The notes under the pieces: model-generated
The model's database searches: none
What the model saw: the letters and a program-made list of their open reading frames with translations, nothing else
What the model was told of the DNA's origin: nothing
In this document: one piece after another, positions 1 through 64,000 of the stretch
Position numbering within the stretch: the stretch's first letter is position 1
Layout: every line of letters starts with the position of its first letter
DNA from: Egicoccus sp. AB-alg2
GTDB taxonomy: Bacteria > Actinomycetota > Nitriliruptoria > Nitriliruptorales > Nitriliruptoraceae
Length of the DNA stretch: 64,000 bases
Reading direction: 5' to 3'
Assembly: GCF_041821065.1 (NCBI RefSeq)
Contig: NZ_JBGUAX010000008.1
Location: forward strand, 1 to 64,000
Position numbers and translations under genes: made by a program

Positions 1-1936
<1,936 letters not shown>

Positions 1937-2060
1937 CGTGCCTCCACTGCCGATCGTGCATGGGAACCGCGTCAACCGATGCATCATGACGTGGCCGCGG
2001 GCGTTGCGTGTACCGCTCGCGTGTGCGAACGCCGGGGGTGCGACCGCGGGCAGCGGCGCG

Positions 2061-3911
2061 TCAGCGCCGCCGCAGCAGGGCGGTCGCGGTCCCCGGCAAC
2101 CGCAGCGTCGTGGCGCCTCCGCCACCGTCCGCGACCGCTTCGTCCCGGAGCTCGACGCCCCCCGGGCCGTCCCACCTCGGATCGGCGGTGTCCAACACCA
2201 GCTGCCACCGCACGTCCGGGGGCAGAGGGACCTCGACCGGTCCCGGGCCGGCGTGGACGACGACCAGCACCTCGTCCTCGCGCCGGGAGCGACGCCACGA
2301 CAGGGTCCCGGGCGTGTGCAGCACCCCGCTCGCGTCACTGGCATCGGGGGCGGCCACCGCGCCCAGCTCGCGGCGCAGGCGCAGGAGCTCGCGGTAGAGG
2401 GCGAGCACCACCGCGTGCGGGTCCTGGGTGCGCCGGGACCAGTCGAGCTTCGAACGCGCGAACGTGGCCTCGGCCTGAGGGTCGGGCGCCTCGCCCTGGT
2501 CGGCGAAGTAGGCGAACTCCCGCTTCCGGCCCTCCTGCACCGCCCGGACCAGGTCGGGGTCGGTGTGCGACACGAAGTACTGGAACAGTGCCGTCTCGGC
2601 GTACTCCTGCCCCATCCACAGCATCGGCGTGAACGGCAGGAGCAGCAGGCCGGCGGCCGACGCCTTGAGCTGTTCGTGGTCCAACAGCCGGCTCTGACGC
2701 TCGCCCAGCATCCGGTTGCCGACCTGGTCGTGGTTCTGGGTGCAGGCGACGAAGCGGTGGTAGGGGACGTCGTTCGCCGGGCGTCCGACGGTGCGCTGGC
2801 GGTGCGGCGACCAGCGGCCCGCCATCACGAACCGGTCCCGCAACGCCCGCCGCAGGTCGGCCAGCCCCGTGAAGTCCTCGTAGTAGCCGGTCTGTTCGCC
2901 CGTGAAGGCGACGTGGAGGGCGTGGTGGACGTCGTCGAGCCACTGGCCGTCGAGCCCGAAGCCGCCACGCTCGGGGGAGCGCACCAGCTTCGGATCCGCC
3001 AGGTCGGACTCCGCGATCACGAACGCGTGGCGCCCCGCACGGCGCGCCTCGGCGTGGACCTCACGGGCGATCTCCTCGAGCAGGTGCACCGCCGACTGGT
3101 CGAGGATGGCGTGCACCGCGTCGAGCCGCAGCCCGTCGACGTGGAACTCGCGGATCCAGCGCACCGCGTTCTCCACGAAATAGCGGCGGACACCGTCGCT
3201 GTGCGGGCCGTCGACGTTGACTGCCTGGCCCCAGGGGGTGTCGTAGCGGTCGGTGAGGTAGGGCCCGAAGTCGGGCAGGTGGTTGTCCTCGGGACCGAAG
3301 TGGTTGTAGACGACGTCGAGCACCACGGCGATGCCGGCGGCGTGCGCGGCGTCGACGAGCCGGCGCAGGCCCGCCGGCCCGCCGTAGGAGTGCTGCACCG
3401 CGTAGGGCAGGACGCCGTCGTAGCCCCAGTTGCGCTCGCCCGGGAACTGCCAGATCGGCATCAGCTCGATCGTGGTGACGCCGAGCTCGCGCAGCTCACC
3501 CAGGCGGGCCACGATCGCGTCGAAGGTGCCCTCGGGCGTGAAGGTGCCGACGTGCAGTTCGTACAGCACCTGCTCGTGCAGCGGCGGGCACACCCACCCG
3601 GCGTCGGTCCAGGCGAACGCCGGGTCGTCGACGGCGGAGGGGCCGTGGAGCCCTTCGGGTTGCCATCGCGATGCCGGGTCGTTGCGGTCCTCCTCGATTC
3701 CGGCCAGGCGGTAGCGGTAGCGGTCACCTGCGGCGACCCGGTCAACGGTCGCCTCGTGGTAACCGCGCCCGGTCGGCTCCAGCGGCGCGACCCGGTTCCC
3801 GTCGTCGAGCACCACCTCGATCCGTTCCACCGCCGGCGCCCAGACCAGGAACCGCGTCGAGCCGTCGTCGAGCGCGGTCGCGCCGAGGTGGTCGTGTTCG
3901 TGGTGGGTCAC
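2061..3911 (-). CDS. treZ: Malto-oligosyltrehalose trehalohydrolase TreZ
   Basis: Releases trehalose from the maltooligosyl-trehalose made by TreY. The 616 residues match the family length. An N-terminal beta domain is followed by a GH13 barrel: [13 protein letters not shown] near 117, [15 protein letters not shown] near 199, nucleophile Asp264 in [11 protein letters not shown] and acid/base Glu301 in VIAESDL, then [11 protein letters not shown]. The GTG start at 3911 is preceded by GGAG. TreY is not in the window, so either it lies beyond the left edge or TreZ uses another supply. It sits between the GH57 gene (118 bp) and glgX (124 bp) on one strand, so co-transcription is likely. Confidence 0.95.
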
Positions 3912-4029
3912 CAGGAGGCTCCGTGGCCGGGGGAGGGCCGAGGGTGCGTGTTCGGCGGCCCGGCCGCCGGCCGGGAGGCACCCGGACGACCCCCGCCACG
4001 GCCCAGCTGCGGGGGAACCGGTGGTGACC

Positions 4030-6522
4030 TCAGGAGATGGCGAAGCCGAGACGTTGCGTCAGGGCGTCGATCGCCTCGGCCCAGTTGCGTGCCGCCTCGT
4101 CGCCGGACGCCGCTCGTTGCGCGAGCCAGTCGCCGCGCTCGCGACGCACCCGCCACGCCAGGTTCTGCGCCCGGCCGAGGTCGATCTCGAAGGGCAGCGA
4201 CTCGGCGATGTCGACCAGGGTCGCGAAGCTGGCGAAGACGGCCCGCTGGTCGCTGCCGAACACCGCGAAGGTCTCGTCGTCGTCGAGGGCGCGCTCGACC
4301 GCCCGGGTGACCCGCGACAGCGACTCGGCGTAGGCGTGCGCGAGGCCGTCGGCGTCGAGGGAGACGCGGAAGCGTTCCGCCTCCTCGATCAGCCCCTGGA
4401 CCCGGGCGGGCTCGGGGTTGCCGCTGAGCGCTTCGCGCAGTTCGGCGTTGACGACCACCTCGGCCGCACTGCGCAGCGCCGGCGGCACCTTCGCGTCCAG
4501 GCCGGCCAGGAAGCGCATCAGCGGCGCGCGGCTGCGGTACACGGACCGGTAGGTGCTCTCCACGTCCGACAAGGTCGTGTCGAGCACCACGTCGAGCAGG
4601 CGCCGCTGCTCGTCGCGGAACAGGTCGCGCAGGGAGTACGCGTCGCGCCCGAAGTGCTCGTCGAGCCTGCGGATCGTGTCGGGGAAGTTGGCCTCGTCGA
4701 ACGCCGCGGCGAGGTCGTCGCACATCAGGTCGTAGGCACGCTCGTCGCCGGCCGGCCGCACCCCGCACAGGAAGTTGTGGTCGCCGAAGTGCATGACGCC
4801 GTACTCGTAGCTGTTCTCCGCCAGCGTCACGGAGGAGCGCACGGTGATGCGGCCGTAGCCGACCTTCGCGCGGCCGGCCTCGGAGCGGTGCTCGTCGACA
4901 CGTTCCACCTCGTAGCAGCCGAGGCGTTCCTTGCGGCCATAGCGGCGGAACAGGCCGCTGATCGCGAAGTGGGCCGCGACCTTGCGGAAGTTCGCCCGCG
5001 TCGGCATCACCAGCTGCTCGTAGACCGTGCGGCCGTCGCCGAACTGGGGCAGGTTGCTGGGCGCCTTGGCCAGGCGGGTGAGGAAACGCTCCTCGAGGTC
5101 GGGCAGGTCCAGGACCTGGCCGGCGAGCTCCACGACCCGGGCCGCGTAGGCCAGCACCTGGACCGTCTCGATGCGGGACAGCTCGTCGAAGAACCAGCCG
5201 CAGCTGGTGTACATCAGCATGGCGTGGCGCTGCAGCTCGAGGAGCCGGAGGACCTCGACCTGCTCGGCCGCGTCCAGTGGCCGGCGTGCGTGGCGGCCCA
5301 GCCACGTGCGCAGATGGGCGGGGGAGCGGTCGTGCACGATCTCGATGTAGTGGTCGCGCGCCGCCCACGGGTCGTGCAGCAACCGGCCGGCGGCGCGCTC
5401 GTAGGCCGGGCCGACCTCGTCCCGCAGCAGGTCGAGGGCGTCGCGCAGCGGCGCCCGCCACGCCTGGTGGCCGCCGGTCTCGCCGTTGGTACAGCCGCAG
5501 TCCGAGCGCCAACGCTCGACGCCGTGGGCGCAGCTCCAGGAGCTGTTCTCCACGATCCGGGCCTCGTGGTCGGGCGGGAACAGCGCGAGGAACTCCGCGT
5601 AGTTGGTCAGCCGCACGTCGTCCGTGTCGGACAGGCGCTGCAGCGCGTGGGCCAGCGCCATCTCGCCGTGCCGGTGGTGGTGACCGTAGCTCTCGCCGTC
5701 GGTGGCGATGTTGACCAGCTTCGGCCCCTGACGATCCGGGAAGGCGTGCAGCAGCCGCTCCGCCAGCCGGTCGCCGGAGAACAGCAGCCCTTCGAACGCG
5801 ACCGCCTGCGACACCCGGGCGTCGTAGAAGAACACGTCGAGGTGGCGCCCGGACGGCAGACGCACCCGGTAGGGGCGGGTCGGATCGACCTGGCCGCCGG
5901 TGACGTCGGTCCAGGCTGGCTCCGGTCCGCCGTCGCCGTCGCCGTCGCCGTCGCGGTCGGCGGGCAGCGGCCGCACCGCGGCGGCCTGGTACGGGGACAG
6001 GACGGTGAACCGCACGCCGTTGGCGGCCAGCACCTCCAGCGTGGCGGTGTCCGCGGCGGTCTCCGCCAGCCACATGCCCTCGGCCGGCCGCCCGAAGCGC
6101 CGTTCGAAGTCGTACAGCCCCCACACGACCTGGGTGTGCTGGTCGCGGGCGTTCGCCAGCGGCAGGATCGCGTGGTTGTAGACCTGCGCCATCGCCGAGC
6201 CGTGGCCGCCGAAGCGCGTCGCACTGCGCCGGTCGGCCTCCACGATCCCGGCGTGCACCTCGGGGGCGTGATCGCGCATCCAGGCGAGCAGCGTCGGGCC
6301 GACGTTGAAGCTCATGCGCGCGTAGTTGTTGATCAGGCGGGTGATCCGCTCCTGCGCGTCGAGGATGCGTGCGGAGGTGTTGGGTCCGTAGCACTCCGCC
6401 GTGATGCGTTCGTTCCAGTCGTGGAACGGCCACGCCGAGTCCTGCTGCTCGACCACTTCCAGCCACGGGTTCTCACGCGGCGGTTGGTAGAAGTGCCCGT
6501 GCACGCACACGTAGCGTTCCAT
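4030..6522 (-). CDS. GH57-family glycoside hydrolase with DUF3536
   Basis: A cytoplasmic alpha-glucan hydrolase or transferase of the GH57 superfamily; its exact reaction is unknown. The 830-residue protein begins MERYVCVHGHFYQPPRENPWLE, the usual start of this family, and carries GMWLAETAADTATLE, VNIATDGESYGHHHRHGEMAL and, in the second half, the DUF3536 region. The frame stays open well upstream of 6522, but homology-like sequence begins at this ATG. A short Asp-Gly run near residues 200-210 comes from a GTCGCC microsatellite. Its place between a pectate lyase gene and treZ suggests a role in alpha-glucan turnover. Confidence 0.85.
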   Translation of the reverse strand: MERYVCVHGHFYQPPRENPWLEVVEQQDSAWPFHDWNERITAECYGPNTSARILDAQERITRLINNYARMSFNVGPTLLAWMRDHAPEVHAGIVEADRRSATRFGGHGSAMAQVYNHAILPLANARDQHTQVVWGLYDFERRFGRPAEGMWLAETAADTATLEVLAANGVRFTVLSPYQAAAVRPLPADRDGDGDGDGGPEPAWTDVTGGQVDPTRPYRVRLPSGRHLDVFFYDARVSQAVAFEGLLFSGDRLAERLLHAFPDRQGPKLVNIATDGESYGHHHRHGEMALAHALQRLSDTDDVRLTNYAEFLALFPPDHEARIVENSSWSCAHGVERWRSDCGCTNGETGGHQAWRAPLRDALDLLRDEVGPAYERAAGRLLHDPWAARDHYIEIVHDRSPAHLRTWLGRHARRPLDAAEQVEVLRLLELQRHAMLMYTSCGWFFDELSRIETVQVLAYAARVVELAGQVLDLPDLEERFLTRLAKAPSNLPQFGDGRTVYEQLVMPTRANFRKVAAHFAISGLFRRYGRKERLGCYEVERVDEHRSEAGRAKVGYGRITVRSSVTLAENSYEYGVMHFGDHNFLCGVRPAGDERAYDLMCDDLAAAFDEANFPDTIRRLDEHFGRDAYSLRDLFRDEQRRLLDVVLDTTLSDVESTYRSVYRSRAPLMRFLAGLDAKVPPALRSAAEVVVNAELREALSGNPEPARVQGLIEEAERFRVSLDADGLAHAYAESLSRVTRAVERALDDDETFAVFGSDQRAVFASFATLVDIAESLPFEIDLGRAQNLAWRVRRERGDWLAQRAASGDEAARNWAEAIDALTQRLGFAIS

Positions 6523-6707
6523 GGGCGCCTCGGCTGTTCGACGGACGGGGCAGCGTACGGCCTGCCGCCGCGGTCCCACGACACCGTCTGCCCCGCGCGC
6601 GATGCGTCGCGGGGCGCCGCCGGGTCCGACTGGCATGGGTGGGCCCGACGGACGGCAGCCGCCCGCCGGGCCCAGGCCCGAGGTGAGGGATGCGGACTCG
6701 GTGCCGC

Positions 6708-9700
6708 TCAGCGTGCGCGCAGCGGCGGTCCCGGTACGTGCGACGGCGGTCCGGGCACGTGCGGCGGTGGGCCGGGCACGTGCGGCGGCGGGCCGGGCTG
6801 GCCGTCCTCCGTCACCGGCGGCAACAGCTCGATCACGGTCGGCTGCGGGTTCGGCGCCAGGCGTGCACCCGTGTCGGGCGGCGCCTGCCCGGTGAGCTCC
6901 AGCAGACCGTGCATCGCCACGCTGCCGTCGGCCGCGATCTCGGGCCGCAACCCCTCGGTGTCGAGGCTGACGAACCAGTCGTCGGTCACGCGGACACCCT
7001 CGCCGTTGCGGCTGGCCTCGCGGTTGCCGCCGCCCGCGTAGGTGAGGTAGTTCGACGGGTCGGTGCGGATCGTGTCCTCCTGCTCGCGCAGGTTGATCAC
7101 GTCGGACTGCTGGGCGACGTACGACAGCACGCCCCGTGCTTCGTAGTCGGTCTGCGCCGCGCTGGTGGTCAGCTGCAGGTTGTTGCCCGCCGCGCCGGGA
7201 CCGACGAGTCCGCTCCGGTATGCCGTCACGTCGAACACCCGCACGTCCGGGCCGGAGTTCGACGTGATGCCCTTCGCGTAGTTGTCGAAGGCGACGGCGT
7301 TGCGCAGCACGTGCTGGCCGGGCATGTTCTCGCCGCCCAGCTTGAAGCCGTTGCCCTCGCCGATCAGCTCGAACGTCGTGTCGGCCTCGAGCCAGCCGTT
7401 GCGGTAGGCGACGGAGTCCTCGATGACCACGTTGCCGATCGGGCCCTCGGTCGACTTGGCGTACAGATCCCAGCCGTCGTCGATGTTGTGGTGGGCGATG
7501 CAGTAGCGGAACACGTTGCCGTCGCCCACCGTCAGCTTCGCCGCGAAACCGTCGGCGTCGTTGGCGAGCGGGTCGGCGTTGTTGTGGGCGACGCTGGACA
7601 GCACGAGGTTGTGCGACGGCCACATCTCGAACGGTTCGGTCGGGCTGCCCGAGATCTGCACGCCGGTGTCGCCGTTGTGGTGGGACTCGATCCGCTCGAC
7701 CACGTTGTGGTGACCCTGGATCAGCAGCGGCTTCTGGTAGCCGCGCGACCCGGTGATCTCCAGGTCGTACAGGTGCCAGTGGTCACCCCGCAGCTGGATG
7801 CCGCCGGAGGGCGACTCGGAGAGGTCGAGGGTCGCGCGGCCACCCGGCTCGGACATGAGGGTGATCGGCGCCTCGACCGTGCCGTCGTTGCCGCGGGCGA
7901 TCACGACCGCGCGATCCGGCAGGTACGTGCCATCGCGCAGCACCACCTGCTGTCCGGGCTGGGCGAAGCCGACGGCCGTGTGCAGGTCCAGCGGACGGGC
8001 GGGTGTGCCGTCACCGTCGGGCGTGCCATCGGGGGCGACGTGGATCGCCTGACCCGGCCGGCCGTAGCGCGCGACCTCTACGGTGATCGGCCGCGTGAGG
8101 ACGTCGTAGGAGGACAGGTCCTCGTACTCGCCCAACTGGGTCTGCTCCTCGCGTGGTGAGGGGGTGAGTTCGGCGACGAGTTCGTTGGTCCCTTCCTGCA
8201 GCGGCGCGGTCAGCACGACCCGCTCCGCCGGCGTCACCGCCGACGTCCCGACGACCTCGCCGGCAGCGTCGCGGAGCACGACCTCACCGTGGACGTTCGC
8301 GACCAGCGGCACGTCCAGCGAGCGGTGCGGCGTGGTGCGTGTGACGTCGGACGTCAGCGACGGGTCGACGTAGGTGGTCGGCCGCTCCATCGGCTCGTCG
8401 TCGTCGTCCGGATGGATCGTGCTGAACTGGATGTCGCTGGCGGTGACCACGATGTTGCGGGCGGCGAAGACCCCGACGTAGAACTTGTCCGGGTCCTGCT
8501 GCAGGAGCAGGTCCGGCTCGTACTCGATGATCTCGTGCGTTTCGCCGTCCACCGTCCAGATCGCGTGGAAACCGGTGTTCGACTTGCGCAGCGTGTACTC
8601 GTAGACGTCGCCGTCGACGAACCTGGGCGGGTTGGTGTTGGTGCCCTCGGTCATGCCGGCGCGGTAGTCCCAGTCGAAGGGTTGCGAACGGGTCAGGTCA
8701 CGGCTGGGTGTGGACACGGTCGGCCCGTCGGTGTAGCCGTCCACCCACTTGCCGCCGGGCATGCCGTAGCGGAACACGAGGTTGCCGTCGATCACGCGCT
8801 GGTACTTGGCCGTCATCACGCCGGCGGAGTTGAAGTAGCGCGCGTCTCGGTCGTTGGGCACGAAGGTGTCGATGGCGATGATGCCGAAGCCGGACTGGTT
8901 GTCCTTGCCGCTCGCGTCGTCGACCGTGAACGTCGCCGAGAGCGTGAAGTTCTCCGTCGTCGGGTCGACCTCGGTGTAGCGCCACAGGAAGCCGTCCTCG
9001 GAGTCGGCGATCTTGCCGTTGTTGCCGATCAGGTCGAAGGTGAGCGACCCGTCCTCGTGCTCGACGAGTTCACCATGACTGCTGACGCCCGCCTGCGCGG
9101 TCAGCCAGCGCTCGACGGCGTCGGCGACCGTCACCCGGAACGTGTCGGAGGTCGTCGAGTCGTCGCCGCGGCGGGCCGTGACCCGTACCTCGACGTCCGT
9201 GCCGGGCGTCAGACCCGGCAGGTCGGCCTCCGTGTCGTCGGTGGTGGGACCGGGGATCCAGTCCGGGTCGCCGGCCTGCCGGTGTTCGACCGCGTAGCTC
9301 TCGGCCTCGGGCACGGTGGTCCACTCCACCGTGACCGTTGCCTGGTCGCCGTCGACCGCGGTGGTCAGCGCCGTGTGGATCGTCGGTGCGGCCAGCGGCA
9401 GCGTGAACGGTGGCGCGGCGGCCAGCGCCGACGTCTTCGGTGTGTCCTCGTCGGTGCGTGAGAGGGCCACGTGCACCTGGTGGTCGCCGGACGCGGCAGG
9501 GGTCAGGGCGATGCTGCCGCCGTCGCCAGGGGTGCCGGAGATGTTCTGGTCGACCTCGGCCCCCTGCGCGTCGAACAGCGTCGCGGTGGCCAGGTCCGCC
9601 CCGTCGAAGCCGATGACGCCCGCGAAGTCGACGACGATCCGCCCGCCGTCGACCGACACGTCGGTGACGACGGGGTCGGCGACGGTGTCCCAGCCGGGTC

Positions 9701-10238
9701 GCTCGGGCGGCGGCCCCTCCGCCAGCTCGAGGTAGTAGATGTTGACGCCCGAGGACGGGGAGGCGACGTAGTAGTCGCCGGCCTCGGGGACGACCATCAT
9801 CGCCGAGGGGATGTCGTTCGGTGGGCCGTACGCCGGCACGCGGGCCACCTCCGTGCCGTCGCTGCGGTAGAGCGCGAGGGCGCGGTCGGCGCTGCTGCTG
9901 GAGCTGAGGGCGTAGACCGTCAGCGTCGCCTCGTCCGTGGTGGTGAAGGCGACCGAGCGGTAGCCGGCGTCGCCGGCGCCGTTCAGCTTCAACCGCCGGG
10001 TGAAGGTCATGCCGCCACCCGTCTTGCTGTTCGCGTCCACCTCGGTCCCGTGCCGCACGGTGAAGCGGCCGACCTCGAGGTCCTCGGCGATCACGCCGAT
10101 GTCCATGAAGGAAGCGTTGAGCACGGCGGGTGCGGACTGTGCGGCGGCGCTCGACGTCCCGAGGCCGGTGAGCAGCAGTGCCAGGGCGGCCAGCAGCGCG
10201 ATCGCCGAGCGGGCGTGTGGTTGGTCAAGTGCGTGCAT
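6708..10238 (-). CDS. Secreted pectate lyase-like protein, PL9-type beta-helix
   Basis: Probably an extracellular polysaccharide lyase acting on pectin or a related uronan. It has 1176 residues. A signal peptide with hydrophobic core AIALLAALALLLTGLG ends near AAAQS. Next come beta-sandwich modules, a fibronectin III-like segment near 285-375 and a laminin G/concanavalin-like segment. The right-handed beta-helix starts around residue 750 (HVAPDGTPDGDGTPARPLDLHTAV) and contains NDADGFAAKLTVGDGN and HHNIDDGWDLYAKS, which resemble PL9 lyases. The C-terminus is a Pro-rich 7-residue tandem repeat. The ATG at 10238 has CGGAG seven bases upstream; an upstream ATG at 10262 is less likely. Substrate is not proven. 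Confidence 0.8.
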   Translation of the reverse strand: MHALDQPHARSAIALLAALALLLTGLGTSSAAAQSAPAVLNASFMDIGVIAEDLEVGRFTVRHGTEVDANSKTGGGMTFTRRLKLNGAGDAGYRSVAFTTTDEATLTVYALSSSSSADRALALYRSDGTEVARVPAYGPPNDIPSAMMVVPEAGDYYVASPSSGVNIYYLELAEGPPPERPGWDTVADPVVTDVSVDGGRIVVDFAGVIGFDGADLATATLFDAQGAEVDQNISGTPGDGGSIALTPAASGDHQVHVALSRTDEDTPKTSALAAAPPFTLPLAAPTIHTALTTAVDGDQATVTVEWTTVPEAESYAVEHRQAGDPDWIPGPTTDDTEADLPGLTPGTDVEVRVTARRGDDSTTSDTFRVTVADAVERWLTAQAGVSSHGELVEHEDGSLTFDLIGNNGKIADSEDGFLWRYTEVDPTTENFTLSATFTVDDASGKDNQSGFGIIAIDTFVPNDRDARYFNSAGVMTAKYQRVIDGNLVFRYGMPGGKWVDGYTDGPTVSTPSRDLTRSQPFDWDYRAGMTEGTNTNPPRFVDGDVYEYTLRKSNTGFHAIWTVDGETHEIIEYEPDLLLQQDPDKFYVGVFAARNIVVTASDIQFSTIHPDDDDEPMERPTTYVDPSLTSDVTRTTPHRSLDVPLVANVHGEVVLRDAAGEVVGTSAVTPAERVVLTAPLQEGTNELVAELTPSPREEQTQLGEYEDLSSYDVLTRPITVEVARYGRPGQAIHVAPDGTPDGDGTPARPLDLHTAVGFAQPGQQVVLRDGTYLPDRAVVIARGNDGTVEAPITLMSEPGGRATLDLSESPSGGIQLRGDHWHLYDLEITGSRGYQKPLLIQGHHNVVERIESHHNGDTGVQISGSPTEPFEMWPSHNLVLSSVAHNNADPLANDADGFAAKLTVGDGNVFRYCIAHHNIDDGWDLYAKSTEGPIGNVVIEDSVAYRNGWLEADTTFELIGEGNGFKLGGENMPGQHVLRNAVAFDNYAKGITSNSGPDVRVFDVTAYRSGLVGPGAAGNNLQLTTSAAQTDYEARGVLSYVAQQSDVINLREQEDTIRTDPSNYLTYAGGGNREASRNGEGVRVTDDWFVSLDTEGLRPEIAADGSVAMHGLLELTGQAPPDTGARLAPNPQPTVIELLPPVTEDGQPGPPPHVPGPPPHVPGPPSHVPGPPLRAR
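6722..6800 (-). repeat. 21-bp tandem repeat encoding a Pro-rich tail
   Basis: The last codons of the pectate lyase gene consist of about 3.5 units of 21 bp, each encoding PGPPxHV, ending PGPPLRAR. The units are nearly identical at the DNA level, which points to recent slippage. The tail may be an exposed spacer; no sorting motif follows it. Confidence 0.8.
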
Positions 10239-10369
10239 AGGACGACTCCGGAGCTCTCCCATGCCCGTCGGCCAGCCTCGCGAGTCGTGCGATGCTGTCG
10301 GGGAACCGAGGGGCGGTCGTCCGGGTCCGCGCGACCCGCCTCTCCGAGCGGGACGTCGCCGTAGCGACT

Positions 10370-10384
10370 GGTAAGCGCTTTCCC
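10370..10384. promoter_or_regulatory. LacI-family operator-like palindrome
   Basis: On the minus strand the site reads GGGAAAGCGCTTACC, an imperfect palindrome centred on AAGCGCTT. This is the typical core bound by LacI-family sugar repressors of actinobacteria and firmicutes. It lies about 10-25 bases downstream of the predicted start point of the pectate lyase promoter, a position that would block transcription. No LacI-family gene is in the window. Confidence 0.65.
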
Positions 10385-10399
10385 AAGCGACCGTACGAG

Positions 10400-10427
10400 A
10401 CCCTACTCACGACGTTGCGTTGGTCAA
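10400..10427 (-). promoter_or_regulatory. Promoter of the pectate lyase gene
   Basis: On the minus strand, TTGACC (10427-10422) and TAGGGT (10405-10400) are separated by 16 bases, a good sigma70-type promoter for a high-GC actinomycete. The predicted leader is about 150 bases and includes the LacI-type site at 10370-10384. The 296-bp gap downstream of glgB holds this promoter and no gene. Confidence 0.65.
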
Positions 10428-10534
10428 GGCCTGACCGCCGTTTTCCGGGGCTTTCCGGGGAGTGCGCGGTCGCCGCCGGCCGGCGCGGCCCCAGCGCGCC
10501 TGTCCACGGGCGCGCTGGGAAAACGGTTGCCGTC

Positions 10535-12523
<1,989 letters not shown>

Positions 12524-12572
12524 GGCTCCTCGTTTCGTTCGAAGACGTCGTCGGGGTGGCCGTCGGGCCGCG

Positions 12573-15979
<3,407 letters not shown>

Positions 15980-15983
<4 letters not shown>

Positions 15984-17935
15984 GCGGAGGCCTTCACCAC
16001 GAAGACGTGCGCCGGGCTGACGTGCGGGTCGAGCTCGACGTAGTTGCGCCGCCCCTGCCAGACGTAGCGGGCGTCGCCGATGCGGTCGTGCACCTCGAAC
16101 GGCTGGTCGTCGCCGTCGATGCCCAGGGCCTCGAGGTCCAGCCAGGTCGTCGCGGCCTGCTTCCAATGGGGGTCGAGGTTCACGACGACCAGCACCGTGT
16201 TGCCGGTCAGCGGATCGCGCTTGGAGTAGGCGAACAGCCGGTCGTTGTCGACATGGTGCAGCGCGAAGCCGCGATCCTGCTGCAGGGCGGGGTTCTCCTG
16301 CCGGATCCGGTTGACCAGGCGGATCATCTCGCGCAACGAGTGCGGCTGGTCGAGGTCCCAGTGCTTGATCTCGTACTTCTCGTTGTCGAGGTACTCCTCC
16401 GCCCCCGGGCGCGCCTCGTGCAGCATCAGCTCGAACGGCGGGCCGTAGATGCCGTAGTTCGCCGTCAGCGTCGCGGCGAGGACGAGCTTCTGCACGAACG
16501 CGCCGCGGCCACCGAACTGCAGGAACTCGGTCAGGATGTCAGGCGTGTTCGGCCAGGAGTTGGGGCGGAAGTAGTCACGCACCTCGGTCAGGAACAGCTC
16601 CCGGTAGTACTGCTCGAGCTCCCACTTCTCGTTCTTCCACGCGAAGTAGGTGTAGGACTGGTTGAACCCGATCCGGGCCAGCTCCTGCATCACCTTCGGG
16701 CGCGTGAACGACTCGGAGAGGAAGATCAGGTCCGGGTGCTCGTCGAGCAGGGCGTTGAGGCACCACTCCCAGAACGCGAACGACTTGGTGTGGGGGTTGT
16801 CGACGCGGAAGATCCGCACCCCTTCGTCGATCCAGTGCTCGAAGACCCCCTTGAGCGCCTGCCACAGACCCTCGGGGTCGGAGGTCTCGAAGTCCAGCGG
16901 GTAGATGTCCTGGTACTTCTTCGGCGGGTTCTCCGCGTACTGGATCGTGCCGTCGGGACGCTTCTTGAACCATTCGGGGTGCTCACGGACCCACGGGTGG
17001 TCGGGCGCGCACTGGAAGGCGATGTCCATCGCCAGCTCCAGGCCGTGGTCCTGGCACGCCTTCACGAGCCGGCGGAAGTCGTCGATGGTCCCCAGGTCGG
17101 GGTGGATGGCGTCGTGACCGCCGTCCGCCGAGCCGATCGCCCACGGCGAGCCCGGGTCGTCGGGTTGCGCCTCGACCGAGTTGTTGCGCCCCTTGCGGTG
17201 CACCGTGCCGATCGGATGGATCGGGGGCAGGTACAGCACGTCGAAGCCCATCGACTGCACGTAGGGCAGCCGGGCGAGCACGTCGTCGAACGTGCCGGGC
17301 CGGTCCGGATCGGGCGACGTGGAGCGGGGGAAGAGCTCGTACCAGGCCGAGAAGCGGGCGCGTTCACGGTCGACGCGCAGCGGGTAGCGCGCGGACTCGG
17401 CCGCGAAGCGGCGGGCGTCGTTGCGGGCGACCAGCTCGGCCGTGCTGGCGGCCAGGGCCGGCGCTGCACGCTCGGCGGGTGGCCGAGCGGTGTCGCGCAG
17501 GCCGTCGCTCAGCGCCTGGAGCCGGTCGGCGTCCTCACCGGCGGCGCGCTCGTGCACCTCGTCGAGCAGTTGCGCACCGATGGCGAGGTCGACGTCGGTG
17601 GCCACCTCGGCGTCCAGCTTCTTGCGCGTGTCGCGTTGCCAGCTGCCGAACCGGTCGATCCATCCGGTGACCCGGAACTCGTAGCGGCCGAGGTCGTCGA
17701 CGACGAAGCCGCCCCGCCAACGGTCGTTGACGAGCGGTTCCATCGGCGCCTCGTGCCAGCGGCGCTGGCCCTGCCGCCGCCAGGACACGGCGGCGCGGAT
17801 GACGTCGTGGGAGTCCGCGAACACGTCGGCCTCGACGACGACCAGTTCACCCCGCGACGTCTTGGCGGGGTAGCGCCCGGCTTCCACGCTCGGGGACACG
17901 CGGCGGATGGCCACGCGGCGGTTGGTGACTCCCAC
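15980..17935 (-). CDS. glgE: Alpha-1,4-glucan:maltose-1-phosphate maltosyltransferase GlgE
   Basis: Transfers maltosyl units from maltose 1-phosphate to the growing alpha-1,4-glucan. The 651 residues are typical. An N-terminal beta domain and helical insertion (to about residue 190) precede the GH13_3 barrel: LYLPPIHPIGTVHRKGRNN near 234, nucleophile Asp379 in RIFRVDNPHTKSF, acid/base Glu408 in FLSESFTRP, and ANYGIYGPPFEL. The GTG at 17935 has GAGG upstream and a -10-like TAGCGT on the minus strand at 17971-17966. It heads the operon glgE-treS/mak-glgB. Confidence 0.97.
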
Positions 17936-18103
17936 GGCAACCTCGTTGCTCGCCGACGACGACGGACGCTAGGCGAGGTGGTGCGTCTGGCGCACCGCCG
18001 AGACGTCGGTCGGACGATCACCCGCGTTCATGCGGTGGCCAGGCGCCGAGGCTCGCGCCGAGTACGTGCGGCAGGCGCGAACGGCTGCGCACGAACACGA
18101 GGA

Positions 18104-18133
18104 GGGCGCCCGCCGGGCGTGCGGCGGGCGCCC
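18104..18133. terminator. 12-bp stem hairpin after the subtilisin gene
   Basis: A perfect inverted repeat with GGGCGCCCGCCG at 18104-18115 and its complement at 18122-18133 encloses a 6-base loop. It lies about 60 bp past the stop of the subtilisin gene and has no T-tract, as is common for terminators in very GC-rich actinomycetes. Confidence 0.6.
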
Positions 18134-18192
18134 CGTGGCGTCGACCTCGCGGTCGACACCGGCCGGTCCCCCGAAGGCCGGCCCGTCGTGGC

Positions 18193-19398
<1,206 letters not shown>

Positions 19399-19653
19399 GT
19401 TCGTGCTCCTGAGGTCCGCGCCACCCCCGTTGGCGGCGCGTGGGGCGCCCCCGTGGTGCCGGTCCGCCCTCCCGCGGACCGTGCCGGCTGCGCGACGGGA
19501 CCATGACACGAAAGAACTAGTCACACCGCTGTTCGTGCGCTCGTCGCATGTTGCGCCGGTGAACGCGCCGTCGTCGCCGGGAGCCGGCCCGGCGTCGCCG
19601 GGGCGGCGGGCGCGGGCCTAGGCTCGGGCGTCGCCGAGCACCGAGACGTCGCC

Positions 19654-20802
19654 GTGAACGAGACCAGCGCCGGCGGGGACGGGCCAGGTCCGCTGGCGCG
19701 GTCGGGCGGGCGCCTCCGGGCCGCGTCACGCGGCATCGCGCAGACCGCCGTCGCCGTGGGGCTCGCCTGGCTGATCGCCACCGAGATGTTCGGCTACGCC
19801 CTGCCGTTCTTCGCCCCGGTGGCCGCCGTCATCACGCTGGGTGCGGCTTCCGGCGCGCCGGCACGCCGCGCCGTCGAGCTCGCGGGCGGCGTCGCGCTGG
19901 GCATCCTGGTCGGCGACCTGCTGATCCTCGCCATCGGCACCGGCACCGTCCAGATCGTCACGGTCGTGGTGCTGGCGATGCTGGCCGCGACCGCCGTCGG
20001 CGGCACGATCCTCGTGGTCAACCAGGCCGCCATCTCCGCCATCCTGGTCGCCACGCTGTTGCCGCCGACGGCGACGCTGGTGCCCCACCGGGTGTTCCAC
20101 GCGGTCATCGGCGGAGCCGTCGGGGTGCTCGTCGGCCACGTGCTGCTGCGCTCCCCACCGGTGCCCAGGGTGGCGCGGGCCGCACAGCCGGTCTTCGCCG
20201 GACTGTCGCGGGCGCTGGCGGAGACCGCCGTCGCGCTGCGTACCGGTGACGTCGACCTCGCCGAAGCGGCCCTGCTGCACGCCCGGGACCTCGACCCGCA
20301 GGTGCGGGCGCTGGCGCAGGCGCTGTCGGACGCACAGGATCTCGCCCAGCTCACGCTGGGTCGCCGCATCCTGCGCGAGCGGCTGCAGGCCCAGGAGGAG
20401 GCGTTGCGGCAACTCGACCTCGCCGTCCGCAACACCCGCGTGCTGGCCAGGGCGAGCATCGCCCTGCTGTCCTCGACCCCGCCCGACGACGCGCCGGACG
20501 ACGCCCTGACGGACGTCAGCGAGGCCGTGGAGGACCTCGCCAACGGCGTCGAGGCGCTGGGGGAGCAGCTGACCGCGGACGGCTCGCCCGAAGCGGTACG
20601 GGACGTGGCCCTGCATGCCGCCACCCACGCCGGGCGCCTGTTCCCGAACCGTTGGTCGCTGTCGTTGGCGCGGGTCGTCGGGCAGGTCCGCGCGACCTCG
20701 GTGGACCTGCTGCGCGGCTCGGGCCTCGACCTGTGGACCGCTCAGCAACTGCTCGAGCAGCAGGACGACGGTGGCACGACGGCCGATCGGCACGGTCGCT
20801 GA
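19654..20802 (+). CDS. FUSC/aromatic acid exporter-like membrane protein
   Basis: An inner-membrane protein of 382 residues resembling the FUSC/ArAE family. Several hydrophobic segments fill the first 170 residues (VGLAWLIATEMFGYALPFFAPVAAVITLGAA, AGGVALGILVGDLLILAIGTG, VVVLAMLAATAVGG, HAVIGGAVGVLVGHVLL). A helical soluble domain rich in Leu and Arg follows, and coiled-coil character is likely. The start is GTG at 19654, with TAGGCT at 19619-19624 as a candidate -10. The transported compound is unknown. Confidence 0.75.
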   Translation: MNETSAGGDGPGPLARSGGRLRAASRGIAQTAVAVGLAWLIATEMFGYALPFFAPVAAVITLGAASGAPARRAVELAGGVALGILVGDLLILAIGTGTVQIVTVVVLAMLAATAVGGTILVVNQAAISAILVATLLPPTATLVPHRVFHAVIGGAVGVLVGHVLLRSPPVPRVARAAQPVFAGLSRALAETAVALRTGDVDLAEAALLHARDLDPQVRALAQALSDAQDLAQLTLGRRILRERLQAQEEALRQLDLAVRNTRVLARASIALLSSTPPDDAPDDALTDVSEAVEDLANGVEALGEQLTADGSPEAVRDVALHAATHAGRLFPNRWSLSLARVVGQVRATSVDLLRGSGLDLWTAQQLLEQQDDGGTTADRHGR

Positions 20803-20852
20803 CGGCCTACGGCCAGGCGTCCGCCACCGCCTCCGCGTGCCCGGGCCGCGGC

Positions 20853-20900
20853 CCCCCACCGTCGGGCCGGGGCGAGCCCGCCCGCCGCCGACGGTGGGGG
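20853..20900. terminator. 13-bp stem hairpin after the FUSC gene
   Basis: CCCCCACCGTCGG at 20853-20865 is perfectly complementary to 20888-20900, with a 22-base GC-rich loop between. It lies 50 bp after the FUSC stop and 40 bp before the next gene, so it probably ends the FUSC transcript. Confidence 0.55.
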
Positions 20901-20940
20901 TCACCTTCGACGGCGACGTGACCGCGAGGAGAGGCAGATA

Positions 20941-21486
20941 GTGTCCGGGGATCAGACCGGCCGCCGTGTCGTCCACGACTTGAGCCAGGCGGCATGGTTC
21001 GGTGGGGCGCTGGCCGAGACCGTCGTGATGGAGGCCGCGGGCCGGCGACCCGTCGCCGGCACCCGGGAGGTCGCCGAGCGGCTGGCCGTGCCGTGGGAGT
21101 ACGGGCGGTTGACGGTCGTGCCGATCTTCGCCGCCGCTGGTGTCGCGCTGACCGTCGGCAACCGCGCGCGGCTGGTCGCGCAGCGCGGAGCGGGACGCAC
21201 CTCCCTCGTGCGGACCGGCCTGATCGGCCTGGCCGCCGGGCTGGACCTGGTGCGCGCCGGTCTGGCGCACCGCGTCCGGGCCGCCACCCCCGGGCCGGCC
21301 GACGCCGACGTCCCCACCCGCGACGCCACCGACCTCGCCCGCCTGCGGTCGCAGTTGCGCTGGGCGCGCTGGGCGACGGTGCTCGCGACCGGCGCGGTCG
21401 TGGTCACGGGGGCGCGCCAGGGCGAGCAGCAGCGACCGCGCGAACTGCTACGGGGCCTCGTGGACCGCCTGTCCATCGCGGCCTGA
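20941..21486 (+). CDS. Hypothetical membrane protein
   Basis: I do not recognise this 181-residue protein. It has hydrophobic segments near residues 60-75 (LTVVPIFAAAGVALTVG), 90-105 (TGLIGLAAGLDLV) and 140-155 (WATVLATGAVVVTGA), an N-terminal stretch DLSQAAWFGGALAETVVME, and a basic C-terminus. The start is GTG at 20941 with a GAGAGG stretch upstream. Its 3' end overlaps the convergent RibD-like gene by 39 bp. Confidence 0.7.
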   Translation: MSGDQTGRRVVHDLSQAAWFGGALAETVVMEAAGRRPVAGTREVAERLAVPWEYGRLTVVPIFAAAGVALTVGNRARLVAQRGAGRTSLVRTGLIGLAAGLDLVRAGLAHRVRAATPGPADADVPTRDATDLARLRSQLRWARWATVLATGAVVVTGARQGEQQRPRELLRGLVDRLSIAA

Positions 21487-22197
21487 GGCGTCGCCGACCA
21501 CGGCGTAGCGCAGCCAGAGGTGGTCGTCGGGCTCCTGCTCGACCTGCCGCAGGGCGAGCCGCACGGAGGGTGGCGTCGGCGGCAGCGGCGGCCCCGGAGG
21601 GAGGTCGGACGGGCGCCCCGCCAGGTACGGGGCGAGGACGACGCTCACCTCGTCGACCAGGCCGGCGTCGAGAAGGGCCGCGTTGAGCCCTGCGCCGGCA
21701 TCGACCCGCACGGCCGTGCTGCCGACGACCGCGTGCAGGTGCCCGAGCAGCGCCGACAGGTCGACGCGGTCCTCGCCGCACAGGACGAGCTCGACCCCCG
21801 CGTCGGCGGTCCGGGCGCGGTGCGTGGCGGGCGTCGTCGCACTTCCGGCCACGAGGACGTCGCGCCACAGCCCGGCGGCGCGAAGCCAGTCGAACCGCGT
21901 CAGCCGGCCCCGGCTGTCGACGACGACCAGCAGCGGGGCCTCGCCGCGCGAACCGTCGCCCGGTGGGGCGCTCCGGTCCCCGTCGGCGTCCGAGGCGGTC
22001 TCTTGGACGGGGTCGTCGACCGAGAGGTCCACGCCGGCATCGACCGCGGCGGCGACCATCGTGCCGCTGCCGGTCAGCACCACGTCGTGCGGCAGACGTG
22101 CCGCCAGCGCGTAGTAACGGCCGACGTCGGGTGGGAAGCCGGTGAGCTGCCCGTCGAGGCTCTGGAGCAGATGGGTCACCACGTACGGCCGGTCCAT
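21448..22197 (-). CDS. RibD C-terminal/dihydrofolate reductase-fold reductase
   Basis: Belongs to the RibD C-terminal family of NADPH-dependent reductases; 249 residues. Recognisable elements are the start PYVVTHLLQSLDGQLTG, HDVVLTGSGTMVAA, LLVVVDSRGRLTRFDWL, and the late RVDAGAGLNAALLDAGLVDEVSVVLAPYLAG, which corresponds to the GG..L....L.DE...P block of this fold. No deaminase domain is attached, so a role in riboflavin synthesis is not certain. It is followed 12 bp upstream by the beta-lactamase-fold gene on the same strand, so the two are probably co-transcribed. Confidence 0.8.
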   Translation of the reverse strand: MDRPYVVTHLLQSLDGQLTGFPPDVGRYYALAARLPHDVVLTGSGTMVAAAVDAGVDLSVDDPVQETASDADGDRSAPPGDGSRGEAPLLVVVDSRGRLTRFDWLRAAGLWRDVLVAGSATTPATHRARTADAGVELVLCGEDRVDLSALLGHLHAVVGSTAVRVDAGAGLNAALLDAGLVDEVSVVLAPYLAGRPSDLPPGPPLPPTPPSVRLALRQVEQEPDDHLWLRYAVVGDASGRDGQAVHEAP

Positions 22198-22209
22198 GCG
22201 GCACCTCGG

Positions 22210-23361
22210 TCAGGCGGCGTCGGTGCGCACATGTTCGACGATCTGCGCGAAGCGAGCCGGCCAGTCGTCGGTTCCGTGGTCGTCACCGAGCCGGACGACG
22301 ACGACGGCTGCGTCGGGTGCGACGTACACGAACTGGCCGAAGTTGCCGGCCGCCATCGCGTGGCCGTCCGGGAGTGCCGTCCCGGCGAAGTCGCCGGTCC
22401 ACCAGTGCAGCCCGTAGCCGGGATGAGGACGGGTCTCCTCGCCCCGGGACGTCGCGAGCTCCACCCACGCCGGCGGGACGACCTGGCGGTCACCGACCCG
22501 TCCGCCGTTGGCGAACAGCAGACCGAAGCGGGCGTAGTCGCGGGCCACGGCGTTCAGCCCGCTCTCCATCTTCTCGAAGCCGCTGCGGTCGGAATCGAGG
22601 CTCCAGGTGGCGTCGGCCTCGGCTCCCATGGGCCCCCACAGCCGCGCCGACAGGTACTCGGCGACGGGCGCCCCGGTGGCCCGCTCGAGCACCAGTCCTT
22701 CGAGCAGCAGGTTGTAGTTGTTGTAGAGGAACTGTTCGCCCGGCCGGTGGTCGACGCGTGCGGACAGCGCCGTCGCGCGCAGGTCCGTCCCGTAGTAGGT
22801 CTGGGCGTCGTCGCTCCAGGGCAGCGAGCGCTCCACGTAGCTCAGGCCGCTCGACATCGTCAGCAGGTCCCGCACGGTGATGTCGGCGAAGCGTGCGTCG
22901 CGGTCGAGCAGTTCCGGGACGAAGTCGGTGATCGGCTCGTCGAGGCTCTGGATGGCGCCGTCGTCGATCGCCAGCCCGATCAGGGTCGACACGACCGATT
23001 TCGCGACCGAGAAGGACGTGCGCAGTACCTCGGGGCCGTTGTCGCCGAGGTAGTGCTCGTAGCGCAGACGGCCGTCGTGTACGACCAGGAACGCGGCCGT
23101 CTGGGTCTGCTCGAGGAGGGCATCGGCGTCGTCGACGTCCCAGGCCGCCGCCAGGTCCAGCGTCGGACCTGGTGGCAGTTCCAGGACCGGGCCGCCGCGG
23201 GGGACGGCTCGCGAGGGGAACCGCTCGACGTCGCCGGTGTCCGCGCCGAGCCAGGCGATCGCCCGCGAGGCGCCGTAGCGGTCCACCGTCGCCCAGGCGC
23301 CGGCGTAGACGACGCCGGTCAGCAGCAGCGCTGCGAGCAGCAGCCGAACGGGCAACCGCAC
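22210..23361 (-). CDS. Membrane-anchored serine hydrolase, beta-lactamase class C fold
   Basis: A 383-residue periplasm-facing hydrolase of the beta-lactamase/6-aminohexanoate-dimer hydrolase type. An N-terminal membrane segment (LLLAALLLTGVVYAGAWA) is followed by the SxxK motif in SFSVAKSVVSTLIG, the YxN motif in FLYNNYNLLLEG, and DLLTMSSGLSY. The C-terminal part has GYGLHWWTGDF and AAGNFGQFVYVAP. The GTG at 23361 is preceded by GGAG and begins directly before the membrane segment; an upstream in-frame ATG at 23445 lacks this. The natural substrate is unknown and antibiotic hydrolysis should not be assumed. Confidence 0.88.
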   Translation of the reverse strand: MRLPVRLLLAALLLTGVVYAGAWATVDRYGASRAIAWLGADTGDVERFPSRAVPRGGPVLELPPGPTLDLAAAWDVDDADALLEQTQTAAFLVVHDGRLRYEHYLGDNGPEVLRTSFSVAKSVVSTLIGLAIDDGAIQSLDEPITDFVPELLDRDARFADITVRDLLTMSSGLSYVERSLPWSDDAQTYYGTDLRATALSARVDHRPGEQFLYNNYNLLLEGLVLERATGAPVAEYLSARLWGPMGAEADATWSLDSDRSGFEKMESGLNAVARDYARFGLLFANGGRVGDRQVVPPAWVELATSRGEETRPHPGYGLHWWTGDFAGTALPDGHAMAAGNFGQFVYVAPDAAVVVVRLGDDHGTDDWPARFAQIVEHVRTDAA

Positions 23362-23502
23362 GTGCTGTTCTCCATGCGTGGTCGTGGCCGCCCCGGCCAC
23401 GACGGGTCCCCTCGCGGGGCGTCCGCTCCCGGCGATCTCGCACACGATACGCGCTGCCGCGGCCTCGCGGCCATTCGGACGCGTGCGGGCCGCCCGTCGC
23501 CG

Positions 23503-24219
23503 TCAGGCGTCGTCCGCGGCCGGGCCGACGTCGTCGAGGAGTTCGCGGGCACGCACGAACACGGCGTCCAGCATCGGTTCCGTCAGCCGGCCGGTGAACG
23601 TGTTCTGCTGGCTGACGTGGTAGCTGCCCAGCAGCGTGCGTCCGTCCGGCAGTGGCGCCTGCGTGCCGTGACCGAACCGCGGCTTGGGGCCGTCCCAGCC
23701 GCGGTGCGACAGGATCACGTCCCACGCGAATCCGCCGAGCGCCACGACGACCTGCCACGGCAGCAGGTCGAACTCCGCACGCAGGTAGGTCGCACAGCGA
23801 TCCCGCTCGGCCGGGGTCGGCTTGTTCGCGGGTGGCGCGCAGCGGACCGGCGCCGTGATCCAGAGGTCGGTCAGGCGCAGCCCGTCGTCGCGGTGGGTCG
23901 AGGTCGGCTGGTTCGCGAAGCCCGTGCGGTGCAGCGACGCGTAGAGCCAGTCGCCCGACCGGTCGCCGGTGAAGATCCGGCCGGTCCGATTGGCGCCGTG
24001 CGCCGCCGGGGCGAGGCCGACCACCAGCACGCGCGCTCGCGGGTCACCGAATCCGGGCACCGGTCGGCCCCAGTAGTCCCAGTCGGCGTACGCCCGCCGC
24101 TTCTCGCGGGCGACCTGCTCGCGCCAGGTGACCAGCCGTGGGCACGCACGACACTCCACCACCGCCGCCGCCAGGGTCGGCAGGTCGGGGAAGGTGCGTC
24201 GGCGCGGGTGTCGTCTCAT
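23503..24219 (-). CDS. Type 5 uracil-DNA glycosylase (UDGb)
   Basis: Removes uracil and other deaminated bases from DNA. The 238-residue protein has the four-cysteine iron-sulfur pattern beginning CRACPRL and motif [23 protein letters not shown], where the usual catalytic polar residue is replaced, as in UDGb. It also has [20 protein letters not shown] and the late motif [16 protein letters not shown]. The ATG at 24219 lies 10 bases past a TAGCCT -10 box on the minus strand, so the leader is very short. It diverges from selD with only 36 bp between the start codons. Confidence 0.93.
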
Positions 24220-24229
24220 GGCAGGCGGC

Positions 24230-24249
24230 AGGCTACGCCGCCCTACGCT
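24230..24249. promoter_or_regulatory. Compact divergent promoters of the UDGb gene and selD
   Basis: Two -10-like boxes lie back to back: TAGCCT on the minus strand (24235-24230) and TACGCT on the plus strand (24244-24249). The selD ATG is seven bases after TACGCT and has no Shine-Dalgarno sequence, so its mRNA is probably leaderless. The whole intergenic space is 36 bp. Confidence 0.5.
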
Positions 24250-24255
24250 CGTCCC

Positions 24256-25338
24256 ATGGACGCCGACACGATCCGTCTGACCGCCTACTCCCACGGGGCC
24301 GGCTGCGCGTGCAAGCTGTCACCGACGGAACTGTCCGAGGTGATGGGCGGACTGACGCCGGCCCGGTCGCCGGACCTGCTGGTCGGCCGCGAGCACGGGG
24401 ACGACGCCCTGGTCTGGCGGCGCCCCGACGGGCGTGCGCTGGTCGCCACCGTCGACGTGTTCACCCCGATCGTCGACGACGCCACCACCTGGGGCCGCAT
24501 CGCTGCCGTCAACGCCGGCAGCGACGTGTTCGCGATGGGCGGCCGGCCGCTGTTCGCCCTCGCCTTCGCGGCGTGGCCACGGGAGCGGCTGCCACTGGGC
24601 CTGCTCGCCGAGGTGCTGGAGGCCGGCCAGCACGCCGCCGCGGACGGCGGCTGGGTCGTGGCCGGCGGGCACACCATCGACGGCGCCGAGCCGCTGTACG
24701 GCCAGGCCGTGATCGGCGAACTCGACCCGGAACGGATGCTGGTCAACGCCGCCGCCCGGCCCGGAGACACGCTCGTACTGACCAAGCCGCTGGGCACCGG
24801 GCTGCTCACCACGGCCGTCAAGCGCCGCGACCCGGCCGCGCACCGGCCCGGCGGCGAGCTGGCGCCGCTCTACGACGCGGCCGTACACGAGATGACCCGC
24901 AGCAACGGCCCCGCCGCGCTCGCCGCCCTCGACCACGGGACGCGCGCCGGGACCGACGTGACCGGGTTCGGTCTGCTCAACCACCTGCGTGAGCTGCTGC
25001 TGGCCAGCGGGGTGTCCGCACGTCTCGACGTCGACGCGGTCCCGCGGCTGCCCGGCATCGAGCAGGTGTTGGCGCGCGGCGAGGTGCCCGGGGGTACGCA
25101 GCGCAACCTCGCGCACGTCCGCGGCCACCTCGACGTCGCCGACGGGATCGGCGAACCCGACCTGGTGCTGCTCGCCGACGCGCAGACCTCGGGGGGCCTG
25201 CTGCTGGCGGTGCCCGACGCGGCCGCTGCCGATGATCTGGTCGCCGAACTGCGTGACGGCGGCCACACCGCCGCCGTGGTCGGGGCGGTCGAGGACGGTG
25301 ACGCCGGCCGGGTGCGGCTGAGGCGGGCCTCGACCTAG
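24256..25338 (+). CDS. selD: Selenide, water dikinase (selenophosphate synthetase) SelD
   Basis: Makes selenophosphate from selenide and ATP for selenocysteine, selenouridine or a selenium cofactor. The 360-residue protein starts with [16 protein letters not shown]; the first Cys is in the position of catalytic Cys17 of the E. coli enzyme and the Lys follows. It also has [66 protein letters not shown] and [12 protein letters not shown], all family blocks. No selA, selB or selU gene is in the window. It appears to be leaderless and overlaps the convergent GMC gene by four bases. Confidence 0.95.
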
Positions 25339-27341
25339 CGGGCCGTGCCGGGACCCGAGGGGGTCGCGGCCGTCCGTGCCAGGACGGCGTGGGCGGTGCG
25401 ACGGGCCAGCGCCATGCAGGTCAGCATCGGGTTCGAACCGACCGCCGTCGGGAACGCCGAGGTGTCGCCGATCCAGACCCCGCGGGTGTCGTGCAGTTCG
25501 CCGTGTGGGTCGGCGACACTCGTCGTCGGGTCGGTGCCCATGCGTGCCGAACCCATCTGGTGCGCGCTGAACAGCGTCCGGTGCCCGGCACCTTCGCCGG
25601 CGTCCTGAACCCGGCCGACGAAGGCGTCGAGGTCCTCGCCCCGGCGCCACATCGCCAACGACCGGTGGGTGTCGAAGATCACGCGTGCACCCGCCGCGGC
25701 GTGCAGCTGGATCAGCGTCTGCAGGGCGTGGCGGCGCACCTCGTGGTCGATCGGGTCGGTCAGCGGGTAGCGGACGACGGCTTCGCCGGTGCCGTCGATG
25801 GTGACCGTGCCGCCGCCGTGGTCGCGCGTCACGGCGATGAAGACGCCGTTGTTCGCGAACCGTCCCATGAGCAGCTTGTGGTCGCGCCCTGACCGCCAGG
25901 GCACGGCCGCGCCGGAGATCGCCGGGTGCAGGTGGGCGGTCTCCACGAGGTAGCCGAAGCCGTCGACGAGGTCGCCGTGGCCGGTGACGATGGTCGCCTG
26001 CGGCGGTCCCCACCATGCCCGCAGGTCCTCGTCGTAGAGGCCCACGATCATCGGCACCGGGTGCAGGCGCAGGTACCGGCCGGCCGCGGGCCCGCCGATC
26101 CCCGAACGCAGCAGCAGCGCCGGGGTCTCCAGCGCGCCGCACGCCACGACGACCTGCGGCGCCCGGACCGTCAGTGGCAGTGTCCGGCCGTCGGGCAGCG
26201 TGACCCGACCCTCGACGCCGTGGGCGACGCCGTGCCGGGTCAGGACCCGAGCCGCGCGGGCGCGGCAGATGATCCTCGCGCCGTCGGCCTCGGCGTCGCG
26301 CAGATAGGTCGCCAGCGTGCTCTGCTTGCTGCCGCTGCGGTCGCCGTAGCCCGTGTGCCCGGCCAGTGCCGGGTCGTAGGTGGCGGGGTCGGTGTTGCGG
26401 GTCGCCTTCGTCCACGCCAGCCCGAGCGCGTCCGCACCGTCCGCGAGCTTCTGGTTGACGCCGTTCAGGTCGGTGCAGTCGGCGTTGGCGGCCACGCGCC
26501 GCAGGATCGCATCGAGGTGGGCGTCGAAGGCGGGGCCGTTAAGGTCCTCCAGGCCGTGGTCGTCCGCCCAGCGCTGCCGAACGAGGTCGGGCGGGCGCAC
26601 GCAGTTGAGCCAGTTGATGGTCGTGCCGCCGCCGAGGGTGCCGCCGGCGAGGATGGCGACGTTGCCGTCGTCGGTGAGGTCGAGACCGCCACGCCAGTAC
26701 AGGCTGCGCAGCGCCGACAGCTCGTCGGCCGGGAAGTCGGGCGCCTCGAAGTGCCCCCCGGCCTCGAGCACGACCACGGACAGGCCCGCGGCCGCGAGTT
26801 CACCGGCGACGACCCCGCCGCCGGCGCCGGAGCCGACCACCACGACGTCGGCGTCGAGGTCGACCTCGTCCGCGTCCAGCGGTGGGGACCAGGTCGTCAG
26901 CTGCCTCGGTGGCGCCTCGATCGCGGGCGGGCCGGGGTAGCCCAGCTGCGGCCAGTTGGGGTTGCGTCCGCTGGCGTCGACCAGTCCGTAGAAGAGCTGG
27001 GAGACCAGGCCGCGCAGCCCGTCGAGGCCGGCGCGCGCGTCGCCGGAGGAGGCCGCCAGCGCCCGCAGGACGGCTTCGCGGGCTCCCTGCGGCAGGCGCG
27101 CGAACCCGGTGACCCGCAGCAGGTCGAGCAGCCCGGCGAGGTCGTCCAGGTCCTCGTCGGCCAGCAGGTCCTCGAGTCGCTCGACGAGTGCCGGCACGAG
27201 GTCGAGGTCGCTCGCGCGCCTGGCCCAGAAGCCGTACGGGTCCGCCGCCTGGGAACGAGGCGGCCGCACCGCCGGTGCGTACGTGTCGGCCAGCGCCGCG
27301 AGCACCTGCCGGCGTCGCTCGTCGAAGACTCCTGCTGTCAT
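25335..27341 (-). CDS. GMC-family oxidoreductase (long-chain alcohol oxidase-like)
   Basis: An FAD-dependent alcohol dehydrogenase or oxidase of 668 residues. An N-terminal helical region of about 150 residues, like that of long-chain fatty alcohol oxidases, precedes the FAD-binding motif DVVVVGSGAGGGVVAGELAAAG. Then come GGTLGGGTTINWLN, VVVACGALETPALLL, HQMGSARMGTDP and the C-terminal FPTAVGSNPMLTCMALARRTAHAV. No signal peptide or Tat motif is visible, so it is probably cytoplasmic. The substrate is unknown. Confidence 0.9.
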   Translation of the reverse strand: MTAGVFDERRRQVLAALADTYAPAVRPPRSQAADPYGFWARRASDLDLVPALVERLEDLLADEDLDDLAGLLDLLRVTGFARLPQGAREAVLRALAASSGDARAGLDGLRGLVSQLFYGLVDASGRNPNWPQLGYPGPPAIEAPPRQLTTWSPPLDADEVDLDADVVVVGSGAGGGVVAGELAAAGLSVVVLEAGGHFEAPDFPADELSALRSLYWRGGLDLTDDGNVAILAGGTLGGGTTINWLNCVRPPDLVRQRWADDHGLEDLNGPAFDAHLDAILRRVAANADCTDLNGVNQKLADGADALGLAWTKATRNTDPATYDPALAGHTGYGDRSGSKQSTLATYLRDAEADGARIICRARAARVLTRHGVAHGVEGRVTLPDGRTLPLTVRAPQVVVACGALETPALLLRSGIGGPAAGRYLRLHPVPMIVGLYDEDLRAWWGPPQATIVTGHGDLVDGFGYLVETAHLHPAISGAAVPWRSGRDHKLLMGRFANNGVFIAVTRDHGGGTVTIDGTGEAVVRYPLTDPIDHEVRRHALQTLIQLHAAAGARVIFDTHRSLAMWRRGEDLDAFVGRVQDAGEGAGHRTLFSAHQMGSARMGTDPTTSVADPHGELHDTRGVWIGDTSAFPTAVGSNPMLTCMALARRTAHAVLARTAATPSGPGTAR

Positions 27342-27428
27342 GGCCGCTCCCTCTGCGTGGCACCGAAACCGTAGGCCGCGACGGACGTGTCGCCGACATC
27401 CGAGGCGGCAGGTCGCGGCCCGTACGGA

Positions 27429-27821
27429 TCAGAGGCGGGGCACGACCCGGTCGGGCGCGATGCGCAGGATGGCGCGCTCCGAGGTGATCGCATCCGGGTC
27501 GTAGTCCCGGCCGACGTAGCGTCGGGCGCACGCGTCGATGTGGTCGCGCGCCGCCTGGCCACGGACCACCTCGACGACCTTGCCGCGGACCTCGACATAG
27601 CGGTAGGGATCGTCCGCGTCCCAGATCAGCACCGTCGCCCGTGGGTCCGCCTCGACGTTGCGGAACTTTCGCCGATGGACCTCGGTGTTGACGAGCACGT
27701 GCTCGTCGTCGGCGTCGACCCACATCACCTGGGTCTGCGGGGTTCCGTCCTCGAAGAGGGTGGTCAGGGCGGCGAAGTTCCGGCCGGTGGCCAGCGCCTT
27801 CACGTCGGGGTCGAGCGGCAC
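27429..27821 (-). CDS. PPOX-class F420/FMN-dependent oxidoreductase
   Basis: A small flavin or F420-binding split-barrel protein of 130 residues. VKALATGRNFAALTTLFEDGTPQTQVMWV, HVLVNTEVHRRKFRNVEADPRATVLI and the middle YVEVRGKVVEV are typical of the F420-dependent PPOX group. The GTG at 27821 is preceded by AGGAGA, and a TAGCGT -10 box lies on the minus strand at 27865-27860. The frame is open much further upstream, but that part is not family-like. It diverges from mec. Confidence 0.88.
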   Translation of the reverse strand: MPLDPDVKALATGRNFAALTTLFEDGTPQTQVMWVDADDEHVLVNTEVHRRKFRNVEADPRATVLIWDADDPYRYVEVRGKVVEVVRGQAARDHIDACARRYVGRDYDPDAITSERAILRIAPDRVVPRL

Positions 27822-28010
27822 GTCGTCTCTCCTTCGGGACCGCGGGACGGGGACGGGGGACGCTAGGCGACCGGCGGGAACGGGGCATGCCGCTACGGGC
27901 CACGATGCCGCGAACGGCCCGTCGGGCGGCCACGGTGGCGCACCAGCGGGCTCGGGTACCGTCGGGGCCGTCGTGCTCCGACGGGGACGCCCGGTCCTCG
28001 TCCGCATGCG

Positions 28011-28026
28011 CCGGTGGCGCCACCGG
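28011..28026. promoter_or_regulatory. 16-bp perfect palindrome upstream of mec
   Basis: The sequence CCGGTGGCGCCACCGG is a perfect palindrome placed 24 bp before the mec start, in the 228-bp divergent gap. It could be a repressor site or just GC-rich background. The rest of the gap shows no gene. Confidence 0.3.
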
Positions 28027-28049
28027 TCGTCGCGAGGAGGCAGCCCCGC

Positions 28050-28499
28050 GTGAGCAGTTCCGTCACCCCGTCGCTGGACGATGCGGCGGTCGAGGCGTTC
28101 GCGCTCGACCGCGCCACCTGGGACGCGCTGGTCGAGCACGCCTGGTCGGACTTCCCGTACGAGGTGTGCGGCCTGGTCGGTGTGCGGCCCGACGGCAGCT
28201 GCCGGGTGTACCGGATCGACAACGCCGAGCGGTCCATGACGTACTACGTCATGGACGCAAAGCAGCTGCTGCGGGCGATGCGCGAGATCGAGGACGAGGG
28301 CTGGGAACTGGCCATCTACCACTCCCACACCCACACGCAGGCGTACCCGTCCGCCACCGACATCCGTCTGGCCGCCTATCCCGACGCCACCTATCTCATC
28401 GTCACGCTGCAGGACCGCGACCGTCCCGACATCCGTGGGTTCTCGATCGTCGACGGGGTCGTGACCGAGAAGCGCGTCGTCGTCCGCGAGGAGGCCTGA
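28050..28499 (+). CDS. mec: JAMM/M67 metalloprotease, Mec-like
   Basis: A zinc protease of 149 residues related to mycobacterial Mec, which frees cysteine from the CysO carrier. The full JAMM signature is present: Glu38 in FPYEVCGLVG, then His91, His93, Ser101 and Asp104 in HSHTHTQAYPSATD. The GTG at 28050 has GAGGAGG upstream. In mycobacteria mec is next to cysO and cysM; here those genes are about 6 kb downstream on the same strand. Because CysO in this genome carries three residues after Gly-Gly, this protease may also trim it (inference). Confidence 0.88.
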   Translation: MSSSVTPSLDDAAVEAFALDRATWDALVEHAWSDFPYEVCGLVGVRPDGSCRVYRIDNAERSMTYYVMDAKQLLRAMREIEDEGWELAIYHSHTHTQAYPSATDIRLAAYPDATYLIVTLQDRDRPDIRGFSIVDGVVTEKRVVVREEA

Positions 28500-28501
28500 C
28501 C

Positions 28502-28894
28502 ATGCGAGTGACGCCCCTGCTCAAGCGCGGCTGGGCGATGGCCCCTGTGGTCATCGAGGTCGCCCGACAGGTGGAGAAGCAGGTCGGGCCGCACGTGCGC
28601 GCCTGGCAGCTGGCCAACTCCGTCGACGGCTGGGTCGGACGATGGACGGACCACGCCGGCGCCCACTGGGTCGTGTTCAAGAGCCCCGACGCGCCGCCGT
28701 TGCAGGCCTTCCCGCCGCTGTCGGACGCCGAGCTGCGCCGGGCGGGCCAGGACCTCGACCGCGCCCAGCTCCGCCACCACCGCGAGCTGCCCGAGGCGAT
28801 CGCGATCGAACGGCTCCAGCAGCTGCGCCGGTTCCCGGGCGACGCCGTGCGCCGGTCGGCCCGGGACGTGGGGCGGGAGCCGCAGGAGGACTAG
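28502..28894 (+). CDS. Hypothetical protein downstream of mec
   Basis: A 130-residue protein of unknown function. It begins MRVTPLLKRGWAMAPVVIEVARQVEKQ, with one amphipathic or weakly hydrophobic helix, then a Trp-rich stretch (WVGRWTDHAGAHWVVFKSPDAPPL) and a charged helical C-terminus. Its ATG lies two bases past the mec stop, so the two are translationally linked and may act together. Confidence 0.75.
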   Translation: MRVTPLLKRGWAMAPVVIEVARQVEKQVGPHVRAWQLANSVDGWVGRWTDHAGAHWVVFKSPDAPPLQAFPPLSDAELRRAGQDLDRAQLRHHRELPEAIAIERLQQLRRFPGDAVRRSARDVGREPQED

Positions 28895-28942
28895 TACCGT
28901 CGACCGGCGGACGATCGGGCGTCCAGCGCCTGCGTGCCCGGC

Positions 28943-28972
28943 GACGACTTCCCATGGTGGTGGGGAGTCGTC
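28943..28972 (+). other. Stem-loop just before the DUF3152-SLH gene
   Basis: GACGACTTCCCA at 28943-28954 pairs with 28961-28972 over 12 bp with one G-T wobble and a 6-base loop. It sits 48 bp after the stop of the upstream gene and only 13 bp before the next start, ending right at the GAGGGGG ribosome binding site. It could terminate the mec transcript or control translation of the next gene. Confidence 0.5.
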
Positions 28973-28985
28973 GAGGGGGCATGGG

Positions 28986-30161
28986 GTGCACGTCCGGATA
29001 CGTCACTTGACCACGTTCGCCGTTGCCGTTGCCGTGGCCGCCCTGGCAGCGTTGACCGTCGGGGCACCGGCGCTGGCCTCCCCGTCGGTCGGCGACGGTG
29101 CCGTCCACGATCCGGGGCCGGGCGTCGCCGACGCCGACGTGACCCACACGTACACGGTGGAGACGCGCGGGGGCGTGCAGACCGATCCGTCCGGCTTCGC
29201 GGCCGACGCCGAGTCGATACTCGGCGACGCGCGCGGGTGGACGCTCGGCGGCAGCATCGCGTTCGAGGAGGTCGCCTCCGGCGGTGACTTCACCCTGGTA
29301 CTGGCCTCGCCGTCCGCGGTCGACGCGGCCCATGAGGTCTGCAGCCCCGACTACAGCTGCCGGGTCGGCGACCAGGTGCTGATCAACGACCGCAACTGGC
29401 AGGACGCGACGCCCGCCTGGCGGCAGTCCGGGGCCCCGCTGTACCTCTACCGGCAGTATCTGGTGAACCACGAGGTCGGCCACTACCTCGGCTTCGGCCA
29501 CTACGAGTGCCAGGGCGCCGGGGAGCGGGCGCGCGTGATGCAGCAGCAGTCCATCTCGCTGGACGGCTGCGAGCCGTCCGGCTGGCCGGACGCGTTCGAG
29601 CGGCAGACGCTGGCGGACTGGGCCGGGGTGGCCGTGCACGACTGGGTCTTCCCCGACGTGTTGCACGGTGACGCACACCGCGACGCGATCCACGCGGCGG
29701 CGACCGCTGACGTCGTCCGCGGTCATGCCGATGGCTACTTCCGGCCGACGGCGGCGATCGAGCGGGGTCAGATGGCGAGCATGCTGGCCCGCGCCCTCGA
29801 CCTGAGCGCCATGGACGCCCCGCCGTTCGCGGACGTCGCCGACGACGAGGAACATCGCGAGGCGATCGCCGCGGTGGCCGAGGCCGGCATCAGCGAGGGC
29901 TACGAGGATGGCACCTACCGTCCTCGCGCCAGCGTCACCCGGGCCCAGATGGCGGCGTTCCTCGCCCGCGCCTTCGGTCTCGAGGCGACGTCGTCATCCG
30001 ATTTCCCGGACGTGCCGGCCGACCACGCCCATGCCGACGCCATCGCAGCGGTCGCCGAGGCCGACGTCGCCGAGGGATTCGAGGACGGCACCTTCCGGCC
30101 GCACGACGCCGTCACCCGCGCCCAGCTCGCGAGCTTCCTGGACCGCGCCGGCGCCTGGTGA
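28986..30161 (+). CDS. Secreted DUF3152 metalloprotease-like protein with three SLH repeats
   Basis: A 391-residue exported protein. A signal peptide (TTFAVAVAVAALAALTVGAPALA) is followed by a DUF3152-like domain to about residue 215 that contains the zinc-binding metzincin-type motif HEVGHYLGFGH in YLVNHEVGHYLGFGHYEC. Three S-layer homology repeats follow (FPDVLHGDAHRDAIHAAA, FADVADDEEHREAIAAVAE, FPDVPADHAHADAIAAVAE), each ending in a G(Y/F).DG.(Y/F)RP element. The start is GTG at 28986 behind GAGGGGG. The SLH part predicts attachment to the cell wall; the target of the presumed protease is unknown. Confidence 0.87.
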   Translation: MHVRIRHLTTFAVAVAVAALAALTVGAPALASPSVGDGAVHDPGPGVADADVTHTYTVETRGGVQTDPSGFAADAESILGDARGWTLGGSIAFEEVASGGDFTLVLASPSAVDAAHEVCSPDYSCRVGDQVLINDRNWQDATPAWRQSGAPLYLYRQYLVNHEVGHYLGFGHYECQGAGERARVMQQQSISLDGCEPSGWPDAFERQTLADWAGVAVHDWVFPDVLHGDAHRDAIHAAATADVVRGHADGYFRPTAAIERGQMASMLARALDLSAMDAPPFADVADDEEHREAIAAVAEAGISEGYEDGTYRPRASVTRAQMAAFLARAFGLEATSSSDFPDVPADHAHADAIAAVAEADVAEGFEDGTFRPHDAVTRAQLASFLDRAGAW

Positions 30162-30162
30162 C

Positions 30163-31353
30163 TCAGCCGACGGCGGCGGCCAGCACCGGTGCGAGGTCGC
30201 CGCGCGGTTCGACGACCACGTCCGGCACGTCCAGCCAGGCGCCGAGTTCGGCCAGCTCGGCCGCCAGCTCGCGGGCCACGTGGAGCCGGTCGACGCCGGG
30301 CTCGGCGAAGGCGCTACGCACCAGCAGGCGCCCGGTCGGGCGATCGGCTTTGAGGTCGACCCGCGCGACGAGCTGTTCGCCGAGCAGGAACGGCAGCACG
30401 TAGTAGCCGAACACCCGCTTCGGCTCGGGGACGTAGATCTCGATGCGGTAGTGGAAGTCGAACAGCCGCAACGCCCGTTCCCGTCGCCACACGAGCGGGT
30501 CGAACGGCGAGAGGAGCGTGCGAGCGGGGAAGGTCCGCGCCGCGCCGGCGCGGGGGTGGCGATAGACCGGCTCGCCGTTCCAGCCGTGTACCCGCACCTC
30601 CTCGAGCTGGCCGCGCGCCGCCAACCGCGCCAGCGCCGGGCGCGCCTCGGGCAGCTTCAGCCGGTGGTGGTCGGCCAGGTCACCGGCCGTGCCGATGCCG
30701 TGGGCCCGCGCCGCACGCAGCAGCAGCGACTCGATCGCCTGTTCGCGCGGCGGTGCCTCGACGTCCCGGTGCGGCGGTGGCACGACCCGTTCCGTCAGGT
30801 CGTAGACCGCCACGAAGTTCGGGGTGCGGTGGTGCACCGTCAGGTCGCCGCGCATGGCGAGATGGTCCAGCGCGATGCGGCCCTTGGGCATGCCCCACCA
30901 CGGGCCGGTGCGTTCGCCGGGATCCTCGAGGTCGCGGACGCTGCGAGGCCCGTGCCGGGCGATCTCGTCGAGCACCCGGTCGAGGTAGCCCTCCACGTGC
31001 AGGGCGCGGGTGCGCTCGCCGGGGCGGACCGCGGCGCGCCGGTGGTGCAGCAACGGCCACACCTCGGCCGGCGTCATGGAGGCGACGTGGACCCATCCCT
31101 CGAACAACTCGCGCGAGCGCCACAGCCAGGCGTCGCGCGCGCGGCGGTCGTGCGCCCCGATGCGGGACCAGAACGGCAGCTCGTGCGCCCGCGCGAGCAC
31201 GTTGACGCTGTCGAGCTGGACGATGTCGACCGTGTCGAGCACCCGGCGGAAGTGCCGCACGTCGCGCCGGACCCCGGCCGGTGGCCGCGGACGGCCGAAG
31301 CCCATCGCCGTGAGAGCGATGCGCCGGGCATGCCGCAGCGACAGGGTCCGCAT
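30163..31353 (-). CDS. Winged-helix DNA glycosylase, YcaQ/AlkX family (HTH_42)
   Basis: Likely a DNA glycosylase related to YcaQ, which unhooks interstrand crosslinks. It has 396 residues. The catalytic QxD-type motif appears in TVDIVQLDSVNVLARAHELPFWSR near residue 43. The next blocks are LWRSRELFEGWVHVASMTP, GPWWGMPKGRIALDHLAMRGDL and, near the end, LLSPFDPLVWRRERALRLFDFHYRIEIYVPEPKR. The ATG at 31353 lies seven bases after TAGGTT (minus strand 31366-31361) without a ribosome binding site, so the transcript is probably leaderless. It converges on the DUF3152-SLH gene, with one base between stops. Confidence 0.9.
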   Translation of the reverse strand: MRTLSLRHARRIALTAMGFGRPRPPAGVRRDVRHFRRVLDTVDIVQLDSVNVLARAHELPFWSRIGAHDRRARDAWLWRSRELFEGWVHVASMTPAEVWPLLHHRRAAVRPGERTRALHVEGYLDRVLDEIARHGPRSVRDLEDPGERTGPWWGMPKGRIALDHLAMRGDLTVHHRTPNFVAVYDLTERVVPPPHRDVEAPPREQAIESLLLRAARAHGIGTAGDLADHHRLKLPEARPALARLAARGQLEEVRVHGWNGEPVYRHPRAGAARTFPARTLLSPFDPLVWRRERALRLFDFHYRIEIYVPEPKRVFGYYVLPFLLGEQLVARVDLKADRPTGRLLVRSAFAEPGVDRLHVARELAAELAELGAWLDVPDVVVEPRGDLAPVLAAAVG

Positions 31354-31392
31354 GGGCGCAAACCTACTGGCTGACCCGGACAGCCTCGGTCG

Positions 31393-32823
31393 TCAGCCGT
31401 CGGCGGTGAGCCGCTGGTCGGTCTCGGCCTCGGCCTCGGCCTGACGCCGCACCGCGTCGGCCACCACGGGCACGACCCGGTCGCTGAAGACGCTGGGGAT
31501 GATGTGCGAGGGGTGCAGTTCCTCGGCGCCGACCACGTCCGCCAGCGCCCGGGCGGCCGCGACCTTCATGTCCTCGGTGATGTAGCGGGCGCGCGCGTCG
31601 AGGGCGCCGCGGAAGATGCCGGGGAACGCGAGCACGTTGTTGATCTGGTTGGGCTGGTCGCTGCGGCCGGTCGCCACGACGGCGGCGTGCTGGCGGGCGC
31701 CGACGGGGTCGATCTCCGGGTCCGGGTTGGCCAGGGCGAACACGATCGGGTCGCGTCGCATGGGCTTGAGGTCCTCGGGCTCGAGCAGGTCGGGGGCGCT
31801 GACGCCGATGAACACGTCGGCACCCTCCAGCGCTTCGCGGATGCGACCGCCGCGCCGGTCCCGGTTGGTCCGCTCGCGCAGCCACACGTGGCTCTCGTGG
31901 GCGCACGGATGGTCGACCCCGCCGATGATGCCGTCCGCGTCGGCGACCAGCAGTTCACCGATGCCCTCGCGCAGCAGCAGCCGGGCGATGGCCATCCCGG
32001 CCGCGCCGGCGCCCGACAGCGCCACCGTCACGTCGCACAGTTCCTTGCCGACCAGGCGCAGCGCGTTGATCAACGCGGCCAGCACGACGATGGCGGTGCC
32101 GTGCTGGTCGTCGTGGAAGACCGGGATGTCGAGCGAGGCGCGCAGCCGGTCCTCGATCTCGAAGCAGCGCGGCGCGGAGATGTCCTCGAGGTTGATGCCG
32201 CCGTAGACCGGCGCGATCGCCTCCACGGTCCGCACGATCTCGTCCGGGTCCTTGGTGTCGAGGCACACCGGCCACGCGTCGATGCCGGCGAAGCGCTTGA
32301 ACAGCGCGGCCTTGCCCTCCATGACGGGCAGGGCGGCGGCCGGACCGATGTCGCCCAGCCCGAGCACGGCGCTGCCGTCGGTGACGATCGCGACCGTGTT
32401 GCCCTTGATGGTCAGCCGCCGGGCGTCGTCGGGGGTCTGCGCGATCGCGCGGCAGACCCGGGCCACCCCGGGCGTGTAGGCCATCGACAGGTCGTCGCGC
32501 GTCTTGAGCGGCACCGTCGAGCGCACCTCGAGCTTGCCGCGCAGGTGCAACAGGAAGGTGCGGTCGCTGACCCGGTGCACCTCGACGCCGTCGAGCGAGT
32601 CCACGGCGGCCGTGATCTGTTCGGCGTGCTCGGCGTCACCGGCGTTGACGGTCACGTCGATGACGACCATGTCGCGCTGGGTCTCCACGAAGTCCAGTGC
32701 CGTCACCGCCCCGGTGGCCTCGCCGATCGCGGTGGTCGTCCGGCCGATCGCGCTCGGGTCGTCGGCGCGCATCCGCAGCCGCAGCGTGATGGAATAGCTC
32801 GCGTTGGGGGTCATGGCGGACAT
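31393..32823 (-). CDS. NAD(P)-dependent malic enzyme with N-terminal ACT domain
   Basis: Decarboxylates malate to pyruvate. The 476-residue protein has an ACT-like ligand-binding domain to about residue 85 (YSITLRLRMRADDPSAIGRTT). The malic enzyme core follows: MAYTPGVARVCRAIA, GDIGPAAALPVMEGKAALFKRFAGIDAWP, IPVFHDDQHGTAIV, ALSGAGAAGMAIARLLL and FALANPDPEIDP. The start is ATG at 32823 or nine bases later at 32814; neither has a strong ribosome binding site. The ACT domain suggests allosteric control by an amino acid. Confidence 0.94.
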   Translation of the reverse strand: MSAMTPNASYSITLRLRMRADDPSAIGRTTTAIGEATGAVTALDFVETQRDMVVIDVTVNAGDAEHAEQITAAVDSLDGVEVHRVSDRTFLLHLRGKLEVRSTVPLKTRDDLSMAYTPGVARVCRAIAQTPDDARRLTIKGNTVAIVTDGSAVLGLGDIGPAAALPVMEGKAALFKRFAGIDAWPVCLDTKDPDEIVRTVEAIAPVYGGINLEDISAPRCFEIEDRLRASLDIPVFHDDQHGTAIVVLAALINALRLVGKELCDVTVALSGAGAAGMAIARLLLREGIGELLVADADGIIGGVDHPCAHESHVWLRERTNRDRRGGRIREALEGADVFIGVSAPDLLEPEDLKPMRRDPIVFALANPDPEIDPVGARQHAAVVATGRSDQPNQINNVLAFPGIFRGALDARARYITEDMKVAAARALADVVGAEELHPSHIIPSVFSDRVVPVVADAVRRQAEAEAETDQRLTADG

Positions 32824-32861
32824 GCGGGACCGGGCCTCGGTTGTTGACGTGGGCGTCGAAA

Positions 32862-33989
32862 CTACTCGTCGTCCTGCACGGCCGCGAGTTGCTCGGAGGG
32901 CGGTAGCTCCAGCCGCACCAGCCGCTGGACGGCGCGCTCGGACCGGGAGAGCCCGTCGATCTCCGCCGGGTCCGGATCCCAGGCCTCGTCGAAGTGCCCG
33001 AACCGGTAGGCCTTCGGCACCCGTGGGTCGAGGTAGCTCGCGCGGCACACGGCCCGCGTGTTGCCCAGCCGTTCGGCGGCCTCGTCGATGGCGGCCAACA
33101 CGTTGCGGTCGGCCTCGCGCGCCGACGCCGGCGGGCCGAGCTCGCGCAGGGTCTCCGCCGCCACGACCGTGCCGCCCCACGTCCGGAAGTCCTTGGCGGT
33201 CAGGTCGTCGTCCGCGATCTCGCGCAGGTAGGCGTTGACGTCGCCGGAGTCGACGTTGCGCCATTCGCCGTCGTCCTGCCACGCGAACAACCGCTGGCCG
33301 GGGATCTCCTCGCAGCGCAGCAACTGGCGGGCCAGGCGGGGGTGGCGCAACTCCAGGTCCTGCTCCTGCCCGCTCTTGCCGGGGAACGAGAAGTGGACCC
33401 GGGTGCCGTGCACGTCGACGTGCTCGCACGCGAGCGTGGTCAGCCCGATCGCGCCCCCCTCGTCGCCGGGTTCGCGGCTGCCGATGCGGATGAGCGTCTC
33501 GTCGAGCAGCGCGACGACCAGTGCGAGCACCCGCTCGCGCGACATCGTCCGCGCGCGCAGGTCACGGTCGACCGACGCGCGGATGCGCGGCAACGCCGTC
33601 GCGAACGCCTCCATGCGGTGGAACTTGGTCGCGTCGCGCACGGCCCGCCAGCGCGGGTGGTAGCGGTACTGCTTGCGCCCGGCGTCGTCGACGCCGGTCG
33701 CCTGGACGTGCCCGGCCGGGTCCTCGCAGATCCACACGTCGGTCCAGGCCGGCGGGATCGCCAACGCCTGGATCCGCTCGCGCTCCTCGCCGCTCACGAG
33801 CGTGCCGTCGTCGCGGACGTACGAGAACCCGCGGCCGCGCCGCAGCCGCCGGATACCGGGTTCCTCGTCGTCGACGTAGACCAGTCCCGCGGCCTCGGCG
33901 TGCGCTTCGGGGGGCGCGTCCGCGGGCAGTTCGGCGACGACTGGCAGGATCCCGGTCACGGTCGGGTCAGGCGGTGGCGCGCTGGTCAT
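32862..33989 (-). CDS. DNA topoisomerase IB (poxvirus-like)
   Basis: Relaxes supercoiled DNA through a 3'-phosphotyrosine intermediate. The 375-residue protein has an N-terminal DNA-binding part (RRLRRGRGFSYVRDDGTLVSGEERERIQALAIPPAWTDVWICEDP, GRKQYRYHPRWRAVRD). The catalytic core contains RIGSREPGDEGGAIGLTTLACEHV, LTAKDFRTWGGTVVAA and the tyrosine in AVCRASYLDPRV. The ATG at 33989 begins the family-like sequence. It ends 38 bp before the malic enzyme start and may share a transcript with it. Confidence 0.93.
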   Translation of the reverse strand: MTSAPPPDPTVTGILPVVAELPADAPPEAHAEAAGLVYVDDEEPGIRRLRRGRGFSYVRDDGTLVSGEERERIQALAIPPAWTDVWICEDPAGHVQATGVDDAGRKQYRYHPRWRAVRDATKFHRMEAFATALPRIRASVDRDLRARTMSRERVLALVVALLDETLIRIGSREPGDEGGAIGLTTLACEHVDVHGTRVHFSFPGKSGQEQDLELRHPRLARQLLRCEEIPGQRLFAWQDDGEWRNVDSGDVNAYLREIADDDLTAKDFRTWGGTVVAAETLRELGPPASAREADRNVLAAIDEAAERLGNTRAVCRASYLDPRVPKAYRFGHFDEAWDPDPAEIDGLSRSERAVQRLVRLELPPSEQLAAVQDDE

Positions 33990-34159
33990 GACGGGCGGGA
34001 TACCGTCCGCCCCCCTGGTCCGGGGCCGGTCGTAGCGGTCCGGCGGCGGTGGCCACCCCGCCGGCGGTGGCCGCACGTCACCCGAAGGGCCGGTTGCGCT
34101 TGCTCCCCTTCGCGCAGCCATGCCGTCATACTGCCGTCAGCCACGTGGAGGTGGGGGGA

Positions 34160-34408
34160 ATGACCGATCGGGCGACACCGGGAGGGCTGGCCAACGGCGG
34201 ACACGTGCGGGTCGTGACGCTCGACCAGGCCGCGGCCGAGGCCAGGGAGCTGCTCGACGACTACGAGCGTCGCTACGGGCTGCCGTCGGAGCGACGCGCG
34301 GAGGCGTTCACCGACGCCTCGGGTCGGCTGCACCAGACCGGCGACTACCTGTTGTGGTCGGCCACCTGGCAGCGGTGGTGCGACTTGCGGAGCCGCCTGG
34401 CATCGTGA
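34160..34408 (+). CDS. Small hypothetical protein
   Basis: An 82-residue soluble protein of unknown function with a helical, charged middle (AAAEARELLDDYERRYGLPSER) and a Trp-rich C-terminal half (YLLWSATWQRWCDLRSRL). The ATG at 34160 follows a strong GGAGGTGGGGGG ribosome binding site, which supports expression. The gene lies between topoisomerase IB (divergent) and cysO. Confidence 0.7.
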   Translation: MTDRATPGGLANGGHVRVVTLDQAAAEARELLDDYERRYGLPSERRAEAFTDASGRLHQTGDYLLWSATWQRWCDLRSRLAS

Positions 34409-34497
34409 CGCACGGGGACACCCACGGGCGGTCGGGAAGATCTCGGCGGTTCGCGACGTTGTCACGCCCAGGGACCGGTCCACCGGTGCGTGCCGGA

Positions 34498-34503
34498 TAG
34501 GCT
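34498..34503 (+). promoter_or_regulatory. Candidate -10 box for the cysO-cysM operon
   Basis: TAGGCT, a common actinobacterial -10 form, lies 82 bp upstream of the cysO ATG in a 177-bp gap that holds no gene. A clear -35 is not visible; the 10-bp palindrome GGACCGGTCC at 34472-34481 lies just upstream. Confidence 0.35.
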
Positions 34504-34585
34504 GCCGGTCCACGAGCACGGCCCGACGCGCCACCGGCGCGGGCGGCCGAGAACCCCCGCTTCCCGACCACGAGGTCCACTGCCG

Positions 34586-34864
34586 ATGCCCGTCGTCCGG
34601 ATCCCCACCGTGCTGCGCAAGCACACCGACAACCAGGCCAAGGTCGAGGCCGCCGGCGGCACCGTCCGCGAGGTCTTCAGCGACCTGACCGGCGCCCACC
34701 CCGGCCTGCAGGAACAGCTCTTCGACGGCGAGGCCGTCCGCGGCTTCATCAACGTCTACGTCGACGACGAGGACATCCGTTACGTCGAGGGCCTCGACAC
34801 CGCCGTCGAGGACGACACGGAGATCGCCATCATGCCCGCCGTCGCGGGTGGCGCTGCGGCGTAG
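34586..34864 (+). CDS. cysO: Sulfur carrier protein CysO (MoaD/ThiS family)
   Basis: A ubiquitin-fold sulfur carrier of 92 residues that delivers thiocarboxylate sulfur to CysM. It has the family pattern VVRIPTVLRKHT, GGTVREVFSDL and FINVYVDDEDIRYVEGLDTAVEDDTEIAIMPAVAGG. Active carriers end in Gly-Gly; this one continues with three alanines (GGT GGC GCT GCG GCG, then TAG), so the thiocarboxylate end would need to be exposed by proteolysis. The JAMM protease at 28050 is a good candidate (inference). The cysM GTG directly follows the stop codon. Confidence 0.92.
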   Translation: MPVVRIPTVLRKHTDNQAKVEAAGGTVREVFSDLTGAHPGLQEQLFDGEAVRGFINVYVDDEDIRYVEGLDTAVEDDTEIAIMPAVAGGAAA

Positions 34865-35806
34865 GTGGTGCGGTTCGACGACGTCTCGCAGGCCATCGGT
34901 GGCACGCCGCTGGTCGGGCTGCCGCGTCTGTCGCCGGCGGGCTACCGCCTGTATCTGAAGCTCGAGGGCCACAACCCGACCGGGTCGGTCAAGGACCGGG
35001 TCGCGAAGTACCTGGTCGAGCAGGCCGAGCAGCACGGCGAGCTCAAGCCCGGGCAGCGGGTGCTCGAGCCGACCTCGGGCAACACCGGCATCGCGCTGGC
35101 GGCGATCTGCAAGGTCAAGGGTTATCCGCTGACCTGTGTGATGCCGGAGAACACCTCCGAGGAGCGCAAGCAGCTGCTCACGATGTTCGGCGTCGAGCTG
35201 GTGTTCTCGCCCGCCACCGAGGGGTCCAACGGCTCGGTCCGGCTCGCGCGTGAGCTGGCGGCGGCCGACCCCTCGCTCTTCATGCCGTTCCAGTACGGCA
35301 ACCCGGCCAACGCGCTCGCGCACTACGAGACGACCGCACCGGAGATCCTCGCCGACCTGCCGGACGTCACGGCGTTCGTGGCCGGGCTCGGCACCGGCGG
35401 GACGGTCACCGGGGTGGGCCGGCGCCTGAAGCGCCACGACCCGTCGATCAAGGTGTTCGCCGCCGAGCCGGAGTACGGCGACCTCGTCTACGGGCTGCGC
35501 AACCTCGACGAGGGCTACGTGCCCGAGGTGCTCGACCAGTCGGTGCTCGACAGCCGCATCAAGGTGAACTCGCTCAAGGCGCTGCAGTTCACGCGCCGGC
35601 TCGCCGAGGAGGAGGGCATCTTCGCGGGCGTCTCCACCGGCGCGTCGCTCGCCGTGGCAGTGCGGGTCTGCAAGCGACTGCCCGAGGGCTCGTCGATCGT
35701 GGCCCTCTCGCCGGACGGCGGCTGGAAGTACCTGTCGACCGGCGCCTACGCGCCGGGTGACGTGAAGGAGATCGCGACGCGGATCTCCGGCACGCTCTGG
35801 GCCTGA
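34865..35806 (+). CDS. cysM: O-phosphoserine (CysO-dependent) cysteine synthase CysM
   Basis: A PLP enzyme of 313 residues that makes cysteine on the CysO carrier. The PLP lysine is Lys43 in GHNPTGSVKDRVAKYL. The blocks TSGNTGIALAAICKVKGYPL, the PLP-phosphate loop GLGTGGTVTGVGRRL, and the C-terminal SPDGGWKYLSTGAYA follow. The gene begins at GTG 34865 immediately after the cysO stop; a second GTG at 34868 is also possible. The pairing with cysO favours CysM over CysK. Confidence 0.94.
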   Translation: MVRFDDVSQAIGGTPLVGLPRLSPAGYRLYLKLEGHNPTGSVKDRVAKYLVEQAEQHGELKPGQRVLEPTSGNTGIALAAICKVKGYPLTCVMPENTSEERKQLLTMFGVELVFSPATEGSNGSVRLARELAAADPSLFMPFQYGNPANALAHYETTAPEILADLPDVTAFVAGLGTGGTVTGVGRRLKRHDPSIKVFAAEPEYGDLVYGLRNLDEGYVPEVLDQSVLDSRIKVNSLKALQFTRRLAEEEGIFAGVSTGASLAVAVRVCKRLPEGSSIVALSPDGGWKYLSTGAYAPGDVKEIATRISGTLWA

Positions 35807-35847
35807 CGAGCGTGCGAGGTCAGGGGCGCGAGCGACGTCCTCGCCGT

Positions 35848-35853
35848 TAGGCT
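35848..35853 (+). promoter_or_regulatory. Candidate -10 box of the metallo-hydrolase gene
   Basis: TAGGCT sits 28 bp before the GTG at 35881, which would give a leader of about 20 bases containing the GAGGGGAG ribosome binding site. No convincing -35 is seen. Confidence 0.35.
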
Positions 35854-35880
35854 CGGCGGCCGGCGAGGGGAGTGTGGGCC

Positions 35881-36636
35881 GTGGGTCTCGAGCTGACGGT
35901 GCTGGGTTGTGCTGGCTCGCACACCGGTCCGGGCCGGGCGTGCTCCGGGTACCTGGTGACGGCGGACGACACCCGGCTGCTGGTCGACTGCGGCAACGGG
36001 TCGACCGCGAACCTGCAGCGCTTCGCGAGGTTCGACCAGCTCGACGCGGTCCTGGTCACCCATCGGCACGTCGACCACTGCATCGACCTGATCGGCATGT
36101 ACTACGGGCTGCGCTTCCACCGCGAAGGTGCGCGACGCATCGACCTGTACGCGGCCGCCGAGGTGGTCGACACCCTGACCGGGTTGCTGTCGTCGGACTC
36201 GGCCCTGGGCTTCCACGAGGTCTTCGACGTGCACGAGGTGGCCGGCGGCGACCACGTCGAGGTGGGGCCGCTGCAGCTGTCGTTCGCGGACAGCGTGCAT
36301 CCCGTGCCGACGGTGTCCGTGGCCGTCCAGCACGGCGGGCGCCGACTGGTGTACTCCGCGGACTCGGCGGGCGGCCCGGCGCTGGTGGACCTGGCGCGCG
36401 GCGCCGACCTGTTCCTGTGCGAGGCGACCTGGCAGGGCGACCCCGGCGATCATCCGCCCGACATGCACCTCACCGCCCGCGGCGCCGCCGAGGTCGCCGA
36501 CCGTGCCGAGGTGCGGCGGCTCGTGCTGACCCACGTGCTCGGGTCGCTCGACCCGCACCGCTCGGTGGAGGAGGCCGCGCGCGTGACCGGCATCCCGGTC
36601 GAGGCCGCCATGGACCTGCGCACCTGGGCGCTCTGA
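35881..36636 (+). CDS. MBL-fold metallo-hydrolase, Rv1339-like
   Basis: A metallo-beta-lactamase-fold hydrolase of 251 residues with the zinc motif HRHVDH in LVTHRHVDHCIDLIG. Other metal-site pieces are the N-terminal TVLGCAGSHTGPGRACSGYLV, VYSADSAGG and a late LTHVLG. Its place between cysM and rph matches Rv1339 of mycobacteria, reported as an atypical cyclic-nucleotide phosphodiesterase; that role here is inference. GTG 35881 is favoured because GAGGGGAG lies about nine bases upstream; GTG 35872 is the alternative. Confidence 0.87.
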   Translation: MGLELTVLGCAGSHTGPGRACSGYLVTADDTRLLVDCGNGSTANLQRFARFDQLDAVLVTHRHVDHCIDLIGMYYGLRFHREGARRIDLYAAAEVVDTLTGLLSSDSALGFHEVFDVHEVAGGDHVEVGPLQLSFADSVHPVPTVSVAVQHGGRRLVYSADSAGGPALVDLARGADLFLCEATWQGDPGDHPPDMHLTARGAAEVADRAEVRRLVLTHVLGSLDPHRSVEEAARVTGIPVEAAMDLRTWAL

Positions 36637-36744
36637 CGGACAACGCAGGGCACGCGGACCGGAAACCGGGCGGCCGTCTGGCCTCGCGCCTATCTTCCCT
36701 CCGTCTACGCGCCAAGGGGTGGCGCGGGGGGAGGACTCGACGTC

Positions 36745-37656
36745 GTGAAGCGCATGCTGCTGGCCGCCCTGGCGGCCGTGATGATGATCGCCGGCGCGCT
36801 GCCGGCCGCGGCGATCACCCAGGGAACGCCCGACGGCAACCGGCACCCGATGGTCGGTCAGTTGTTCTTCCACGTGCCGGACGACCCGGACCCGCGGTTC
36901 ACGACGCCGGGCGCCTGGTACTCGTGCACGGGCACCCAGATCTCGGCGACCGTCGTCCTGACCGCGGGGCACTGCACCTGGGCGGTCGGTCTCGACGGCG
37001 AGTCCACCCTGCCGGACGGCGTGGGTGGCAACGACGTCTGGATCACGTTCTCGGAGGTCCCGAACCTCGACGACATCCTCGCCCCGAGCCTGTCCTTCGA
37101 CGGCGACAACCAGGCCCGCTACGAGACCTGGTCGGAGGCGCTGGAGGCGGATCCCACCTGGCACCGTGGCACGGCGCAGTCGCACCCCGACTACGACGAC
37201 CGCAGCTTCTTCCTCGCCGACGTCGGCGTGGTCGTCCTGCACGAGCCGATCGAACGTGACGCCTATGGCGAACTGCCCGAGGTGGGCTACCTCGACCGCG
37301 TCAAGGCCGACCGCACGCACGACAAGCTGTTCACCCCGGTCGGCTACGGCGTGCAGTCGCTCGTCCCGGTCTACGACCCGGGCGGCACGCGGCAGTTCTC
37401 CACCTCGAAGCTGATCGACGTCCGCGGCACCCACGGGATTCCCGCCGGCGTCGCGGCCAAGTTCACCAACAACCTCGGCAAGAAGCACACGGGGGGCGCC
37501 TGCAGCGGTGACTCCGGCGGACCGCTGTTCGAGCAGGGCAGCTTCCTGATCGGTGCGATCACCTCGTACGGCATCAGCCCGTGCATCGGCAACGACGGTG
37601 CCTACCGCATCGACAAGACGCTCGACCTGGCGTGGATCGGGACGTTCCTCGACTGA
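36745..37656 (+). CDS. Secreted trypsin-like serine protease (S1 family)
   Basis: An exported protease of 303 residues. A signal peptide ([20 protein letters not shown]) is followed by a chymotrypsin-fold domain with His in VVLTAGHC, Asp in [12 protein letters not shown] and Ser in [13 protein letters not shown]. The start is GTG at 36745 with a GGGGGGAGG stretch upstream. It interrupts the metallo-hydrolase/rph/rdgB order seen in mycobacteria and is followed by its own terminator, so it looks like an independent insertion in this neighbourhood. Confidence 0.93.
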
Positions 37657-37680
37657 GGACGCCCGTGCCAGGAGCACACC

Positions 37681-37708
37681 CCGACGGCCGCCTCCGGGCG
37701 GCCGTCGG
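37681..37708. terminator. 12-bp stem hairpin after the trypsin-like gene
   Basis: CCGACGGCCGCC at 37681-37692 is perfectly complementary to 37697-37708 with the loop TCCG. It lies 25 bp after the protease stop and 54 bp before rph, in the right place for an intrinsic terminator. Confidence 0.65.
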
Positions 37709-37762
37709 TCGTCGCAGGGGGGCAGTAGCGTTGCGGCCCACGCCCCGACGCCTGGAGCCCCC

Positions 37763-38527
37763 GTGCACACCGAGCCACCCGCGGCCAGCGACACCGCCAC
37801 CTCGGTGCCGGCCCGTCCCGACGGTCGCGCCGCCGACGAACTGCGGCCGGTGTCCCTGGAGGTGGGGGTACAGCGCAACCCGGCGGGGTCCGCGGCCATC
37901 GGGTTCGGCGGAACCCGCGTGCTGTGCGCCGCGTCGGTCGAGGACGGTGCGCCACGCTTCCGCGAACGGCGCGGCTGGGTCACCGCCGAGTACGCCATGC
38001 TGCCCGGCTCGACGACCGACCGGTCGCGTCGTGAGCGCAACGGCCCCGGCGGCCGCTCCAAGGAGATCGAGCGGCTCATCGGCCGCTCGCTGCGCAGCGT
38101 CGTCGACCTCGACGCGCTGCCCGACGTGACGGTGACGGTCGACTGCGACGTCCTGGAGGCAGACGGCGGCACGCGCACCGCCGCCATCACCGGCGGCTGG
38201 GTCGCGCTCGCCCAGGCGCTGCGGGCCCGCGGCTGGGACCGCCACCTCGTCGGCCAGGTCGCGGCCGTGTCGGTCGGCATCGTCGACGGGCAGCCGGTCC
38301 TGGACCTGCCCTACGTCGAGGACGTACGCGCCGAGGTGGACATGAACGTGGTGGCGACCGCCGACGGCCGTCTCGTCGAGGTGCAGGGCACCGCCGAGGG
38401 CGCGCCGTTCGACCGTGAGCAGCTCGACCGGCTGCTCGACCTCGCCATCGCCGGCTGCGAGGAGCTGTTCGCCCGCCAGCGCGCGGCGCTGGACGGGGGC
38501 GCCGCGGTGGACGGGGGTGCGGCGTGA
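37763..38527 (+). CDS. rph: Ribonuclease PH
   Basis: A phosphorolytic 3'-5' exoribonuclease that trims tRNA 3' ends; 254 residues. The blocks [94 protein letters not shown] and [16 protein letters not shown] span the whole domain. The GTG at 37763 has GGAG six bases upstream. It overlaps rdgB by four bases (GTGA), so the two are translationally coupled. Confidence 0.95.
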
Positions 38528-39129
38528 CCCGCCGCCTCGTGGCCGCGACCGCGAACGCGCACAAGCTCGCGGAGATCCAGGCCCTGCTCGACCACCTCGA
38601 CGTCGAGGTGGTCGCGATGCAGGCGCTGGGCGTGCCCAGCCCACCCGAGGACGCAGAGACGTTCGAGGGCAACGCGCTGATCAAGGCCCGCGCCTGCCAC
38701 GCGGCGACCGGCCTGCCCGCGATCGCCGACGACTCCGGCCTGGAGGTCGACGCACTCGGCGGCGAGCCCGGGGTCCGCTCGGCGCGGTACGCCGGCGAGC
38801 AGGGCGACGACGCCGCCAACAACGCCAAGCTCGTGGCGGCGCTGCGCGACGTGCCGCCGCCGCGCCGCACCGCCCGGTTCGTGTCGGCGGTCGCGTTCGT
38901 GGCCGCCGACGGCACGGAGCACGTCGTGCGGGGCACGATGGAGGGCCACGTCGTCGACCGGCCCCGTGGCGGCAACGGCTTCGGCTACGACCCCTACTTC
39001 GTCGGTGACGACGGCGACGGCCGCACCAACGCCGAGCTGAGTCCGGAGGAGAAGAACGCGCGCAGCCACCGCGGTGCGGCGTTCCGCGCCATCGTCCCGG
39101 CGCTCGCGCAGGCCTTCGCCGACGCCTGA
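38524..39129 (+). CDS. rdgB: Non-canonical purine NTP pyrophosphatase (RdgB/HAM1)
   Basis: Hydrolyses dITP, XTP and related nucleotides to keep them out of DNA; 201 residues. Recognised by [68 protein letters not shown] and [20 protein letters not shown]. The start GTG overlaps the rph stop. The rph-rdgB pair is conserved widely in Actinobacteria. Confidence 0.96.
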
Positions 39130-39154
39130 CGCGCGAGGGCCGGTGCCAGGCACG

Positions 39155-39847
39155 TCAGGTCCGGTGCAGGCCGGTCTCGTGTGCGATGAGCGCCAACTGG
39201 ACCCGGTCGCGGGCGGCGAGCTTCGTCATCGCGCGGCCCACGTGGGTCTTGGCCGTGGCCGGGCTCATGTGCAGTTGCCGGCCGATCTCGACGTTGTTCA
39301 TCCCGCGACCGACGAGCGCGACCACCTCGCGTTCCCGGTCGGTCAGCACCGCCAGCCGCTCGACACCCGACGGCCGCTGCGCCGCGTGCTCGCGGAGGGC
39401 GGCGATGACCCGGGTCGTCACGGTGGGTGAGAGCAGCCCGTCGCCGGCCACGGCGACGTGCACGGCACGGCGCAGCTCCTCGGGTTCGACGTCCTTCAAC
39501 AGGAAGCCGCTGGCGCCGGCCTCGATGGCGTCGACGATGTACTCGTCGAACTCGTAGGTCGTCAGCACCACGATCCGGACGCCGGCGAGGGAAGGCTCCG
39601 CCAGTATCCGCCGGGTGGCCTCGATCCCGTCGACCTCCGGCATGCGGACGTCCATCAGCACGACGTCGGGCCGGTGCAGGCGGGTGAGGTCGACGGCCCG
39701 GGCGCCGTCGTCCGCCTCGGCCACCACGCGGATCGCCGGATCGCGTTCCAGGACGAGCCGGAAGCCGGCACGGACCAGGGTCTGGTCGTCCGCGAGCAGC
39801 ACCCTCACCGGGCGAGGGTCGGTGCTCCCGTCGTGTGCGGGGCTCAT
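39155..39847 (-). CDS. NarL/LuxR-family response regulator
   Basis: A two-component response regulator of 230 residues. The receiver domain has acidic residues in VLLADDQTLVRAG, the phosphorylated Asp in DVVLMDVRMPEVDG, Thr in VVLTTYE and Lys in GFLLKDVEPEEL. The C-terminal LuxR-type HTH covers LTDREREVVALVGRGMNNVEIGRQLHMSPATAKTHVGRAMTKL. It overlaps the histidine kinase gene by four bases. Its target genes are not known; the divergent cupredoxin operon is one possibility. Confidence 0.94.
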   Translation of the reverse strand: MSPAHDGSTDPRPVRVLLADDQTLVRAGFRLVLERDPAIRVVAEADDGARAVDLTRLHRPDVVLMDVRMPEVDGIEATRRILAEPSLAGVRIVVLTTYEFDEYIVDAIEAGASGFLLKDVEPEELRRAVHVAVAGDGLLSPTVTTRVIAALREHAAQRPSGVERLAVLTDREREVVALVGRGMNNVEIGRQLHMSPATAKTHVGRAMTKLAARDRVQLALIAHETGLHRT

Positions 39848-41046
39848 CGGCCGTCCTCTCCGGTGGGCAGCGCGGCCACGACGCGGTAGCCGCCCGCGCC
39901 GGCCGCACCGGCGGAGAACGTCCCGCCGAGTGCCTGCGCCCGCTCGCGCATGCCGACGATGCCGAACCCCCCGGGCGTCGCCCCGGCCGCGCCGGGCCCG
40001 ATGCCGTCGTCCTCCACCTCGAGGTGCAGCGCCGTCCGGGCGAAGCGCAGCCGGACGGTCGCCTTCGACGCGCGGGCGTGCCGGATCACGTTGGTGAGGG
40101 CCTCCTGGACGATCCGGTAGGCGGTCAGCTCCACCGCGGCGGGCAACGTCCGGACTTCGCCGGCCGTGACGACGTCGACGGCGACGCCGGCGTCGGCGGC
40201 ATTGCCCACGAGCGTGTCGAGGTCGGACAGGTCGGGCGCCACCGCGCGGGGCGCCGCCTCTCCTTCCGAACGCAGCACCTCGATCGTCGCGCCGAGCTGG
40301 TGCATTGCCTCTTGGGCCGCGGCGCGCATCGAGCGCAGGGCCCGATGGGCCTCGCCGTCCTCGTCGAGGCCGTCCGCGGCGGCACCGGCCTGGACGGCGA
40401 TCGCGGTGATGGTGTGGGCGAGCACGTCGTGCAGTTCGCGTGCCACGCGCAGGCGCTCGGCGGTCAGCTGCGCGCGGGTCTCCAGCTGCTGTTCGACCGC
40501 CAGGGCACGCAGCCGTTCCTGGGCCTCCCGGCGCAGCAGGCGCCGGGTCCGGGTCCCCTCGCCCAGCAGCACGACGAGCACCAGCAGCGACACCGTCACG
40601 ACGACCAGCAACGGGTGTTCACGGTCGACCAGCAGCCGGTACCCGGCACTGCTGGCGACCGCCAGGGACAGCACGGCGAGGGCCGGGCCACGGTGGCCCT
40701 CGGCCATCGCGCCGTACAGCGCCGCCATGAGCAGGGGCAGCTCCGCGCCGCCGGCGTAGCCGAGCCGCAGGTAGACGGCCACCAGGACGGTGACACCGAC
40801 CAGCACGAGGACGGGTCGGGACCGTCGCGACAGCAGCAGGACGCCCGCCAGCACCAGCAGGCCGACCCCGAGCAGGTCCGGGTCGCGCGGCGTGGGCTCG
40901 GCCGACCAGACCTGGACGACGACCGCGGCGGCGGTGGCCGTCAGCGCCACCAGGACGTCCAGCAGGTCGGGCCGGGGGACGGCCAGCAGCGGGCGGACGG
41001 CGCCGACGAGGCGACCCTGTCCGACCGGTGCGGCGTGCTGCTCCAC
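39844..41046 (-). CDS. Sensor histidine kinase (HisKA_3/NarX type)
   Basis: A membrane histidine kinase of 400 residues. The first 190 residues hold several membrane segments (LLDVLVALTATAAAVVVQVW, LLGVGLLVLAGVLLLS, VLVLVGVTVLVAVYL, HPLLVVVTVSLLVLVVLLG). The HisKA_3 dimerisation motif LRVARELHDVLAHTITAIAVQAG carries the phosphorylated His, and the ATPase part ends with VEDDGIGPGAAG and GFGIVGMRERAQALGG. The GTG at 41046 is preceded by AGGAGG. No large extracellular sensor domain is present, so it may sense the membrane. Confidence 0.92.
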   Translation of the reverse strand: MEQHAAPVGQGRLVGAVRPLLAVPRPDLLDVLVALTATAAAVVVQVWSAEPTPRDPDLLGVGLLVLAGVLLLSRRSRPVLVLVGVTVLVAVYLRLGYAGGAELPLLMAALYGAMAEGHRGPALAVLSLAVASSAGYRLLVDREHPLLVVVTVSLLVLVVLLGEGTRTRRLLRREAQERLRALAVEQQLETRAQLTAERLRVARELHDVLAHTITAIAVQAGAAADGLDEDGEAHRALRSMRAAAQEAMHQLGATIEVLRSEGEAAPRAVAPDLSDLDTLVGNAADAGVAVDVVTAGEVRTLPAAVELTAYRIVQEALTNVIRHARASKATVRLRFARTALHLEVEDDGIGPGAAGATPGGFGIVGMRERAQALGGTFSAGAAGAGGYRVVAALPTGEDGR

Positions 41047-41308
41047 GGTGCCTCCTGCGGCGCCGTCCGTGACCGGCACCGCCCGCAGCAGGCTACGCCC
41101 CGGACAGCGCGGCCCGCGTCCTCCCGGCGGCGTGGACGGCCTACACCCAGCGGCGTACGCCGCCGCCCCACGAGGAACGTCCGGCGCCACCCCGCGATGC
41201 CTTCCGGCTACGCCGGATCGCCGAGGCAGGTCGCGCTTCCCGGCCGACGGCAGCGGCGTGGCGGCTTCGTAGCGTCATCCACCGTGACGCGACCCAGGAG
41301 CCATCGTC

Positions 41309-41692
41309 ATGTCGATCCATCCGTCCCGTTCCCGCCTACTGCCCGTGATGCTGGCCGCTGCGGGCCTGCTCGTTGGCTGCGGCGCCGCCGCGTCCACCTC
41401 GGACGAGCCGGGTGCGTCCGCTGGCGGCGACGCCCCCTCGGTGGACGCCGCCGCGACCGTGTCCGTCGTCGACAACACCTTCGAGCCCGGCACCGTGGCG
41501 GTGACCGCCGGCGAGACGGTCGTCTGGACGTGGGAGGGCAACGCACCGCACGACGTCAGTGGCGACGGGTTCGCCAGCGACGTGCGACGCGCCGGCACCT
41601 TCACCCACACGTTCGAGCGCCCGGGCACCTACGAGTACGTCTGCACGCTGCACGCCGGCATGACCGGGGTCGTCGAGGTGGCCGACGCATGA
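41309..41692 (+). CDS. Cupredoxin (plastocyanin/azurin-like) lipoprotein
   Basis: A small blue-copper protein of 127 residues. A lipoprotein signal peptide ends in LLVGC with Cys24 as lipidation site. An Ala/Ser-rich linker leads to a cupredoxin domain with copper ligands His81 (APHDVSG), Cys112, His115 and Met118 (YVCTLHAGM). It probably carries electrons outside the membrane. The ATG of the next gene overlaps its stop (ATGA). The upstream 262-bp gap to the histidine kinase shows no gene. Confidence 0.9.
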
Positions 41693-42081
41693 GACGGATG
41701 ACGGGCCTGACCATCGCGCTCGCGGCCGTCGCGGCGGGGGTGCTGACGCAGGCGATCCTGGCCGGCGGGTTCCTCGGCGGTGCCGGGGGCGCCCGCATCG
41801 GCCACGCGTTCGTGGGCTTCCTGCTGCCCTGTGTCGCGCTGGTCCCGGCGGTGCTCGCGTTCGTCGAGCGCGGCCGGCGGGACGTGCCCGGCTGGGCGGT
41901 CATCGGCGCGGCCGCGCTGCCAGTGCTCCTCTGGATCCAGAACACCCTCGGGCACCTGCCGTTCGCGCCCGCGACGGCGATCCACGTGCCGCTCGGGGTG
42001 TCGTTGTTCGGGTTGAGCGTCGCCCTGACGATCGTCTCGGCGCGCGCCACCGAACGGACCGGCACCGACGTGGGGCGCTGA
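41689..42081 (+). CDS. Four-helix membrane protein coupled to the cupredoxin
   Basis: A 130-residue integral membrane protein of unknown function with four predicted helices ([80 protein letters not shown]) and histidines near helix ends (GHAFVG, LGHLPF, IHVPLG) that could bind heme or metal. The four-base overlap with the cupredoxin gene suggests that the two proteins work together. Confidence 0.78.
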
Positions 42082-42121
42082 CGTCGGCCCGGTCGGGGCG
42101 GTGCTCGGCCCCGGTCGGGTG

Positions 42122-42496
42122 TCAGCGCAGCGAGTCCTCTAGGTCGCGCACGGCCTGGTTGGCGAGCTCGAGCTGGTCCTGGTCGGGACGGTCGCCCAGC
42201 GCCATCAGCGACGCGACCGCCCGGTCGGCGGTGTCCGGCTCGAGGGCGAAGCCGCCCCGGTCGATCCGGTCCATGCCCATCGCGGGGCGGGTGGCCGGCT
42301 CGCCACCGTCGATGCCCATCCGGTCCATGATCCGGTCGAGACGGCCGGCGAGCTCGCGCCAGCCGGAGTCGGCGTGCTCGTCGTCGGCGCCGTTGCGGGA
42401 GGCGAGCTCGCGCGACTCGCGCAGGACCTGCACGATCTGGAAGTCCTGCGTGAAGCGCATGGACTCCTCCGGCAGCGGCTTGCGGTCGTCGGCCAT
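42122..42496 (-). CDS. Hypothetical protein
   Basis: A 124-residue acidic, soluble protein that I do not recognise. It begins [31 protein letters not shown], contains the helical stretch [20 protein letters not shown] and ends with [11 protein letters not shown]-like and [14 protein letters not shown] helices. The ATG at 42496 follows a strong GGAGGAG site. It diverges from the ABC exporter gene across 142 bp. Confidence 0.72.
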
Positions 42497-42638
42497 GGCG
42501 GCTCCTCCTGTCCTCGTGCTCGCGACCGTGGCGGACGCTCCGACCACCCGCAAGCGCGTCCCGCCGACGGTCGGGCACCGCCGGAACGTCGCCTACCCTT
42601 GGCCGGCCCTGCTCCTGTCTCCCCACGGTGAACCGCCC

Positions 42639-44453
42639 GTGCCCGACGTCCTGCCCGCGCGCCCGCGGGGGCCCGCGCCGTTGCTGCGGCTGTGGCGCTA
42701 CGCGCGCCATCGCCGCCGACAGGCCGTGCTCGCCACGGTCGCGTCGGTGCTCAACACGCTCTTCGACATCGCGCCGCCGTACCTCATCGGCATGGCGGTG
42801 GACGTGGTGGTCGCCGGCGAGGGCTCGCTGATCGGGCGCTGGTTCGGTCTGACGGCCCAGCGCGACCAGCTCGTCGCCCTCGGCATCCTGACCGTCGTGG
42901 TGTGGGTCCTGGAGTCCGTCACCGACTACTGGGCCGACATCCTGTGGCGCAACCTCGCCCAGACGGTCGAGCACGAGCTGCGCGTGGACGCCTACGCGCA
43001 CGTCCAGTCGCTGGACCTCGCCGCGTTCGAGGACCGCAGCACCGGCGGGCTGCTGGCGATCCTCAACGACGACGTCAACCAGCTCGAGCGCTTCCTGGAC
43101 CACGGTGCGCTGCTGATCATCCACATCGCCACGTCGATGGTCGTGATCGGGGGCACCTACCTGGTGGTCGCGCCGGGGATCGGGCTGCTGGCCGTCCTGC
43201 CGGTCCCGCTGATCGTGTGGGGCTCGCTCCGTTTCCAGCGGCTGCTGGAACCGCGTTACGCCGACATCCGTGCCCGCGTCGGAATCCTCAACGGGTCGCT
43301 GGGCAACGCGCTGGGCGGCATCGCCACGATCAAGGCGTTCGGCGGGGAGCGGCGCGAGCTGGCCCGGATCACCCGCGAGTCGGACGACTACCGCTCGGCC
43401 AACCGGTCCGCGATCTGGCTGTCCAGCGCGTTCGTGCCGCTGATCCGGATGCCGATCCTGGCCGGCTTCACGGCGATCCTGATCGTGGGTGGGTTCCGGG
43501 TCCTGGACGGCAACCTCGACGTCGGCGTCTACACCGTCATGGTGTTCATGGTGCAGCGGCTGCTGTGGCCGCTGACCCGGTTGGGTGAGGTGCTGGACCA
43601 GTACCAGCGCGCCATGGCGTCCACCCGCCGGGTGCTCGACCTGCTCGCCGAGCCGCGCCACGTCGTCGGCGGCCGGCGTCCGCTCCCTCGGGCCCGCGGC
43701 GACGTCGACTTCGACGGCGTGCGGTTCGCCTACGCCAGCGGCGACGAGGTGCTGCGCGGCATCGACCTCCACGTCCCGGCCGGGCAGACGCATGCCATCG
43801 TCGGCGCGACCGGCGCCGGCAAGTCCACCGTCGTCAAGCTGCTCCTGCGGCTGTACGACGTCACCGCCGGCGCCGTCCGCCTCGACGGCATCGACGTGCG
43901 CGAGTTGCGGCTCGAGGACCTGCGCGGCGCGATCGGGCTCGTCAGCCAGGACGTGTTCCTGTTCCACGGCACCGTGCGCGAGAACCTGCTCTACGGCCGG
44001 CCGGACGCCACCGACGAGGAACTCGCCGAGGCGGCCCGGCTGGCCGAGGCCACCGAGTTCGTCGAGGCGCTGCCGGACGGGTACGACACCGTGGTCGGCG
44101 AGCGGGGCCAGAAGCTGTCCGGCGGTCAACGCCAGCGGTTGTCCATCGCGCGGGCGATCCTGCGGGACCCGCCGGTGCTGGTCCTCGACGAGGCCACTTC
44201 GGCCGTCGACAACGAGACCGAGGCGGCCATCCAGCGCTCGCTGGCCCGCGTGGCGCACGAGCGCACCACCATCGTGATCGCCCACCGGCTCTCCACGATC
44301 CGGCAGGCCGACCGCATCCACGTCCTGCACGACGGCGAGGTGGTGGAGGCGGGCAACCACGACGAACTGCTCGCCCTGGACGGGCGTTACGCCGCCCTGT
44401 GGCGGGTGCAGACCGGCGAGGCCGAGCCGACCCCCTCCACCCCCCACCCCTGA
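42639..44453 (+). CDS. ABC transporter, fused permease and ATPase (exporter type)
   Basis: A half-transporter of 604 residues. Six membrane helices fill about residues 20-330 and the nucleotide-binding domain follows: Walker [14 protein letters not shown]-loop [16 protein letters not shown], signature [16 protein letters not shown], Walker [10 protein letters not shown] and the H-loop IVIAHRLST. It resembles lipid or multidrug exporters of the MsbA/BmrA kind, but the cargo cannot be told from sequence. The start is GTG at 42639 with a weak ribosome binding site. Confidence 0.9.
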
Positions 44454-44478
44454 CCTGCCCCCGACCGGCGTCCGAGCC

Positions 44479-44526
44479 GATCTGCGGAGCAACCTGGGGT
44501 AGCAACACCCCGGTGTCGCTCCGCAC
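44479..44526 (+). repeat. Left 48-bp terminal inverted repeat of the DUF559 element
   Basis: It begins GATCTGCGGAGC and ends GTCGCTCCGCAC. It matches the complement of 45261-45308 at 39 of 48 positions without a gap, with identical ends of 12 and 8 bases. The arm is itself a near-palindrome (TGCGGAGC pairs with GCTCCGCA, and GGGGT with ACCCC), so it can form a hairpin. It starts 26 bp after the ABC transporter stop and might also act as its terminator. Confidence 0.85.
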
Positions 44527-44627
44527 GTCCGTCGCCAGCGTCGGTACATCTCACGAAGCAGCGGTTGTCCACAGGTGACGGGCGGCCGAGCGCACCGCTG
44601 GCGTGTCGACACACAACGCTGGCGGGC

Positions 44628-45216
44628 ATGTGGAAGAACTTCTTCGAGTACGCCGCCGACCACGACGGCCCGGTGCAGGCGCACGCCGCCGCAGCCGCGA
44701 CCGGTCTCACCGTCGGCCGCCTGCGCGCGCGGGCGCGCCGCGAAGGCTGGTGGACGCCGCCCGAAGTCCGCCATGTCTGTGACCATCGGCTGGCGGTGGT
44801 CTCGGCACCGAGGCTCGTGCGCGACCTCGCCGGCGGGATCACCCTCCATCGCCTGACGGCCCTGACGATCGACCTGGTGCAGCAGCGTCATCTGCGCCTC
44901 GAAGATCTCGCCCGCCTGCTCGCGCAGCAGAAGCGCTTCGAAGGTCGGCCGCTCGTCACCGCCGTCGTGGACCGGCTCGAGGCCAGCGGGCGCGTCGACT
45001 CCATTCCTGAGCTCCGGGCACGTGACCGTCTGGTCGAGGCGGGCATTCCGCTGGATCGTGGCCAGGTACGCGTGGTGTGTCTCGACGGGGTCCCGATCCA
45101 CTTCGACCTCGGCATCGCGGTGATCCGCTTCGGCATCGACATCCGACTTCCTCGCGCTGACGAGGGAGACGGTCCGGGAGCAGTCGCTGCGCTTCCTCGA
45201 TCGCCCCTGGCCTTGA
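44628..45216 (+). pseudogene. Decayed AbiEi-HTH/DUF559-type gene
   Basis: The remnant starts MWKNFFEYAADHDGPVQAHAAAAATGLTVGRLRARARREGWW, like actinobacterial proteins that join an AbiEi-type winged helix to a DUF559 nuclease domain. After GWWTPPE the central region of the family seems to be missing. VSAPRLVRDLAGGITLHRLTALTIDLVQQRHLRLEDLARLL and IPELRARDRLVEAGIPLDRGQ follow. The nuclease core breaks off after HFDLGIAVIRFGIDI. A family-like tail (DFLALTRETVREQ to FLDRPWP and TGA at 45214-45216) continues in another frame, so a second deletion removed the catalytic strand region. An open frame reaching 45392 exists but ends in non-family sequence. Confidence 0.7.
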
Positions 45217-45260
45217 TTCCCGTCGGCGCACGGTCGGCCCAGGAGCACACGTGCCGCCAA

Positions 45261-45308
45261 GTGCGGAGTGACACCCCTGGGTTCCCACCCCAGTTCGCTC
45301 CGCAGATC
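45261..45308 (-). repeat. Right 48-bp terminal inverted repeat of the DUF559 element
   Basis: It begins GTGCGGAGTGACACCCCTGG and ends GCTCCGCAGATC. It is the inverted partner of 44479-44526 (39 of 48 identical). Like the left arm it is a near-palindrome, with TGCGGAG pairing CTCCGCA and an inner CTGGG/CCCAG. It lies 16 bp past the stop of the minus-strand SDR gene. Confidence 0.85.
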
Positions 45309-45324
45309 CCGCGGCGAGGCGGGG

Positions 45325-46170
45325 TCAGGGGTGGCGGGTGCCGGCGCCGGCGAGGACGGCGGTGTAGCCCTCGCGGTAGGTCGGGTAGGTGAACCGGAAA
45401 CCGGTCGCGACGAGGCGGTCGTTGCGGCAGCACTTGTCGCCGCCGCGCGATCGGCGGTCCGCGCCGACGGGCGGCGCCGGGCACCCCAGCTGCTCGGCGA
45501 GCCACCGCAGCACCTCGCCGCGCTCGACGGGGGCATGGTCGACACCGAGGTACACGCGGGCCGGCGCCGGCACGCGCGTGAGCAGGTGGACGATGGCTTC
45601 GGCGGCGTCGTCGCGGTGGATGCGGTTGGTGTGCGCCGGTGCGGCGGGGATGGTCGCGGTCCCACTGCGGACCTGGTCGATCAGGCGCGTGCGTCCGGGC
45701 CCGTACACGCCCGCCAGCCGGAACGTCGTCGCCGGGAAGGGCCCGTCGAGCAGCGACCGTTCGGTCTCCACGAGCACCTGCCCGGTCGCCGACGTGGGCT
45801 CGGTGGGCGTGTCCTCGTCGACCCAGCTGCCGTCGTCGACGCCGTAGACGGCCGTGCTGGAGACGAACAGCACCCGGGCGGGCGCCGCCCCCGCCGCGCG
45901 CAGCCCCGCCAGCACGCGTGCAAGCCCGTCGCGGTAGACGCGCCGGTACGCCGCGACGGACCGTTCGCCCGGCGCGGCGGCGAAGACGACCGCGTCGGTG
46001 TCGGCCGGCAGCGGCGGCAGTTCTCCGCCGAGGTCGCCCGCGAGCCGCTCGAAGCCGTCCGGGAGCCGTGCCGGGGTACGGCGCAGCCCGACGACGGTGT
46101 GGCCGTCGCGCTGCAGGCGTAGCCCGGCCTCCGTGCCGAGATCGCCGCAGCCGGCGACGAGGACCTTCAT
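45325..46170 (-). CDS. NAD-dependent epimerase/dehydratase (SDR family)
   Basis: An extended SDR-type protein of 281 residues. It has the dinucleotide motif VLVAGCGDLGTEAGLRL, VLFVSSTAVYGVDDGSWVDE with the serine and tyrosine region, FRLAGVYGPGRTRLI and NRIHRDDAAEAIVHLL. It resembles the YeeZ group of atypical SDRs. The ATG at 46170 overlaps the stop of the upstream serine hydrolase gene by four bases, so the two are coupled. The substrate is unknown. Confidence 0.88.
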   Translation of the reverse strand: MKVLVAGCGDLGTEAGLRLQRDGHTVVGLRRTPARLPDGFERLAGDLGGELPPLPADTDAVVFAAAPGERSVAAYRRVYRDGLARVLAGLRAAGAAPARVLFVSSTAVYGVDDGSWVDEDTPTEPTSATGQVLVETERSLLDGPFPATTFRLAGVYGPGRTRLIDQVRSGTATIPAAPAHTNRIHRDDAAEAIVHLLTRVPAPARVYLGVDHAPVERGEVLRWLAEQLGCPAPPVGADRRSRGGDKCCRNDRLVATGFRFTYPTYREGYTAVLAGAGTRHP

Positions 46171-47000
46171 CGCCCGTAGACGTCGACGACGGCGTCCTGC
46201 AGTGCGGGCCAGGCGTCGCGGCACCAGTCACCGAACGGCCGGTCGGCCAGCGAGGCGATGCCCAGGCCGGCCTCGGGGTCGACGACGACGAACGACCCGC
46301 TCTGACCGAAGTGACCGTAGGACGCCGCCGAGAGCCGAGCACCCGTCCAGTGCGGGTCCTTGCCGTCCTTGATCTCGAAGCCCAGCCCCCAGTCGTTGGG
46401 ACGCTGGCGACCGTGGCCGGGCAGGACCCCGTCCAGGCCCGGGAACGCCACGGTCGTCGCCTCGCGCACCAACGCCTCGTCGAGCAGCGTCGGGGCGAGC
46501 AGTTCGCGACAGAAGGCCAGCAGGTCCGTCACGGTGCCGCGCGCGTCCTTGGCCGGCGAGCCGTCCAGGACCGTGTCGTGCATGGCCAGGGGCGTGAGCA
46601 CCTCGTGTTCGAGGTGCTCGGCGAACGACAGCCCGACGCGCTGTTCGACCAGTTCGCCCAGCACGTCGAACCCCACGTTCGAGTAGACGCGGCGGGCGCC
46701 GGGGGCGCCGGTCGGCCCGGTGTCGTCGAACGACAGCCCCGAGGCGTGCGCGAGCAGATGCCGGACGGTCGCGCCCTCGGGCCCGGCGGGCTCGTCGAGG
46801 TGCAGCGCCCCGTCCTGGACGGCGACCAGGACCGCATAGGCGGCCAGCGGCTTGGTGACGGACGCGAACGGCAGCACGGTGTCGACGTCGCCGCGCGCCT
46901 CCAGCGTCGTGTCGGCGTCGGTCACGCCCACGCCGACCGTGTCGACCGGCCAGTCGTCGACGGGAGCGAGGAGGTCGGCCACGACGGCTCCGGAGGGCAT
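46167..47000 (-). CDS. Serine hydrolase, beta-lactamase class C fold
   Basis: A cytoplasmic hydrolase of 277 residues with the SxxK motif in LPFASVTKPLAAYA, RHLLAHASGLSFDD, the YxN motif in RRVYSNVGFDVLG and a late HFGQSGSFVVVDPEAG block. No signal peptide is visible, unlike the related gene at 22210. It lies 24 bp after the HAD gene and overlaps the SDR gene, forming a three-gene unit. Confidence 0.9.
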   Translation of the reverse strand: MPSGAVVADLLAPVDDWPVDTVGVGVTDADTTLEARGDVDTVLPFASVTKPLAAYAVLVAVQDGALHLDEPAGPEGATVRHLLAHASGLSFDDTGPTGAPGARRVYSNVGFDVLGELVEQRVGLSFAEHLEHEVLTPLAMHDTVLDGSPAKDARGTVTDLLAFCRELLAPTLLDEALVREATTVAFPGLDGVLPGHGRQRPNDWGLGFEIKDGKDPHWTGARLSAASYGHFGQSGSFVVVDPEAGLGIASLADRPFGDWCRDAWPALQDAVVDVYGR

Positions 47001-47024
47001 CGAAGGTGGGGGATGGGCCGGAGG

Positions 47025-47666
47025 CTACAGCTGCCCGACCAGCTCCCGCGGTGCGTCGACGATCCGCTGGGCGCCCGCGCCCGTGAGCTCGGCGTCGCCG
47101 AACCCACCACAGCGCACGGCGATCGCGCGCATGCCGGCTCGCTGGGCCGACAACGCGTCCCACGGGGCGTCGCCGACCATGATCGCCTGGGCCGGGTCGA
47201 TCCCGGCCTGCGTGCACGAGGTCAGCAGCAGGTCGGGCGCCGGCTTGGAGGTCGCGACGTCGTCGGCGTCGGTGTAGGGCAGGTCCTTGCGGCCGAGCAC
47301 CTCGAGCAGGGCCTCGCGCTCCTCGGTGCTCGCCGACGTGGCGATGATGTAGGGCACCTCGCGCCGGTCGAGGTCGTCGAGGAGCTCCAGGGCGCCGGCG
47401 GTCCGCTCCAGCGTGTCGGCGCGGTCGAGGAACCGCTGGGTGTGGGCATCGGCCAGGGCATCGGCGTCGTCGACGTGGCGGCCGAGCAGCCACGGCACGA
47501 TCCGGTCGCTGCCCATCCCGATCCCGGCGTGGATGCGCCACTGGGGGACCGCGTAGCCGGCCTCGTGGAAGGCCTCGTGCCAGGCGACGACGTGCTGGTA
47601 GACGGAGTCGACCAGCGTGCCGTCGAGGTCGAGGAGGATGCCTGCGGTGGGGTGTGGGGTGCTCAT
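47025..47666 (-). CDS. HAD-superfamily phosphatase
   Basis: A beta-phosphoglucomutase/phosphoglycolate-phosphatase-like hydrolase of 213 residues. Motif I GILLDLDGTLVDS carries the nucleophile Asp, motif II is YIIATSASTEE, motif III is ATSKPAPDLLL and motif IV is AIMVGDAPWDALSA. The ATG at 47666 begins the family sequence. It leads the minus-strand operon HAD, serine hydrolase, SDR. The specific phosphoester is unknown. Confidence 0.9.
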   Translation of the reverse strand: MSTPHPTAGILLDLDGTLVDSVYQHVVAWHEAFHEAGYAVPQWRIHAGIGMGSDRIVPWLLGRHVDDADALADAHTQRFLDRADTLERTAGALELLDDLDRREVPYIIATSASTEEREALLEVLGRKDLPYTDADDVATSKPAPDLLLTSCTQAGIDPAQAIMVGDAPWDALSAQRAGMRAIAVRCGGFGDAELTGAGAQRIVDAPRELVGQL

Positions 47667-47741
47667 GCGGGGCAGGATGGAGCACCGCGGCCGGCGCCGC
47701 GCGGCCACGGCTCGGCCACACGACCGGCCTGGGCGTACCGC

Positions 47742-47768
47742 GCAAGTTCCGCGCCGTCCTGCCGACAG
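47742..47768 (+). promoter_or_regulatory. Sigma28 (FliA-type) promoter before the EAL-HDOD gene
   Basis: GCAAGTTC (47742-47749), an 11-base spacer and GCCGACAG (47761-47768) resemble the flagellar consensus TAAAGTTT-N11-GCCGATAA at 5 of 8 and 6 of 8 positions with exact spacing. It would give a leader of about 70 bases before the ATG at 47848. The rest of the 181-bp gap holds no gene. Confidence 0.55.
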
Positions 47769-47847
47769 TCCGAACGGGGCCCTGATGGGGTCCTCGGGCG
47801 TCACCCGCCCGACACGGGGCAGGTCCCCAGGCGACGGAGCCGAGGCG

Positions 47848-49074
47848 ATGCACAACCTGCTGGGCGAGGTGCTGGTGTCCCGGCAGCCCATCCTCGACCG
47901 CCAGCTCGAGGTGGTCGGCTACGAGCTGCTGTACCACGAGGCGGAGACCGACGCGGTGGCCGGCGCCGCCACCAAGGACGCCAGGGGCGTCGCCCGCATC
48001 CTCGTCGACGGGGTGCTGGCGATGGGGCTGGAGGAGCTCACCGGCGGCGAGGACGCCTGGGTCGAGGTGCCACTCGACCTGCTGGCCGGCGGGGCGCTGC
48101 TCGACGTGCCGCCGAAGGGCCTGCTGCTGTGCGTCGCCGAGGGTGCTGACCGCCTGGCAGACTTGCGCGAGGCCCTGGTCCGCCACCGCGGAGCCGGCTT
48201 CCGGCTCGGGATCGTCGGCCTGACGGCGGACGACCCGCGGCGCGAACTGCTCGACCTCGCCGACGTCGTGAAGGTCGACGCCCGCGAGGACAGCTGGCGC
48301 GAGGCGCTGCCGCTCGTGCGCGAACTGGCCATGGACCGGCACCGCGTCGCCGTCACCGGCGTCGAGGACCCCGACGGCTTCGACGTGCTGACGTTCGCCG
48401 GCGCGCAACTCGTCCAGGGCTTCTTCTTCACCCGCCCGCGCGCGGTGCGCGGCGTGCGACCCCTGGGGCTCGCGCCCGGCCACCTCGCGCTGCTGCGGGC
48501 CCTGGCCGCCGAGGAGGTCGACCTGAACGAGGTCGAGGAGCTCATCCGCACGGATCTCACCCTCTCGGACCGGTTCCTGCGCCTGGTCCGGGCGGCCTGC
48601 GGCTGGCGCGAGGTGGAGTCGATCCACCACGGGCTCGTGCTGCTCGGCGTCCGCGCCGTGCAGCGTTGGGTCGCACTGCTGCTGCTGTCGGCCACCGACC
48701 GTGAGGCGCCGCGCGAGCTCGTCGCGGTCGCGAGCACCCGTGCCCGCGGCTGTGAACTGCTCGAGGAGCTGCGTGGCGGCAGCCGGCGGCTCGAGGCGTT
48801 CGTGCTCGGCATGTTCTCCGTGCTGGGTCCCGACGGCCTGCTCGACCGCCAGACGCTGGACGCGCTGCCCGTCGACGGCGACGTCCGGCACGCGCTGGAG
48901 ACGGGCGAGGGCCCGCTGCGCGAGCTGCTGGAGCTGCAGTTGGCGAGCGAGAAGGCGCAGTGGGAGCGGTTGGTGACCGAGGGTCGCCGTCTCGGCTTCG
49001 CCCCGCGCCAGCTCGCGCGGGCCCACGCCGATGCGCTGACCTGGTCGGCCAGCGTGAAGCTCGCCGCGACCTGA
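47848..49074 (+). CDS. EAL-HDOD domain signalling protein (YuxH-like)
   Basis: A 408-residue protein with an N-terminal EAL-like domain (VLVSRQPILDRQLEVVGYELLY, DVVKVDARED, VTGVEDPDGFDVLTFAGAQLVQGFFFTRPRA) and a C-terminal HDOD domain from about residue 205 (DLTLSDRFLRLVRAACG, SIHHGLVLLGVRAVQRWVALLLLS). The EAL signature glutamate is seen as YELLY, but most residues needed for c-di-GMP hydrolysis are missing, so it is probably a regulator or adaptor. The ATG at 47848 has GGAG eight bases upstream. The sigma28-type promoter suggests a link with motility. Confidence 0.9.
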   Translation: MHNLLGEVLVSRQPILDRQLEVVGYELLYHEAETDAVAGAATKDARGVARILVDGVLAMGLEELTGGEDAWVEVPLDLLAGGALLDVPPKGLLLCVAEGADRLADLREALVRHRGAGFRLGIVGLTADDPRRELLDLADVVKVDAREDSWREALPLVRELAMDRHRVAVTGVEDPDGFDVLTFAGAQLVQGFFFTRPRAVRGVRPLGLAPGHLALLRALAAEEVDLNEVEELIRTDLTLSDRFLRLVRAACGWREVESIHHGLVLLGVRAVQRWVALLLLSATDREAPRELVAVASTRARGCELLEELRGGSRRLEAFVLGMFSVLGPDGLLDRQTLDALPVDGDVRHALETGEGPLRELLELQLASEKAQWERLVTEGRRLGFAPRQLARAHADALTWSASVKLAAT

Positions 49075-49096
49075 GCGCCGGGCGGGTCGGACCGGC

Positions 49097-50068
49097 TCAG
49101 AACGCGAGCAGGATCTTGCCCTTCTTGCCGGCCGCCTCGAGATGGTCGAACGCGTCGGTGACCGCGTCGAGCGGGTAGGTCGCGTCGACCAGCGCGTGCA
49201 GACGGCCGGTCGCGAGACCCGGCACGAGTTCGCGCTCGAAGGCACGCACGGCGACGGCCTTCTCCACGGTCGAGCGGGCCCGGAGCACCGTGCCGACGAT
49301 CCGTGCCCGCTTGCCCATCAGCGCGACGAGCGGCAGCTCCACCTTGGAGCCGGCGCCCACGCCGACGACGACGATCCGGGCGCCGGTGGCCAGCACCTGC
49401 AGGTTGCCGGGGAAGTGGGGCGCGCCGACCAGCTCGAGGACGACGTCCACGCCCGCACCGGCGGTCGCCTCCGTGACCTGCTCGACGAAGTCGGCGTCGT
49501 CGACCGGGCTCGCGCCCAGCGACGCCACGAGGTCACGACCCGCCGCCGAGCGGGTCACCCCGAACGCCCGGGCACCAGAGGCGGCGACGATCTGCAGCGC
49601 CGCCGTGCCGACCCCACCGGTGGCGCCGTGCACCAGCACCCGCTCGCCGGGCGCGAGCGCGGCCTGCGTCCGAAGCGCGTCGTGCGCCGTGATGAAGGCC
49701 TCCGGGACGGCGGCGGCCTCGGCGTCGTCGAGGTCGTCGGGTACCGCGGCCAGGTGCGACTCGTCGACCAGCACCCGGCTGGCCAGCCCGCCGCCGCCGA
49801 CCAGGCCGAAGACGCGGTCGCCCGGCCGCCAGCGCCGGACGCGGTCGCCGGTCACGACGACCTCGCCGGCGACCTCCAGGCCCGGTACGTCCGTCGGCGC
49901 CCCGGGTGGCGCCGGGTAACGGCCGCCTCGCTGCAGGACGTCGGCCGGGTTCAGGCCGGCGTAGCGGACGGCCACGACCACCTCCGTGCCCTGGGGGATC
50001 GGATCGGGCCGCTCGCGCACGTGCACCACCTCGTTGCCGCCGGCTCCCTCGAACACCACCGCGCGCAT
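49097..50068 (-). CDS. NADPH:quinone oxidoreductase (zinc-less MDR family)
   Basis: A reductase of 323 residues in the quinone oxidoreductase group of medium-chain dehydrogenases. It starts MRAVVFEGAGGNEVVHV and contains RYAGLNPADVLQRGGRYP, DVPGLEVAGEV, VLVHGATGGVGTAALQIVAASGA for NADPH and DVVLELVGAPHFPG; the zinc ligands of alcohol dehydrogenases are absent. ATG 50068 is chosen because GGAGG lies eight bases upstream. It diverges from soxR, and a SoxR box between them suggests SoxR control. Confidence 0.92.
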   Translation of the reverse strand: MRAVVFEGAGGNEVVHVRERPDPIPQGTEVVVAVRYAGLNPADVLQRGGRYPAPPGAPTDVPGLEVAGEVVVTGDRVRRWRPGDRVFGLVGGGGLASRVLVDESHLAAVPDDLDDAEAAAVPEAFITAHDALRTQAALAPGERVLVHGATGGVGTAALQIVAASGARAFGVTRSAAGRDLVASLGASPVDDADFVEQVTEATAGAGVDVVLELVGAPHFPGNLQVLATGARIVVVGVGAGSKVELPLVALMGKRARIVGTVLRARSTVEKAVAVRAFERELVPGLATGRLHALVDATYPLDAVTDAFDHLEAAGKKGKILLAF

Positions 50069-50104
50069 CCGTGCCACCTCCGTCACGTCGTCGGGCCGAG
50101 CCTA

Positions 50105-50138
50105 GGGACGCCGCGACGCCGAGGCGCTGCGGCGTCCC
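50105..50138. repeat. Inverted repeat in the soxR/quinone reductase gap
   Basis: GGGACGCCGC at 50105-50114 is perfectly complementary to 50129-50138 with 14 bases between. It lies just beside the SoxR box, on the quinone reductase side, and may form a leader hairpin or bind another regulator. Confidence 0.45.
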
Positions 50139-50142
50139 GCGA

Positions 50143-50160
50143 CCTCCAGTAATGTCGAGG
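50143..50160. promoter_or_regulatory. SoxR box
   Basis: CCTCCAGTAATGTCGAGG matches the known SoxR operator CCTCAAGTTAACTTGAGG at 13 of 18 positions and keeps both CCTC/GAGG arms and an AT-rich centre; one more complementary base pair (A/T) extends each side. It lies between soxR and the divergent quinone reductase gene, where SoxR could control both. Confidence 0.7.
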
Positions 50161-50211
50161 TTCCGCCACTGCGGGCGGGTGGCCACCGACACCGGGCGAC
50201 AGGAGCAGGCC

Positions 50212-50715
50212 ATGGCAGACGAGTTGGCGGTCGGTGCCGTCGCCGAGCGCTCCGGCGTGCCGGTGTCGACCCTGCACTTCTACGAGGAGAAGGGGCTCAT
50301 CGCCTCGCGCCGGACGAGCGCCGGCCACCGGCGCTATCCGCGGCACGTGCTGCGACGGCTGGCCTTCATCCGGGTCGCGCAGCGGGTCGGGCTGAGTCTC
50401 GAGCAGATCCGGGCGGCACTGGACACGCTCCCGCACGACCAGGGGCCGACGCAGCAGGACTGGCAGCGGCTGTCGGCCGGGTGGCGGCCGATGCTCGACG
50501 AACGCATCCACCTGCTGGAGGCGCTGCGCGACCAGCTCGACTCGTGCATCGGCTGCGGGTGCCTGTCGCTCGAGACCTGCGGCCTGCGCAACCCGCAGGA
50601 CGCGGCCGCCCAGCGCGGCGCGGGCCCGCACTACCTCCTCGACGCGGCCGGCGTCGACGACGACCGGCAGACGCCGCCCACCGGCGCCCGCCGACGAGCG
50701 GGAAGGGCAGGCTGA
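50212..50715 (+). CDS. soxR: Redox-sensitive MerR-family regulator SoxR
   Basis: A [2Fe-2S] transcription factor of 167 residues. The MerR-type winged helix is VGAVAERSGVPVSTLHFYEEKGLIASRRTSAGHRRYPRHVLRRLAFI, followed by a dimerisation helix. The iron-sulfur motif is Cys112, Cys115, Cys117 and Cys123 in CIGCGCLSLETC, which is diagnostic for SoxR. The ATG at 50212 has AGGAG upstream. In actinomycetes SoxR responds to redox-active compounds and usually controls a few reductases and exporters, in agreement with the divergent quinone reductase gene. Confidence 0.96.
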   Translation: MADELAVGAVAERSGVPVSTLHFYEEKGLIASRRTSAGHRRYPRHVLRRLAFIRVAQRVGLSLEQIRAALDTLPHDQGPTQQDWQRLSAGWRPMLDERIHLLEALRDQLDSCIGCGCLSLETCGLRNPQDAAAQRGAGPHYLLDAAGVDDDRQTPPTGARRRAGRAG

Positions 50716-50721
50716 CCTCGC

Positions 50722-50750
50722 TTGAAGGGCGACCGGGCGCCGGATACAAA
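50722..50750 (+). promoter_or_regulatory. Promoter of the VIT-family transporter gene
   Basis: TTGAAG (50722-50727) and TACAAA (50745-50750) are 17 bases apart. The promoter lies six bases after the soxR stop and predicts a leader of about 90 bases. Confidence 0.5.
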
Positions 50751-50818
50751 ACGATGACGCGGGCCTTCGCCGCGGGGTGCAGCTTCGCCTCACCTCACCT
50801 CGCCGTCCCGGTCGCGCG

Positions 50819-50840
50819 CACCTTCGCGCCTCGAAAGGTG
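50819..50840 (+). other. Hairpin that hides the ribosome binding site
   Basis: CACCTT (50819-50824) can pair with AAGGTG (50835-50840), which contains the presumed ribosome binding site of the transporter gene starting at 50846. The loop has 10 bases. Upstream CACCTCACCT could compete for the same bases. This may make translation conditional. Confidence 0.35.
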
Positions 50841-50845
50841 TTGCC

Positions 50846-51634
50846 ATGGCGACCCCGCCCGGCGGACGTCCCCGCTCGGCCCACGACTACCCGCTGGCGG
50901 AGATCGCGGAGCACATCCGCCACGAGCGCCGCCGCGTGTCCGTGCTCGGCGAGGTCCGCGAACTGGTCTTCGGCGCCCAGGACGGGCTGGTGTCCACCCT
51001 CGCGGTCGTCGCGGCCGTCGTCGGTGCGAGCAGCGACAACCGCGCGGTGCTGATCGCCGGGCTGGCGTCGGCCATGGCCGGGGTGTTCTCCATGGCCGTC
51101 GGCGAGTACATGGGGTCCAAGAGTCAGGACGAGATCTTCGACTGGCACCTCGCCGACGAACGGCGCGAGGTCCGGGAGCGCCCGTTCGAGGCGCAGGCCG
51201 AGGTGGCGTGGCTCTTCATGGAGGAGGGCATGCCGGCCGAGGACGCCTGGGAGGTGTCGGGCATCATCTCCCGACACCCCGACTCCCTGCTGGCGACGAT
51301 GGTCGCCAAGGAGCTCGGCCTGCAGCACAGCCTCGGCGAGGAGACGGCCGGATCCCCGCTGCGTGGTGCGCTGGTGATGGGCGCGGCGTTCGCCGGCGGC
51401 GCCGTCGTCCCGGTGCTGCCGTTCCTCGTCGCGGAGGGGCTGCCCGCACTGACCGCAGCGAGCGTGCTGACCGGTCTGGTGCTGTTCGTGATCGGCGCGG
51501 TGAAGTCGCGCTGGACCCGACGGTCGTGGCTCACGTCGGGCCTGGAGATCCTCGCGCTGGCGGCCGTCGCCGGTGTCGCCGGCTACCTGTTCGGCACCGT
51601 CCTGCCGACGCTCCTCGGTTTCGGCGGCCTGTAG
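50846..51634 (+). CDS. VIT1/CCC1-family metal transporter
   Basis: A membrane protein of 262 residues in the family that moves iron or manganese. LVFGAQDGLVSTLAVVAAVVGA, ASAMAGVFSMAVGEYMGSKSQDE (the conserved MAxGEY block) and a cytoplasmic loop with Glu-rich helices (HLADERREV to EVAWLFMEEGMP) are present. Three more helices follow (GALVMGAAFAGGAVVPVLPFLV, LTGLVLFVIGAVKS, LEILALAAVAGVAGYLFG). The ATG at 50846 follows AAAGGTG. Confidence 0.92.
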   Translation: MATPPGGRPRSAHDYPLAEIAEHIRHERRRVSVLGEVRELVFGAQDGLVSTLAVVAAVVGASSDNRAVLIAGLASAMAGVFSMAVGEYMGSKSQDEIFDWHLADERREVRERPFEAQAEVAWLFMEEGMPAEDAWEVSGIISRHPDSLLATMVAKELGLQHSLGEETAGSPLRGALVMGAAFAGGAVVPVLPFLVAEGLPALTAASVLTGLVLFVIGAVKSRWTRRSWLTSGLEILALAAVAGVAGYLFGTVLPTLLGFGGL

Positions 51635-51749
51635 GTGTGACGTCCGGCACGTGCCGTGCCGGGCGCGCGTGGCGCTCGGTGCCGGGACGGACCGATGGGT
51701 CGCGTGGCCCGGACCCGTCCGACCCTTCGACGCGATCGGAGGACGCGAG

Positions 51750-52652
51750 ATGCAGGGGATCACGCCACACCTGTGGTTCGACACGGAAGCCGTCGAGGCG
51801 GCCAGGTTCTACTGCGAGGTCTTCCCCGACTCGAAGGTCACCAGCGTCGTGACGCTGCCCGGTACCCCGTCGGGCGACACGGACCTCGTGGCGTTCGAGC
51901 TGTTCGGCCAGCCCTTCATGGCGATCAGCGCCGGCCCGCTGTTCCGGTTCAACCCATCGGTGTCCTTCGCGATCGCCTGCGAGACCGCCGACGAGGTCGA
52001 CCGGTACTGGGAGCAGCTGTCCCAGGGTGGATCCGTGCTGATGGAGCTCGGCAGCTACCCGTTCAGCGAGCGCTACGGCTGGACCACGGACCGCTACGGG
52101 CTGTCGTGGCAGGTCTCGCTCACCGAGGGCGGGGTCGCCGGCCAGCGGATCACCCCGACGCTCATGTTCGTCGACGACGTGCGCGGCCGTGCCGAGGAGG
52201 CGATCGGCTTCTACACCTCGGTGTTCCCCGACTCCGGTGTGGATCTGACGGTGCCCTACGGACCCGACGCCGAGCCCAACGCCGCGAGCGACGTCATGTA
52301 CGCGAGCTTCCGGTTGGCGGGCCAACCGTTCGCCGCCATGGACAGCGCCCTCGTGCACGACTTCGGGTTCAACGAGGCGATCTCGTTCCTCGTCGAGTGC
52401 GACGACCAGGCGGAGCTCGACCGCTACGCCGACGCGCTCTCGGCGGTCCCCGAGGCCGAGCAGTGCGGCTGGATCAAGGACCGCTTCGGTCTGTCGTGGC
52501 AGATCGCGCCCGCCGACCTCGACCAGATGATGATCGAAGGGTCGCCCGAGCAGATCGCACGCGTCACCGACGCCTTCCTCGCGATGAAGCGCTTCGACCT
52601 CGCCGCGCTGCGGCGCGCGTACGAGGGCGCCGCCGCACGCGTCGCCGACTGA
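51750..52652 (+). CDS. Tandem VOC-family (PhnB/3-dmu-9_3-mt) protein
   Basis: A cytoplasmic protein of 300 residues with two copies of the PhnB-type vicinal oxygen chelate domain, near 1-135 (ITPHLWFDTEAVEAARFYCEVFPDSKV to RYGLSWQVSL) and 140-280 (ITPTLMFVDDVRGRAEEAIGFYTSVFPDSG to RFGLSWQIAP). Such proteins are often annotated as demethylubiquinone methyltransferase-like but have no proven activity. The ATG at 51750 has GGAGGA upstream. Confidence 0.88.
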   Translation: MQGITPHLWFDTEAVEAARFYCEVFPDSKVTSVVTLPGTPSGDTDLVAFELFGQPFMAISAGPLFRFNPSVSFAIACETADEVDRYWEQLSQGGSVLMELGSYPFSERYGWTTDRYGLSWQVSLTEGGVAGQRITPTLMFVDDVRGRAEEAIGFYTSVFPDSGVDLTVPYGPDAEPNAASDVMYASFRLAGQPFAAMDSALVHDFGFNEAISFLVECDDQAELDRYADALSAVPEAEQCGWIKDRFGLSWQIAPADLDQMMIEGSPEQIARVTDAFLAMKRFDLAALRRAYEGAAARVAD

Positions 52653-52689
52653 GCCGCGTTGCGAGGCGCGGCGGCGCGTCCCGGGCTGC

Positions 52690-52716
52690 GACCGGCCCGC
52701 CGCGCCCGGGCCGGTC
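52690..52716. terminator. Bidirectional hairpin between convergent VOC and xylB genes
   Basis: GACCGGCCCG at 52690-52699 is perfectly complementary to 52707-52716 with a 7-base loop. It lies between the two converging stops and overlaps the xylB stop codon, so it could end both transcripts. Confidence 0.55.
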
Positions 52717-54163
52717 AGCCGCCCGGACCGCGCAGCAGGAACGATGCCGCCGTGCGCGTGGCGACGATGCGCTCCAGCGTGTCGTCGCCCCGCGTCACGG
52801 GGTCGATCTCGTGACCGGCGCCGTGTCCCCAGCGCCGGGCGATCACCGACGGTTCCTCACCGCTCAGGACGCCGGCGGCCTGGGCGGCGGCGCCCAGCGC
52901 GACGTGCTCCGCCTCCGCCGGTATCCGCAGTGCCCGTCCCGACAGGCGCTGGACGACGTCCCGCCAGGTCGCGCCCTTCGCACCGCCGCCGATGAGGACG
53001 AGCGGGGCGTCGGGGTCCACACCGGAGGAGTGCCGGTCGATGGCGTCCAACGCCTCGATCAGCGAGGCCACCGCACCCTCGTACGCGGCCCGCAGGATCT
53101 CGCCGGCGCTGGTGTCGTGCCGCAGTCCGACGACGAGGCCGCTCGCCTCGGGCAGGTTGGGCGTGCGTTCGCCGTCGAGGAAGGGCAGCACGACCACGTG
53201 CGAGCGCTCGCTGACCTCGTCCCGGTCCAGGCCGAGCCAGTCGGCCATGCGGTCCACGGCGAGGGTGCAGTTGAGGGTGCACGCCAGGGGCAGGAACCGG
53301 CCGGTCGCGTCCGCGAAGCCGGCCACCGTCCCGGACGGGTCCGAGGCCGGTCGCGTGCTACGGGCGTAGGCCGTGCCGGACGTGCCGAGCGACAGCACCG
53401 GCGTGCCGGGCCCGAGCCCGAGCCCGAGCGCGGCCGCCATGTTGTCGCCCGTGCCGGCAGCGACCGGGACCCCCGCCCGCAGCCCGAAGTCGCGGGCCGC
53501 GTCGGCGGTCGTCTCGCCGGCCTGCTCGCGGGGCCCGACGACCCGCGGGAGCGCGGCGACGTCCAACTCGATACCGCTCGCGCCGAGGACCCCGTCGTGA
53601 TACCGCTCGTGGATCGACGACCACCACCCGGTGCCGGACGCATCCCCCCGATCGGTGGTCGCCTCCCCGGTGAGGCGGCCGGTCAGCCAGTCGTGCGGCA
53701 GCTGGACCCGCTCGGCACGTGCCGCGACCTCGGGTTCGTGCTCGCGCAACCACCGCCACTTCGTGACCGTCACGGACGGGACCGGCACGACCCCGACCTG
53801 CTGGGCCCACCAGGTCGTGCCCCCGTGCTGTTCGACCAGGTGCCGCGCCTGCGGGGCCGACCGGACGTCGTTCCAGAGCATGGCGGGACGCAGCGGCGCT
53901 CCGGCCCGGTCCGTCACCACGAGGCCGTGCTGCTGGCCACCGACGGCGATGGCCGCGATCTCGTCCGCCATGCCGGTCTGCGCGAGGGCCCCGGCGAGCG
54001 CCGCGTGCCAGACGGCCGGGTCGGTCTCCCGCGCGCCGTCGCGGCCGTGCACCTCGTGGGGAGCGCGGGTGGTCGCCAGCACCTCGCCCGTCGCGGCGTC
54101 CACCACGACGACCTTCGTCTGCTGGGTCGAGCAGTCGATGCCCGCGACGACTTCCGCGCCCAT
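52715..54163 (-). CDS. xylB: Xylulokinase
   Basis: Phosphorylates D-xylulose. This FGGY-family kinase has 482 residues: the phosphate 1 motif VAGIDCSTQQTKVVVVDAATG at the N-terminus, IAVGGQQHGLV, AMLWNDVRS, QLPHDWLTGRLTGE, GTGDNMAAALGLGL, SLGTSGTAYA and the C-terminal GGGAKGATWRDVVQRL. The ATG at 54163 begins the family sequence. A TGGACA-17-TAGCGT promoter and an operator-like site lie directly upstream. It diverges from a dehydrogenase gene, but no xylose isomerase is nearby, so another ketose could be the substrate. Confidence 0.93.
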   Translation of the reverse strand: MGAEVVAGIDCSTQQTKVVVVDAATGEVLATTRAPHEVHGRDGARETDPAVWHAALAGALAQTGMADEIAAIAVGGQQHGLVVTDRAGAPLRPAMLWNDVRSAPQARHLVEQHGGTTWWAQQVGVVPVPSVTVTKWRWLREHEPEVAARAERVQLPHDWLTGRLTGEATTDRGDASGTGWWSSIHERYHDGVLGASGIELDVAALPRVVGPREQAGETTADAARDFGLRAGVPVAAGTGDNMAAALGLGLGPGTPVLSLGTSGTAYARSTRPASDPSGTVAGFADATGRFLPLACTLNCTLAVDRMADWLGLDRDEVSERSHVVVLPFLDGERTPNLPEASGLVVGLRHDTSAGEILRAAYEGAVASLIEALDAIDRHSSGVDPDAPLVLIGGGAKGATWRDVVQRLSGRALRIPAEAEHVALGAAAQAAGVLSGEEPSVIARRWGHGAGHEIDPVTRGDDTLERIVATRTAASFLLRGPGG

Positions 54164-54189
54164 GGCGACCTCCCTGACGGCGTGGCCGG

Positions 54190-54218
54190 ACGCTAGGTCC
54201 GTCGCCGTTTTTTGTCCA
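54190..54218 (-). promoter_or_regulatory. xylB promoter
   Basis: On the minus strand TGGACA (54218-54213) and TAGCGT (54195-54190) are 17 bases apart. The -35 box lies inside the operator-like site at 54210-54232, so a bound repressor would block the promoter. Confidence 0.65.
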
Positions 54219-54232
54219 GCAGTGCAACAAAC
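54210..54232. promoter_or_regulatory. Sugar-regulon operator, site 1
   Basis: TTTTGTC, nine bases and AACAAAC form a 7-9-7 inverted repeat. It shares this design with 54247-54269 and 56770-56792. The arms are like those of ROK-type XylR boxes (GTTTGTT/AACAAAC), though the spacer is longer than in Bacillus. It covers the -35 box of xylB. Confidence 0.6.
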
Positions 54233-54246
54233 ACCTGGCGCACGAG

Positions 54247-54269
54247 GTTTGTGGTCGACAACGACGAAT
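54247..54269. promoter_or_regulatory. Sugar-regulon operator, site 2
   Basis: On the plus strand GTTTGTG, nine bases and GACGAAT; on the minus strand it reads ATTCGTC-N9-CACAAAC, nearly the same arms as site 3. It overlaps the region where the -35 of the forward promoter would be (TCGACA at 54255-54260, TAGGTT at 54276-54281, spacing 15). Confidence 0.6.
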
Positions 54270-54344
54270 TCTTGGTAGGTTTGCGACGGGCCGCTCGGGG
54301 GAGCCCCGGGCGGGCAGACGGCTGCAAGGACGACGGGAGAAGTC

Positions 54345-55517
54345 ATGAGCAAGCCGAGGCTCGGGATCGCCATGATCGGCTATGCCTTCATGGGGCGCGT
54401 CCACTCACAGGCCTGGCGCAGCGTGAACCGGTTCTTCGATCTGCCGGCCGAGGTGGACAAGACGGTCCTGTGTGGCCGCAGTGAGGTCGCGCTCAAGGAG
54501 GCCGCGGCGACGCTCGGCTGGGCGGAGACCGCGACCGACTGGCGTGCCCTGCTCGAACGCGACGACATCGACGTCATCGACATCTGCACCCCCGGGTCCT
54601 CGCACGCGGAGATCGCGGTCGCGGCGCTGGAAGCCGGCAAGCACGTCCTGTGCGAGAAGCCGCTCGCGAACACGCTGGCCGAGGCCGAGGCGATGACCGC
54701 CGCCGCGGACGCCGCCCGGGGCCGCGGGGTGCGCTCCATGGTCGGGTTCAACTACCGGCGGGTGCCCGCCCTCGCCTTCGCCCGCCAACTCATCGCGGAC
54801 GGGCGGCTCGGCACGATCCGTCACGTGCGGGCGCACTACCTGCAGGACTGGATCGTCGACCCCGACTTCCCGCTCGTCTGGCGGCTGCGCAAGGAGGTGG
54901 CCGGGTCGGGTGCCCTGGGCGACATCGGGGCCCACATCGCCGACCTCGCGCAGTACCTGGTCGACGACCACATCACCGAGGTGACGGCCCTGATGGAGAC
55001 GTTCGTGCGCGAACGCCCGTTGGCCGGCGAGTCCAGCGGGCTGTCCGCGAGCGCCGGCGGCGCCGCGACCGGCGAGGTGACCGTGGACGACGCCGCGCTC
55101 TTCCTCGCCCGTTTCGGTGGCGGCGCCATCGGCACGTTCGAGGCGACCCGCTTCGCGACCGGGCGCAAGAACGCCATGGGCCTGGAGATCAACGGCGCCC
55201 GCGGCAGCATCGCGTTCGACTTCGAGTCCATGAACGAGTTGTGGTTCCACGACCACACGCTCGACCCGGCCGAGGCCGGCGCGCGACGCATCCTCGTCAC
55301 CGAGGAGACGCATCCCTACCTGGCGGCGTGGTGGCCGCCGGGGCACGTGCTCGGCTACGAGCACACCTTCACCCACGAGATGCGTGACTTCGTGGAGGCG
55401 GTCGCGACCGGCGTCGACCCGCGGCCGAGCTTCGCCGACGGACTGCAGGTCCAGCGCGTGCTCGACGCGGTCGAGACCAGTGCCGCCGAAGGGCGCTGGC
55501 AGGCCGTCGAGCGCTGA
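54345..55517 (+). CDS. Gfo/Idh/MocA-family sugar dehydrogenase
   Basis: An NAD(P)-dependent dehydrogenase of 390 residues. The Rossmann start is [53 protein letters not shown] holds the catalytic EKP lysine, [18 protein letters not shown] follows, and the substrate domain has [19 protein letters not shown]. It starts 182 bp from the divergent xylB start, with GGGAGAAG as ribosome binding site. The substrate is probably a sugar, polyol or inositol; not known. Confidence 0.92.
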
Positions 55518-55593
55518 GAGCCGTTCGAGGAACGAGAACTGCGGTGCCGGAGCGCGAGGACGGACCGGCGCCCGTGTCTGGAGAGGAGACGTC

Positions 55594-56601
55594 ATGCCGC
55601 GTCCTGTCACCCTGTTCACCGGGCAGTGGGCGGACCTGCCCTTCGAGAAGCTGTGCGCGATGGCGGCCGAGTGGGGCTACGACGGCCTCGAGATCGCCTG
55701 CTGGGGCGACCACTTCGAGGTCGACCGCGCGCTCGCGGAGGACGACTACGTCGACCGCCGCCGCGAGATCCTGGCCGATCATGGCCTGCACGTGTGGACG
55801 ATCAGCAACCACCTCGTCGGGCAGGCCGTCTGCGACGACCCCATCGACGAGCGTCACCAGGGCATCCTGCCGGCCCGCATCTGGGGCGACGGCGAACCCG
55901 AAGGCGTCCGGCAGCGCGCGGCCGAGGAGATGAAGGACACCGCTCGCGCCGCGGCCAGGCTCGGCGTAGACACCGTCGTCGGTTTCACCGGGTCGAGCAT
56001 CTGGCACACGGTGGCGATGTTCCCGCCCGTCCCGCCGGCGATGATCGAGCGCGGCTACCAGGACTTCGCCGACCGGTGGAACCCGATCCTCGACGTCTTC
56101 GACGAGGTCGGCGTCCGCTTCGCCCACGAGGTGCACCCCTCCGAGATCGCCTACGACTACTGGTCGACCGTGCGGGCGTTGGAAGCGATCGGTCACCGGC
56201 CGGCGTTCGGGTTGAACTTCGATCCCAGCCACTTCGTGTGGCAGGACCTGGACCCGGTCGGGTTCCTGTGGGACTTCAAGGACCGGATCTACCACGTCGA
56301 CTGCAAGGAGGCCGTCAAGCAACTCAACGGCCGCAACGGTCGACTCGGCTCGCACCTGCCGTGGGGCGACCCGCGGCGCGGGTGGGACTTCGTGTCCACG
56401 GGCCACGGCGACGTGCCGTGGGAGCCGGTCTTCCGCATGCTCAACGCGATCGGTTACGACGGGCCGATCTCCGTGGAGTGGGAGGACGCGGGCATGGACC
56501 GTCTGGTGGGCGGTCCGGACGCGCTCGCGTTCGTTCGCGCCCTGACGCAGATCGAGCCGTCCGAGGCGTCGTTCGACGCGGCATTCAGCTCGGGGGACTG
56601 A
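55594..56601 (+). CDS. TIM-barrel sugar phosphate isomerase/epimerase
   Basis: A xylose isomerase-like TIM-barrel protein of 335 residues. [84 protein letters not shown] and the C-terminal [16 protein letters not shown] supply the usual metal-binding Glu, Asp and His residues. It follows the dehydrogenase gene by 76 bp with a GAGAGGAG site and ends before a strong terminator. Confidence 0.92.
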
Positions 56602-56621
56602 GGCCGCCGAACGGCCGGGGG

Positions 56622-56662
56622 GACGCATCGGCACGCCACGTCCGGTGGCGTGCCGATGCGTC
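56622..56662. terminator. 18-bp perfect stem terminator
   Basis: The arm 56622-56639 is fully complementary to 56645-56662 with a 5-base loop (GTCCG). It lies 21 bp after the isomerase stop and separates the first sugar operon from the next promoter. Confidence 0.75.
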
Positions 56663-56740
56663 GTGCGCGCCCGCCGCGGGGCTCGTCGCGCGCGGGGGAG
56701 GGCGGGGTTGCGCACGGCACGAAAAGGTCGCGCACGCTCC

Positions 56741-56769
56741 TTGACCCCGACGCGGGAGTCGGCTTAGCT
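56741..56769 (+). promoter_or_regulatory. Promoter of the second sugar/transport operon
   Basis: TTGACC (56741-56746) and TTAGCT (56764-56769) are 17 bases apart. The predicted start point falls inside operator site 3. The leader to the ATG at 56989 is about 210 bases, long for this window, and holds GC-rich hairpins but no recognised riboswitch. Confidence 0.6.
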
Positions 56770-56792
56770 ATTCGTTGTGGTAGGGAACAAAT
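56770..56792. promoter_or_regulatory. Sugar-regulon operator, site 3
   Basis: ATTCGTT, nine bases and AACAAAT form the most symmetric of the three 7-9-7 sites (one arm mismatch). It starts at the base after the -10 box and so overlaps the transcription start, a classic repressor position. Confidence 0.65.
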
Positions 56793-56988
56793 CCTGGCCA
56801 CGAGGTAGGAAGCAAGCACGGTCACACCAGCTGCCAACGGGAGTGGTAGCAGCGGGAGAGGTTCGCGCGCACCGCGACGACGTCTGCGGCGCGCTGGTGG
56901 ACGCCCACCACCGAGGCGCCCGCCCGCACCACGCGGGCGAGGGCCCTGGTCGCCTGCGCCCGGAAACGACCATCGGAGGGAGACGGGA

Positions 56989-58092
56989 ATGCGTGAGCGC
57001 GTACGTGTCGGGATCGTCGGCCTGGGCTTCGGCGCCGAGTTCATCCCGATCTACCAGCAGCACCCCGATGCCGAGATGCTGGCCATCTGCCAGCGCAACG
57101 AGGCTTCGCTGCACCAGATCGGGGACGCGTTCGGCGTCGAGCGGCGCTACTCGTCCTACGAGCAGATGCTCGCGGACCCCGACATCGACGCGGTCCACGT
57201 CAACACGCCGATCCCGGACCACGCCCCGCAGACCCTGGCCGGACTGCGTGCCGGCAAGCACGTCGCGTGCACCGTCCCGATGGCGACCACCGTCGAGGAG
57301 TGCGAGCAGATCGTCGCCACCGCCCGCGAGACGGGCCGGAACTACATGATGATGGAGACGGTGGTCTTCTCACGTGAGTTCCTCTACGTCCAGGACCTCG
57401 TGCGCTCCGGGGAGCTCGGTCGCATCCAGTTCCTGCGCGGGGCACACCAGCAGGAGATGGCGGGCTGGCCCGGCTACTGGGAGGGGCTGCCGCCGATGCA
57501 CTACGCGACCCATGCGGTCAGCCCGCTGCTGGCTCTCGCCGGCAAGCAGGCCGAGTACGTCCACTGCCTCGGCTCCGGGCAGATCTCCGAAGAACTGACC
57601 GCGAAGTACGGCTCGCCGTTCGCGGTGGAGAGCGCGCTCATCAAGCTGCGCGACTCGAACCTGTCGGCCGAGATCACCCGCTCGCTGTTCGAGACCGCCC
57701 GCGAGTACGTGGAGAGCTTCGACGTCTACGGCGACAAGCTCTCGTTCGAGTGGGAGCAGGTCGCCGGGGAGCACCCGGTGATCCACCGCGGGGAGGACGC
57801 CTCGCGGGTCGAGGTCCCCGACTACGCCGACCGGCTGCCCGAGGGCATCCGGCGCTACACGACCAAGGGTGTCTACGACGCCGAGGAGAACGAGCACCTG
57901 TCGTTCAAGCAGGGCAGTGGGCATGGCGGTTCCCACCCACACCTCGCACACGAGTTCGTCCGCAGCATCGTCGAGGGCCGCAAGCCGCTCGTCGACGAGG
58001 AGACCGCGGCGAACTGGACCTGCGTCGGCATCTGCGCCCACGAGTCGGCCATGGCCGGCGGCAAGCGGGTCGACCTGCCCACCTTCGACTGA
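56989..58092 (+). CDS. Gfo/Idh/MocA-family oxidoreductase lacking the EKP motif
   Basis: A 367-residue protein with the Rossmann start VGIVGLGFGAEFIPIYQQHPDAEML and IDAVHVNTPIPDHAPQTLAGLRAGKHVACTVPMATTVEEC. Where most family members have EKP, this one has VPM, so the usual lysine is missing and the mechanism may differ. The substrate domain contains GAHQQEMAGWPGYWEGLPPMHYATHAVSPLL and the C-terminal HPHLAHEFVRSIVEGRKPLVDEETAANWTC. The ATG at 56989 has GGAGGGAG upstream. It leads the second operon. Confidence 0.9.
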   Translation: MRERVRVGIVGLGFGAEFIPIYQQHPDAEMLAICQRNEASLHQIGDAFGVERRYSSYEQMLADPDIDAVHVNTPIPDHAPQTLAGLRAGKHVACTVPMATTVEECEQIVATARETGRNYMMMETVVFSREFLYVQDLVRSGELGRIQFLRGAHQQEMAGWPGYWEGLPPMHYATHAVSPLLALAGKQAEYVHCLGSGQISEELTAKYGSPFAVESALIKLRDSNLSAEITRSLFETAREYVESFDVYGDKLSFEWEQVAGEHPVIHRGEDASRVEVPDYADRLPEGIRRYTTKGVYDAEENEHLSFKQGSGHGGSHPHLAHEFVRSIVEGRKPLVDEETAANWTCVGICAHESAMAGGKRVDLPTFD

Positions 58093-58130
58093 CGGATCGC
58101 CGACGGCCACCGAGGAGACGAGGAGCCGCC

Positions 58131-59027
58131 ATGAAGCTGGGCATGAACCTGTTCCTCTGGGACAGCGACGTCACCGACGAGAAGTACCTGCCGCTGTTCG
58201 AGCGACTGAAGACGATCGGCTTCGACGGCGTCGAGGTGCCGATCTTCGACGCCCGCCCCGAGGCGATCGCCGCACTGGCGCGCCGACTCGACGACCTCGG
58301 ACTCGAGCGCACCGCCGTCACCGCAGCAGGAGCCCACAACGCGGTCATCAGCGCCGATCCGGCGGTGCGCCAGGCCGGCATCGACCATGTCCGGGCCGTG
58401 CTCGAGTGCTGCCACGCCGGCGGCATGGACCTGCTCGCCGGGCCCTTCTACGCCGGGCTCGGCGTCTTCAGCGGGACCGGCCCGACCGACGAGGAGTGGG
58501 AACGTGGTGTCCAGGCGTTCCGCGGCTTGTCCGAGGACGCTGCCGCGGCCGGGGTCACCCTCGCTCTCGAGTACCTCAACCGGTTCGAGATCTACCTCCT
58601 CAACAGCGCGGCGGACACGCGACGTCTGGTCACCGAGGTCGACCATCCGCACTGCCGGATGATGATCGACACGTTCCACTCGCACATCGAGGAGAAGGAC
58701 GTCGGTGCCGCCATCCGCGACAGCGCCGACGTGCTGGTGCACATGCAGCTGGCGGAGAACGACCGCAGCACGCCCGGCAGCGGACAGGTGCACTGGGACG
58801 CGGTCTTCGGCGCCCTGGCGGACATCGGCTACGACGGCTGGCTGACCATCGAGGCGTTCGGGAGCGGGCTGCCGGAGCTCGCCGCCGCGACCTGCATCTG
58901 GCGGCGCATGTTCGACAGCGAGGACCAGCTCGCCGCCGACGGCCACGCTTTCGTCCGTGACGCCTGGGCCGCCGCGGTCGCGGCCGCCCCCGAGCGGCCG
59001 CGACTGGCCACCTCGAGCACCTCATGA
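58131..59027 (+). CDS. TIM-barrel sugar isomerase/epimerase
   Basis: A 298-residue protein like D-tagatose/D-psicose 3-epimerases and hydroxypyruvate isomerases. It begins MKLGMNLFLWDSDVTDEKYLPLFERLKTIGFDGVEVPIFD and has LLAGPFYAGLGVFSG, LALEYLNRFEIYLLNSAADTRRL, CRMMIDTFHSHIEEKD, VHMQLAENDRSTPGSGQVHWDAVF and LTIEAFG, with metal-binding Glu, Asp, His and Glu. Its stop overlaps the ATG of the permease gene, so sugar metabolism and transport are translationally coupled here. Confidence 0.92.
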   Translation: MKLGMNLFLWDSDVTDEKYLPLFERLKTIGFDGVEVPIFDARPEAIAALARRLDDLGLERTAVTAAGAHNAVISADPAVRQAGIDHVRAVLECCHAGGMDLLAGPFYAGLGVFSGTGPTDEEWERGVQAFRGLSEDAAAAGVTLALEYLNRFEIYLLNSAADTRRLVTEVDHPHCRMMIDTFHSHIEEKDVGAAIRDSADVLVHMQLAENDRSTPGSGQVHWDAVFGALADIGYDGWLTIEAFGSGLPELAAATCIWRRMFDSEDQLAADGHAFVRDAWAAAVAAAPERPRLATSSTS

Positions 59028-59887
59028 GGCAGGTACTCGTCATCGGCCTCAACGGCCTGACCCTGGCCGCGCTGTACTTCCTCGTCGCCAGCGGCCTGAC
59101 GCTCATCTTCGGGATGATGCGCATCGTCAACCTGGCGCACGGGGCGTTCTACCTGCTGGGCGGCTACCTCGGCTGGAGCGTGCTGCAGCGCACGGAACGG
59201 TGGGGCGTCGCCCTACTCGGTGCCGCGATCGCGATCGGTTGCGTCGGGCTGCTGATGTACGAGGTCCTGCTGCGGCGCATCGAGAAGGAGGACATGCGCG
59301 TCGCCCTGGTGACGATCGGGGTGTCGCTGATCATGGCCGACCAGATGCTGCTCAGCTACGGCGGCGTCGCCTACTCGCTGCGCACACCCGATTGGCTGCG
59401 CGGCGCCTTCGACTTCGGGTTCGCCGGCCTGGTCTACCCACGCGGCCGGCTGTTCACGCTGCTGCTCGCCGTCGTGGTGGGCATCGCCCTGTGGGCGTTC
59501 ATCACCCGGACGCGCTTCGGCATGATCATCCGGGCCGGGGTCGACGACCGCGACATGGTCTCCGCGACCGGGATCAACGTCCGCGTGGTGTTCGCCGCCG
59601 TCTTCTTCCTCGGGTCGGCACTGGCCGGCCTCGGCGGCGCCGTCGGCGGCACCACCTTCTCCCTCGCGCCGGGGACCGACATCGAGTACCTGCTGTACTC
59701 GCTGATCGTCGTCATCGTCGGTGGCATGGGCAGCATCACCGGCGTCGCCGTCGGCGCGGTGCTGGTCGGACTCGTCTCGCAGTTCGCGCTCGGCTACATC
59801 CCGGCCTGGGCGTCGATCCTGACCTTCGCACTGATGATCCTCGTCCTGGCGGTCCGCCCGCAGGGGATTCTGGGGCGCGCCGCATGA
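59024..59887 (+). CDS. LIV-type ABC transporter permease (LivH-like)
   Basis: An inner-membrane permease of 287 residues with about eight helices. GLNGLTLAALYFLVASGLTLIFGMMRIVNLAHGAFYLLGGYLGW is the typical LivH start; VALVTIGVSLIMADQMLLSYGG, AGVDDRDMVSATGINVR and LIVVIVGGMGSITGVAVGAVLVGL follow. It overlaps both neighbours by four bases. The sugar-gene context suggests a substrate other than branched-chain amino acids. Confidence 0.93.
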   Translation: MRQVLVIGLNGLTLAALYFLVASGLTLIFGMMRIVNLAHGAFYLLGGYLGWSVLQRTERWGVALLGAAIAIGCVGLLMYEVLLRRIEKEDMRVALVTIGVSLIMADQMLLSYGGVAYSLRTPDWLRGAFDFGFAGLVYPRGRLFTLLLAVVVGIALWAFITRTRFGMIIRAGVDDRDMVSATGINVRVVFAAVFFLGSALAGLGGAVGGTTFSLAPGTDIEYLLYSLIVVIVGGMGSITGVAVGAVLVGLVSQFALGYIPAWASILTFALMILVLAVRPQGILGRAA

Positions 59888-60951
59888 GCCAGCTCATCGA
59901 CACCACACGTCGGCGCACCAACTGGGTCGCCTTCGGCATCGTCCTGGCACTGCTCGTCGCGTTCCCGTTCGTGGTGCCACGGCCGCAGTTCTGGGTCGTC
60001 AGCGTCGGATTGCGCTCGCTCTGGCTCGGGATCGTGGCCATGAGCCTGATCTGGCTCGCCAAGACCACCGGGATGCTCTCGCTCGGCCAACTCACCTTCT
60101 GGGGCGTGTCCGGCTACACGGTCGCGATCCTCAGCACCACCGGCGACCTGCACTACGGGTTGTCCCTCCCTCTGGCCGTGCTGGCCGGGACGGCGGTCGG
60201 GTTCCTGGTGGCCCTGATCTGTGTCCGGACGCAGGGCGTCTACTTCCTGATGCTGACGCTGGCCGTCTCGCAGCTGGGCTACTTCCTGGTCCTGCAGGCC
60301 GCATCGCTGACGGGCGGGTTCGAGGGGATCGGCGGCATCCGCCGCCCGGAGCTGTTCGGGCTGTCGTTCGACGACCGCAACGTCCTGTACTTCTTCGCGC
60401 TCGCGGCGGCGGTCGGCTGCTACCTGCTCTGCCGCTACGTCGCGAGGACCCCGTTCGGGCTCGCGCTCGAGGGCGTGCGCGACAGCCCCGAGCGCATGCG
60501 CGCACTGGGCTACAACGTCTACTGGTACCGGGTCGCGGCCTTCACGTTCTCGTCGTTCCTCGCCAGCGTCTCGGGGGTGCTCGCGCTCTTCTACCACGGG
60601 CGGATCACGCCAGGCGCGGTCGACATGGTCCGGTCCGTCGACGTCCTGATCGTGTCCGTCCTCGGCGGGATCGGCTCCATCGCCGGCGCGTTCCTGGGCT
60701 CCACGGGGCTCACGATCCTGCAGAACTTCGCCCAGCACCCGGCCATCCCCGTCCGTCGCCTGACGCTGACCGGCGTGGTCTTCGTGGTGGTGCTGCTGTT
60801 CTTCCCCGGCGGGATCGTCGGGCTCACCGACCAGGCGCGTCGCGCCTGGTCGCGATTCCGGAGGCGGGACGGTGACCCGTCGGGTGACCGCGAGGAGGAG
60901 GGATCGGGCCGCGAGACGGCGGCGACGGGAAGTGCGACCACCCGTGGCTGA
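59884..60951 (+). CDS. LIV-type ABC transporter permease (LivM-like)
   Basis: The second permease, 355 residues. AMSLIWLAKTTGMLSLGQLTFWGVSGYTVAIL, LICVRTQGVYFLMLTLAVSQL, GLALEGVRDSPERMRALGYNVYWYRVAAFTFSSFLASVSG and VDVLIVSVLGGIGSIAGAFLGS are family blocks; a charged Arg/Glu/Gly tail of about 45 residues faces the cytoplasm. It starts within the stop of the LivH-like gene. Confidence 0.93.
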   Translation: MSQLIDTTRRRTNWVAFGIVLALLVAFPFVVPRPQFWVVSVGLRSLWLGIVAMSLIWLAKTTGMLSLGQLTFWGVSGYTVAILSTTGDLHYGLSLPLAVLAGTAVGFLVALICVRTQGVYFLMLTLAVSQLGYFLVLQAASLTGGFEGIGGIRRPELFGLSFDDRNVLYFFALAAAVGCYLLCRYVARTPFGLALEGVRDSPERMRALGYNVYWYRVAAFTFSSFLASVSGVLALFYHGRITPGAVDMVRSVDVLIVSVLGGIGSIAGAFLGSTGLTILQNFAQHPAIPVRRLTLTGVVFVVVLLFFPGGIVGLTDQARRAWSRFRRRDGDPSGDREEEGSGRETAATGSATTRG

Positions 60952-61011
60952 ACCACGTCACGACCGTTGGGAGAGGCCGCGGGAGCGGCCAGCGACAGGA
61001 GGAGAGTTCGG

Positions 61012-62361
61012 ATGACCAGCCGACTCCGAAAGTACAAGAGAGGCACCGCCACGCAGGCCGTGGCGGCGCTGGGCGTGTCGGCGATGTTGCTGGCCGCCTG
61101 TGGCACCGACGGCGACACGTCGCTCGGGGACGAGGTCGGTGGCACCGACCTGGGCGAGGAGGACCCGGGCGCCACGGACGACGACGGCGGCGAGGCCGCC
61201 GCGGTCGACGCCGAGGGCGACGAACTCGTCATCGGCCGCATCAGCGCCCTGGAAGGTGCCTTCGCGGCGTCCGCCGAGGACGGCGAACGCACCGTCCAGA
61301 TGGTGCTGGAGGAGTACGGGCACCAGGTGGCGGGTCGCCCGATCCGCACGATCGTGGAGAGTTCGGACACCACGCCGGAGACGGCCGTCGACCGGGCCCG
61401 AAAGCTCGTGGAACAGGACGGCGTCCACATCATCCACGGCCCGCTGTCCGGCGGCGAGGGTGCCGCACTGGCCGACTACGCGAAGAGCGTGCCGCACGTG
61501 ACGTTCGTCGACGCGGCCTCCGGTGGCACGGCCACGACGCTCGCGGACCCGGCCGAGAACTACTTCCGCTGGCACTCCGAGGGCGCGATGTGGACCAGCC
61601 CCCTGGGTGCCTACACCGTCGAGGAGCTCGGTTACACCAACATCGCGACGCTGGCCGAGGACTACGCCTTCCCGCACTCGCAGGTGGGCGGGTTCCTGGA
61701 GAGCTACTGCGCCGCCGGTGGTGAAGTCGCACAGACCTTCTGGGTGCCGCTCGGCGAGAGCGACTACAGCTCCGTGATCGCGTCCATCCCGGGGGACATC
61801 GACGCCATGTTCGTCTCCGTCGGTGGCTCGGACGCCGTCGACTTCCTCACGCAGGCCGAGGAATTCGGGGTGGACATCCCGATCATCGGCGGCTCCATCC
61901 TGGTCACCGAGGACGTGCTCTCCTCCGAGGGCGACGTGCGGGCCGCGTCCGCGGGCATCGTCAGCTCGGGCCCGATCCCGCCGGCCAGCGCGGACATCCC
62001 GGAGTGGCAGGAGTTCCAGCAGGCCTACCGCGACGCCAACCCCGACGCGTTCGACACCCCCACCCTCCAGGCCGTCCTCTACTACAACAGCTTCAAGTCC
62101 CTGCTGTTGGCGCTCGAGGAGAACGACGGCGTCGTCGAGGAGGACGAGGGCGCGTCGCTGCGCGAGACCATGTCGAACCTGCAGTGGGACTCGCCGATCG
62201 GTTCGCTCCAGCTCAACGAGAACCGCCAGGCCGAGACCTCCATCTTCATCTACGAGGTCGTCGACGAGGGTGGCGAGCAACTCGGCACACAGCTCGTGAG
62301 CACGGCCGAGGGCGTCCAGCAGGGAAGCGAGAACTGGGCGCGGCTGGACGGCTGCCCATGA
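61012..62361 (+). CDS. LIV-type ABC transporter substrate-binding lipoprotein
   Basis: A periplasmic-binding-protein-type lipoprotein of 449 residues. The signal peptide ends in the lipobox SAMLLAACG, then a long acidic linker (about residues 30-70) leads to the type I binding fold with LVIGRISALEGAFAASAEDGERTVQMVLEEYG, IHGPLSGGEGAALADYAKSVPHVTFVDAAS, YTNIATLAEDYAFPHSQVGGF and FVSVGGSDAVDFLTQAEEFG. The ATG at 61012 follows AGGAGGAGAG. It probably binds the substrate of the sugar pathway encoded just upstream. Confidence 0.93.
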   Translation: MTSRLRKYKRGTATQAVAALGVSAMLLAACGTDGDTSLGDEVGGTDLGEEDPGATDDDGGEAAAVDAEGDELVIGRISALEGAFAASAEDGERTVQMVLEEYGHQVAGRPIRTIVESSDTTPETAVDRARKLVEQDGVHIIHGPLSGGEGAALADYAKSVPHVTFVDAASGGTATTLADPAENYFRWHSEGAMWTSPLGAYTVEELGYTNIATLAEDYAFPHSQVGGFLESYCAAGGEVAQTFWVPLGESDYSSVIASIPGDIDAMFVSVGGSDAVDFLTQAEEFGVDIPIIGGSILVTEDVLSSEGDVRAASAGIVSSGPIPPASADIPEWQEFQQAYRDANPDAFDTPTLQAVLYYNSFKSLLLALEENDGVVEEDEGASLRETMSNLQWDSPIGSLQLNENRQAETSIFIYEVVDEGGEQLGTQLVSTAEGVQQGSENWARLDGCP

Positions 62362-63140
62362 GTTCCCTCGACACCACGTCCGGTCGCGACGGCTCGGCCC
62401 TCCACCTGACGGGCGTGTCCAAGCGGTTCGGTGGTGTGCAGGCGGTGGCCGACGTCGATCTCGACGTCGGCCACGGCCACCGGGTGTCCGTCATCGGGCC
62501 GAACGGGGCCGGCAAGTCCTCCCTGTTCAACACCATCGCCGGCGAGTACAAGCCCACGGCCGGGCGCATCGAGATGCTCGGCGAGGACGTCACCGGCTGG
62601 TCGATCCAACGGCGCGCGCACGCGGGGCTGGTCCGCACGTTCCAGACCTCGCGGCTGTTCACGGGCGTCTCGGTGGCCGACAACCTGTACCTGGCGCTGT
62701 GCGGGCTGCCACGGTCGGTCAACCGGCTGACCAACGCCGACCGAGACGACGACCGGCGGGCCCGGGCCCGCGAGCTGGCCGAACGGGTCGGTCTGCGCGC
62801 CAGACTGGACGCGGTCGTCGGCGATCTTTCGCACGGCGAGCAGCGGCAGCTCGAGCTCGCCATGGCCCTCGGCGGGAACGCCCGGGTGCTGATGCTCGAC
62901 GAGCCGGCCGCGGGTCTCTCACCCAGCGAGCGAGGCCTGCTGACCTCGCTGCTGGAGGACCTGGATCGGGAGATCACCCTGCTGCTGATCGAGCACGACA
63001 TGGACATCGCCCTGCGGGTCGCCGAACGCGTCGTGGTGATGGCCGACGGACAGAAGGTCCTCGAGGGCACGCCGGCCGAGGTCCGCTCCAGCGCCCTCGT
63101 GCGCAGCATCTACCTGGGAGGCGACCTGCATGCCAGCTGA
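62358..63140 (+). CDS. LIV-type ABC transporter ATPase (LivG-like)
   Basis: An ATP-binding subunit of 260 residues: Walker A GPNGAGKSSLFNTIAGEYKP, VRTFQTSRLFTGVSVADNLYLAL, signature LSHGEQRQLELAMAL, Walker B VLMLDEPAAGLSP and the H-loop LLIEHDMDIAL. The start overlaps the stop of the binding-protein gene by four bases. It is slightly longer at the N-terminus than typical LivG. Confidence 0.94.
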   Translation: MSSLDTTSGRDGSALHLTGVSKRFGGVQAVADVDLDVGHGHRVSVIGPNGAGKSSLFNTIAGEYKPTAGRIEMLGEDVTGWSIQRRAHAGLVRTFQTSRLFTGVSVADNLYLALCGLPRSVNRLTNADRDDDRRARARELAERVGLRARLDAVVGDLSHGEQRQLELAMALGGNARVLMLDEPAAGLSPSERGLLTSLLEDLDREITLLLIEHDMDIALRVAERVVVMADGQKVLEGTPAEVRSSALVRSIYLGGDLHAS

Positions 63141-63843
63141 GCCCGAGAACCGGCTCGTGGTCTCCGACCTCGACGTCTACTACGACCAGGTCCACATCCT
63201 GCAGCAGGTCTCGTTCGAGATCGGCGACGACGCGGTGGCGATGGTGGGCCGCAACGGGATGGGCAAGACCACCCTGGCGAAGGCCATCATGGGGCTCGTC
63301 CCGGCACGTGGCGGCTCGATCGAGTTCGGTGGCCGGTCGCTGCGCGGGCGCTCGCCGTACCAGATCGCCAACGCCGGTATCGGCTACGTGCCACAGGGCC
63401 GCCGGATCTGGCCGAGCCTGAGCACCCACGAACACCTGGTGATGGTGGGTGCGAAGCCGGCCGACCGGTGGAACGTGGACGCCGTGTACGACCTGTTCCC
63501 CCGACTCGCCGAGCGGCGGCGCGTCGGCGCGGCCAATCTGTCCGGTGGCGAGCAGCAGATGCTGGCGATCGGCCGGGCCCTGCTGACCAACCCACGTCTG
63601 CTGGTGATGGACGAACCGTCCGAGGGACTGGCACCGGCCATCGTCGAGCACCTCGTCAACACCCTGCGCACACTGATCGGCGAGGGGCAACGGGTGTTCC
63701 TGATCGAGCAGAACCTCGCCTTCGCGACGGCGCTGGGCGACCACGTGCTCGTCATGGTCAATGGCCGGATCGCGACCGAGATCTCGTCGCAGGAACTGCT
63801 CCACGACGAAGAGAAACAGAATCAGTACCTCGGGGTCGCCTGA
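63130..63843 (+). CDS. LIV-type ABC transporter ATPase (LivF-like)
   Basis: The second ATP-binding subunit, 237 residues: VHILQQVSFEIGDDAVAMVGRNGMGKTTLAKAIMGL with Walker A, GIGYVPQGRRIWPSLSTHEHL, signature LSGGEQQMLAIGRALL, Walker B LLVMDEPSEGLAP and VFLIEQNLAFA. It overlaps the LivG-like gene by 11 bases. The 157 bases after its stop to the window edge contain no gene I can support. Confidence 0.94.
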   Translation: MPAEPENRLVVSDLDVYYDQVHILQQVSFEIGDDAVAMVGRNGMGKTTLAKAIMGLVPARGGSIEFGGRSLRGRSPYQIANAGIGYVPQGRRIWPSLSTHEHLVMVGAKPADRWNVDAVYDLFPRLAERRRVGAANLSGGEQQMLAIGRALLTNPRLLVMDEPSEGLAPAIVEHLVNTLRTLIGEGQRVFLIEQNLAFATALGDHVLVMVNGRIATEISSQELLHDEEKQNQYLGVA

Positions 63844-64000
63844 GCGGCGAAACGGGCCGAGTCATGGCTCGTTGTCGTCTCGGATGGTCCCGAGGGTAAA
63901 GAGCGCGTCGGAGCCGGTCGCGCCCGGTTCATTTCGTCCTGCCGCGACGCCGCGCGAGGCGCTGCGATAAGGAGTCGCTGCGTCGGGCGCCACCGTCCCG

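Follow-up and report, generated by a model that had tools for sequence, protein, structure and literature searches.

Short extragenic palindromes that flank a single gene and are also scattered singly or in arrays are described from the REP/RAYT (TnpA-REP) systems, as 'REPtrons' and 'TIRtrons' (PMC3116915, PMC3733652). The AbiEi antitoxin binds two 23-bp inverted repeats 3 bp apart, with autoregulation as the result (PMC7319586). MTES_1575 is defined as a Vsr REase (PMC3710099). A DUF559 protein of Caulobacter is required for the DNA-damage response when the cytosine methylase or methylation is lost (PMC12907096). Actinobacterial genomes commonly encode proteins named 'type IV TA AbiEi family antitoxin' or 'DUF559', to which no role has been assigned. 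No relevant report linking DUF559 with palindromes was found in a literature search that had most subscription papers outside its range.

The window is the whole stretch of 64,000 nucleotides analysed here. Between two convergent genes it carries a palindromic site, a gene remnant and a second palindromic site. The unit is best explained, with somewhat better than even confidence, as a decayed nuclease-repeat unit, for which a mechanism of REP-like repeats with a cognate AbiEi-Vsr nuclease is proposed. Its features are the following.

42159-44453, + strand: left neighbour, ABC exporter gene, start uncertain; located beside the SDR gene in congeners G002 and G003 too.
44479-44526, no strand: upstream palindromic site (arm 1), from the inverted-arm match and a flank score of 30 (locus L037).
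44628-45143, + strand: AbiEi-type HTH / Vsr-like nuclease remnant, N-terminal and middle part, from alignment with the G003 relative; internal loss of ~75 codons.
45145-45216, + strand: C-terminal tail of the remnant in another frame, TGA at 45214-45216, from a reading against the G003 protein.
45261-45308, no strand: downstream palindromic site (arm 2), inverted relative to arm 1, from the arm match and flank score.
45325-46224, - strand: right neighbour, SDR-type gene, convergent, from the open reading frame and congener comparison.

The arms are 48 nt each, ungapped, 81% complementary, with 734 nt between them. Each is itself a near-palindrome, TGCGGAGC...GCTCCGCA. The upstream-versus-downstream match scores 30; among 388 swapped-flank control pairs the 95% quantile is 16 and the highest score 22, and the initial annotation of two inverted near-palindromic arms enclosing a gene remnant is confirmed. 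The N-terminal frame of the remnant opens at ATG 44628. About 75 codons present in the G003 relative are absent after residue ~47. The G003 protein, the best match in the bacterial family, is 64% identical over residues 48-177; the N-terminus matches separately. A second loss and a frame change are located at ~45144, where the conserved E, H and D of the nuclease core are gone (by-eye reading against G003). The tail, DFLALTRETVREQSLRFLDRPWP-stop, occupies 45145-45216 in the different frame. Pfam and NCBIfam searches of the remnant itself give no match. It is classed as AbiEi/Vsr (DUF559/MTES_1575) because the intact relatives with which it aligns match those models. By alignment it belongs, in decayed form, to a family of ~300-aa fusions of an AbiEi-type DNA-binding module and a Vsr-like nuclease (DUF559/MTES_1575).

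An 11-bp match, CACCCCTGACC, at the ends of both neighbouring genes had been taken to extend the symmetry outward. It is placed outside the feature as a coding coincidence, because both neighbour proteins (ABC and SDR) happen to end His-Pro-stop. In congener G002 it is retained at the SDR end and lost at the ABC end.

The gap between the ABC and SDR genes is empty in G002: ~20 bp separate the two genes, and neither a gene nor a palindrome lies between them, which supplies the empty site sought in relatives. A target-site duplication is not definable there, the gap sequence being too diverged. In G003 the gap holds a frameshifted relative of the remnant gene, on the opposite strand compared with the window, and different palindromes (CGTGGAGT...ACTCCACG), two copies of which lie on one side. 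The gap has therefore been filled or emptied within one genus. The contig scan with the second alignment comprised 11 loci, 7 of them from named Nitriliruptoraceae.

In the window's genome (G000) the exact arm pattern has one extra match. A control pattern gives equally many, so the arm pattern alone proves nothing there; matches of a 14-mer with 2 mismatches are likewise no more frequent than those of its control. Candidate relics of the window palindrome occur at C17:27756 and C9:93330, each shortly 3' of a stop codon. Both are probable relics; support is moderate because the arm pattern alone sits at control level. The relic at C9:93330 (L083) is located between the stop codon and a tRNA-like gene (by-eye call). 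The same genome has, at C5:36154-37062, a second unit that looks intact; it has a palindrome of its own, of which three dispersed copies exist.

Relatives were gathered across Actinomycetota, with a match in 105 of 296 genomes. Flanks of 350 bp upstream and downstream were compared for 98 non-redundant genes with both flanks available, an ungapped score of at least 20 being counted as a match. The two sides match in 62 of the 98 genes, compared with 1.0% of swapped flank pairs, 0 of 27 TetR genes of the same genomes (Fisher 4e-10) and 2 of 245 random windows; 36 genes have no match at this threshold. In a stricter test, palindromes with identical 8-nt arms are present on both sides of 17 of the 98 genes (control mean 0.23, maximum 2). 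The shared sequence is typically an imperfect palindrome of ~40-50 bp, occurring once or as tandem copies. In a few cases, L140 among them, the match is not palindromic. Copies across the gene are direct in 41 cases and inverted in 21. The upstream copy precedes the gene by a median gap of 86 nt, and the downstream copy is as regular as the upstream one. At L159, L170 and other loci sampled across the phylum, both repeats start at a stop codon: the upstream one at that of the gene before the nuclease gene, the downstream one at that of the nuclease gene itself.

The proposed single-gene unit bounded by palindromes, dead in the window, is thereby found intact elsewhere. Palindromes do stand on both sides of intact DUF559 genes, but they are not the window's arms: each gene has its own palindrome, differing from gene to gene, and the idea of fixed ends common to DUF559 genes is abandoned. 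That the palindromes are no more than ordinary terminators, or arose by chance where convergent genes end, is extremely improbable. Many copies do follow stop codons, and those of the window do lie between convergent genes; the cross-gene matches, however, are far above controls, and 0 T-run intrinsic terminators were found in 44300-45500. The latter result also leaves the terminator-like palindromes that had been named as targets without support.

The largest family of sites is represented by 52 distinct copies of the form GGATCGCAAC-N5-GACC-N7-GGTC-N5-GTTGCGATCC, with few substitutions. It is always 45 bp long, and the spacing is held in 93 of 97 candidate pairs. Its arms are nearly invariant; the spacers are unpaired yet fixed in length. 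All 52 copies start with GGATC or a one-base variant, end with GATCC and are without the RAYT-type GTAG tag. Constant length and unpaired spacers suggest a dyad read by protein on double-stranded DNA, not a hairpin. A pure hairpin reading for all sites is weakened by the same two properties of this large family. Sites of the G290 family are near-perfect palindromes whose changes are paired, and a hairpin role is possible there.

The same palindromes are dispersed through their genomes. Nine palindromes compared by BLAST with ten genomes of the window's bacterial family have dispersed copies, with dozens in G013 and G024. For nearly all of 14 palindromes compared with 12 genomes, several of them from distant actinobacteria and some complete, further copies were obtained, and the matches listed were all in the genome of origin. 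Exact copies found with the gapped pattern of the GGATCGCAAC family number 32, 31 and 17 in three congeneric genomes and 0 in 32 other genomes of the bacterial family; a control pattern has 0 matches. Coding-like frames are avoided (7 of 41 copies, compared with 103 of 171 random positions). Copies are often located after stop codons; tandem arrays also occur. The initial annotation would have counted it against a mobile unit if the palindrome occurred mostly at convergent gene ends without a DUF559 gene. This is half the case: palindromes do occur away from the gene. They belong, as dispersed copies, to one and the same repeat family, and so speak for a system of repeat plus nuclease and not against it.

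The 17 exact copies belong to G028 (L292, L295, L298, L301, L304), whose cognate gene was not found; the assembly is 73% complete, so that gene loss and non-assembly are indistinguishable. In G010 (L345, L346) dispersed copies share flanks beyond the palindrome, and the repeated unit can exceed the dyad. G197 (L196, L197) is the sole genome among 20 with Y1 (RAYT/IS200-type) transposase matches.

Palindromes dispersed outside genes and grouped in arrays resemble REPs, and their spread might be due to a different element, either RAYT or some unknown transposase, with the nuclease gene simply placed between copies. This explanation is very improbable. Of 20 palindrome-bearing genomes, 19 have no RAYT transposase (Y1_Tnp, PF01797), which disfavours RAYT; the association is with the nuclease family and not with TetR genes; and the palindrome is private to each gene.

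Units and sites turn over rapidly. In the gap between citrate synthase and fadB (genes named by eye) the neighbours have 84-90% DNA identity across three congeners. The nuclease within the gap is 56% identical between G002 and G003 and 36% in G000, and the palindromes differ. Homology of the neighbours returns, in two congeners, within ~20 bp of the outer edge of the downstream palindrome. At the orthologous loci L159 and L170 the proteins are 82% identical and the palindromes differ, the two copies within a locus staying alike. Conserved neighbours, diverged nucleases and palindromes, and likeness within a locus together mean that whole units are swapped and that sites evolve in concert. Three species of one genus (L141, L137, L136) have differing nuclease units in this gap, which makes it a possible insertion hotspot.

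Over all pairs, protein and palindrome similarity have a rank correlation of 0.03, a near-zero value put down to the fast turnover of palindromes. Only among pairs with at least 45% identity is the permutation level exceeded (0 of 2000), and a few pairs drive that excess. Proteins 80% identical can carry different palindromes, and a protein-to-site code is unreadable because the palindromes diverge so fast.

The domain survey included 60 members (59 above the flank threshold, and unit L141). AbiEi models match 58 of the 60; at E up to 0.01, MTES_1575 (Vsr-type REase) matches 54 and DUF559 24. Of the catalytic residues, D245 never varies among intact members, and E256, H263 and D272 reach at least 90% conservation. 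Modelled residues 1-201 match the AbiEi antitoxin 6y8q with Z 13.1 and Rv2827c with Z 9.1. The predicted architecture is an AbiEi fold in the N-terminal two thirds and a Vsr-like nuclease in the C-terminal third. The model is weak near the catalytic residues (pLDDT <50 at 245-261), and the Vsr fold is not among the structural matches listed for this poorly modelled nuclease part. Known AbiEi sites are comparable in scale to the palindromes of ~40-50 bp, which supports recognition by the AbiEi part. It is likely that the AbiEi-Vsr protein recognises its own palindrome.

In an alternative explanation, the palindromes are operator sites only: the AbiEi part represses its own gene, and others through scattered copies, and the nuclease takes no part in the spread. 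AbiEi proteins do autoregulate via paired inverted repeats of similar scale, the dyad of one family is fixed at 45 bp, and the upstream copy is near the gene (median gap as above). An operator would not, however, readily account for an equally regular downstream copy, for copies in tandem arrays and often after stop codons, or for sites that turn over between orthologous loci. A purely regulatory role is rather unlikely, though the least unlikely of the alternatives.

A role in defence or self-marking is improbable; in such a role incoming DNA would be the target of the nuclease, and the palindromes of the chromosome would mark self, or sequester or guide the enzyme. PADLOC and NCBIfam defence-protein models do match members; these matches come from the AbiEi and Vsr domains rather than from any tested system. 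Among the neighbouring open reading frames of 8 loci, housekeeping genes were recognised by eye, and no toxin or consistent defence partner was noticed. Phage records gave no match (one query). In plasmids, each of two queries had a single near-full-length match, and the record was the same for both.

Under the preferred explanation, a nuclease-repeat unit, the AbiEi part would bind, as a pair, a dyad of ~40-50 bp private to its own gene. The Vsr part would nick or cut at or near the bound dyad, and repair would copy the site sequence from other copies. Such copying would keep the flanking copies alike and spread solo sites to gene ends. The whole unit would settle in convergent gene gaps, or replace another unit there. 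The upstream site probably also serves autorepression. Chances are about even that the nuclease drives the spread and homogenisation of the palindromes. With the same balance of confidence, AbiEi-Vsr fusions could be repeat-propagating enzymes of a non-HUH type, each binding and cutting its own co-evolving dyad, with specificity turning over fast. If true, this would explain the abundance of DUF559/AbiEi genes in actinobacteria. Such proteins now come with a predicted, testable DNA target. If the nuclease drives the repeats, a second, unrelated bacterial route to REP-like families would exist, as would fast-evolving, long-site DNA-binding nucleases with known cognate sites.

No pairing of AbiEi-Vsr enzymes with cognate dispersed palindromes was found in the literature searched. 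Like a REP/RAYT system, the AbiEi-Vsr gene is flanked by short palindromes, and the same ones are dispersed outside genes in the genome. RAYT, however, is an HUH/tyrosine transposase acting on single-stranded, GTAG-tagged hairpins; here an AbiEi part is joined to a Vsr-like nuclease, and the best-studied site is a dyad of fixed length with unpaired spacers. The system is analogous to REP/RAYT but not a member, because the defining HUH transposase is missing. The type IV TA AbiEi proteins (S. agalactiae AbiEi, M. tuberculosis Rv2827c) share the fold of residues 1-201, and known AbiEi binds paired inverted repeats of a total length similar to the sites here (PMC7319586). The present proteins differ by the added Vsr-like nuclease domain and by sites on both sides of the gene and dispersed; no toxin partner was noticed beside them. 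Intact members share the conserved D, E, H, D core of the Vsr/DUF559/MTES_1575 family, of which the window copy has lost E, H and D. Known Vsr members repair T:G mismatches, and none was found described with cognate palindromes. The homing endonuclease I-Bth0305I, of EDxHD type, has been linked to the Vsr fold. It likewise combines a nuclease with DNA-binding modules, and dimerises on a target of nearly 60 bp (PMC3943268). Unlike I-Bth0305I, the present units have no intron or intein, and the site is present in many copies and lies uninterrupted on either side of the gene. Compared with a classical insertion sequence, cross-gene copies are more often direct than inverted.
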